DNA from: Caulobacter sp.
GTDB taxonomy: Bacteria; Pseudomonadota; Alphaproteobacteria; Caulobacterales; Caulobacteraceae
Assembly: GCA_026225565.1 (NCBI GenBank)
Contig: JAMFTA010000233.1
Location: 1-38,180, forward strand
DNA: 38,180 bases
Direction: 5' to 3'
The notes beneath the pieces are model-generated. The model had not been told where the DNA came from, did no database searches, and saw only the letters and a list, made by a program, of their open reading frames with translations. The translations under genes and the position numbers were made by a program. This document shows, in pieces, positions 1 through 38,180 of the stretch; within the stretch, counting starts at the first letter, position 1; each line of letters opens with the position of its first letter.

Positions 1-919
1 CCTGGATGGTCACCACAACCGCCAAAGCCAAGGAAAGCTGGCGAATGGGGGCCAGGGTGCGGGGCGTGCGCCAGATGGCGACGGCGAAGACCACGACCAC
101 CACGAACAACAGATAGCCGCCCATCCGGTGGTTGAACTGCACCGCCGCCGGGTTATGGGCGAAGGTCTCCCACCAGCCGGCGCCCTTTCGGGCATAGTCC
201 TTGGGAACGAATTTGCCGGCCATCAGCGGCCAGTCGGTATAGACTTGTCCGGCCTTGTTGCCGGCCACCAGGGCGCCCAGCATCATCTGTCCGAAGGCCA
301 GCACCACGACGCCCATGGAGCCGATCACCCAACGCCGGTCCGCGCCGAAGGAGGCCCGGGTGCGGCCGAACCAGGCCTCTAGCGCTGTCCAGACGCACAC
401 GCAGAAGATCAGCAGCGCCACCGACAGGTGGGCGGCCAGCCGCTCAGGCGCTACGCTGATGCGCGTATCCAGGCCGCTTTTCACCATCCACCAGCCGACG
501 AGCCCTTCCAGCGCCACCAGGGCTAGGATCACGCCGCAGCGCCAGATCAAGCGGCGGGGAATGCGCCCCATGAACAGCAGCACCGCCATGGGAATCAAGA
601 TGGCCGCCCCCACCAGCCGCCCGAGCAGGCGATGGGTCCACTCCCACCAATAGAGGCTTTTGAACCCGCCGAGCGACAGCCCGAGATTGACCCGCTGGTA
701 CTGGGGGATGTGCTGATATTTTGAGAACTCAAGGGCCCAGGCGTGGGCCGAAAGGGGCGGGAAGACGCCGGTCACCGGCTTCCACTCGGTGATGGACAGA
801 CCCGAACCGGTCAGGCGCGTGGCGCCGCCGACCACCACCATCAAGAACACCAGAAGCGCCACGCCGCCGAGCCAAATGGCGGCGACATAGGATCGTTCTA
901 GATTGTAACTCCAACGCAT
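1..919 (-). CDS. ctaA: Haem A synthase CtaA/COX15 (3' part outside window)
   Basis: Integral membrane enzyme that oxidises the C8 methyl group of haem O to give haem A for cytochrome aa3 oxidase. About 306 codons are visible from ATG at 919, and the frame stays open to the window edge, so the C-terminus is missing; the family is usually near 350 residues. Visible signatures are GGATRLTGSG (residues 31-40) just after the first membrane helix, then ITEWKPVTG, EWTHRLLGR with haem-ligand candidate His96, AAHLSVALL with the next conserved His, and FNHRMGGY with another. Several hydrophobic helices alternate with these loops. I see no Cys pair of the Bacillus CtaA type in the first loop, so this is the COX15-like class. 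It is divergent from the DUF2842 gene. Confidence 0.93.
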   Translation of the reverse strand, partial: MRWSYNLERSYVAAIWLGGVALLVFLMVVVGGATRLTGSGLSITEWKPVTGVFPPLSAHAWALEFSKYQHIPQYQRVNLGLSLGGFKSLYWWEWTHRLLGRLVGAAILIPMAVLLFMGRIPRRLIWRCGVILALVALEGLVGWWMVKSGLDTRISVAPERLAAHLSVALLIFCVCVWTALEAWFGRTRASFGADRRWVIGSMGVVVLAFGQMMLGALVAGNKAGQVYTDWPLMAGKFVPKDYARKGAGWWETFAHNPAAVQFNHRMGGYLLFVVVVVFAVAIWRTPRTLAPIRQLSLALAVVVTIQ

Positions 920-1175
920 ATACCGGTTTCCATCGCCCCGAGGTCCACTAAACCCTGGCGCCGCCGACGTCCACCAGCGCCGGCGTCTCAAGCGCCCAGG
1001 GCTGGTCACGACAACTTGTGCCAAGATCAGGGCGCCCGCTCAAGCTGGCAGATCCACCGGTATCGGATGAAAAGCCGGCGATACATCAGTCTCGACTTGG
1101 CGAAGCGGCGTGGCGCGGGCACAGGAGGGATGACGGTCCGATCCACCCTTTGCGGTCGGCCCTTGGAGAACGATC

Positions 1176-1373
1176 ATGCCAGCGCGGGTGCGAAAACTAA
1201 TCGGCGGCGTTGGGATGCTGGTGTTCCTGGTCTTCTACATGGGGCTGATGGCCGCCATCGCCGACCATCTTCCCAACCAGTGGGCGATTCGGCTGGGATT
1301 TTTCGTGGTGGCCGGCACGGCGTGGGGCGCGCCGTTGATCCCGCTGATCACCTGGATGAACCGGGGGCGGTAA
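1176..1373 (+). CDS. DUF2842 small membrane protein
   Basis: A 65-residue protein of unknown function that I recognise as the alphaproteobacterial DUF2842 family. It starts MPARVRKLIGG, with a basic N-terminus typical of the family, followed by two hydrophobic helices (about residues 10-29 and 40-59) and the short tail ITWMNRGR. The PLIPLITWM ending also fits. A GGAG ribosome site lies about eight bases before the ATG. It is a likely two-helix inner-membrane protein transcribed away from ctaA. No catalytic residues are apparent, and the function is unknown. Confidence 0.8.
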   Translation: MPARVRKLIGGVGMLVFLVFYMGLMAAIADHLPNQWAIRLGFFVVAGTAWGAPLIPLITWMNRGR

Positions 1374-1442
1374 ACCGCCCAACCTCCCAATAGGATGCCC
1401 AAGGCGGCGATTCAAAAACGGTGAATGCGGGTTCAAGGTGAA

Positions 1443-1519
<77 letters not shown>

Positions 1520-1559
1520 ACAGAGGCGCGCTTATAGAGGGGCGACTTCTCCGCGGCAA

Positions 1560-2015
1560 TCACGAATCGTGATCGGCGGAAGGATCGGTGACCAACATCC
1601 GATCCAGCCGGGCCTTGGTGGCTTCGATATCGCCCAAAATGACATTCAGCCGGCTGCGCGCGCCGGCGCTGAGGATGGCGCGTCTGGACGGCGCCGCTTT
1701 GATGGCGGGCTCGGTCGGCGGGAGAGCCTCGCCGGTCTCGGCCGCAGATGGGCCTGCGGCATCCACCAGGCAGCGCACCCCGTGCTCCTTATGCAGGCGC
1801 TGCACGCCCTTGATGGTGTAGCCGTCGTGATGCAGCAGGGCGCGCACCCCGCGCAGCACCTCGATGTCCTGGCGGCGATAGAAGCGCCGCCCCCCTGCCC
1901 GCTTCATCGGCCGGATGAAGGAGAACTTAGTCTCCCAGAAGCGCAGCACATGCTGAGGCACGCCCAGCTCGTTGGCGGCTTCGGAAATGGTGCGAAAGGC
2001 TTCGGGGCTTTTCAA
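1560..2015 (-). CDS. MerR-family transcriptional regulator
   Basis: A 151-residue DNA-binding protein. The N-terminal half is a MerR winged helix: [20 protein letters not shown] (residues 7-26), then [20 protein letters not shown] and the wing/helix segment [15 protein letters not shown]. The remainder (from about residue 80) is not a recognisable effector domain and has no metal-binding Cys cluster, so what it senses, if anything, is unknown. The gene follows ihfA by 13 bp. The order plsX-fabH-ihfA-merR is common in alphaproteobacteria, so it is probably cotranscribed with fatty-acid and phospholipid genes. Confidence 0.9.
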
Positions 2016-2028
2016 AGGGATCCGGCGG

Positions 2029-2334
2029 TCAGCCGTGCTCCGCTCGGTCGACGCGAGCCTTCATCACGTGGGAGGCGCGAAAACTGATCACCCGTCGAGG
2101 GTCGATCGCCGCCGGCTCCCCGGTTTTTGGGTTCCTGCCCATGCGGGCGCGCTTGGAGCGCACCTGGAAGACACCGAAGCCGGAGAGTTTGACCACTTCG
2201 CCCAGCTCCAGCGCTTCGGCCACCAGATCCAAGGTGCGTTCCACCAGACCGGCGCAGTCCTGGCGGGTCAAACCCACCTCTTCGTGCACCGCTTCGGCCA
2301 GGTCAGCCCTGGTCAGCGTTTCAGCCTTCATCAT
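2029..2334 (-). CDS. ihfA: Integration host factor, alpha subunit
   Basis: A 101-residue HU/IHF-fold protein that pairs with IhfB to bend DNA sharply in recombination, replication and promoter control. It begins with the helical dimerisation part ([19 protein letters not shown]), then [20 protein letters not shown] and the beta-arm motif GRNPKTGEP, whose proline intercalates in DNA, followed by [16 protein letters not shown]. Position between fabH and a MerR gene is the typical ihfA setting and separates it from HU and IhfB. There are two tandem Met codons, so the start could be one codon later. The 90-bp gap to fabH may hold a separate promoter; I could not define one. Confidence 0.93.
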
Positions 2335-2424
2335 CGCCCCCCGCGCACAGCCCGCTGTTCAGCGACCCATTACATCGGTGCATGGCGTTAAAGTTCGGTC
2401 AAGTCAAAGGCTTCAGCAAGAGAC

Positions 2425-3408
2425 TCAAAGTCGCAAAACACAGGCGCCCCAGGTCAAGCCGCCGCCCATGGCCTCCATCAACAGCAGCTGACCGGGTTTG
2501 ATCCGCCCATCGGCGATCCCCTGGGCCATGGCGAGGGGGATGGATGCGGCGGAGGTGTTGGCGTGGGTGGCGACGGTGGAGATCACCTTGGCCTCGTCGA
2601 TGCCCAGGCGGTTGGCCACCCCCTGCAGGATGCGCTGGTTAGCCTGGTGGGGCACGAACCAGTCGACATCCGCCACCTTGACCCCGGCCACCGCAGCGGC
2701 GGCCTCCACCGCTTCAGAGATATTGACCACGGCGTGGCGAAACACCTGCTGGCCGACCATGCGCAGATGACCGACCGTGCCGGTGGTGGAGGGGCCGCCG
2801 TCCACGTAAAGCAGGTCCTGCTTGGTCCCATCGCAACGCAAAGCAAAGCCGAGGAGGCCCTGGTCCGAGGTGTCGCCCCGCCCCTCGCGCGGCTCCAGCA
2901 CCACCGCCCCGGCGCCATCTGAAAACAGCACGCAGGTGCCCCGGTCGGTCCAGTCCATCAGGCGGGACATGGCGTCCGCCCCAATGACCAGGGCGCATTT
3001 GGAGAGGCCCCGCGCCGTAAAGCCGTCCGCCACCGATAGGGCGTAGACGAAGCCCGAACACACCGCCTGGATATCGAAGGCGATGCAGACCGGAACCCCG
3101 AGCTTGCGCTGGACGATGGCCGCCGTGGAGGGAAAGGTCAGGTCTGGGGTGGTGGTGGCGACGACGATCAGGTCCACGTCCGCAGGAGTGCGGCCCGCCG
3201 CCAGGAGAGCCTTCTTCGCCGCCCCCACCGCCATGTCCGAGGTGGCGAGACCCGCTTCCAGCTTGCGGCGCTCATGGATGCCGGTGCGCTCGCGGATCCA
3301 GGCGTCGGAGGTGTCGACGGTCTTGGCCAGTTCCTCATTGGTGACGATGGTTTCGGGTAGATAATCGCCAACGCCGATGATGGCGCTGCGCATGACGCTT
3401 GAATTCAC
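2425..3408 (-). CDS. fabH: Beta-ketoacyl-ACP synthase III (FabH)
   Basis: Cytoplasmic condensing enzyme that starts type II fatty-acid synthesis by joining acetyl-CoA to malonyl-ACP. The 327-residue length is normal. The thiolase-fold triad is present: Cys in [11 protein letters not shown], His in [11 protein letters not shown], and Asn in THANTSAAS, with C-terminal [13 protein letters not shown]. The first codon is GTG at 3408. It is preferred to the ATG at 3393 because GGAGG lies seven bases before it and it overlaps the plsX stop as GTGA, indicating translational coupling. It is second in the plsX-fabH-ihfA order. Confidence 0.96.
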
Positions 3409-4466
3409 TGAGACGCCTCCGAGATGGTCTTCACTGCGCGCATGGCTGCGCCCAGGCGCTCCATGTTGCGCGCGGCGTCGCGGGCGTAGTCGGACGCAGC
3501 CAGATTGGCGGCGATCTTGATGGCGTCGGCGACCCCGCGCGCATCCGCTCCCCCGTGGCTCTTCACCACAATGCCGTTAAGCCCGAGGAAAGGCCCGCCC
3601 CCTGGCGGCTCCAACCGCGCCCGCAGGCGCTTCAGCGCGCCGGAGGCCAGGAGCGCTCCAAGCTTTCCCATCGGGGAGCCGGTCAGGGCGGCGCGCAATT
3701 CGTGCGCGAAGAAGCGCGCCAGGCCCTCGCCGGTTTTTAGCGCCACATTGCCGGTGAAGCCGTCCGTCACCACCACATCCACCGTGCCCTTGGCGATATC
3801 GTTACCTTCCACAAAGCCGCGATAGTCCATCTCCAGATCGACCTCGTGCAGCGTCTGGTTGGCCTCGCGCAGCTCGTCATGGCCCTTCTGCTCTTCCGAG
3901 CCGATGTTCAAAAGGCCGACCGAGGGCCGTGAGCCTGCCCCGCCATGCACGGCGCGGAAGAAGGCCTCGCCCATAATGGCGAACTCCACCAGTTGGGCGG
4001 CGTCGCACTCGATATTGGCGCCCACGTCCAAGACGGCGGTGATTCCCCGTGCGGTTGGCCAGCTGGCGACGATGGCCGGACGGTCAAACCCTTCGGCCAT
4101 ACGCAACTGCAGTTTGGAGATCGCCATCAGGGCGCCGGTGTTGCCGCCCGAGACGGCGGCGTCGGCGGTCTTCAGCTTGACGGCTTCGACCGCATTCCAG
4201 AGGCTGGTGCCCTTGCCGCGGCGCAGGGCCTGGCTGGGCTTCTCGTCGCTGGCGATCTTGGTATCGGTGTGGCGCACCTCGCTGACGGCGGCCACGGCGG
4301 GCGCCTTGGCCAGCTCGGCCCCGATTGCGGCGCTGTCGCCGTGCAACAGGAAGCGCACCTCCCGGCCGGCCAGCCCCTCAAGAGCCAGGGCGGCGCCGGG
4401 AATCATCACCGAGGGCCCGTGATCTCCGCCCATGGCGTCGATGGAGATGAGGATGGGCTTAGCCAG
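3405..4466 (-). CDS. plsX: Phosphate acyltransferase PlsX, probable CTG start
   Basis: Makes acyl-phosphate from acyl-ACP, feeding PlsY in phospholipid synthesis. The N-terminal family signature [14 protein letters not shown], then [60 protein letters not shown] and the C-terminal [11 protein letters not shown] are all present. The frame has an ATG at 4541, but that adds a 25-residue basic, Pro-rich tail unlike the family. No ATG, GTG or TTG lies between it and the conserved core. CTG at 4466 is preceded by AGGAG (4475-4479) at eight bases and gives the usual N-terminus, about 353 residues. I therefore annotate CTG; the ATG remains the alternative. The end overlaps fabH. Confidence 0.94.
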
Positions 4467-4588
4467 AACGCTTACTCCTGTTGTGTAACGCGCGGGGAAG
4501 GTCCCGGCGCGCGGCGGCGGACGATAACGCGCTCCACCCATGATGCAAGCCGACGAAAATCATGCCCCGCAAGCGGCCAAACGCCCGG

Positions 4589-5116
4589 CTAAGGTTTCAG
4601 ATCGCGCAGGGCGGCGAAGGGCGAGATGATGCCCGGGGATTGCGGCGGCTCGAACACCGCGCCGGGCTTGCGCGGAAAGGGATCGAGCTCAAGACCCAGA
4701 TGCTCGATCACATAGCCGCCGATATCGAGCGAATCATCGTCCAGCACGTCGGGCGGATCGTCGGCGTCGGGCTCCACATCCACTTCGCTGTCGATCTGCG
4801 GCGCGTTCGGGCTGCCGGGGGGCAGGATGCGAACCATGAAGGCGCCCTTCAGCGGGGTCTCGAAATCCTCCAGGGAAAGGCCACAGGTCTGAACCACCTG
4901 GCCGCTCCAGCTGGCGCTGAGCTCTGCGCCGTCGAGCCATGGTTCGATCTGGATGGCGGCGGCGAAGGCCGGCAGGGCGACAATGCCCAGGGTCTTGGCC
5001 ATCTGGGCCCGCGCCGCGTCGTCGGGCTGGAAGCCGAAGGCCCGGCCGTTGCGGATTTGGCTCAATCGTATCTGCAGGTCCGCCAGATGCGCGGTCAGGC
5101 TGGGAAGGGCGGCCAT
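4589..5116 (-). CDS. YceD-family protein (DUF177)
   Basis: A 175-residue cytosolic protein of the YceD/DUF177 family, linked in Escherichia coli and plants to 23S rRNA accumulation. The family core is visible as VVQTCGLSLEDFETPLKGAF (about residues 75-94), followed by an acidic stretch DDPPDVLDDDSLDIGGYVIE and the closing LELDPFPRKPG and SPFAALRDLK. The single Cys in the QTC motif is the usual one. In many bacteria this gene is followed by rpmF and then plsX; here rpmF is absent and plsX follows directly. Its start lies inside the end of the upstream bc1-chaperone gene, a 22-bp overlap that suggests coupled translation. Confidence 0.88.
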   Translation of the reverse strand: MAALPSLTAHLADLQIRLSQIRNGRAFGFQPDDAARAQMAKTLGIVALPAFAAAIQIEPWLDGAELSASWSGQVVQTCGLSLEDFETPLKGAFMVRILPPGSPNAPQIDSEVDVEPDADDPPDVLDDDSLDIGGYVIEHLGLELDPFPRKPGAVFEPPQSPGIISPFAALRDLKP

Positions 5117-5631
5117 GAGGCTTGTCCTTGCAAGAGGTCTTCGATGGGCGCGTCGGCGAGGCGGGCGCTGGCGGCGATGACATAGGCGGCGAGGATGCCT
5201 GCGCCGGCCGCCTCTACGCCCGCGTAGACGGTGCGGGCGAGGAGGGGCGTGACGGCTTCTATGGTTCCGCCCATCAGCAGCGCCTCGTCATAGGACTTCA
5301 GCCGGCCATAGACCGCCGCGCCAAGCTTGCGCATCTTCTTGCCGACGGAAAGGTCCCCGACCCCCATTTCGCGCAGGCCGTCATCGAGATTGCGCACATA
5401 GGCGTCGAAGAGGCCCTGGCGCGTCTCCACCACCCGCGGGTCGTCCCCCTTCAGCCGATGCAGCAGCAAGACCACGTGCAGGGTGTAGAGCTCAAAGCGC
5501 CCCTCATAGGTGTCGGGCGCCTCACCCACCTCGTAGAAGGCCGGACGGCGGGCCTGCTCGCTGGCCGCGACAAACAGGGCGCGCCCCGCCGCCACCTGGG
5601 GCCGAGGCGCAAAAAACCGCTGAAAAAACAT
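5095..5631 (-). CDS. Ubiquinol-cytochrome c chaperone family protein (CBP3-like)
   Basis: Homologue of the mitochondrial CBP3/UQCC1 factors that help cytochrome b maturation in the bc1 complex. Recognisable features are AFYEVGEAPDTYEGRFELYT, then LHVVLLLHRLKGDD, LFDAYVRNLDDGLREMGVGD and VGKKMRKLGAAVYGRLKSY, the most conserved block. ATG at 5631 is chosen: AGGAGG lies four bases upstream and the protein then begins MFFQRFF, whereas the next upstream ATG (5658) adds nine basic residues. About 178 residues. First gene of the run into yceD and plsX, and divergent from bamE. There is no membrane helix; it probably acts at the cytoplasmic face. Confidence 0.87.
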   Translation of the reverse strand: MFFQRFFAPRPQVAAGRALFVAASEQARRPAFYEVGEAPDTYEGRFELYTLHVVLLLHRLKGDDPRVVETRQGLFDAYVRNLDDGLREMGVGDLSVGKKMRKLGAAVYGRLKSYDEALLMGGTIEAVTPLLARTVYAGVEAAGAGILAAYVIAASARLADAPIEDLLQGQASWPPFPA

Positions 5632-5760
5632 GCCGCCTCCTTTTCGCCGCGACACCACGTGTAGATCGGCGGGATTGAACTAAGTCGGCGCGCGCGTTAG
5701 GTCAAAGCCTTGCTGGCGGACGTCGACCGGCGCGCCGATCCCAGAAGTGAGTTTTCCTCC

Positions 5761-6243
5761 ATGCGTCGCAACGCTGTTCTCGTCGCCCTCGCCTCGATTT
5801 GCCTGTTTGGGACCGTCTCAGCCTGCGCGCCGGTGACCAGCCTGAACGGATTTCAGGCGGTGGACATCAAGCCGCAGGACATGAAGGTGGGCGTCGACAC
5901 CCGCTCCACCGTGATGAGCAAGCTGGGCTCGCCCTCCGCCGTCGCCACCTTCGATCCCAACATCTGGTATTATGTCACCCAGACCTCGGACAAGGTCGCC
6001 TATCTGCGTCCCCAGGTGAAGAGCCGCACGGTGATCGCCATCCACTTCGACAAGGCCGATGAAAAGGTCACCGAAGTGAAATTGCTCGGCCTCGGCGACG
6101 GCTTCCAGATCGCCTACGTCAATCGCGAGACCCCTACCCGCGGGCGCGAGCTATCGGTATTCGAACAGTTGCTTGGAACCGTCGGGCGCGGTTCGGCCAT
6201 TCCGCCCGACAACGATCCGGGCCAACGCCCCGGCGGTCACTGA
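5761..6243 (+). CDS. bamE: Outer-membrane assembly lipoprotein BamE (SmpA/OmlA)
   Basis: Small lipoprotein of the BAM complex that inserts beta-barrels in the outer membrane. ATG at 5761 gives a classic lipoprotein signal: MRRN, hydrophobic core, then lipobox TVSAC with lipid-anchored Cys at about residue 22. The fold region GVDTRSTVMSKLGSPSAVAT is the typical BamE turn motif, followed by WYYVTQ and the strand VIAIHFDKADEKVTEVKL. The tail IPPDNDPGQRPGGH is hydrophilic. An upstream in-frame start (5710) would bury the signal peptide, so it is not used. A bidirectional terminator follows 25 bp after the stop. Confidence 0.93.
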   Translation: MRRNAVLVALASICLFGTVSACAPVTSLNGFQAVDIKPQDMKVGVDTRSTVMSKLGSPSAVATFDPNIWYYVTQTSDKVAYLRPQVKSRTVIAIHFDKADEKVTEVKLLGLGDGFQIAYVNRETPTRGRELSVFEQLLGTVGRGSAIPPDNDPGQRPGGH

Positions 6244-6265
6244 CCTCTCGTTTCAGCCCTGTGAA

Positions 6266-6297
6266 AAAGCCCCGGAGCGAACTCCGGGGCTTTCTTT
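6266..6297. terminator. Bidirectional Rho-independent terminator (bamE/hppA)
   Basis: Perfect 9-bp stem GCCCCGGAG (6269-6277) / CTCCGGGGC (6282-6290) with a CGAA loop, preceded by AAAAA and followed by TTTCTTTTT. U-runs occur on both strands, so it can end bamE (plus) and hppA (minus) transcription. Confidence 0.92.
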
Positions 6298-6328
6298 TTG
6301 ACCGATGCCGGTCTCTGGGTCTCTGGGA

Positions 6329-8467
6329 TCAGTGGCCGATGACGCCTTTGGCCAGCACCGCCAGCAGCAAGAGGGCGACGATGTTGGTGATCTTGATCAT
6401 CGGGTTCACCGCCGGGCCGGCGGTGTCCTTATAGGGATCGCCGACGGTGTCGCCGGTGATCGCCGCCTTGTGGGCTTCCGAGCCCTTGCCGCCATGATTG
6501 CCCTCTTCGATGAACTTCTTGGCGTTGTCCCAGGCCCCTCCACCTGAGGTCATGGAGATGGCCACAAACAGGCCGGTGACGATCACCCCGATCAGCATGG
6601 CGCCCAAGGATGCAAAGGCGTTGAACTTGCCGGCGAGATAGAGGACAGCGACGAACAGCACGATGGGTGACAGGACCGGCAGCAAGGACGGCACGATCAT
6701 CTCGCGAATCGCCGCCTTGGTCAGTATGTCCACGGCGCGCGCATAGTCTGGCTTGGCCTTGAACTCCATGATGCCGGGAATCTCGCGAAACTGCCGGCGA
6801 ACCTCCTCCACCACGGCTCCAGCCGCCCGTCCGACGGCGGTCATCGACATGCCGCCGAACAGGAAGGGCAAGGCGCCCCCGAACAGCAATCCCACGATGA
6901 CGAAGGGGTTGGAGAGGTCGAAGGTCACCTGCCCCATGCCGGCGAAGAAGCCGGTGGTGGCGGCGGCGGCGAAGTAGTGCAGGTCTTGGGTATAGGCGGC
7001 GAACAGCACCAGCGCCCCAAGCCCTGCCGAGCCGATGGCGTAGCCCTTGGTCACCGCCTTGGTGGTGTTGCCCACCGCGTCCAAGGCGTCGGTGGAGACG
7101 CGCACCGATGCGGGAAGGCCCGCCATTTCGGCGATGCCGCCGGCATTGTCGGTCACCGGTCCGAAGGCGTCCAGCGCTACGATAAAGCCGGCCAGGGCCA
7201 GCATGGTGGTCACCGCTATGGCCACGCCGAACAGATTGCCAATTAGATAGGTGGAGATGATGGCGGCGATGATCACCAGGGCCGGCAGGGCGGTGGCTTC
7301 CAACGACACCGCCAATCCCTGGATCACATTGGTGCCATGGCCGGAGACGGAAGCCTTCGCGATGGAGCGCACCGGGCGAAAGCTGGTGGAGGTGTAGTAT
7401 TCGGTGATCACCACGATGGCGGCGGTGACCGCAAGGCCCACCAGGCCGCAGGCGAACAGGCGGTTGGCGTCCAAGACCGTGGTCAGACCGGCGCCGCTGA
7501 CCACGCTGATGGGCTCCGGCACCAGGCCATGGATGACGAACCAGATGGCGATGGCCGAGAGCACGCCGGTGGCGATCAGGCCCTGATAGAGGGCGGCCAT
7601 GATCTTCTGGCTCTTGCCCAGGCGCACGAAGAAGACGCCGATGATGGAGGTGACGATGCACACCCCGCAGATGGCCAGGGGCAGGAGCATCATGGTGTTC
7701 ACATAGGTCGTGCCGCGAAAGAAGATCGCCGCCAGCACCATGGTCGCCACCGTCGAGACCGCGTAAGTTTCAAACAAGTCGGCCGCCATGCCGGCGCAGT
7801 CGCCGACGTTGTCGCCCACATTGTCGGCGATAGTGGCAGGGTTGCGGGGGTCGTCTTCCGGGATGCCCGCCTCGACCTTGCCAACCATGTCGCCGCCGAC
7901 ATCCGCGCCCTTGGTGAAGATGCCGCCGCCAAGCCGGGCGAAGATGGAGATCAAAGAGGCGCCGAACCCGAGCGCCACCAGGGCGTCCACCACGTCGCGG
8001 CTGGTGGGATCGAGGCCAAGGGGGCCGGTCAGCACCGCGTAGTAGCCGGCGACGCCAATCAGGGCGAAACCGGCGACGAACATGCCGGTCACCGCCCCGG
8101 CGCGAAAGGCGATGGAGAGGCCCTTAGCCAGGCTCTCAGACGCCGCCTGGGCCGTTCGCACATTGGCCCGTACCGAAATCAACATGCCAGCGAAGCCCGC
8201 CGCGCCCGAAAGCACGGCGCCGATCAGAAAGCCCACGGCGGGCAAAACTCCCAGCAGCAGGAAGATGATCCCCAGGATCACCACGCCCACGCCAGCGATG
8301 GTGGTGTATTGCCGACGAAGATAGGCGGACGCCCCTTCCTGGATGGCGGCGGCGATCTCCTGCATCTTGGCGTCGCCCGCAGAGGCGCGCATCAGCATGG
8401 CCGTTTGCACGACCCCGTAAAGCACCGCCAGAGCCCCGGCGGCGATAATCAAAAACAACGCATTCAT
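6329..8467 (-). CDS. hppA: K+-independent H+-translocating membrane pyrophosphatase
   Basis: Polytopic inner-membrane pump that couples pyrophosphate hydrolysis to proton export; 712 residues from ATG at 8467, normal for the family. The active-site signature [19 protein letters not shown] and the acidic motif [19 protein letters not shown] are intact, as are [11 protein letters not shown] and the C-terminal [20 protein letters not shown]. Ion dependence can be read from [10 protein letters not shown]: Lys470, where K+-dependent enzymes have Ala, marks the K+-independent H+ class. The longer in-frame start at 8530 adds 21 polar residues before the first helix and is rejected; AAGGGA precedes the chosen start. 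Transcription ends at the shared terminator. Confidence 0.96.
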
Positions 8468-8647
8468 TGCGGATCGTCCCTTGATGGTTGTTGCGACGGT
8501 TGGCCGCGACGACGATCGGCATCCACTCATGCTCGATCCGCGCGCTTCCCCGCCATCGCTACGGGCGTTCGTTGATCGACGCCCTGACCTCAGAGAGTTC
8601 CATATGCCGGCTGGGGACGCAACCGCTCGATGGCGGCCGGGCTTTCC

Positions 8648-9118
8648 TCACGGAATGGGCGCGCGGGGCTGGGTCGGTCCCTCAGCGTGGGGCAGTCCCG
8701 TGAGCTTCTGCGCCTGGGCGCTGACGATGGTCACGCTGGCGACCGCGCCCGGGCCTGCGATGCGCGCCGATTGCGCCATCATGGCGGCCTTGAGCGCGCC
8801 CTCGTCCACATGGGTGTAGTCCCCCGACTTTACGAAGGGCGTGCGATGAGCGGCGCGCACGAAGGCGTCGCGGAAAAACGGCTCCCGGTCCCGCATCTTG
8901 GAGGCGTCGACACTCGGGGACAGCTCAAGCCTCAAGGTGACGAAGATGTAGTTGATCAGCTGTCCCTTCAGCACGATGGGCACGGCCACCGGCGACAGAC
9001 TGACATATTGGCCGCCGTCGGCCTCCTTGGGATCCTTTGAATCTTTCGCCTTCTCAGCCGCCCCAGCGGGAACGGCAAAGACCAGAAGGGCTACGGCGAG
9101 CAAAGGAAGGATTCGCAT
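8648..9118 (-). CDS. Exported hypothetical protein, weakly FliL-like
   Basis: A 156-residue unknown. It has a clear Sec signal peptide (MRILPLLAVALLVFAVPAGA, predicted cut near AGA-AE), then a charged linker rich in Lys/Asp/Glu and a compact domain. The pattern YVSLSPVAVPIVLKGQLINY, then a strand VTLRLEL and the helix REPFFRDAFVRAAHR resembles the periplasmic domain of FliL-type proteins, but this is a faint similarity and no flagellar genes are nearby. The tail is Pro-rich. I see no ribosome-binding site of note. It lies 180 bp upstream of hppA on the same strand; a joint transcript is possible but not shown. Confidence 0.7.
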   Translation of the reverse strand: MRILPLLAVALLVFAVPAGAAEKAKDSKDPKEADGGQYVSLSPVAVPIVLKGQLINYIFVTLRLELSPSVDASKMRDREPFFRDAFVRAAHRTPFVKSGDYTHVDEGALKAAMMAQSARIAGPGAVASVTIVSAQAQKLTGLPHAEGPTQPRAPIP

Positions 9119-9229
9119 AGGCTAGGCTGCGCTGAATTTCGTCGTCTGGGCAAGGGAGACGAAGCCGAGCCGCGATGAAGCCACAAACTAAGGTTGATCA
9201 TATGGGATGACGGTGCGGGGACGGGATGA

Positions 9230-9952
9230 ATGGCGGGCAGGCGGCACTCACAATTGCCGACGATCATTCTATTGTCAGGTCTGCTCCATCTGACCGTATT
9301 GGTCGCGCTGGGCGTGGTCGCACCAAGGCCTGAATTCAGGGTTGTGCCTGAGATGTCCGCCATTGATGTGACGCTGATAACCCGCGATTGGCAGGCCAAT
9401 ATCCCTGCCAGCCGGACCACGAAACTGCCGGAAAGAAAAGTTCGGCCAAATCCGTTGTTGGATCTGACGCCAAAGGCTTCTTCCGTCCCTTCCAATCCAT
9501 CAGCCAATGCTGCGCCGTCCAAAATCGCCGCCCCGGGCGAAACTGCGGCGCCTGCGCGCGCCTCCCAAGGCCCTGCGCTGGCAAGCGATGCCCTATCGGG
9601 CGTGCGAACTCTGTTGAGGGCGACCGTGGGCTGTAACACAGCAACCATTCATTTGACTGAGGATGAGCGCGACGCCTGTGCGAAGCGTTTCGGCGATGGC
9701 GCCAGAACGGCTTCATCCTTCAGCGGTGTTCCGGTGGAAAAGCGAGCCGCTTACGATGCCGCTTTAGACGCTGAGCAAGAACGGCGTGATGGCGGCAAGG
9801 CGCAGGCGGCTTTGAAGGATCTGCAAAACGCCCGGGGCGGTACAGGCCGAGCCACTTCCGTCGACATAAATGTGGGATTTAATTGCGGGCTGAAGTTTGG
9901 CGCTGGAGAGCACTCTCTGGAGTGTAAGGGCGCTGCTCCTCCGCCACGTTAG
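9230..9952 (+). CDS. Membrane-anchored hypothetical protein with Cys-containing C-terminal domain
   Basis: A 240-residue protein I do not recognise by name. Layout: short basic N-terminus, one transmembrane helix (about residues 10-30, IILLSGLLHLTVLVALGVVA), a long Pro/Ala/Ser-rich periplasmic linker (about 65-120), then a domain starting TVGCNTATIHLTEDERDACA. The two Cys there and two more near the C-terminus (FNCGLKFG, LECKG) could form disulphides. The architecture recalls TonB-like or spacer-type envelope proteins, but no TonB domain is present. It overlaps the convergent thiL gene at the stop codons. GC content looks slightly lower than in neighbours. Confidence 0.75.
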   Translation: MAGRRHSQLPTIILLSGLLHLTVLVALGVVAPRPEFRVVPEMSAIDVTLITRDWQANIPASRTTKLPERKVRPNPLLDLTPKASSVPSNPSANAAPSKIAAPGETAAPARASQGPALASDALSGVRTLLRATVGCNTATIHLTEDERDACAKRFGDGARTASSFSGVPVEKRAAYDAALDAEQERRDGGKAQAALKDLQNARGGTGRATSVDINVGFNCGLKFGAGEHSLECKGAAPPPR

Positions 9953-10950
9953 ACGATGACAGTCACTTGCTGCTCGTCGTGGGTCCATCCCCGTCGTGTA
10001 AAGGCGATAGGCTGACCGCCGGCAAACACTCGCACATCCATGCTCTCGGTCACCAATCCAATGGGTGTCAACGGGGCGCTCGAGGCGGCAGCCTCGGTAA
10101 TCGCCACCTCCAAGTCCTTGGGGTTAACGGTGCAGACCACCTCGTAATCGTCGCCTCCCGTGGCCAGGGCCGCGAGGGCGCTTGCTTGGTCGGGCTGCAG
10201 CTTCAGCCACGTCTGAGTCGGACCTGAAAGGGGCATTCGGTCGAGGTCGATCTGCAGTCCCACGCCGCTGGCGGTGGCGATATGACCGGCGTCGGCGAGC
10301 AGACCATCGGAGACGTCGGCGGCGGCGCTGGCATGGTGGCGCAGGACGTCGGTGAGGGCGTTGCGGGGCTGCGGCAAACGATAGCGGTCAGCAAGAAAAG
10401 CTCTGGCGTCAGGGTCCAGACTAAGGCCCTCGCCCCGAGCGGCGCGCAGGCCCAGGGCGCCGTCGCCGATGGTTCCGGAGACCAGCAGCACGTCGCCGAC
10501 CTTGGCGTCCGAACGCTTCACCATGGTCCCGGTGGGCGCCCAGCCGAGCATGGTGACGGAAAGGGTCAGCGGTCCCGGCGTGGAGACGGTGTCGCCGCCG
10601 AGCAGGACCAGGCCATAGCGCGCCTGATCCTCCGCCAACCCCGCGGCGAAGGCCGCCCTGCCCGCCTCGTCCCAACCCTTGGGCCAGGCCACTGCGAGGA
10701 AGTAGGCGTAAGGATCGGCCGCCTTGGCCGCCAAGTCCGAGAGGTTCACCCGCAGGAGCTTTTGCGCCACAAGATGCGGCGGATCGTCGATGAGGAAGTG
10801 GACGCCGGCCACCATGGCGTCCTTGGTGACGATGAGGTCGAAGCCTGGCCGCGATGGGATCGCCGCCGCATCGTCAAGGAGCCCCAAGGCTTCGGGCGCG
10901 CCGTTGGTCAGCGGCCGGAACAGCGCGGCGATGGACTGGAACTCATCCAC
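9949..10950 (-). CDS. thiL: Thiamine-monophosphate kinase
   Basis: Phosphorylates thiamine monophosphate to the active cofactor thiamine diphosphate. The start is taken as GTG at 10950, giving [14 protein letters not shown], the usual ThiL N-terminus; the longer frame (to 11022) runs through nusB and is not plausible. About 333 residues. The ATP and Mg-binding motifs are [50 protein letters not shown] and [14 protein letters not shown]. It overlaps the nusB stop by eight bases, so the two are translationally coupled. Its stop overlaps that of the convergent gene ending at 9952. Confidence 0.94.
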
Positions 10951-11440
10951 CTTTCGCAGGAGGAACGGCGCCGGGGGGGACGAAGGCGCGCACATCGCGG
11001 GCGATGGCGTCGAGCGCCGCATTGAGGAAGCCCGATTCGTCGGTGAAGCTCTTGGCGATCTCTACATATTCGTCGATCACCACCTCCACCGGCACATCGC
11101 TGCGATGGATCAGCTCATAGGCCCCCGAGCGCAGGGCGGCGCGGGTGGTGGCGTCCAGCCGCTCCAGCTTCCAGCCCTTGGCCAGGCGGCGCACCACGGC
11201 GCGGTCGATCTCGCCCTGTTCCTGCACCACCCCGCGCACGATGGCCTCAAAGAAGACCTCGTCGACGGCGGCCAGCGCCTCGCCCTCGATGTCGGTCTCA
11301 AAGCGATGATCGACGAATTCACGCACCACGGCGTCCACGCCAATGCCCGAGGCTTCCATCTGGTAGAGGGCCTGCACGGCGGCGAGGCGGGCGACCGAGC
11401 GCGCCTGTCTGGCGGCGGCTGGGCGGGGGCTGTTGGTCAA
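10943..11440 (-). CDS. nusB: Transcription antitermination factor NusB
   Basis: RNA-binding helical protein that joins NusE/S10 at boxA in rRNA antitermination complexes. The core runs [16 protein letters not shown] (about residues 17-32), [38 protein letters not shown] and [20 protein letters not shown], ending [12 protein letters not shown]. The TTG at 11440 is the likely start, with 165 residues: it overlaps the nrdR stop (TTGA) and gives the normal family length. The longer open frame to 11806 is a read-through of nrdR in another frame. Linked to nrdR and thiL by overlaps at both ends. Confidence 0.93.
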
Positions 11441-11904
11441 ACGTCTATATCCTCGGAGAGGCCTTCCTTGCCCAGAAAGCGGGCGAAATCCTCTGTCTCG
11501 CGAAAGTCGCGATAGACCGAGGCGTAGCGGACATAGGCGACCACGTCCAAGGCCTTCAACGCCTTCATCACCAGTTCGCCCACCACGCTGGAATCGAGCT
11601 CGGTCTCGCCGCGGCTCTCCAGCTGGCGGACGATCCCCGACACCATGCGATCGACCCGCTCGGGATCGATAGGGCGCTTCCTGAGCGCGATGTCGATCGA
11701 GCGCTGCAGCTTTTCCCGGTCGAACGGCGTGCGCCGGCCGGATTTCTTCAAAATCGTCAGCTCGCGCAGCTGCACCCGCTCGAAGGTGGTGAAGCGGCCC
11801 CCGCATTCGGGACAGGCGCGTCGGCGCCGGATCGCGGCGCCATCTTCCGACGGACGCGAATCCTTCACCTGGCTCTCAAGATGGCCGCAGAATGGGCACT
11901 TCAC
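11437..11904 (-). CDS. nrdR: Transcriptional repressor NrdR
   Basis: Zinc-ribbon plus ATP-cone repressor of ribonucleotide reductase genes, binding paired NrdR boxes when dATP/ATP occupy the cone. The zinc ribbon is Cys3, Cys6, Cys31 and Cys34 (MKCPFCGH ... CPECGGRF), followed by [10 protein letters not shown] and the ATP cone beginning [20 protein letters not shown]. The 155-residue length is typical. It lies 43 bp after glyA and overlaps nusB. In many alphaproteobacteria riboflavin genes sit between nrdR and nusB; none is present here. Confidence 0.96.
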
Positions 11905-11947
11905 GACAGGTCGCCCCTAGGTGTTGCGCGGGGCGGATGCGCCGCGA

Positions 11948-13264
11948 CTACCCATAGATGGGGAAACGGGCGGTCAGGTCCAGCACTTCGCGCTTTACGG
12001 CCGCTTCCACCGCGCCATTGTTCTCTTCGCCATTGGCGGCCAGGCCATCGACGACGCGGGCGATCATCTCGCCGATCTGTTTGAACTCCGCTTCCTTGAA
12101 GCCCCGGGTGGTGCCGGCGGGAGAGCCTAGCCGCACGCCGGAAGTGACGAAGGGGGAGCGGGGATCGAAGGGCACGCCGTTCTTGTTGGCGGTGATGTTG
12201 GCCCGTTCCAGCGCCGCTTCGGTGGCCTTGCCGGTCACGTCCTTGCGCTGCAGATCGACAAGCATCAGGTGGCTGTCGGTGCCGCCAGAGACGATCTCGA
12301 CGCCGGACCTCACCAGGGTTTCGGCCAAGACCTGGGCGTTGGCGATCACCTGCCGGGCATAGGTCTTGAATTCAGGGCGCAGGGCCTCGCCGAAGGCCAC
12401 CGCCTTGGCGGCGATCACGTGCATCAGGGGCCCGCCCTGCAGCCCCGGGAAGACGGCAGAGTTGATCTTCTTTCCGAGGTCGGCGTCGTTGGAGAGGATC
12501 ATGCCGCCGCGGGGGCCGCGCAGGGTCTTGTGAGTGGTGGTGGTGACGATGTGGGCATGAGGCAAGGGGCTCGGAAACACCCCGCCGGCGACCAGGCCGG
12601 CGAAGTGGGCCATGTCCACCATCAGATAGGCGCCCACGCTGTCGGCGATCTCCCGAAAGAGCCTGAAGTCGATCTGGCGGCTATAGGCCGAGCCGCCGGC
12701 GATGATCAGCTTGGGCTTTTCCCGTTCGGCGGTCTCCGCCAGGGCTTCATAGTCGATCAACTGGTCCTGGCGGCGCACGGTGTAGGGCACCGGCTTGAAC
12801 CACTTGCCCGACTGATTGGCCGGGGAGCCGTGGGTCAGGTGGCCGCCGGCCGCCAGGTCCATGCCCATGAATGTGTCGCCCGGTTGGAGCAGGGCCATGA
12901 ACACCGCCTGGTTGGCGTTGGCGCCCGAGTGGGGCTGCACATTGGCGAAGCTGCAGTCGAACAGGGTGCAGGCGCGCTCGATGGCCAGCCGCTCCACCTC
13001 GTCCACATACTCGCAGCCGCCATAATAGCGTTTGCCCGGATAACCCTCGGCATATTTGTTGGTGAGCACCGAGCCCTGGGCCTGCAGCACCGCCTTGGAG
13101 ACGATGTTTTCCGAGGCGATCAGCTCGATCTGGTTCTGCTGGCGGCTGAGCTCGCGCTCAATGGAGCCGAACACCGCAGCATCGACGGCGGCGAGCTGGT
13201 CCTTGAAGAAACCATCGGCGTGCGCGGCGGCGGCGGCGAACGGCTGAACGGCGGCAGAGGTCAT
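11948..13264 (-). CDS. glyA: Serine hydroxymethyltransferase
   Basis: PLP enzyme that converts serine and tetrahydrofolate to glycine and methylene-THF, the main one-carbon source. 438 residues, slightly longer than the E. coli enzyme because of an Ala-rich N-terminal extension of about 20 residues. Landmarks: [51 protein letters not shown], and the PLP-Lys motif [14 protein letters not shown]. It heads the glyA-nrdR-nusB-thiL run and is divergent from mucR across 176 bp. Confidence 0.97.
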
Positions 13265-13440
13265 GCGTCTCTCGGGTCTGGACTCAACGGCCGCTGTTTA
13301 CGCGCGCTTTGAGCGTGGAACAATGCACCCGGACGGTTCGGAGGAACTTTCACGGTATTGACGGCGTTGCACCCACAGCACCCGATCTGGTGAATTAACT
13401 CCAACAGTCACACACGCCTATAGTAGGGATATCTTTGGAT

Positions 13441-13878
13441 ATGACCGATTTGTCGTCCAAGCAGCGTTCATCGCAAGAGACCATCAGCCTCGCCGCCAGC
13501 ATCGTATCCGCCTACGTGGCGAATAACGCGGTGCAGCCCAACGCCATACCGCAGTTGCTGCAAGCGGTGCACCGATCTCTGATCGGGCTTGGCGATTCGC
13601 CCCCGGCCCAGCCCATGAGCATCGAAAAGCCAAAACCGGCGGTGCCGATTTCCCGCTCCTTGCAGCATGACTACATCGTCTGTCTGGAAGATGGAAAACA
13701 GCTAACCATGCTGAAGCGCTATCTGCGCTCACGCTACGACATGAGTCCGGAAGACTATCGTCGTAAATGGGGTCTGCCACCCGAGTATCCGATGGTGGCG
13801 CCCGCCTACGCCACCCGGCGCTCGGCCTTCGCTAAATCCATCGGTCTTGGCACGGGCGTGCGGCGCAAAAGCGCCTGA
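13441..13878 (+). CDS. mucR: MucR/Ros-family regulator with substituted zinc ligands
   Basis: Prokaryotic zinc-finger-type DNA-binding protein of the MucR/Ros family, global regulators in alphaproteobacteria (cell-cycle and surface genes in Caulobacter). ATG at 13441 gives 145 residues; a TTG two codons earlier is also possible. The core DYIVCLEDGKQLTMLKRYLR (about 77-96), then DMSPEDYRRKWGLPPEYPM and VAPAYATRRSAFAKSIGLG, matches the family throughout. Of the Ros positions Cys, Cys, His, His, only Cys81 is kept: the others are Asp84, Tyr94 and Arg98 (Tyr99 next). It may therefore fold without zinc, as proposed for some Mesorhizobium homologues. TATAGT at about 13420 could be a -10 element. 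Confidence 0.92.
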   Translation: MTDLSSKQRSSQETISLAASIVSAYVANNAVQPNAIPQLLQAVHRSLIGLGDSPPAQPMSIEKPKPAVPISRSLQHDYIVCLEDGKQLTMLKRYLRSRYDMSPEDYRRKWGLPPEYPMVAPAYATRRSAFAKSIGLGTGVRRKSA

Positions 13879-13900
13879 CCGCCGAACTTGGCGACCGGCG

Positions 13901-15124
13901 TCAGGCCGCCGCCGGCCGCCTGGCGACGTTGCACTGGCTCCACAGGTCGTTCATCGCCGCCACCAGCCGGTCCATCATCGGATCCGTATGGAAGGGCGTT
14001 GGCGTGAAGCGCAGGCGCTCGGACCCGCGCTGCACGGTGGGATAGTTGATCGGCTGCACATAGACCCCGTGCTCGGTCAAAAGCATGTCCGAGACCATCT
14101 TGCAGCGCACCGGATCGCCGACGAACACCGGCACGATATGGGTCTGCGATTCCATCACCGGCAGCCCGGCCTCATGAAAGCGGCGCTTCAGAGTGGCGGC
14201 GCGCTCCTGGTGGTGCACACGCACCTCGTTATGGGTCTTCAGCCAGCGCACGCTGGCCATGGCGCCGGCGGCCAGGGCGGGCGGGATGGAGGTGGTGAAG
14301 ATAAATCCGGACGCGTAGGAGCGGATGGCGTCGACGATCTCTGCGTTCGCCGCGATATAGCCGCCCATGACGCCAAAGGCCTTGCCGAGCGTTCCCTCGA
14401 CAATGTCGATCTCGTCCATCACCCCGTCTCGCTCGGCGACGCCGCCGCCGCGCAGGCCGTAAAGGCCCACCGCATGTACCTCGTCGAGATAGGTCAGGGC
14501 GCCGTAGAGTTTAGCCAGGGCGATGGTGCCGGCGATATCGGAGATGTCGCCATCCATGGAATAGACGCTCTCAAAGGCGATCAGCTTGGGGGCGCTCGCC
14601 GGCGCCTGAGCCAGAAGGCTCTCCAGGTGCTCAAGGTCGTTATGGCGAAACACGTGCCGCTCGCAGCCGCCGTTGCGGATGCCGGCGATCATCGAGGCAT
14701 GGTTCAGGGCGTCGGAGAAGACGATCAGCCCTGGCAGCACCTTGGCCAAGGTCGCCAAGGCGCCTTCGTTGGCGACAAAGCCCGAGGTGAACAGAAGCGC
14801 TGCGTCCTTGCCATGCAGGTCGGCCAGTTCGGCTTCCAGCTCCACGTGATAGCGGGTGGTGCCCGAGATGTTGCGGGTGCCGCCAGAGCCGGCGCCCACC
14901 GCATCGATGGCGTCGTGCATGGCCTTTATCACCACCGGGTTCTGCCCCTGGCCCAGATAGTCGTTGGAGCACCAGACGGTGACCTGTTGCTCGGCGCCGT
15001 CAGGACGGGTCCAGGTCGCCAGGGGAAAATCGCCGCGATGCCGCTTCAGGTCGGCGAACACCCGATAACGCCCCTCGGTATGAACCTGCTCAAGAGCGGA
15101 GTGGAAGGCGGCCTTATAGTCCAC
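13901..15124 (-). CDS. hemA: 5-aminolevulinate synthase (C4 pathway)
   Basis: PLP enzyme that condenses glycine and succinyl-CoA to 5-aminolevulinate, the first step of alphaproteobacterial haem synthesis. GTG at 15124 gives [20 protein letters not shown], the normal family start; the frame extends to 15160 but those 12 residues are unlike the family. About 407 residues. Motifs: [57 protein letters not shown] and the PLP-Lys loop [13 protein letters not shown]. It converges on mucR with a 22-bp gap. hemB, the next enzyme, is 5 kb away. Confidence 0.97.
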
Positions 15125-15234
15125 GAGCGACGATCCATAGCGACAGACGGCATCACGCACGCCCAGAACACCAGGCGGGTTCTGTCACCAAGGGTCGCTC
15201 TCGTCTACGGCCGGCCGAAAGATGAGAGTCGTTA

Positions 15235-16131
15235 TCAATGAAGGGCTTGCAGGTCGCCGCGCAGCATTTGCAAGACAGCGGAGAAGTCCTTTTGACCGAA
15301 CCCCTGACGCTCGAACAGGGCGTAAAGCCCCTCGGCGGCGGCCCCCATCGGCGCGGCGGCGCCGGCTTTGGCGGCCGCCTCCTGGGCCAGTTTCATATCC
15401 TTCAGCATCAGGGCGGTCAGAAAGCCGCCCTCATAGCCCCGGTCCGCCGGGCTGGCCGGACCGACCCCTGGCCAGGGGCAGTAGGCGGAGAGCGACCAAC
15501 ATTGGCCCGATGACTGGGAGGCGACCTCAAAAAACTTGTCGGGGGCCAAGCCCAGCTTCTCGGCCAGGGCGAAGGCTTCGCACACCCCCAGCATGGTGAT
15601 CCCCAAGACCATGTTGTTGCAGATCTTCGCCGCCTGGCCCGCGCCCACGGCGCCCGCGTGCACCACGGCCTTGGCCATGGGCTGGAGAGCCGCTTCCACC
15701 GCCGCATAATCGGCGTCCGCGCACCCGACCATAAAGGTCAGGGCCCCTGTCTCCGCCGCCAGGACGCCGCCCGAAACGGGCGCATCGGCAAAGCGCAGAC
15801 CGGCCTCGGCCGCCGCCTTCCCCACCGCCCGCGCGCTCTCCACATCGATGGTCGAGCAGTCGATCAGGAGGGCGCCTTTGGGGACGTTGGGAATCACATG
15901 GCTGAGGAAGACCTCGCGCACGTGCTGGCCGGCCGGGAGCATGGTGATCACCACCTCCGCATCCGCCACCGCCTCGGCCACCGAAACGGCGGGCGTGCAG
16001 CCCTGCCCCTTCACCGCCTCCAGGGCCGCCGCCGAAAGATCGAAGGCCAGGACCCGATGCCCGGCCTTGGCCTGATTGGCCGCCATGCCTCCGCCCATGT
16101 GACCGAGGCCAATAAATGCGATGCTGGCCAT
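15235..16131 (-). CDS. mmsB: 3-hydroxyisobutyrate dehydrogenase
   Basis: NAD-dependent oxidation of 3-hydroxyisobutyrate to methylmalonate semialdehyde in valine breakdown. 298 residues from ATG at 16131; the open frame to 16260 precedes the Rossmann start and is ignored. N-terminal FIGLGHMGGGMAANQAKAGH binds NAD; LLIDCSTIDVESARAV and DAPVSGGVLAAETGALTFM form the substrate site; the catalytic Lys is in GAGQAAKICNNMVLG. The C-terminal half has the expected GLAPDKFFEVASQSSGQCWS. It starts four bases after the methyltransferase stop, so the two are cotranscribed, and belongs with the two valine genes at 17.0-19.3 kb. Confidence 0.95.
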   Translation of the reverse strand: MASIAFIGLGHMGGGMAANQAKAGHRVLAFDLSAAALEAVKGQGCTPAVSVAEAVADAEVVITMLPAGQHVREVFLSHVIPNVPKGALLIDCSTIDVESARAVGKAAAEAGLRFADAPVSGGVLAAETGALTFMVGCADADYAAVEAALQPMAKAVVHAGAVGAGQAAKICNNMVLGITMLGVCEAFALAEKLGLAPDKFFEVASQSSGQCWSLSAYCPWPGVGPASPADRGYEGGFLTALMLKDMKLAQEAAAKAGAAAPMGAAAEGLYALFERQGFGQKDFSAVLQMLRGDLQALH

Positions 16132-16135
16132 CGGC

Positions 16136-16861
16136 TTAGGCCGGCCGCTTGAAGCGGTAGAGGAACTGGTCGGTATGCCCCCGCACCAAGGGATCGAACA
16201 CCAGCTTGGTATGATCGTCCAGGCTGTTGCGCAACACCGTGCTCTCTCCGTCGAAGACAAAGCCGGCGGCCTCCAACTCGCGCCGGGCGATGGCCGGATC
16301 GATCCTGTGCAGCTTGTCGGCGGTGTCGAGGGGCGCGCCAGCGGCGGCGGCGTGGATCAGCACGCCGCCGGGCTTGACGGCGTTGAACAAGGCCTTGTCG
16401 GTCGCCGGCACGTCGATGTGCAGCTTGGCCAAATGGAAGTCGTGATAGTTCTGGGCGGTGAACATCACGTCGGCCTTGGGCAGGGCCGCCAGGCCGGCGG
16501 CGTCAAGGGTCGCGGCGCTGACATTGGCGTAGATGGGATTGCCGGCGATGTCCTTGGGGCCAGGATAGGTCTCGCCGGGTTTGGCGATCGAGACGGCGAT
16601 CAGATGGCCGCTGGGCCCCACCGCCTTGGAGAAGATGCGGGTGAAATAGCCGCCGGCGGGCAGGAGTTCGACCACCGTGTCGCCGGGCTTCACCCCGGAA
16701 AACACCATGACGTCAGCCGGCATACGCAGCACATCGCGCGCCACGTCGGTCGCCGGCCGGGCCGGGTCGCCAACCGCCGCCTTGACGTACACGGGCTGGG
16801 CCGACGCGGCGCCCGCCATCAGGGCTAGGCTGGCGGCGAAGGCGAAGAGGGTTTTGGTCAT
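16136..16861 (-). CDS. Exported class I methyltransferase-like protein
   Basis: SAM-methyltransferase fold with a signal peptide, resembling the 'predicted methyltransferase' group COG4798. From ATG at 16861 (about 241 residues) it begins MTKTLFAFAASLALMAGA with a likely cut after ASA. The SAM-binding strand and loop is VVELLPAGGYFTRIFSKAVG, followed by GHLIAVSI and an aromatic-rich segment FTAQNYHDFHLAK where a catalytic motif would be. The C-terminus has RRELEAAGFVFDGES and HTDQFLYRFKRPA. If it is really exported, a source of SAM in the periplasm is unclear, so the activity is unknown. It directly precedes mmsB. Confidence 0.82.
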   Translation of the reverse strand: MTKTLFAFAASLALMAGAASAQPVYVKAAVGDPARPATDVARDVLRMPADVMVFSGVKPGDTVVELLPAGGYFTRIFSKAVGPSGHLIAVSIAKPGETYPGPKDIAGNPIYANVSAATLDAAGLAALPKADVMFTAQNYHDFHLAKLHIDVPATDKALFNAVKPGGVLIHAAAAGAPLDTADKLHRIDPAIARRELEAAGFVFDGESTVLRNSLDDHTKLVFDPLVRGHTDQFLYRFKRPA

Positions 16862-16934
16862 GGAATCCTTCGGGACGGCTTTTGTTCGAATTTGGCGCGC
16901 GTTTGCTCGCACGTTAGAGCAGAGCACAACCCTC

Positions 16935-17049
16935 TGTCATCCCCGAACCGAAGGACGGGCAAGCCAAAGTAGGCGGGGCTTATCCGGGGCGCACGACCGT
17001 ATCCACCGCGATGGATCCCGAGCGCCGGCGCGCTTTCACCGGGATGACA
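16935..17049. repeat. REP-like intergenic inverted repeat
   Basis: Ends tgtcatcccc (16935-16944) and ccgggatgaca (17039-17049) are inverted copies. The inner sequence GGATCCCGAGCGCCGG resembles the tcatcccgg-type palindromic elements common between alphaproteobacterial genes. It lies between the hydrolase and methyltransferase genes, in a 204-bp gap with no ORF. Confidence 0.7.
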
Positions 17050-17065
17050 AGGCTGGTGGATCCGA

Positions 17066-18127
17066 TCAGGCCAGCGGCGTCCATTCCTCATTCATCGGCA
17101 GCGGAGCGAAAATCTTGTCCAGCAGCGCCTCGCTGACCCCCTCCAGCAAGGGCGGATCCCAACGGGGGGCGTTGTCCTTATCAACGATCACCGCGCGCAC
17201 TCCCTCGATGAAGTCCGGCCGCGCCACCACCCGGACGCCGATGCGGTATTCCATGGCCATGTTGTCGTCGAAGGACGTCAGCGCCTTGCCGGTGCGCAAC
17301 TGTCTGAAGGCCACCTTCAGGGTCTGGGGCGATTTGGCGAGCAGGATGTCGTGCTGGGCGATGGCCCAGGGGGAGCCGTCCTCGCGCAGGGCCTGCAGGA
17401 TGGCCTCCACCGTCGGGGCCTTGAACGCCTGGTCGATGGCGTCCTGATGGGCGGCGATCGGAGGCGAGCCGGCGTTGGCCTCATATTCGGTCAGCAGAGT
17501 CTCGATAGCGGCTGGATCGGCGACAATAGCCGCCTTCAGCGCCTCGACGTCTGCGCCCTGTACGTAATCGGTGGCCACGCCCAGCACGAGGCAATCGGCC
17601 CCCTTGATGCGCGCGCCGGTGAGCGCCAGCCACATCCCCGCCTCCCCCGGCAGCCGCGGCAGATGCCAGCCGCCGCCCACGTCGGGGAACAGGCCAACGC
17701 CGGTTTCCGGCATGGCGAAGGTGGTGCGTTCGGTCGCCACCCGATAGCGGCAGGGCAAGGCGACGCCCACGCCGCCGCCCATGACGATTCCGTCAATGAT
17801 CACGCAGACCGGCTTAGGATAGGCCATCAGCAACGCGTTCATGCGGTATTCTATGAAGAAGAAGGCTCGCGCCTCGACGCCATCCTTGGCGCTGCTCTCC
17901 GCCAGCATCCGGATATCTCCGCCGGCGCAAAACCCTCGGTCCCCGGCGTGGTCGATCAGCACGAGCGTGACCTGGGGATCGTCCCTCCAAGCCAGCAGCG
18001 CCGCGATGATCGCCTCGCACATCGCCGTGGTCAGCGCGTGAAGGGCTTTGGGACGGTTGAGGGTGATGCGGCCCACAGCGCCCTCGATGCGGGCGAAGAT
18101 GTCCCCTTCGCTACTCGTTGAAGTCAT
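17066..18127 (-). CDS. 3-hydroxyisobutyryl-CoA hydrolase (enoyl-CoA hydratase fold)
   Basis: Hydrolyses 3-hydroxyisobutyryl-CoA in valine degradation, releasing free acid for mmsB. 353 residues, the length of HIBCH rather than of simple hydratases (about 260). Crotonase features: [33 protein letters not shown] (oxyanion hole), [19 protein letters not shown], and the HIBCH signature [20 protein letters not shown] with the catalytic Glu and Asp. The C-terminal HIBCH extension ends RRL-type motif-poor but contains [17 protein letters not shown], which is diagnostic. ATGA overlap with the upstream dehydrogenase stop shows one operon. Confidence 0.93.
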
Positions 18128-19263
18128 TGGCGCAGCATCTCCCTAGCGGTGATCACCCGCATGATCTCGTTGGTTCCTTCCAGGATCTGGTGCACCCGCA
18201 GGTCCCGCACGATGCGCTCCAGCGGATAGTCCTTCAGATAGCCGTAGCCGCCGTGCAGTTGCAGGGCCTGGTTGGCCACCTCGAACCCCGCATCGGTGGC
18301 GAAGCGCTTGGCCATGGCGCAGAGCTGGGTGGCGCGGGGATCGCGCTTGTCCAGAGCATCGGCGGCGGCGCGCACCATCAGTCGCGCGGCTTCCAGCGCC
18401 GTCGCCATATCGGCCAGCTTGAACTGCAGGGCCTGGAAGTCGGCCAGGCGTCGGCCGAACTGCTGGCGCTGCTCGACATAGGCCTGGGCGGTCTCCAGGG
18501 CCAGGGCGGCGCCCCCTAGCGAACAGGCGGAGATGTTCAGCCGTCCGCCGTCCAGCCCCATCATGGCGAAGCGGAAGCCATCGCCCTCCTGTCCGATACG
18601 GTTCTCGACCGGGATGCGGCAGTCGTCGAAGAGGACCATGGCGGTGGGCTGGGAATTCCAGCCCATCTTGCGCTCCTGGGCGCCGAAGCTCAGGCCCGGC
18701 GTCCCCTTCTCCACCACGAAGGCGGAAACGCCTTTCGGCCCCGCCTCCCCTGTGCGCGCCATAATGACATAGACATCGCTGGTCCCGGCGCCGGAGATGA
18801 AGGCCTTGGAGCCGTTCAAGACGTATTCCGCCCCTTCCGCCCGCGCCGTGGTGCGTAGGGCGGCGGCGTCCGATCCCGACCCCGGCTCCGTCAAGCAATA
18901 GGAGGCGATCAGTTCGGCGCTGGTCAGCCGCGGCAGATACTTTTGCCGCAAAGCCTCCGATCCGAACCGGTCGATCATCCAGGTGGCCATATTATGGATG
19001 GAGATGAAAGCGGCGGTGGAGACATCGCCGCGCGACAGCTCCTCGAAAATGATCGCCGCATCCAGACGCTTCAGTTCAGAGCCGCCCACGTCCTCGGCCA
19101 CATAGATGCCGGCGAAACCCAGGGCGGCGGCTTTTCGAATCACATCGACGGGGAAGTGGTGCTCTTCGTCCCAGCGAGCGGAGTGGGGGGCGAATTCCGC
19201 CGTAGCGAACGCCCGCGCTGCATCCTGTATGGCGCGCTGATCCTCTGAAAGGGTGAAGTCCAC
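18124..19263 (-). CDS. Isobutyryl-CoA dehydrogenase (acyl-CoA dehydrogenase family)
   Basis: FAD enzyme that oxidises isobutyryl-CoA to methacrylyl-CoA in valine breakdown. 379 residues. GTG start at 19263 with GGGAGAG a few bases upstream. N-terminal helical domain, then [57 protein letters not shown] and [20 protein letters not shown]. The catalytic base is Glu362 in LEGTNEIMR, the common MCAD/IBD position. The close link to the hydrolase and to mmsB supports isobutyryl-CoA rather than another acyl-CoA; the substrate is inferred from this context. Confidence 0.9.
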
Positions 19264-19365
19264 CGGTCTCTCCCGCCATGGCCCAAAACCGCAGTCTGCG
19301 CGGCCGGCTTGCTGACCTGCCTTCCGCCGCCCACTGTGTCAATCGATGCGCAAGGGAACAAACAG

Positions 19366-19860
19366 ATGGGCAAGGTTACGGTCGTCGCGCCCGATGAGGA
19401 TCCCTACATGGCGCAGTACGACAAGGGGGTCGCCCTGATCGGCTATGGGCTCTTGCTAGTCTCACCCTTCATGGTCGGCCTGCCCGCCATGGCCAGCGTG
19501 GCGCTGGGATTCGCCCACCGGCAGGACAGCCATCCCCTGACGCGCAGCCACTACCGCTTTCAAAGCCGGATTTTTTGGATCGCCATCGCCCTGCTCATCC
19601 TGGCGCTGGCGCTGGTCATCGTCGGCGGCGGGCTGGAGCTGACCAGCGTCGCGGGCTTCATCGCCGCCCACGTCGGCGGTCCGCCCCTGCCCCACTGGCT
19701 GATCAGCGGCTATCGCGACGATGGCCAGCAGGTCGCCGCCAACGGCATGATGGCCGGGGGCGTTGTCGCCGCCGTGGTCGCGATCGGCTGGCTGATGCTG
19801 GCGTCGCTTTGGGGCGCATTGAAACTTGTACTGGGCCGCCCGATCGGCGAAAGGCGCTGA
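19366..19860 (+). CDS. Multi-helix membrane protein (DUF4870-like)
   Basis: A 164-residue integral membrane protein of unknown function. ATG at 19366 follows AAGGGA by eight bases; an earlier in-frame ATG (19309) adds 19 residues without a signal. Three hydrophobic segments: about residues 24-50 (ALIGYGLLLVSPFMVGLPA), 69-90 (IFWIAIALLILALALVIVGG) and 127-153. Between the first two is a polar loop with AHRQDSHPLTRSHYRFQSR, which contains the 'shYrfQ' type motif seen in DUF4870/Tic20-like proteins. It lies 17 bp before hemB, so both may share a transcript. Confidence 0.75.
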   Translation: MGKVTVVAPDEDPYMAQYDKGVALIGYGLLLVSPFMVGLPAMASVALGFAHRQDSHPLTRSHYRFQSRIFWIAIALLILALALVIVGGGLELTSVAGFIAAHVGGPPLPHWLISGYRDDGQQVAANGMMAGGVVAAVVAIGWLMLASLWGALKLVLGRPIGERR

Positions 19861-19877
19861 TCTTTCGGAGCCGGATC

Positions 19878-20879
19878 ATGAGCAAAGCCCCCCTCGCCCC
19901 CTACCCCGCCCTCCGAATGCGGCGCCTGCGCCAGGCCGACTGGACCCGGCGCCTGGTGCGCGAAACGGTGCTGACCCCCGCCGATCTGATCTGGTCGATG
20001 GTGGTGCATGACGGGCAAGAGCCGGAAATCCCCATCGCCTCCATGCCCGGATCGCCGCGTTTTTCAGTCAAACGCGCGGCCGAGGCGGCCAAAGAGGCCC
20101 AGGCGCTGGGCATCCCCGCCATCGCCATCTTTCCCTATATCGACGGATCTCTGAAAGACGCCCGCGGCACGGCGGCCAGCGACCCAGGCGGCCTGATCTG
20201 CCGCGCCATCAAGGCGATGAAGGACGCCGCCCCGGCGGTGGGGATCATGTGCGACGTGGCGCTGGATCCCTTCACCGACCACGGCCACGACGGCCTGATC
20301 GAGAACGGTCGCATCCTCAACGACCCGACCATCGAGCGGTTGGTGGAGCAGGGCCTGGTGCAGGCCAAGGCCGGCGCCGACATCCTCGCCCCCTCCGACA
20401 TGATGGACGGCCGGGTCGGAGCCCTCCGCACCGCCCTGGAAGCCGCGGGCCTGCAGGACACCATGATCATGGCCTATGCCGCCAAGTACGCTTCCGCCTT
20501 CTACGGGCCTTATCGCGACGCCATCGGCTCAGCCAAGGCGCTCACCGGCGACAAGAAGACCTACCAGATGGACTTCGGCAACACCGAGGAGGCTCTGCGC
20601 GAAGTGGCGCTCGACATCGCGGAGGGCGCCGACATGGTCATGGTCAAGCCGGGGATGCCCTATCTCGACATCCTGCGCCGGCTGGTGGAGGCCTTCGCCC
20701 TGCCCACCTTCGCCTATCAGGTGTCGGGGGAATACGCGATGATCGTGGCCGCCGGAGCCAATGGCTGGATCGAGGAGGAGCGGGCGATGATGGAGAGCCT
20801 CTCAGCCTTCAAGCGCGCCGGCGCCGCCGGGGTGATCACCTACTTCGCCCCGAGGGCGGCGCGTATGTTGGCGGGCTGA
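19878..20879 (+). CDS. hemB: Porphobilinogen synthase (Asp-rich, Zn-independent type)
   Basis: Joins two 5-aminolevulinate molecules into porphobilinogen. 333 residues from ATG at 19878. The two active-site lysines are Lys203 (MAYAAKYASAFYGP) and Lys257 (MVMVKPGMPYLD). The metal loop DVALDPFTDHGHDG has Ala128, Asp130 and Asp138 where zinc enzymes have three Cys, so this is the Mg-type found in many alphaproteobacteria and pseudomonads. RFSVKRAAEAAKEA and the C-terminal YQVSGEYAMI and ERAMMESLSAFKRAGA are standard. Works with HemA from the same window. Confidence 0.96.
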   Translation: MSKAPLAPYPALRMRRLRQADWTRRLVRETVLTPADLIWSMVVHDGQEPEIPIASMPGSPRFSVKRAAEAAKEAQALGIPAIAIFPYIDGSLKDARGTAASDPGGLICRAIKAMKDAAPAVGIMCDVALDPFTDHGHDGLIENGRILNDPTIERLVEQGLVQAKAGADILAPSDMMDGRVGALRTALEAAGLQDTMIMAYAAKYASAFYGPYRDAIGSAKALTGDKKTYQMDFGNTEEALREVALDIAEGADMVMVKPGMPYLDILRRLVEAFALPTFAYQVSGEYAMIVAAGANGWIEEERAMMESLSAFKRAGAAGVITYFAPRAARMLAG

Positions 20880-20985
20880 TCGCCGATCCGAACACCCGTT
20901 CAATCGACCGGCAGTTTCGATGCGATAGGCGTTCAGGCTGGCGCAGGCGGCCTTCACATCGCATGATGGCGAGTGGAGCGCGCAA

Positions 20986-21642
20986 ATGCGAACGCGGGTG
21001 AAAATATGCTGCATCACCTCCCCGGCCGAGGCGCGGGCGGTGGTGATGGCCGGGGCGGACGCCCTGGGCGTGGTGGGCGCCATGCCCTCGGGCCCTGGCC
21101 CGGTGGATGACGACACGGCGCGCGCGGTGGTCGCCGAGGCGCCGCCGGGGGTCAGCGCCTTCCTCCTGACCTCCGAAGTGCGGGCCGAGGCCCTCATCGA
21201 TCACGTGCTGCGCATCGGGGCGCCCGTGGTGCAGATCGTTCGCCATATCGATCCCGCCGCCCACGCCGTCCTTCGCGCCGCCGCGCCGTGGGTGAAGATC
21301 GTGCAGGTGGTGCATGTCGAGGATGAGACATCCCTGGAGCTGGCCCGCGGCTACGCCATAGCCGCCGACGCCCTCCTGCTGGATTCTGGCCGCCCCGAGG
21401 CCGAGGTGGCGGAGCTCGGCGGAACGGGGCGCCGGCATGACTGGTCCCTCAGCCGCCGCATCGTCTCCCTGGTGGATAAGCCGGTGTTCCTGGCCGGCGG
21501 CCTCAGCGAGGGCAACGTCGGCGAAGCGATCGAAGTGGTGCGACCCTACGGCGTCGACCTCTGCAGCGGCGTCCGCACCATGGGCAAGCTGGATATTCGG
21601 AAGCTCTCGGGATTTTTTGCGGCGGTGAAGCTGGCCCATTGA
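20986..21642 (+). CDS. TrpF-like protein (phosphoribosylanthranilate isomerase family)
   Basis: A 218-residue TIM-barrel protein of the TrpF family. It keeps VKICCIT with Cys8 at the catalytic Cys position, Asp133 (ALLLDSG) at the catalytic Asp position, LGGTGRRHDWSLSRR, FLAGGLSEGNVGEAI and GVDLCSGVR. Two canonical substrate motifs are altered: the SPR loop is replaced by MPSGPGPVDDDTAR and the QLHG motif by QIVRH. It follows a group often labelled TrpF but distinct from true TrpF, so the real substrate may not be phosphoribosylanthranilate. It is not beside trpB or trpA and lies 106 bp after hemB. Confidence 0.82.
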   Translation: MRTRVKICCITSPAEARAVVMAGADALGVVGAMPSGPGPVDDDTARAVVAEAPPGVSAFLLTSEVRAEALIDHVLRIGAPVVQIVRHIDPAAHAVLRAAAPWVKIVQVVHVEDETSLELARGYAIAADALLLDSGRPEAEVAELGGTGRRHDWSLSRRIVSLVDKPVFLAGGLSEGNVGEAIEVVRPYGVDLCSGVRTMGKLDIRKLSGFFAAVKLAH

Positions 21643-22008
21643 GATCTCGGATTCAACGTTCGGATTCCGTGGGGCGCCAGCGATCGGTACCGACCCAACG
21701 CAGCCCCCTGAGCCCTAATGGCGCAAGCAGCGCGCGCAACTTTCGGTCGGCCGCGTGCGCGGCATCAAAGACTTATTTTTAAGTAGCTGCTAAAATCACC
21801 GCCAACTCTGGGGTGATGTGGCCACCCTTTGGATTCAACCACTATCCAAGGACGGCTGTGTTGGAAATTCTGCCGCCGATCCAACCCTGCCTTAGGCGCG
21901 CTATCTTTATGGCCATGCTAAAGCACGCGATTGAGGCAGAGTCGATCTGATTGATCGATGAGGCAAAAAGAATTTATCGCCGTTGATATTATCAAAATTT
22001 TATTCAGA
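21643..22008. other. Gene-free stretch at the left edge of the AT-rich island
   Basis: 366 bp without a convincing ORF. The first half is GC-rich with two GATTC (CcrM-type GANTC) sites at the TrpF end; ACTTA-TTTT-TAAGT (21771-21784) is a small hairpin without a strong stem. From about 21950 the base composition drops sharply. The left copy of the direct repeat lies at 21936-21949. Confidence 0.6.
21936..21949. repeat. Left direct repeat flanking AT-rich island
   Basis: gcagagtcgatctg. It matches 22786-22799 at 13 of 14 positions in the same orientation. The two copies bracket the low-GC methyltransferase segment, which suggests a target duplication or attachment site, or recombination between copies. 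Confidence 0.5.
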
Positions 22009-22707
22009 TTAAATTTCGAGTGGCTTCTTAATTATCACTGTAGATTGACCAAGCGCTTCCTTATTATTTGGTGTTATAATGTCTCCACTTACGAATTCTT
22101 GAATCTTAAAGCCAAGATGGTCCGCCCAGGCTTCAATTTGATTGCGCTCTATAAACATGTTTAGATGAGTTTTGGTGGATGCTCTCTGTTGTTCAACCGT
22201 GTTAGAAAAAACACCCCAGTGGCTTTTCATTCGATATTCTAAAAATGAAAAAACGACTGTCCCGCCAGGTTTTAATGTCCTCCATATATCCTCTAGATAA
22301 AGATATGTCTCCTCGTGAAGGAGATGGGTAAAAACACTAAAAGCAAATACTAAATCGACGGATTCAGCTCGCGCCGGTATGCTTAATTTACGGTTTATTT
22401 TAAATTTATAGTTCGAAGGACACACTGAAGCGGCGTAATCGACTAAATCTTTAATAACATCGATTCCGAGATAATTTAAATCGAAATTTTTGCTTAAAGA
22501 TTTTGCCACCCGTCCACTACCGCAGCCTAAATCTACTACCGACATGCCATTTTGAATGCCGGAATAAGCTAATATGTTCGCTAAAATCCCGCCAATTCTA
22601 TCATAATCACCTCCAACGGCCAATGACATGGCTTCGTCAATTGGAAAGGCTTTAATCAGCGCCTTGACGTGGCGTTCATAATCTTCAACAAAATGGAATT
22701 CGGCCAC
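22009..22707 (-). CDS. Class I SAM-dependent methyltransferase in AT-rich island
   Basis: A 232-residue methyltransferase with no signal peptide. Motif I is VVDLGCGSGRVAKSL (about residues 57-71), followed by YLGIDVIKDLV, SVDLVFAFSVFTHL and TLKPGGTVVFSFLEYR, the usual order of a Rossmann-fold enzyme of the Methyltransf_11/25 type. Substrate unknown; such single genes are often for sugars, lipids or small metabolites. GTG is the only plausible start (22707), with no good ribosome site. Codon use and composition are unlike everything else here: two 60-base lines I counted (22021, 22381) are 33% and 35% GC, against 68% at 21421. Strong sign of horizontal gain. Confidence 0.88.
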   Translation of the reverse strand: MAEFHFVEDYERHVKALIKAFPIDEAMSLAVGGDYDRIGGILANILAYSGIQNGMSVVDLGCGSGRVAKSLSKNFDLNYLGIDVIKDLVDYAASVCPSNYKFKINRKLSIPARAESVDLVFAFSVFTHLLHEETYLYLEDIWRTLKPGGTVVFSFLEYRMKSHWGVFSNTVEQQRASTKTHLNMFIERNQIEAWADHLGFKIQEFVSGDIITPNNKEALGQSTVIIKKPLEI

Positions 22708-22785
22708 TTATAAATCCAATTCTAAACTCTGTTCGACATGTTAGGCGACTGCACCGTCGACGCACAAGCCTGATGCCATGAAAAT

Positions 22786-22799
22786 GCAGAGTTGATCTG
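22786..22799. repeat. Right direct repeat flanking AT-rich island
   Basis: gcagagttgatctg; differs from the left copy (21936-21949) only at the eighth base (T for C). GC content returns to normal just to its right. Confidence 0.5.
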
Positions 22800-22817
22800 C
22801 AAGCTTCCCCGGGGCTC

Positions 22818-22910
22818 GTGAAGGGCATCTGGATCTATTTCGGGAAGCTGGGGTGTCTGATGTTGATCGCTGGGTTCGTCACTGGCGTCTTAGGATTGCG
22901 TTGGCGCTGA
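22818..22910 (+). CDS. Possible 30-residue single-helix membrane peptide
   Basis: GTG-initiated small frame reading VKGIWIYFGKLG followed by CLMLIAGFVTGVLGL and the basic tail RWR. A short amphipathic start, one hydrophobic helix of about 15-18 residues and a positive end are what a real small membrane protein looks like. A bulged hairpin (gttggcgctga/tcagcgcaac) overlaps the stop. No Shine-Dalgarno of note, no known family, and frames this short arise by chance, so this is tentative. Confidence 0.25.
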   Translation: MKGIWIYFGKLGCLMLIAGFVTGVLGLRWR

Positions 22911-23143
22911 GTCAGCGCAACACCCATCTCCGACCGCGCGGGCTTCCGTTTCTGGGCTGCCACGATAGCCCCATCAAACCGCCCCCGACCCTATAGCCAA
23001 GCCTGTCTATGCCTGCTAAGCGCAAACGATGATACGCGCCGCCGCATCCGCAGCCGTAATTCCCTGCCGCCAGGCTATGGCTTGGCGGTCGGATCGGCGC
23101 GTGGAGGCGAACGGACACTAGGGCTCACCACCCCTTTTCCGAC

Positions 23144-23167
23144 AACCCCTCCCGACGTGGAGGGGTT
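23144..23167. repeat. Perfect 9-bp hairpin in the lysE-family leader
   Basis: AACCCCTCC (23144-23152) / GGAGGGGTT (23159-23167), loop CGACGT. It lies 44 bp before the start codon. No U-run follows on either strand, so it is not an ordinary terminator; it may be a leader structure or a small palindromic repeat. Confidence 0.55.
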
Positions 23168-23210
23168 CAGTGTCGCTCCTCCCGGCCGGGTCCATCCAAG
23201 GCGACCCACC

Positions 23211-23840
23211 ATGACCGGCATCAGCGGTATGACTCCCGACCTTATCGGCGCGCTGGCGATGTTCGCCTTCGCCTCATCCATCACACCAGGCCCCAACAAC
23301 ACCATGTTGCTGGCCTCGGGCGCCAATTTCGGCCTGCGCGCCAGCATTCCGCACATGCTGGGCGTATCGGTGGGGTTCATGCTGCTGCTGGTCCTGGTTG
23401 GCGGCGGGCTCGGCGGCCTTTTCACCGCCTATCCGGTGCTTCACATCGTCTTGGCCTGGGCGGGGACGCTCTACCTGCTCTATCTCGCCGCTCGCATTGC
23501 GATGTCGAGCGGCCTCACGGCGAGGAAGGACGGCGCCAAGCCCTTGCGCTTTATCCAGGCGGTGTCGTTCCAGGCGGTGAACCCCAAGGGCTGGGCCATG
23601 GCGCTCGGGGCCATGACCGCCTATGCGCCCCAGACCCACTATCTGGCTAACGTCGCGGTGGTGGTGGCTATCTTTGGCGTCCTCAATGGCCCTTGCATCC
23701 TGGCCTGGACCGCTTTTGGCGTCAGTATGCGCCATTTCCTGGATCGGCCGGCGGTGCTGAAAGGCTTCAACATCGCCATGGCGGCTGTCTTGGTGCTGTC
23801 CCTGATCCCCAGCCTGCACGAGCTGATGGCGGCGAAATAG
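23211..23840 (+). CDS. LysE-family translocator (amino-acid exporter, RhtB-like)
   Basis: Inner-membrane exporter of the LysE/RhtB superfamily, 209 residues with about six hydrophobic helices. The family signature is near the N-terminus: SSITPGPNNTMLLASGANFG (about residues 23-42), then HMLGVSVGFMLLLVLVGGGL, and the second repeat SFQAVNPKGWAMALGAM. The Pro-Gly-Pro and NPK motifs are the conserved ones. ATG at 23211 is chosen because the 43 extra residues of the longer frame are not hydrophobic. The exported compound cannot be read from sequence. It converges on the acyl-CoA dehydrogenase with a 7-bp gap. Confidence 0.92.
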   Translation: MTGISGMTPDLIGALAMFAFASSITPGPNNTMLLASGANFGLRASIPHMLGVSVGFMLLLVLVGGGLGGLFTAYPVLHIVLAWAGTLYLLYLAARIAMSSGLTARKDGAKPLRFIQAVSFQAVNPKGWAMALGAMTAYAPQTHYLANVAVVVAIFGVLNGPCILAWTAFGVSMRHFLDRPAVLKGFNIAMAAVLVLSLIPSLHELMAAK

Positions 23841-23847
23841 CCGCCGT

Positions 23848-25017
23848 TCAGTAGCTCTTGGGCAGACCCAGCACCCGCTCGGCGATGAAATTGAGGATCA
23901 TCTCGCGGCTCACCGGCGCGATGCGGGCGATCATGGCTTCGCGAAAATAGCGCTCCACGTCATATTCCTTGGCGTAGCCCATGCCGCCGTGGGCGAGCAC
24001 CGAGGCCTCGCAGGCGTGAAAGCCCGCCTCTGCGCCCAGGTATTTGGCGGCGTTGGCCTCCGCCCCGCAGTCGCGCCCGGCATCGTAGAGGGCGGCGGCC
24101 TTGAAGGCCAGCAAGTTGGCCGCCTCAAGCTCGGCCCAGGACTTGGCCAAGGGATGCTGCACCCCCTGGTTCTGGCCGATGGGGCGGCCAAACACCACCC
24201 GCTCCTTGGCGTACCGGGCGGCCTTGGCCAGCGCCGCGCGGCCAAGGCCAATGGCCTCCACCGCGAACAGCACCCGCTCGGGGTTCAGCCCCTGCAGCAG
24301 GTATTTGAACCCCTGCCCTTCCTCGCCGATCAGGGTGTCGGTCCCAACCTGCAGGTCGTCGATAAACAGGGTGTTACATTCCACCGCCCGCCGGCCCATC
24401 TTGGGGATCGGCTTGGCGTCGATGGCCGTGCGGTCGAAGGGGACGTAAAACAGGCTAAGGCCCTGGGTGGGTTTCTTGCACTGATCCTTGGGGGTGGTGC
24501 GGGCGATGATCAGCATCTTGTCGGCCCGCTGGGCTGAGGTGGTCCAGATCTTGCGGCCGTTGATGCGATAGCCGTTGCCTGAGCGCTCGGCGCGCGTCTC
24601 CAGGCTTGAGGTGTCCAGGCCCGAATTGGGTTCGGTGACCGCGAAACACATCTTCTCCTCGCCGCAGAGGATGCGCGGCAGAAATTCCGCCTTCTGCGCC
24701 GGCGTGCCGAATTTCACGATCGGCATGGGTCCGAAGATGTTCAGGTGGATAGCCGAGGCGCCGGTAAAGCCCGCGCCGGACTGGGCCACGGTCTGCATGA
24801 CGATGGCCGCTTCGGTGAGGCCAAGGCCCGCGCCGCCGACGCTTTCGGGCATGGCGACGCCCAGCCACCCGCCGGCCGCCATGGCCGCCACGAAGGCTTC
24901 GGGAAAGACGCCGCTGTCGTCGGTCTCACGCCAGTAGTCGTCGCCGAAATCGGCGCAGATCTGGGATACGCCCTCGCGGATCGCCTCCTGCTCTTCGCTG
25001 GGCCAGAATGCCGACAT
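23848..25017 (-). CDS. Acyl-CoA dehydrogenase family protein
   Basis: FAD-dependent acyl-CoA dehydrogenase, 389 residues, complete. Motifs: MCFAVTEPNSGLDTSSLETR (flavin and substrate loop), INGRKIWTTSAQRADKMLI, VFGRPIGQNQGVQHPLAKSW, HGGMGYAKEYDVERYFRE. The usual C-terminal catalytic Glu (EGT) is replaced by IAPVSREMI, but Glu247 in GLNPERVLFA sits where isovaleryl- and long-chain enzymes carry their base. The substrate is unknown; unlike the 18-19 kb gene it has no valine partners. It lies 10 bp after thiO on the same strand, an odd pairing that may just be a shared transcript. Confidence 0.9.
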   Translation of the reverse strand: MSAFWPSEEQEAIREGVSQICADFGDDYWRETDDSGVFPEAFVAAMAAGGWLGVAMPESVGGAGLGLTEAAIVMQTVAQSGAGFTGASAIHLNIFGPMPIVKFGTPAQKAEFLPRILCGEEKMCFAVTEPNSGLDTSSLETRAERSGNGYRINGRKIWTTSAQRADKMLIIARTTPKDQCKKPTQGLSLFYVPFDRTAIDAKPIPKMGRRAVECNTLFIDDLQVGTDTLIGEEGQGFKYLLQGLNPERVLFAVEAIGLGRAALAKAARYAKERVVFGRPIGQNQGVQHPLAKSWAELEAANLLAFKAAALYDAGRDCGAEANAAKYLGAEAGFHACEASVLAHGGMGYAKEYDVERYFREAMIARIAPVSREMILNFIAERVLGLPKSY

Positions 25018-25027
25018 GCGCGCTCCG

Positions 25028-26065
25028 TTATAGGGTCTCGAACGCCCGCTGGGGATCTAGGACCGCCGCATGGGGGCCTGTGTCCTGGGCGTTGAGGTAT
25101 GACACGACGATCTGGCTCACAAGCGGCGCCAACAGCCAACCATTGCGGCGGGCGCCGACCGCGAGCAACACCCCTGGACAGCTGGAAGGCCCAGCCAGGG
25201 GCAGGCCATCCGGCGTCGCCGCCCGTACGCCGGTGAAGGCCTGAAAGGACGCCGCAGCCAAGGCCGGCTCCAGCCCCGCCGCGCGGGCGTGCAGGGCTGC
25301 GACGATGTCGGCGTCGATCATCCGGTCGCTCCGCCCGCGCTCCATGGTGGCGCCGGCCAAGACGCCGCCCGGCTGGGGCGACAAATAGATGCTGGACGCG
25401 CGCAGGATCGGTCCGGCGTGGGGCCCTGTGGCGAAACGCAGGATGTGGCCCTTGATCGGCGCCAGGGCCGCCAGCTCCGGCGCCGCGTCGACGAATGCCT
25501 CCGTCTGCATTCCGGTGGCGAGCACCACGGCATCGTAGTCGGCGAAATCGCCGGGCTTAAGCGCATGGGGCTTGAAGACCCCGCCGAGGGCGGCGATTCC
25601 CGCCGCCAGGACCGCCAGGGCCGCGGGGGCGTCGACACGCCAATCGTCTGGCGTGGACAGGCCGGGTCGGCGGCTGACCGCATCTGCTAGCGGCTCCCCA
25701 GAGCCGCCGGCCGCCAACAGCTGCACCAGGGCGGCGTCTCGCACCGACGGGGCGTCGAACAGGAATTGCGCGCCGGATCGGTCGATCTCCAGGCCCGGCG
25801 CGAGGGCCTCGATGGCGCTCCACCCCGCGCGCCCGGCGGCGAACAGGGGGAAGCGGTTGGCGCTGGCGGCGTCGAATAGAATCTCGCCAGCCGGAGCGAT
25901 CATGCCGGCGGCGACGCCCGAGGCGTTGTCGCCGAGCGCCGCCGGATCCCATACCTCAACCCGCGCGTCCGCCGCCGCGGCGCGGAGCGCTGTGCAGAGG
26001 CCGAACACTCCTGCCCCGGCCACCGCTAGACGCAGGCCGGCGAGCGGGCGGTCCTGGGGCGCCAA
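25028..26065 (-). CDS. thiO: FAD-dependent glycine oxidase-like protein (ThiO)
   Basis: D-amino-acid-oxidase-fold flavoprotein that in thiamine synthesis turns glycine into the imine used to build the thiazole. 345 residues. The FAD site is LAVAGAGVFGLCTALRAA (about residues 12-29), followed by WDPAALGDNASGVAAGMIAP, the ThiO-type ASGVAAGM(I/L)AP motif. Later: VVLATGMQTEAF, IKGHILRF, and C-terminal FTGVRAATPDGLPLAGPSS and VGARRNGWLLAP, which holds the substrate Arg. No other thiazole genes are adjacent; thiL is at 10 kb. A more general amino-acid oxidase is possible. Confidence 0.82.
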   Translation of the reverse strand: MAPQDRPLAGLRLAVAGAGVFGLCTALRAAAADARVEVWDPAALGDNASGVAAGMIAPAGEILFDAASANRFPLFAAGRAGWSAIEALAPGLEIDRSGAQFLFDAPSVRDAALVQLLAAGGSGEPLADAVSRRPGLSTPDDWRVDAPAALAVLAAGIAALGGVFKPHALKPGDFADYDAVVLATGMQTEAFVDAAPELAALAPIKGHILRFATGPHAGPILRASSIYLSPQPGGVLAGATMERGRSDRMIDADIVAALHARAAGLEPALAAASFQAFTGVRAATPDGLPLAGPSSCPGVLLAVGARRNGWLLAPLVSQIVVSYLNAQDTGPHAAVLDPQRAFETL

Positions 26066-26182
26066 TGCGGATAGGGGGGCTTTATCGAGGGAAACGGCGC
26101 AGGCCCTTCCGGATCGCGAGGACTTTGGCCCTCGGTCTCATGTCCGATCGGGCGGGCGGCTCGCCGCCGGCCGTTCGGACGA

Positions 26183-26259
26183 TGGTACCGCCTCTCAGGC
26201 TTGAACTGAGGACCTCCGGTTCCACAAACCGGCGCTCTAACCAACTGAGCTAAGGCGGC
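26183..26259 (-). tRNA. tRNA-His (GTG), alphaproteobacterial type
   Basis: 77 nt with encoded CCA. The anticodon stem CCGGT/ACCGG encloses TTGTGGA, anticodon GTG. Acceptor GCCGCCT pairs with AGGCGGT, so pair 1:72 is G:U, and the discriminator is A73. The base before position 1 is T, so G-1 is not encoded. This is the unusual Caulobacter-type tRNA-His rather than the general bacterial G-1:C73 form. Confidence 0.96.
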
Positions 26260-26341
26260 ATAATCGCGAAGGGCGGTTCTAGTCGGCTCGCCGTCGCCAA
26301 TCAAGCGCTCCGGTCACAGAAGTCGCCAGGACCAAAAGAAA

Positions 26342-26367
26342 ACGCCCCGGTGTCTCCACCGGGGCGT
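26342..26367 (-). terminator. Rho-independent terminator of exbB-exbD-tonB
   Basis: Perfect 11-bp stem ACGCCCCGGTG (26342-26352) / CACCGGGGCGT (26357-26367), loop TCTC. On the minus strand it is followed by TTTTCTTTT, 36 bp after the tonB stop. Confidence 0.9.
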
Positions 26368-26402
26368 CGATTTAACTCAAAAGTCGTTATCCGCTGAAAG
26401 CC

Positions 26403-27104
26403 CTACTCCGCCAAGGTGAAGCGGATTCGCCTGGAGAAGGTCGCGCCGTCGATTGGCCGCCCGTCCGCAGTAGCGGGTTTCAACTTGAAGTATCTGGATA
26501 TCTTTATGGCGGCTTCCGCGAAGCCATATCCAGTCGGATCCTCATTCGATGTCGAGCATCCGTTGAGCTTGCCCTGTGCGTTGACAGTACAGGTCAGGGT
26601 CACCGCCCCTGTCTTCTCCAACCGCTGAGCCCGTTCGGGGTATTCGCGGTTGATATCGTCGCCGTTCGGCTGCTGAAGGAAGTCAGCATTGGTCAGAACC
26701 GGCGGCGCCCTGGGGGCCGGCGGCGCAATCACCGGCGGCGCGGCTTCGGGCTGCTTAGGCGCAGGCGCGATATAGACCGGCGGCGGCGGCGCGATGTTCA
26801 TCGGCGCAGGCGGCGCTATGTGGGGCTGGATCGGCGGCGGCGTATGCGCCATCGGCGGCGGCGGCGGGGGTGGAGGCGGCGGAGGCGGCGGCGGAACCGG
26901 CTTCACCAGATTCACCTTCACCGCCGTGTCTTCATAGGTGATGTAGTGCGGCTGAATCTTCGACTTCCACAGATAGTAGAAGAGACCGCCATGCAGCGAG
27001 ATGATCACCGCTGCGGCGACCAGCTTTGCCGAACTGTTCTTACCCTTGCGCGGCGCGTCCCAGAGCGGATCGTAACGATGCTCGGGAGTCGGTGTGTCTG
27101 TCAT
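26403..27104 (-). CDS. tonB: Energy transducer TonB
   Basis: Links the ExbB-ExbD proton motor to outer-membrane TonB-dependent receptors. 233 residues: cytosolic head (MTDTPTPEHRYDPLWD), one membrane helix (LVAAAVIISLHGGLFYYLW, about residues 28-46, with the conserved Ser-His pair), a very Pro-rich periplasmic spacer with a run of 14 prolines near residues 70-84, then the C-terminal TonB fold from about 150: EYPERAQRLEKTGAVTLTC and KISRYFKLKPA. The spacer is encoded by a GC-rich simple repeat that may vary in length. It follows exbD by 11 bp; terminator downstream. Confidence 0.95.
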   Translation of the reverse strand: MTDTPTPEHRYDPLWDAPRKGKNSSAKLVAAAVIISLHGGLFYYLWKSKIQPHYITYEDTAVKVNLVKPVPPPPPPPPPPPPPPMAHTPPPIQPHIAPPAPMNIAPPPPVYIAPAPKQPEAAPPVIAPPAPRAPPVLTNADFLQQPNGDDINREYPERAQRLEKTGAVTLTCTVNAQGKLNGCSTSNEDPTGYGFAEAAIKISRYFKLKPATADGRPIDGATFSRRIRFTLAE

Positions 27105-27115
27105 GCCATCCTCCC

Positions 27116-27550
27116 TTAGCTGTTGTCTGTGCCGACGAGGGCCACGCTGTAATAGCCGTTGTCTTGAAGCGTATTCATCACCCGCATGAAGTCCCCGTAG
27201 TAGGCGTCTTTATCGGCGCGGATGTAGATACGCTCCTTGCTCGGATCGCGCTTGCCGACCTGTTTGGCGAGGTCGGCAGGCATGTCCGCGATCGTGGTCT
27301 TGAAGTCCCCGATGTGCAGGTCGCCATTCTTTTGAATGGACAGCCAGATCGGCTTCGAGGGGCTAGGCGTGGGGGGAGCCACGGCGGGAGGAAGATCCAG
27401 GGGGACCGTCACGGTGGCCAAGGGCGCGGCCACCATGAAGATGATCAGAAGCACGAGCATCACGTCCACAAAGGGGGTGACGTTGATCGAAGCGTTCTGC
27501 TGGATACTGTACTTGGACCCGCCTGAAGGCCCTGCAAGTTGGGCCGCCAT
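27116..27550 (-). CDS. exbD: Biopolymer transport protein ExbD
   Basis: Periplasm-facing component of the TonB proton motor. 144 residues with a single N-terminal helix, NVTPFVDVMLVLLIIFMVAA, in which the Asp of FVDVML is the proton-carrying residue. The periplasmic domain is VPLDLPPAVAPPTPSPSKPI, then strands PIWLSIQKNGDLHIGD and ERIYIRADKDAYYGDFMRVM. Five bases after exbB and 11 before tonB, one operon. Confidence 0.96.
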   Translation of the reverse strand: MAAQLAGPSGGSKYSIQQNASINVTPFVDVMLVLLIIFMVAAPLATVTVPLDLPPAVAPPTPSPSKPIWLSIQKNGDLHIGDFKTTIADMPADLAKQVGKRDPSKERIYIRADKDAYYGDFMRVMNTLQDNGYYSVALVGTDNS

Positions 27551-27555
27551 AGGCT

Positions 27556-28446
27556 TTACGCTCCCTTATCCAACTGGCGCGAAATCGCGTTGGTCAGTTC
27601 GGCGATGAAGCCATCGGTGCGGGTGCCGAAGGCCGCGATACGCGTTTGGAAGTAGTTGTAGAAGATAACCGCCGGGATGGCGGCGAAGAGGCCGATGCCG
27701 GTGGCGAGCAACGCCTGAGCGATACCTGGGGCCACAACCGCAAGGTTAGTGGTATTGGTGTTGGCGATGCCGATGAACGAGATCATGATCCCGTAGACGG
27801 TGCCGAACAGACCGACGAAGGGCGCGGCGGAGCCGACGGAAGCCATGAAGGTCATGCCGCCCGACAGGCGCTTGGCCAGACCGGACTGCACGGCGGCCAC
27901 GGCCGCGGAAGCGCGGCTGACGGTGGAGTCGCGGTTCTCGCCAGCCACTTGCAGACCGGCTTGGCGGGACAGTTCGACTTCGCCTGAAGCCGCAGCGGCC
28001 ATATCGGCCAACGGGTTGCCCTCATACTCTTCGGAGGTGGCGATGCGGTTGATGTCGGAGATAGAGCGGGCGCCGCGGAAGGCTTCCACGAAGTTGTTGG
28101 CCGATTTGTTCAAGCCAGCGAATTCGAGCAGCTTCACGATCAGGATGGTCCAGGAGAGGATGGACGCGAGCAGAAGCCCGATCATCACGATTTTCACCAC
28201 CCACTCGGCGTCCATGAACATGGTCACCGGGGTCACCGAACCGGCATGTTTGATGGTGGCGGGCGGCGCTTCGGCGGCCGGCGCCGCGGCGGCGTCAGCC
28301 GGAGCGGCGGCGTTGGCCGGAGCCGCAGCGGCGGACGCATCCGCGGCAGGAGCCGGGGCCTGCGCGAATGAGGGTGCGCTCGTCAGCATGAGCGCCGTGA
28401 CGCCGATGGCTGCGAGGAGTGAAGTGCTTCGTTTAATGTCCAACAT
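27556..28446 (-). CDS. exbB: MotA/TolQ/ExbB proton-channel protein ExbB
   Basis: Channel subunit of the TonB motor. From ATG at 28446 (296 residues) it has a cleavable signal peptide ([20 protein letters not shown]) and an Ala/Pro-rich periplasmic N-tail of about 50 residues, a form common in alphaproteobacterial ExbB. Three helices follow: [20 protein letters not shown], then after a cytosolic domain [20 protein letters not shown] and [20 protein letters not shown], with the conserved Thr/Pro residues of the MotA_ExbB signature. The longer frame (to 28533) is rejected as it precedes the signal peptide. First gene of the operon. Confidence 0.95.
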
Positions 28447-28689
28447 CTTCCGCCGATTCCTGATTGGTCTAAACCCGTTTGAACGGGCCCGTTTGTAGCC
28501 AAGGGCCGTCACGCGAAAGCGTCTGCACCCCAATCAAATTCCGACTGGGCACGCCCCGACGGAGCGCACGCCAAGCCGCTCTCGCGGCGTCGATTCGGTT
28601 CCGGCACGCCGCAAGCCTTAACGACGCCTACGCGACTTTCGTCTGAAACAACGATAGTCCCACCGTTCTTTCGAAGTTCGGTGTTAATC

Positions 28690-28718
28690 CCTTTGGCAAC
28701 CGCGCACCCCTGCGTCAA
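28690..28718 (-). promoter_or_regulatory. Candidate housekeeping promoter for exbB operon
   Basis: Minus-strand TTGACGC (28718-28712), 14-nt spacer, then GCCAAAGG (28697-28690). This loosely fits the Caulobacter housekeeping pattern TTGaCgS-N10-14-GCtANAWC. It would give a leader of roughly 240 nt. Weak evidence. Confidence 0.25.
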
Positions 28719-28796
28719 GCGTTTCTATCGCGGTCGAGGGTGCGATTTTCACCGCTTTAATGCGCTGCACAATCGGTGATCGGATCATCGGTCGAA

Positions 28797-28817
28797 GGCG
28801 AAGCATGTGGCTTCGCC
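28797..28817. terminator. Hairpin downstream of tRNA-Phe
   Basis: Perfect 8-bp stem GGCGAAGC / GCTTCGCC with loop ATGTG, 57 bp past the tRNA 3' end. No U-run, so intrinsic termination is doubtful; it may be a processing or Rho-associated structure. Confidence 0.35.
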
Positions 28818-28874
28818 CGGCTGGGGAATAAATGGTGCGCCGCGCCATTTCTATGATCGGCAAGCTTGAGGGGA

Positions 28875-28950
28875 TGGTGCCTGGGGGCGGATTCGAACCA
28901 CCGACACGCGGATTTTCAATCCGCTGCTCTACCAACTGAGCTACCCAGGC
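28875..28950 (-). tRNA. tRNA-Phe (GAA)
   Basis: 76 nt with encoded CCA. Acceptor GCCTGGG / CCCAGGC, discriminator A. Anticodon stem GCGGA/TCCGC with loop TTGAAAA, anticodon GAA. T arm GGTTCGAATCC. It follows yacG, its usual alphaproteobacterial neighbour. Confidence 0.97.
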
Positions 28951-29020
28951 GAAGCGGGCGGGTTATCCGCGCCCACTGGAGCGGGCGTCTATACGAGACG
29001 CCCTGGGCGTCTGTCCACCG

Positions 29021-29188
29021 TCAAAGCGGCTCTTCGCCCCGATCCTCGCTAACGGGAGGGCCGGGGATGACATAGCGGCCAGTGAACCAGCGCTGCAGGT
29101 CGCGGTCGGCGCAGCGGCGCGAGCAGAACGGCCGATAAGGCGGATCGGCGGGCTTTTCGCATATGGGGCAAAGCTTTACCTCGCTCAT
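29021..29188 (-). CDS. yacG: DNA gyrase inhibitor YacG (zinc-binding)
   Basis: A 55-residue zinc protein; in E. coli YacG binds GyrB and blocks gyrase. The zinc site is Cys7, Cys10, Cys22 and Cys26 (KLCPICEKP ... RPFCSRRCADRDLQRW), the family pattern C-x2-C-x11-C-x3-C, followed by the characteristic DLQRWFTGRYVIPG. The tail is acidic. The ATG overlaps the rng stop as ATGA. This gene is short enough to be missed by ORF callers with a 60-residue cut-off, but its motif is unambiguous. Confidence 0.94.
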   Translation of the reverse strand: MSEVKLCPICEKPADPPYRPFCSRRCADRDLQRWFTGRYVIPGPPVSEDRGEEPL

Positions 29189-30219
29189 TGGGCCGCGACC
29201 CTCACCTCGGTTCGGTGCGCAAATCCTTCCGCTCGGATGACGAAGCGGGCGCCGATGCGCTCCTCCAGACGCGGCGCCAGCCGCTGGGCGATTTGCGCTA
29301 CTTCGGGTGCGCAGGCCGCCTCCACCCTTTGCCCCGGCCCCGCCGCCCGCTCGATGGCGCGCAGCAGCCGCAAGGCGACGGTGGCGGTCGAAGGTTGGCC
29401 GTCGGCCGCCAACAACCGCTCACTCACCGGCCGTCCCGTTCTCGGCAACGACAGCTCGAACACGCCGAACTTGGAGATGGGTCCGATGGAAACCCCTGCC
29501 CCGTCGGGCGCGAACACTGTCTTAGCCAGGGCGGAAAAGGTCGGGCCGTCATGGCCCTTGCCAGCCAGATCGATGGCCACCAGGCCGCCGAGGCCCTTCA
29601 ATCGCAGCAGGCGTGCGGCCGTGGCGATGGCTTCCTGGTTTGCGCGCACCGTCGCCTTGCGGGAGTCTCCCGTGGCGGCGGCGAGGTCCACGTCGATGGC
29701 GACCAAAGCTTGGGTCGGCTCAATAAAAAGGCGCCCCCCGCCCGACAATGTATACGAAATGGACAGGGCATCGTTTTCCGCTATGTCCGCGGCATCACGC
29801 GCCACAGCGCCGCCGATAATCGCCGCGCCCTCGGCGCAGGCCAGTAAGCGCGAGCCCATGTGGGGAGCGGCGGCCAGCAATCGGACGGGGCCCTCGCCAG
29901 TCCCCCGCAGACGCGCAACAGCGCCCTTCTCGCCGCGAGCGGCGCTGACGACCTCGACCTCCAGCCACGCACCCTCCGCGACACCCTGGGCCTCGCCGGT
30001 CAGGGGCAAGATGGCGTCCGGCCCCTCCCCCAGGTCGATGAAGGCGGAATTCAGCACCCGCTCGATCTTGCACACCCGACCGACCACCCAGGCGCCGGCC
30101 TGCTGGACGGCGATGTCGTCGTAGCGCTCGATGAACAGCCGCTCCGGCTGACCGTCCAGGGTGACGACGCCCCGACGCTCGCCCGGGGCTTCGTCCAGGT
30201 AGAGTTTGCGTATGCTCAT
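29185..30219 (-). CDS. rng: Short ribonuclease E/G family protein
   Basis: Endoribonuclease of the RNase E/G family, 344 residues against about 489 for E. coli RNase G. It has an S1-like RNA-binding segment (VGRVCKIERVLNSAFIDLGE, about residues 46-65) and the DNase I-like catalytic part with both metal Asp: Asp176 in ALVAIDVD and Asp217 in GGLVAIDLAG. Missing are the long inserts and the C-terminal zinc-link (CPxCxG) that joins RNase E dimers. The active site looks intact, so it is probably functional but with different oligomerisation. Overlaps maf (ATGA) and yacG (ATGA) on both sides. Confidence 0.88.
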   Translation of the reverse strand: MSIRKLYLDEAPGERRGVVTLDGQPERLFIERYDDIAVQQAGAWVVGRVCKIERVLNSAFIDLGEGPDAILPLTGEAQGVAEGAWLEVEVVSAARGEKGAVARLRGTGEGPVRLLAAAPHMGSRLLACAEGAAIIGGAVARDAADIAENDALSISYTLSGGGRLFIEPTQALVAIDVDLAAATGDSRKATVRANQEAIATAARLLRLKGLGGLVAIDLAGKGHDGPTFSALAKTVFAPDGAGVSIGPISKFGVFELSLPRTGRPVSERLLAADGQPSTATVALRLLRAIERAAGPGQRVEAACAPEVAQIAQRLAPRLEERIGARFVIRAEGFAHRTEVRVAAQ

Positions 30220-30809
30220 GATCCGGTGGACCGGCGAAACCCCAGCCCCTCCAATAGGCTCTTGGTCTCATAGAGCGGCAGGCCGACGACGCCGGTGTAG
30301 GAGCCCTGAATCGAGATGACGAAAGCGCCAAAGCCCCGGTGAATCTTGTAGGCGCCCGAAGCGTCCCGCCAATCGCCCGAGGCGATGTGGCCCTCGATCT
30401 CGGCGGGGGTCAGGCGTTTGACGTGCAGGCGGGTCTCGCTGATGCGGCTCGCCGTGCGCCCATCCGGCGCCGTCGCCGCAACGCCGGTCAGCACCCGGTG
30501 AGCGCGGCCGGACAAGAGGACCAACATCCGCCGGGCGTCCGCCTCATCGACGGGCTTGGAGAGGATCCGGCGACCTACCGCGACAAGGGTGTCGGCGGCC
30601 AGCACATAGGCGCCCGGATGGCGCGCCGCGACCGCCGCCGCCTTGCCCCGCGCCAGACGCTCGACCAGGAGGCGGGTGGTTTCGTCGCGAAGGGGGGATT
30701 CGTCGATATCGGGCGGATCCACCGCGTCCGGCTCCAAGCCGATCTGGCGCAGCAGGTCCAGCCGCCGAGGGCTGGCGCTGGCCAGCACCAGCCGCAACGG
30801 GGCGGTCAT
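30216..30809 (-). CDS. maf: Maf-family nucleoside triphosphate pyrophosphatase
   Basis: House-cleaning enzyme that hydrolyses dTTP/UTP or modified nucleotides to monophosphates. 197 residues. N-terminal RLVLASASPRRLDLLRQIGL is the signature, then DIDESPLRDET, AADTLVAVGRRILSKPVDEA with the catalytic Asp, LLSGRAHRVLTGVA and the C-terminal GSYTGVVGLPLYE. It overlaps rng and follows infA by 47 bp; a weak hairpin (gccgcc/ggcggc) lies in that gap. Exact substrate preference (YhdE- or YceF-type) cannot be fixed. Confidence 0.94.
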   Translation of the reverse strand: MTAPLRLVLASASPRRLDLLRQIGLEPDAVDPPDIDESPLRDETTRLLVERLARGKAAAVAARHPGAYVLAADTLVAVGRRILSKPVDEADARRMLVLLSGRAHRVLTGVAATAPDGRTASRISETRLHVKRLTPAEIEGHIASGDWRDASGAYKIHRGFGAFVISIQGSYTGVVGLPLYETKSLLEGLGFRRSTGS

Positions 30810-30856
30810 CGGGCGCGTCCCATCACGTGCAGCCGCCCGTCACGTCAGGCGGCCGA

Positions 30857-31075
30857 TCACTTAAAGCGATAGGTGATACGGCCCTTGGAGAGGTCATAGG
30901 GGGTCATTTCGACCAGCACCTTGTCGCCGGCCAGGACGCGGATGCGGTTCTTACGCATCTTGCCAGCGGTGTGGGCGATGATTTCGTGGTTGTTCTCGAG
31001 CGTCACCCGGAAGGTGGCGTTGGGCAGGAGTTCGCTGATAGTGCCCGGAAACTCAAGCAGTTCTTCTTTAGCCAT
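30857..31075 (-). CDS. infA: Translation initiation factor IF-1
   Basis: S1-fold protein that occupies the ribosomal A site during initiation. 72 residues from ATG at 31075, the standard length: [20 protein letters not shown], then [20 protein letters not shown] and [24 protein letters not shown] stands a few bases before the start; the 13 extra residues of the longer frame are not conserved. In related genomes this gene directly follows the phosphatase gene; here 2.6 kb of other DNA comes between. Confidence 0.97.
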
Positions 31076-31227
31076 AGGCCCTCGATCTGTGGACGGGACG
31101 GTCCGCCATAGCAAAGCGGCCCGCGACGGAATCGATTCCGCCCGCGAGCCGCGCTTCGCAAGTCTACATTATGTCAGATCGACGGGGATAGGTCGATGGC
31201 GAAGGACGATTGACGCCGGCGCAGACC

Positions 31228-32979
31228 TTAACGCCCCCCGCCGGCGAAGGCGGCGACCTTGGCGCGAGCTGCGTGGACGGCGTTCTGATGCGGCGCGGCG
31301 CGGTCTGACCTCGCCCCATTGCTGGGCCGCCCCCCCAATTTGAACTGACCGATAAGCTGCGCCAAGTCTCTGGCTTCGGACGAGAGGGCGTGGCTGGCGG
31401 CGGCGGATTCCTCCACCATCGCCGCGTTCTGCTGGGTCACCTGGTCCATCTGGTTGACGGCGTTGTTCACCTCCGCCAGCCCCACGGACTGCTCTTGAGC
31501 CGAGGCGGCGATTTCGGAGACGGCGCTGTTGATCTCGGCGATTTGCGAGACGATCCGCTGCAAGGACTTTCCGGTCTCGCCCACCAGGTCCACCCCGGCG
31601 CTGACCTGGGCAGAGGAGGTGGAGATCAAGGTCTTGATCTGTTTGGCGGCGTCCGCCGAGCGCTGCGCCAGAGCGCGCACTTCAGACGCGACCACGGCGA
31701 AGCCGCGTCCGGCGTCGCCGGCCCGCGCGGCCTCGACCCCGGCGTTCAAGGCCAGAAGGTTGGTCTGGAAGGCGATTTCATCGATCACGCCGATGATCTG
31801 GCTGATTTCGCGCGAGGAGTTATCGATCTGCCCCATGGCGGATACCGCCTGCCCGACGACCTCCCCCGAGCGCTCAGCATCGCCCTTGGTTGCCGCCACC
31901 ACTTCGTGCGCGTGGGTCGCGCCCTCGGCGGTTCGGCGGACGGTGGCGGTGATTTCGTCGAGGGCGGCGGCGGTTTCTTCCAGGCTTGCCGCCTGTTGCT
32001 CGGTGCGGCGCGACAGGTCGTCCGAAGCGCCAGCGATCTCCCCAGCGCCCGATTGAATGACCTCCGTGCTGCCCGAGATCTGCACGAGGGTGGACTGCAG
32101 CTTTTCAAGCGAACGATTGAAGTCGATCCGAAGGGGCTCGAATTCGGCGGCGAAGGCGGTGTCGATCCGCTGTTCCAGATCTTGATCCGCCAGCTGCGCC
32201 AAGCCGGTCGCTATGGCGCTGACCGCTTCGACGCGGGCGGTGACGTCGGTGGCGAACTTGACCACCTTCATCACCTTTCCATTCATATCGAAGATCGGGT
32301 TGTAGGAGGCCTGGATCCAAACCTCCTTATTCCCCTTGCCGATACGCTTGAATTCAGCGGACACATATTCCCCGCCGCTCAACTTCACCCAGAACTCCCG
32401 ATAGTCGCGAGACTGTGCGTCGACCGGATCGACGAACAGGCGATGATGTTTGCCCTTGATCTCATCGAGGCGATAACCCAGCACATCGAGGAAATTCTGA
32501 TTGGCGGTGATGATTTCGCCGGTGGGCGTGAATTCGATAACCGCCTGCGCCCGCGAGATCGCGTCGACCTTCCCTTCGAAGTCGGCATTTTTCAGCTTTT
32601 CAGCCGTAATGTCGGTGGCCACCTTGACGACCTTGACCACCTTGCCGCGCCCATTGAGGACGGGATTGTAGGAGGCTTGGAGCCAGATTTCGCGACCGCC
32701 TTTGCCAAACCGCTTATATTCGCGCGCATCGTATTCGCCGCGCGCAAGACTTGTCCAAAAATCCTTGTAAGCCTGGGTGTGGACATAGGCCGGATCCACA
32801 AACATGCTGTGGTGTTGACCTTTAATTTCCGCCTCGGTGTAGCCGATAGACTTGCAGAAATTTTCGTTCGCCGAAATAATTTTGCCTGTGGGGTCGAAGG
32901 TAATGATCGCTAGTGAGCGATCGAGCGCAGCCAGTACGGGGCTGGAATTCGACCCGAAGCCAACATTCAACCCGGACAT
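31228..32979 (-). CDS. Soluble methyl-accepting chemotaxis protein with two PAS domains
   Basis: A 583-residue chemoreceptor with no membrane helix, so cytosolic. Two tandem PAS domains, about residues 20-125 and 143-247, are near-duplicates: both have HH(S/R)(M/L)FVDP, (I/V)W(L/I)QASYNP and GKV(V/M)KVVK. A short HAMP-like link follows ([20 protein letters not shown]), then the signalling coil with the kinase-contact tip [20 protein letters not shown] and [20 protein letters not shown]. Methylation-type Glu pairs occur in [15 protein letters not shown]. There is no C-terminal receptor pentapeptide. PAS ligand (haem, FAD or none) is not readable. GGAG precedes the ATG. Probably controlled by the upstream GntR protein. 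Confidence 0.94.
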
Positions 32980-33028
32980 GCGCCACTCCGCTTATTGTCG
33001 CTCCTTGGTAAACAGTTATGGTGACCAA

Positions 33029-33040
33029 ATCGTATACGAT
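33029..33040. promoter_or_regulatory. Candidate GntR-family operator
   Basis: ATCGTATACGAT, a perfect 12-bp palindrome of the GT-AT-AC form bound by FadR/FCD-type GntR proteins. It lies 23 bp after the gntR stop and 49 bp before the chemoreceptor start, the right place to control the chemoreceptor. TATACT on the minus strand lies just upstream. Confidence 0.5.
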
Positions 33041-33063
33041 ATTTGCAGTATAGAGCGTTTGCG

Positions 33064-33666
33064 TTATTTCGCGTTCGAATTATCCACTAACGCCGCCATC
33101 GCCAAGCCCTCCCACTTCGATAGCCTCGCGGCATAGGCGGCGCGGGTCCCCTCCCCGTCTCCAGCCAGCCAGCAGGAGACAAGGGTTTGCAGCCCCTTTG
33201 TATCGAAGAGCGCCTCTGGCCCGCCTTGCAAATGGTAGCGCTCAGACCGATCGAATAGATTGGCGACGATATTGCGACGCGATGGATGGGCGTCCTGGTC
33301 AAGCAGGGCCAGAATGATCGACCGTCGCGCGTTCACACGCTCCTTGACGCTGTCGCGCTGGGCGGGGCTGGCTTCAACCGCCGCGACGGCGGCGGTGGGC
33401 GGTTCGATCAACAGACGAAGGGAAAAGATATCGCCCGCTTCGTTTGCCGACAATGGAGCGGCGATAAAGCCGCGATTGAGCACCGACCGCACCAGGCCGC
33501 CGGCTTCGAGCCGCGCCAGGGCCTCGCGAAGGGGAATCTTGCTGGTTCCCAATTCCCGCGCCAGCACGTCTTGACGGATCGCCTGACCGGGGGCGATCTC
33601 ATGCGCCACGATCTGCTGGCGCAGGAAATCATAGAGCCGATCGGGGAGCTTCTGAACAGAGGCCAT
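33064..33666 (-). CDS. GntR-family transcriptional regulator (short FCD type)
   Basis: A 200-residue regulator. The N-terminal winged helix fits the FadR subgroup: LYDFLRQQIVAHEIAPGQAI, then IRQDVLARELGTSKIPLREA and LARLEAGGLVRSVLNRGFIA (about residues 10-70). The rest is helical and FCD-like (FSLRLLIEPPTAAVAAVEAS) but shorter than the usual 150 residues, and the His residues that bind metal in typical FCD domains are mostly missing at the expected C-terminal positions. It sits directly upstream of the chemoreceptor on the same strand, with a GntR-type palindrome between them. Ligand unknown. Confidence 0.9.
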   Translation of the reverse strand: MASVQKLPDRLYDFLRQQIVAHEIAPGQAIRQDVLARELGTSKIPLREALARLEAGGLVRSVLNRGFIAAPLSANEAGDIFSLRLLIEPPTAAVAAVEASPAQRDSVKERVNARRSIILALLDQDAHPSRRNIVANLFDRSERYHLQGGPEALFDTKGLQTLVSCWLAGDGEGTRAAYAARLSKWEGLAMAALVDNSNAK

Positions 33667-33735
33667 ACTGGTTGAATAGGAGCATAGCGCGCAATCGGTC
33701 CAGTGGCGACTTGCCGCATCACAACCAAGAAGTGT

Positions 33736-34170
33736 TCACCCAAACCGGGCGGCGATCCTGCGGTTGATGTCGTCGCGGATGCGGCGGTAGGCGTCCAGGC
33801 GCTGGGCGCGGGAGCCGCCCTCGGTGGTGGGATCGGCGGTGGGCCAAAGCTCCACCTCCACCGCACGGCCACGGGCGATGGCCAGGGCCCGCTCGTGGGC
33901 CTCGGGCGTGAGGGAGACGATCAGGTCGAAGGAATCGGCGGCCAGGGCCCCGAAGGTCTTGGGCGCCTGATCGGAGAGATCGACCCCCACCTCCGCCATC
34001 GCCGCCACTACGAATGGATCGATCCCCTCCCCTTCGCTGAGGCCGCAGCTGTCCACGAACACCCGACCGCCCAGCCGCCGTTGCAGCAGCGCCGCCGCCA
34101 TGGGCGAGCGCACCCGGTTCATGTTGCAGGCGAACAGCACGGAGGCTGGCGGGGATGCGGGGTCAGCCAT
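33736..34170 (-). CDS. Low-molecular-weight protein-tyrosine-phosphatase family protein
   Basis: 144-residue phosphatase of the LMW-PTP/arsenate-reductase fold. The P-loop is Cys15 to Arg21 (CNMNRVRS, C-x5-R-S), the general acid is Asp113 in LWPTADPT, and SCGLSEGEGIDPFV is the usual second loop. This clade is a constant member of the alphaproteobacterial murA-hisD-UPF0262 block. True target (phosphotyrosine protein or other) is unknown. It starts four bases after the UPF0262 stop. Confidence 0.9.
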   Translation of the reverse strand: MADPASPPASVLFACNMNRVRSPMAAALLQRRLGGRVFVDSCGLSEGEGIDPFVVAAMAEVGVDLSDQAPKTFGALAADSFDLIVSLTPEAHERALAIARGRAVEVELWPTADPTTEGGSRAQRLDAYRRIRDDINRRIAARFG

Positions 34171-34174
34171 GCGG

Positions 34175-34660
34175 TCAAGTCCGCCGATGCAGGGCGCAGA
34201 TCAGGGTGAAGAGACGGCGCGCGGTGTCGAGGTCGGTCTTCACCTTGCCCTCCAGCCGTTCGCGTAGGCGTTCGGAGCCCTCATTGTGCAGACCCCGCCG
34301 GCCCATGTCCAAGGCCTCGATCTGGGACGGCGTGGATTGGCGGATGGCCTGATAATAGCTCTCGCAGATCATGAAATAGTCCTTGATCACCCCCTTGAAG
34401 GGCGACAGGGACAGCAAATGCCGCTTGGCGTAGTCGGGACCGGTGATGTCCAGGGCCAGGCGCCCGTCGATCAGGGCGATGGTCAGGTCATAGGGGCCGC
34501 CGTGGGCGTCCTCGGGCTGGAAGTAGTTCTCTTCCAGAAGGTCGAAGATGGCCACCTGGCGCTCGTGCTCCACGTCGCGGGTCATCGGCGCCAGCGACCC
34601 TTCGTCGATCTGGACCGATTGCAGACGATGAGATTTGCGATCCTCGGTCATGGCGCCCAT
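34175..34660 (-). CDS. UPF0262 family protein
   Basis: A 161-residue conserved alphaproteobacterial protein of unknown function. The family core is [20 protein letters not shown] (about residues 27-46), then [16 protein letters not shown] and [20 protein letters not shown], ending [20 protein letters not shown] and [11 protein letters not shown] second Met (34648) four codons in may be the real start; neither has a clear ribosome site. Fixed position between hisD and the phosphatase suggests a housekeeping role, but nothing in the sequence says which. Confidence 0.92.
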
Positions 34661-34742
34661 CGACGAACGGCGGCGCGCCGTCCAGGGGCGTGTTTACCAT
34701 GGCAGGCGTTGACGGGATGCAAAAGCAGGCCCCGCCCCATGC

Positions 34743-36035
34743 TTAAACCTCAGGTCGGCGGTTGAGGCGAATCGCCGCCGAGCGGGCGTGGGCGGGAAGC
34801 CCTTCCGCCTCGGCCAGGGCCACCGTATGGGGCCCAAGTTCGGCAAAGCTCTTGGCGTCGCATTTGACGATCGAGGTGCGCTTCAGGAAGTCATAGATCG
34901 ACAGGCCCGAAGAAAAGCGCGCCGCCCGGCTGGTCGGCAGGACGTGGTTGGATCCGGCCACATAGTCGCCGATGGCCTCCGGGGTCAGGCGCCCCAGGAA
35001 GATGGCCCCCGCGTGGCGCACCTGGTCGGACAGGCGCTCGGGCTCGTCCATGGCGAACTCCACGTGCTCGGGGGCCAGGCGATTGACCAGCTCCGGCGAG
35101 CGCTCCAGCGGGGCCAGGATCACCGCCCCATGCTCGCGCCAAGCGATGGCGGCGTCCTCGCCGGTGGAGAGGGTGATCAGTTGCGCCTCCACTTCGGCGA
35201 TCACCCGCTCCGCGAAGGCCGCGTCATCGGTGATCAGGATGGATTGGGCGGCGGGGTCGTGCTCGGATTGGGAGAGCAGGTCGGCCGCGATCCAGGCGGG
35301 ATCGTTCAGCCCATCGGCCACCACCACGATCTCCGATGGGCCAGCCAGGGCGTCGATGCCAACGACCCCGTAGAGGCGCCGTTTGGCGGCGGTGACATAG
35401 GCGTTGCCGGGGCCGACGATCTTGTCCACCGGCCGGATCGGTCCGGCCCCATAGGCGAGCGCGGCGCAGGCCTGGGCGCCGCCGAGCCGCCAGATCTCCG
35501 TCACCCCCGCCTCCTTGGCCGCCGCCAGCACGGCGGGCTCGAGGCGCCCCGGCGGGGTGGTCATGGCGATGCGATCCACCCCCGCCACTTTGGCCGGCAT
35601 GGCGTTCATCAAGACGGTGGAGGGATAGGCGGCGCGGCCGCCCGGCACATAGACCCCCACCGCCTCGATCGGCGTCCAGCGCCAGCCGAGCTCAACGCCG
35701 GCGTCGTCGGTCCACTGCTGGTCGGTCGGGCGTTGGCGGCGATGGTAGGTCTCGATCCGACCGGCGGCGAAGGCGATGGCGTCCCGCACATCGGCGGGGC
35801 AGGCGGCGACGCCCGCCTCGATCTCGGCGTCGGTCACGCGCAGGGTCTCGGCCGTTAGCTCTACTCGGTCGAGCTTGCGGGCGTAGTCCAGCACGGCCTC
35901 GATGCCGCCGGTCCGCACGCCTTCGATAATAGCGGCGGCGGCGGCGTCCACGTCGGCGGGCGAACCGCGACGCTCGTCGAGAAAGGCGGAGAAGCGGGCC
36001 TCGAAATCGGCCTTGGAGACATCAAAACGGCGCAC
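34743..36035 (-). CDS. hisD: Histidinol dehydrogenase
   Basis: Zinc enzyme for the last two steps of histidine synthesis, histidinol to histidine. 430 residues, normal. GTG start at 36035, eight bases after the DUF2948 stop. Motifs: GVYVPGGRAAYPSTVLMNAM, RLGGAQACAALAYG, VGPGNAYVTAAKR, AGPSEIVVVAD, LSQSEHDPAAQ (zinc Gln/His), RLAPEHVEF with catalytic Glu-His, and GSNHVLPTSRAARFSSGLSI. No other his genes are present, as expected for this block. Confidence 0.97.
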   Translation of the reverse strand: MRRFDVSKADFEARFSAFLDERRGSPADVDAAAAAIIEGVRTGGIEAVLDYARKLDRVELTAETLRVTDAEIEAGVAACPADVRDAIAFAAGRIETYHRRQRPTDQQWTDDAGVELGWRWTPIEAVGVYVPGGRAAYPSTVLMNAMPAKVAGVDRIAMTTPPGRLEPAVLAAAKEAGVTEIWRLGGAQACAALAYGAGPIRPVDKIVGPGNAYVTAAKRRLYGVVGIDALAGPSEIVVVADGLNDPAWIAADLLSQSEHDPAAQSILITDDAAFAERVIAEVEAQLITLSTGEDAAIAWREHGAVILAPLERSPELVNRLAPEHVEFAMDEPERLSDQVRHAGAIFLGRLTPEAIGDYVAGSNHVLPTSRAARFSSGLSIYDFLKRTSIVKCDAKSFAELGPHTVALAEAEGLPAHARSAAIRLNRRPEV

Positions 36036-36043
36036 GGGTTAAC

Positions 36044-36505
36044 CTAATGAGCGGGAGCGGCCTGGGCGGGCCAGGGGTCGGAGAGGTCTGAGAGCACCGC
36101 GTCGATGCACTCTACCTCAGCGCGGATGTCGCCCCCGCCGGCCAGATGGATCAGCACCGCCCCGCCGGGGTCCTCGTCGGCGGCGGCGGGCTCGAAGGTC
36201 AGAGCCAGGATCGAAATGATCGCGCCCCTGGCGTCCAGCGCCATGTCGCGGGACTTCACCCCGAGCACGCCCCCGAGCTGCAGACCGGCGCGGATTCGCA
36301 CCGGCTCTGGCCCCGAGCACTCCCAACAGAAACGGTTGAGGGCGATGGTCAGCTGGCGGGCCTGGGGCTCATATCTAATCTCCCCAACCGTGGTCAGGGC
36401 GTCCTGCAGGGCGGCGGAGATCACCTGCAGATCGTCGTCGTCTTCAGCCAGGAGCCGCAGGGGACGGCGCTCCGCGGGCTTTGGCTCAACGGCGGCGTCG
36501 CTCAT
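36044..36505 (-). CDS. DUF2948 family protein
   Basis: A 153-residue alphaproteobacterial protein of unknown function. The family pattern is [20 protein letters not shown] (about residues 15-34), then [20 protein letters not shown] and a later strand-rich half with [11 protein letters not shown] and [20 protein letters not shown], ending DLSDPWPAQ. No catalytic motif. Its ATG overlaps the murA stop (ATGA), and hisD follows, so it is translated from the murA transcript. Confidence 0.93.
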
Positions 36506-37785
36506 GGCTCATCCCCCGTCAGGCGCCTGATATCGGCTCCACAGGCTGAGAGTTTTTGCTCCAGCCGCTCAAAGCCGCGGTCCAGGTGATGCACGCCCTC
36601 GACCACCGTCTGCCCGCGCGCGGCCAGGCCCGCGATCACCAGGCAGACAGAGGCGCGCACATCCGAGGCCGCCACCGGCGCGCCGGTCAGCCCATCGACG
36701 CCGCGCACCCGGGCCTCGCCGCCTTGCACGGAAATGTCGGCGCCCATGCGGGCCAATTCGCCGGCATGCATGAAGCGGTTCTCGAAGATGGTCTCGCGGA
36801 TCACACTCTCGCCGTCCGCCAGGGTCATCAGAGCCATGAACTGGGCCTGCAGGTCGGTGGCGAAACCGGGAAAGGGCTGGGTTTCCACGTCCACCGCCTT
36901 TAGCCGCACATCGGGGCGGCGACGCACGCGAATGGTGTTTTGCGAGACATCCACCTGAACGCCCGCAGCCTGCAAGCGCTCCAGGAAGGCGGTCATATGC
37001 TCGGGGCGGACGCCCGTCAGCGTCACGTCGCCGCCTGCCATGGCTACGGCCACCGCATAGGTGCCCGCCTCGATGCGGTCGGGCACGACGGCGTGGGCGG
37101 CGCCGTGCAGTCGCGGCACGCCGTTGATCTTGATGGTCGATGTCCCCGCCCCCTCCACCCGCGCGCCCATGGCGTTCAGGCAGTCGGCCAGATCGACGAT
37201 CTCCGGCTCGCAGGCGGCGTTCTCGATCAGGGTCTCGCCGCGAGCCAGAACGGCGGCAAGCAGGATGTGCTCGGTCGCCCCCACTGAGATGCTCGGGAAG
37301 ACGATGTGGCCGCCCTTCAAGCCGCGCGGCGCCTGGGCGAACACATAGCCGCCGTTGATGTCGATGGTGGCGCCCAGCTCCGCGAAGGCGTTCAAGTGGA
37401 AATCCAACGGCCGCGCGCCGATGGGATCGCCGCCGGGCAGGCTCACCTTGGCCTGGCGGGAGCGCGCGAGCAGCGGACCCAGTACGTTGAACGAGGCGCG
37501 CATCTCGCGCACCAGCTCGTGGGGGGCGATGGCGGAGACGATCTCCTTGGTCTGCAGCACGGTCTCGGGGCCGTCCGGCCCGTCATGTTCCTCGACTGTG
37601 GTTCCCAGGCGATTGAGGAGCTTGCCGAGAAAGCGGGTGTCCGCGAGCCTCGGCATATTGGTCAGGCGCAGGGGCTCGTCGGTCAACAGCGACGCCGCCA
37701 TCAGCTTGATAGCCGAGTTCTTGGCGCCGGAGATGGGGATCTCGCCCCGCAACTCCGCGCCGCCGATGACGGCGATGCGATCCAT
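36502..37785 (-). CDS. murA: UDP-N-acetylglucosamine 1-carboxyvinyltransferase with Asp in place of the target Cys
   Basis: First committed step of peptidoglycan synthesis: transfers enolpyruvate from PEP to UDP-GlcNAc. 427 residues. Lys23-like region [20 protein letters not shown], then [20 protein letters not shown] and the loop [20 protein letters not shown]. The Asp120 in that loop stands where most MurA proteins have the Cys that fosfomycin alkylates (Cys115 in E. coli). Further motifs include [32 protein letters not shown] and [14 protein letters not shown]. It heads the block down to the phosphatase; upstream DNA is repeat-rich. Confidence 0.97.
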
Positions 37786-37856
37786 GAAACGCCTTTAGGT
37801 AAAGCGCGGGTTCTATAGCACCGCGCGGGAGTCGCAAGCGCCGGGGGTGAGGGGCC

Positions 37857-38025
37857 GTTCTCCTCCCCCGTTCACGGGAGAGGGGGACCACCCGCAGGGT
37901 GGTGGAGGGGGCCGCCGCCGGTTCCGACCGTGCCCCGCTTATCGTCCAACGTCGCTCGCCCCTCCAGCCTCCTCGGGACCAGCCCGAGGACGGTCCCCCT
38001 CCCCCGCTGCGCGGGGGCGGAGAAG
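37857..38025. repeat. Inverted pair of REP-like units upstream of murA
   Basis: Two GC-rich units in opposite orientation: 37857-37889 (gttctcctcccc ... gggggacc) and the reverse complement at 37992-38025. Each is followed inward by a hairpin: ACCACCC-GCA-GGGTGGT (37887-37903) and CCTCGGG-ACCAG-CCCGAGG (37971-37989). The layout is that of a bacterial interspersed mosaic element. No ORF is supported in the whole 37786-38180 gap. Confidence 0.65.
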
Positions 38026-38115
38026 ATGGGGCGCCGCTGCCGCCGACGGCGCCCGCCAACCGGCCAGCCCCGCCCTTAAGTCCATGGAGGCGAATTGTCG
38101 GCGATCGGTTGCGGC

Positions 38116-38180
38116 TGTCAAGGACGGCGCCAAAGGCGCCGCCGCGGCGCGGCGACCTCCTGCGGAGGTCGTCCTTGACA
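38116..38180. repeat. Cloverleaf-like nested palindrome at window edge
   Basis: Outer arms TGTCAAGGACG (38116-38126) and CGTCCTTGACA (38170-38180) are perfect inverted repeats. Inside are three perfect hairpins in a row: GGCGCC-AAA-GGCGCC (38126-38140, sharing one base with the arm), GCCGC-GGC-GCGGC (38141-38153) and GACCTCC-TGC-GGAGGTC (38154-38170). Non-coding; it may continue beyond the window. Confidence 0.65.

Follow-up and report, generated by a model that had tools for sequence, protein, structure and literature searches.

The central finding of this study is an intact methyltransferase gene in an AT-rich island of a Caulobacter sp. genome (G000), located within a 38,180-nucleotide stretch of one contig (JAMFTA010000233.1) that is referred to here as the window. 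The gene was very probably acquired laterally. The composition of the island, the intact reading frame of the gene and the predicted fold of its product, its patchy distribution, the phage and glycan-cluster contexts of its relatives, and a rearrangement breakpoint at the site are established by the data; the chances stand about even that the island as a whole represents a phage-cargo ("moron"-type) methyltransferase, likely acting on a surface glycan, that came to lie at a rearrangement junction.

RESULTS

The composition anomaly at positions 22009 to 22707 is solid. The GC content falls from 72.6% at 21001 to 21500 to 36.8% at 22001 to 22500, and the lowest 700-bp window in the island has a GC content of 38.3%, against a mean of 65.9% outside it (standard deviation, 3.2%; minimum, 53.1%; n = 717), which places the island more than 8 standard deviations away from the rest of the window. 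The methyltransferase gene has a GC content of 39.5% and a third-position GC (GC3) of 35%, compared with 65.2% for the whole window, and in differing from the surrounding genes in this respect, it resembles a moron. In 60-bp GC steps and 700-bp windows, the AT-rich segment extends from 21960 to 22760, with approximate edges, and takes in the gene and about 50 bp to each side of it. It contains only one open reading frame (ORF) of at least 80 amino acids (aa), so no recombinase or transposase gene lies within it; nor was an integrase or transposase recognized by eye among the ORFs at 18500 to 26500, three window proteins having been scanned with Pfam. The original prediction had described a GC drop into an AT-rich island that holds a single complete methyltransferase, has no integrase or transposase, and is flanked by TrpF-like and LysE-family genes, and these features are borne out by the composition, by the single 232-aa ORF with its Pfam Methyltransf_11 domain, and by Pfam matches for both neighbors. 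The GC contents of all 39 homologs measured (48.8 to 70.9%) were above that of the window gene, and no AT-rich donor was therefore identified. Elsewhere in the window, a milder GC dip (54 to 56%) was seen at 32250 to 33250, where a 583-aa ORF begins whose product resembles, by eye, a PAS-containing methyl-accepting chemotaxis protein.

The gene (22009 to 22707, minus strand) has a GTG start codon and encodes an intact class I S-adenosylmethionine (SAM)-dependent methyltransferase of 232 aa, as judged from the ORF, Pfam, base composition, an AlphaFold2 model, and fold matches. The Pfam match of the product to Methyltransf_11 (E value, 2e-15; 57.6 bits versus a gathering score of 21.2) places it among the class I enzymes, and the glycine-rich, SAM-binding motif I (VDLGCGSGR) is intact. 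The AlphaFold2 model, built with 14 homologs as input, has a mean pLDDT of 90.8 and a pTM of 0.89 and shows a Rossmann-like fold; among the best 50 matches listed in a PDB fold search with this model, most are named methyltransferases, and among the best 50 listed for viral proteins there are only generic methyltransferase-type matches at 10 to 20% identity. The 22 NCBIfam models listed for the protein all fell short of their cutoffs, the best by E value being the DVU_1556 family (63.8 of 155 bits), and the specific reaction therefore carries no name. The product is most likely a cytoplasmic SAM-using enzyme. Three promoter-like sites were found in the region, compared with 1.9 expected, all of them within the methyltransferase gene and none upstream from its start. 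No close paralog of the gene was found in its own genome.

The original prediction had also drawn attention to a 14-nucleotide direct repeat around the gene. The repeat exists: the left copy, GCAGAGTCGATCTG (21936 to 21949, plus strand), and the right copy, GCAGAGTTGATCTG (22786 to 22799, plus strand), are identical at 13 of 14 positions and have the same orientation. The 14-mer forms a partial palindrome (CAGA-GTYGA-TCTG); its right copy belongs to a hyphenated palindrome that was listed as a minus-strand, terminator-like stem. What did not stand is its significance, as the left copy and its partner amount to a chance-level match. A match of 13/14 was reached by 11 of 400 dinucleotide shuffles of both whole intergenic flanks and, with the real sequence of the window as a stricter null, by 41 of 224 pairs of same-size flanks placed 700 bp apart; because flanks of this size match as well so often, a duplicated target or attachment site beyond chance is unsupported. 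When the flanks were narrowed to 100 bp on each side, a choice made after the repeat had been seen, 5 of 2,000 shuffles and 6 of 581 real pairs reached 13/14, and when the flanks were aligned locally with gaps, 109 of 1,000 shuffle pairs scored equally high. Words similar to the 14-mer are frequent in the genome, since its 15-mer form has 298 matches at up to three mismatches, compared with 50 for the reversed control. The concern that the 14-mer might be common by chance was thus justified in part: exact copies of the 14-mer and 15-mer are unique in the genome, whereas roughly every fifth pair of flanks of this size would be expected to match at 13/14. A one-mismatch copy of the 15-mer lies on contig C134, by eye within an ABC-permease coding region, and a BLAST search with 21643 to 23211 against the genome returned only the self-match below an E value of 0.2. 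As evidence for insertion, the repeat is poor and no better than chance.

Several other explanations for the site were considered and set aside. A dispersed repeat or attachment site is contradicted by the uniqueness of the exact 14-mer copies and by the chance controls, which match as well. The three tRNA genes of the window (at 1443, 26183, and 28875) lie away from the island, which speaks against tRNA-borne integration; no Rfam match came near its gathering score between 20500 and 24500; and no convincing pair of attC-like ends, as in an integron cassette, was seen by eye against the core-site consensus.

By comparison of gene order, the stretch from 20880 to 23847, which carries the TrpF-like, methyltransferase, and LysE genes, is a mosaic junction of two chromosome blocks. 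The left block, from about 10.7 kb in the window to a hemB-like gene (19872 to 20879, plus strand), is colinear with contigs C41 and C8 of the genus-mates G001 and G002, respectively, and in part with contig C12 of G012 (from 7.3 kb; the starts are set by the pieces fetched). The right block, from an acyl-CoA dehydrogenase-like gene (23848 to 25017, minus strand; 86 to 87% identical in the genus-mates) rightwards to about 28 to 30 kb, is colinear with C30 of G002 and C114 of G001. Each genus-mate has these blocks on separate contigs, away from the contig ends and with other neighbors, and they are therefore not adjacent there. The TrpF-like (PRAI) gene (20986 to 21642, plus strand) has its counterparts elsewhere in both genus-mates, next to other genes, and the LysE-family exporter gene (23211 to 23840, plus strand) adjoins in them a ParE-like gene, which in turn precedes the dehydrogenase. 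On contig C95 of G000, ParE-like and DinB-like genes are joined directly without LysE, while in G001 LysE stands between them. The assignment as a junction follows from this separation of the blocks, the different location of the TrpF-like gene, the displacement of LysE, and the differing genes after hemB; gene names at the site other than TrpF-like and LysE, including those of the hemB-, ParE-, and dehydrogenase-like genes, were recognized by eye. The stretch after hemB (position 20879 in the window; L116, L117, and L118) differs among G000, G001, and G002, with conserved sequence on the opposite side of hemB, so that this appears to be a variable boundary. On the right, a hairpin (CCCCTCC...GGAGGGG; 23144 to 23167, plus strand) in the leader of LysE has similar counterparts before LysE in G001, G002, and G012 (L097, L098, and L100), and the sequence is therefore native down to at least 23144; the hairpin could act as an attenuator or as a terminator upstream. 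Among the relatives examined, none showed a colinear empty site, both genus-mates lacking the whole junction. Nor did any of these relatives have this AT-rich gene at the corresponding position, where its presence would, according to the original prediction, have spoken against insertion: G012, for example, has a homolog of 46% identity, on a contig different from that of its hemB. Extensive rearrangement has been described for Caulobacter genomes in an earlier report (PMC4221894).

The distribution of the methyltransferase is patchy. Homologs at an E value of 1e-25 were found in 18 of 390 genomes in the family search, representing 5 of 22 genera, and in 3 of 385 genomes of the class sample; the phylum sample yielded 4 of 398 genomes at 1e-30. 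These counts include G000 in each case, and at most seven candidates per genome were scored. Neither G001 nor G002 has a homolog at 1e-25. Two of three confirmed loci in a genome contig search were full length, one in Mesorhizobium (50% identity) and one in a Lysobacterales metagenome-assembled genome (45%). The composition of the gene, more than 8 standard deviations off, together with this patchy spread and the absence of a homolog from the genus-mates, supports the original view that it was acquired, and we regard lateral acquisition as very probable.

The nearest relatives, at 53 to 57% identity, include both (pro)phage contigs and chromosomal genes; equally similar chromosomal homologs (L131, 57%; L130, 54%) lie, by eye, among housekeeping genes, and several chromosomal homologs stand between such genes by the same judgment. 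No sister group of the window gene received support in a maximum-likelihood tree of 39 rows. Uniting the window gene in one clade with all 15 rows from the same taxonomic family (L180 and L173 left out) was rejected (p-AU, 9e-8), and so was a single clade of these 15 rows with the window gene omitted (p = 1.4e-6), so that the first rejection says nothing special about the window gene; on this tree, the same-family homologs are of more than one origin. Uniting it with the main same-family group of 10 rows was also rejected for the window gene (p-AU, 4e-7), whereas clades of the window gene with four homologs from the g3 genomes (p = 0.09), the G012 homolog (p = 0.33), a seven-row viral clade (p = 0.34), and the L095 group (p = 0.36) were not, all of the tested clades having been named after the tree had been seen. 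Because there is no supported sister group and several clades are not rejected, the tree by itself is no demonstration of a phage origin. The homolog of G1118 (L173) has one in-frame TAG codon, which was kept as is, and may be decaying; it was dropped from the last tree.

An alignment scan of viral contigs returned 29 loci, 14 of which carry a full-length or nearly full-length homolog at 36 to 57% identity; 12 of these are distinct, the near-identical loci L138 and L140 having been dropped. A further viral scan with a wider alignment gave no additional full-length homolog, and none of 50,697 named phage records matched the methyltransferase at an E value of 1e-5. PHROG and Pfam scans placed tail or baseplate genes near the homologs. 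In 6 of the 12 loci (L133, L137, L139 [as seen in its twin, L140], L141, L142, and L144), the first neighbor of at least 100 aa is a PHROG tail gene; L095 becomes a seventh when a doubtful 113-aa ORF is disregarded. In L134, L135, and L136 the tail gene is more distant, at up to about 5 kb. Within about 5 kb, a tail gene is present in 10 of the 12, while control loci were compared for the first neighbor only. These controls, which carry other methyltransferases found in the same scan, have a tail gene as neighbor in 1 of 10 loci; they were drawn from 15 loci (L146 to L160), from which L149 and L150 were dropped since no ORF was called at the match, and L155, L156, and L159 as near-copies of L154 and L158 with identical layouts. 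The difference is borderline with 12 loci (Fisher p = 0.07 for 6/12 and 0.03 for 7/12), and the comparison is rough because ORFs were picked with GC3 weighting in the family loci and by length in the controls, and a few small neighbors (in L095, L135, L143, and L145) were left unscanned.

Other features of the viral loci are in part those of phage cargo. The homolog has a lower GC content than the rest of the fetched locus in 9 of the 12 (Wilcoxon p = 0.03) and lies on the strand opposite to the tail gene in 9 of the 10 that have one nearby. Loci L133, L136, and L140 each also contain an integrase identified by scanning; the scanned neighbor in L143 and L145 is a DNA methyltransferase. The window copy itself differs from a moron inside a prophage or phage genome in that no phage neighbor was recognized around it. 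Comparison of its flanks with the viral homolog loci gave no convincing phage remnant: there were two peptide matches (E values of 0.022 and 0.042), the former inside the L136 tail-fiber ORF but out of frame, and no match of the flank DNA (best, L141; E value, 0.98). A phage route of the gene into G000 would, in our judgment, be an evenly balanced possibility.

Homologs also occur in glycan-related contexts. Six records matched in a search of plasmid proteins; the three from sphingomonads are nearly full length (34 to 37% identity), and the other three (Azospirillum; 28 to 30%, partial) were left unused. The Sphingobium and Novosphingobium homologs stand near rfb or polysaccharide genes, and in two Sphingobium plasmids (L090 and L091), the homolog, located in a polysaccharide region, directly adjoins a tyrosine recombinase gene; no plasmid DNA matched the window locus. 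In four same-family g3 genomes (L164, L166, L167, and L168), an ABC-2 permease gene adjoins the homolog. The permeases of two of these loci were scanned with NCBIfam and are KpsM-like, below the curated cutoffs, and one of the genes after the permease, scanned in L166, resembles BexC/CtrB/KpsE, likewise below the curated cutoff. At all four loci the homolog lies between an aldehyde dehydrogenase gene (scanned in L168 only) and the KpsM/KpsE-like genes, and the GC3 of the g3 homologs is below that of the adjoining dehydrogenase. One Poly_export gene of G000 scored over the Pfam cutoff. These gene contexts favor a surface-glycan substrate without demonstrating it; that such a glycan is the substrate seems to us a possibility just short of even.

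DISCUSSION

The composition, the distribution, and the contexts of its relatives can be accommodated by more than one history of the gene. The original prediction had proposed a small mobile cassette, mobilized in trans by a recombinase or transposase, in which the 14-mer would be a target-site duplication or attachment core. This history is highly improbable, and the claim of a duplicated site is unsupported, because the repeat lies within chance, the 14-mer and flanks do not recur in the genome, and the site is a block junction. It is true that the repeat lies close to both composition edges, that few 100-bp flanks match as well (5 of 2,000 shuffled, 6 of 581 real), and that a homolog stands beside a tyrosine recombinase gene in two Sphingobium plasmids; however, the edges were picked after the repeat had been seen, real flanks of full size reach 13/14 in 41 of 224 pairs, the flanks occur only once in the genome, the gene has no close copy there, and the flank DNA matches none of the viral homolog loci compared (best, L141; E value, 0.98). 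A technical origin, by a false join in the contig or contamination with an AT-rich piece, must be considered for an assembly of 242 contigs with 2.1% contamination, given that the flanking blocks are not adjacent in either genus-mate. It is nevertheless very unlikely, as 21643 to 23211 contains no repeated sequence that could mislead an assembler, the direct ParE-like/DinB-like join on C95 fits a location of LysE elsewhere, and more than one false join would presumably be required.

Alternatively, the gene could be the remnant of a capsule or O-antigen cluster, relocated when rearrangement brought the two blocks together, without involvement of a phage. Surface-polysaccharide regions are often AT-rich, the breakpoint falls at the methyltransferase gene, plasmid homologs lie near rfb genes, and same-family homologs stand beside KpsM/KpsE-like genes, in a clade with the window gene that is not rejected (p = 0.09). 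No glycan gene was recognized by eye beside the window copy, though, its most similar relatives include phage contigs, and the genus-mates have no homolog at 1e-25; we consider this history unlikely.

We favor, at even chances, acquisition as phage cargo. The methyltransferase family probably circulates as cargo of temperate phages, often near tail-fiber genes, and also occurs in capsule and O-antigen clusters. The window gene would have come from an AT-richer source, stayed intact, and become the lone gene it now is, with no recognized phage gene beside it. Ordinary recombination, illegitimate or homologous, probably accompanied its arrival or trimmed it afterwards, and the joining would not have involved a recombinase acting on the 14-mer. 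The target of the enzyme would probably be a sugar of a surface polysaccharide, or a group linked to such a sugar, and its methylation would alter what phages or the environment see.

The window gene by itself is an ordinary acquired gene, and it illustrates that in a GC-rich genome, chance can account for a short repeat on both sides of an AT-rich gene. Of broader importance is that a group of methyltransferases to which no NCBIfam model gives a name at its cutoff recurs near tail-fiber genes in varied (pro)phage contigs as well as beside capsule export genes, which suggests receptor modification; a literature search found no description of this methyltransferase family, which is not proof of absence. 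We speculate that an unnamed family of phage-borne methyltransferases travels as a unit with the tail fiber and that the window copy is a lysogenic-conversion gene captured and retained by the host after loss of the phage, a scenario that we rate as distinctly unlikely. If it were true, the fiber would recognize a glycan and the paired enzyme would methylate the same glycan in the lysogen, excluding rivals with that fiber type.

Compared with known systems, the window protein shares its domain, its predicted fold, and the VDLGCGSGR motif with the class I SAM methyltransferases of Pfam Methyltransf_11/25, a generic superfamily, but has no specific named reaction and no listed NCBIfam model at the cutoff. 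A parallel in gene organization is the ybiA insert of phage DLP4 (PMC6469090), which is a reverse-strand, lower-GC group of six genes in the virion morphogenesis region. Unlike that moron, the window copy is a single gene with no surrounding phage; like it, the viral homologs mostly lie on the strand opposite to the tail gene (9/10) and have a lower GC content than their locus (9/12). A possible functional parallel is WbdD, the methyltransferase-kinase that caps the O9a O-antigen of Escherichia coli and is an example of a methyltransferase with a role in ABC-dependent O-antigen assembly (PMC3482155). The window protein differs from WbdD in that its Pfam matches include no kinase domain and its 29 PDB sequence matches at an E value of 0.001 do not include WbdD; homologs from the same taxonomic family resemble WbdD in their link to polysaccharide export through ABC transporters, as they adjoin KpsM/KpsE-like genes.
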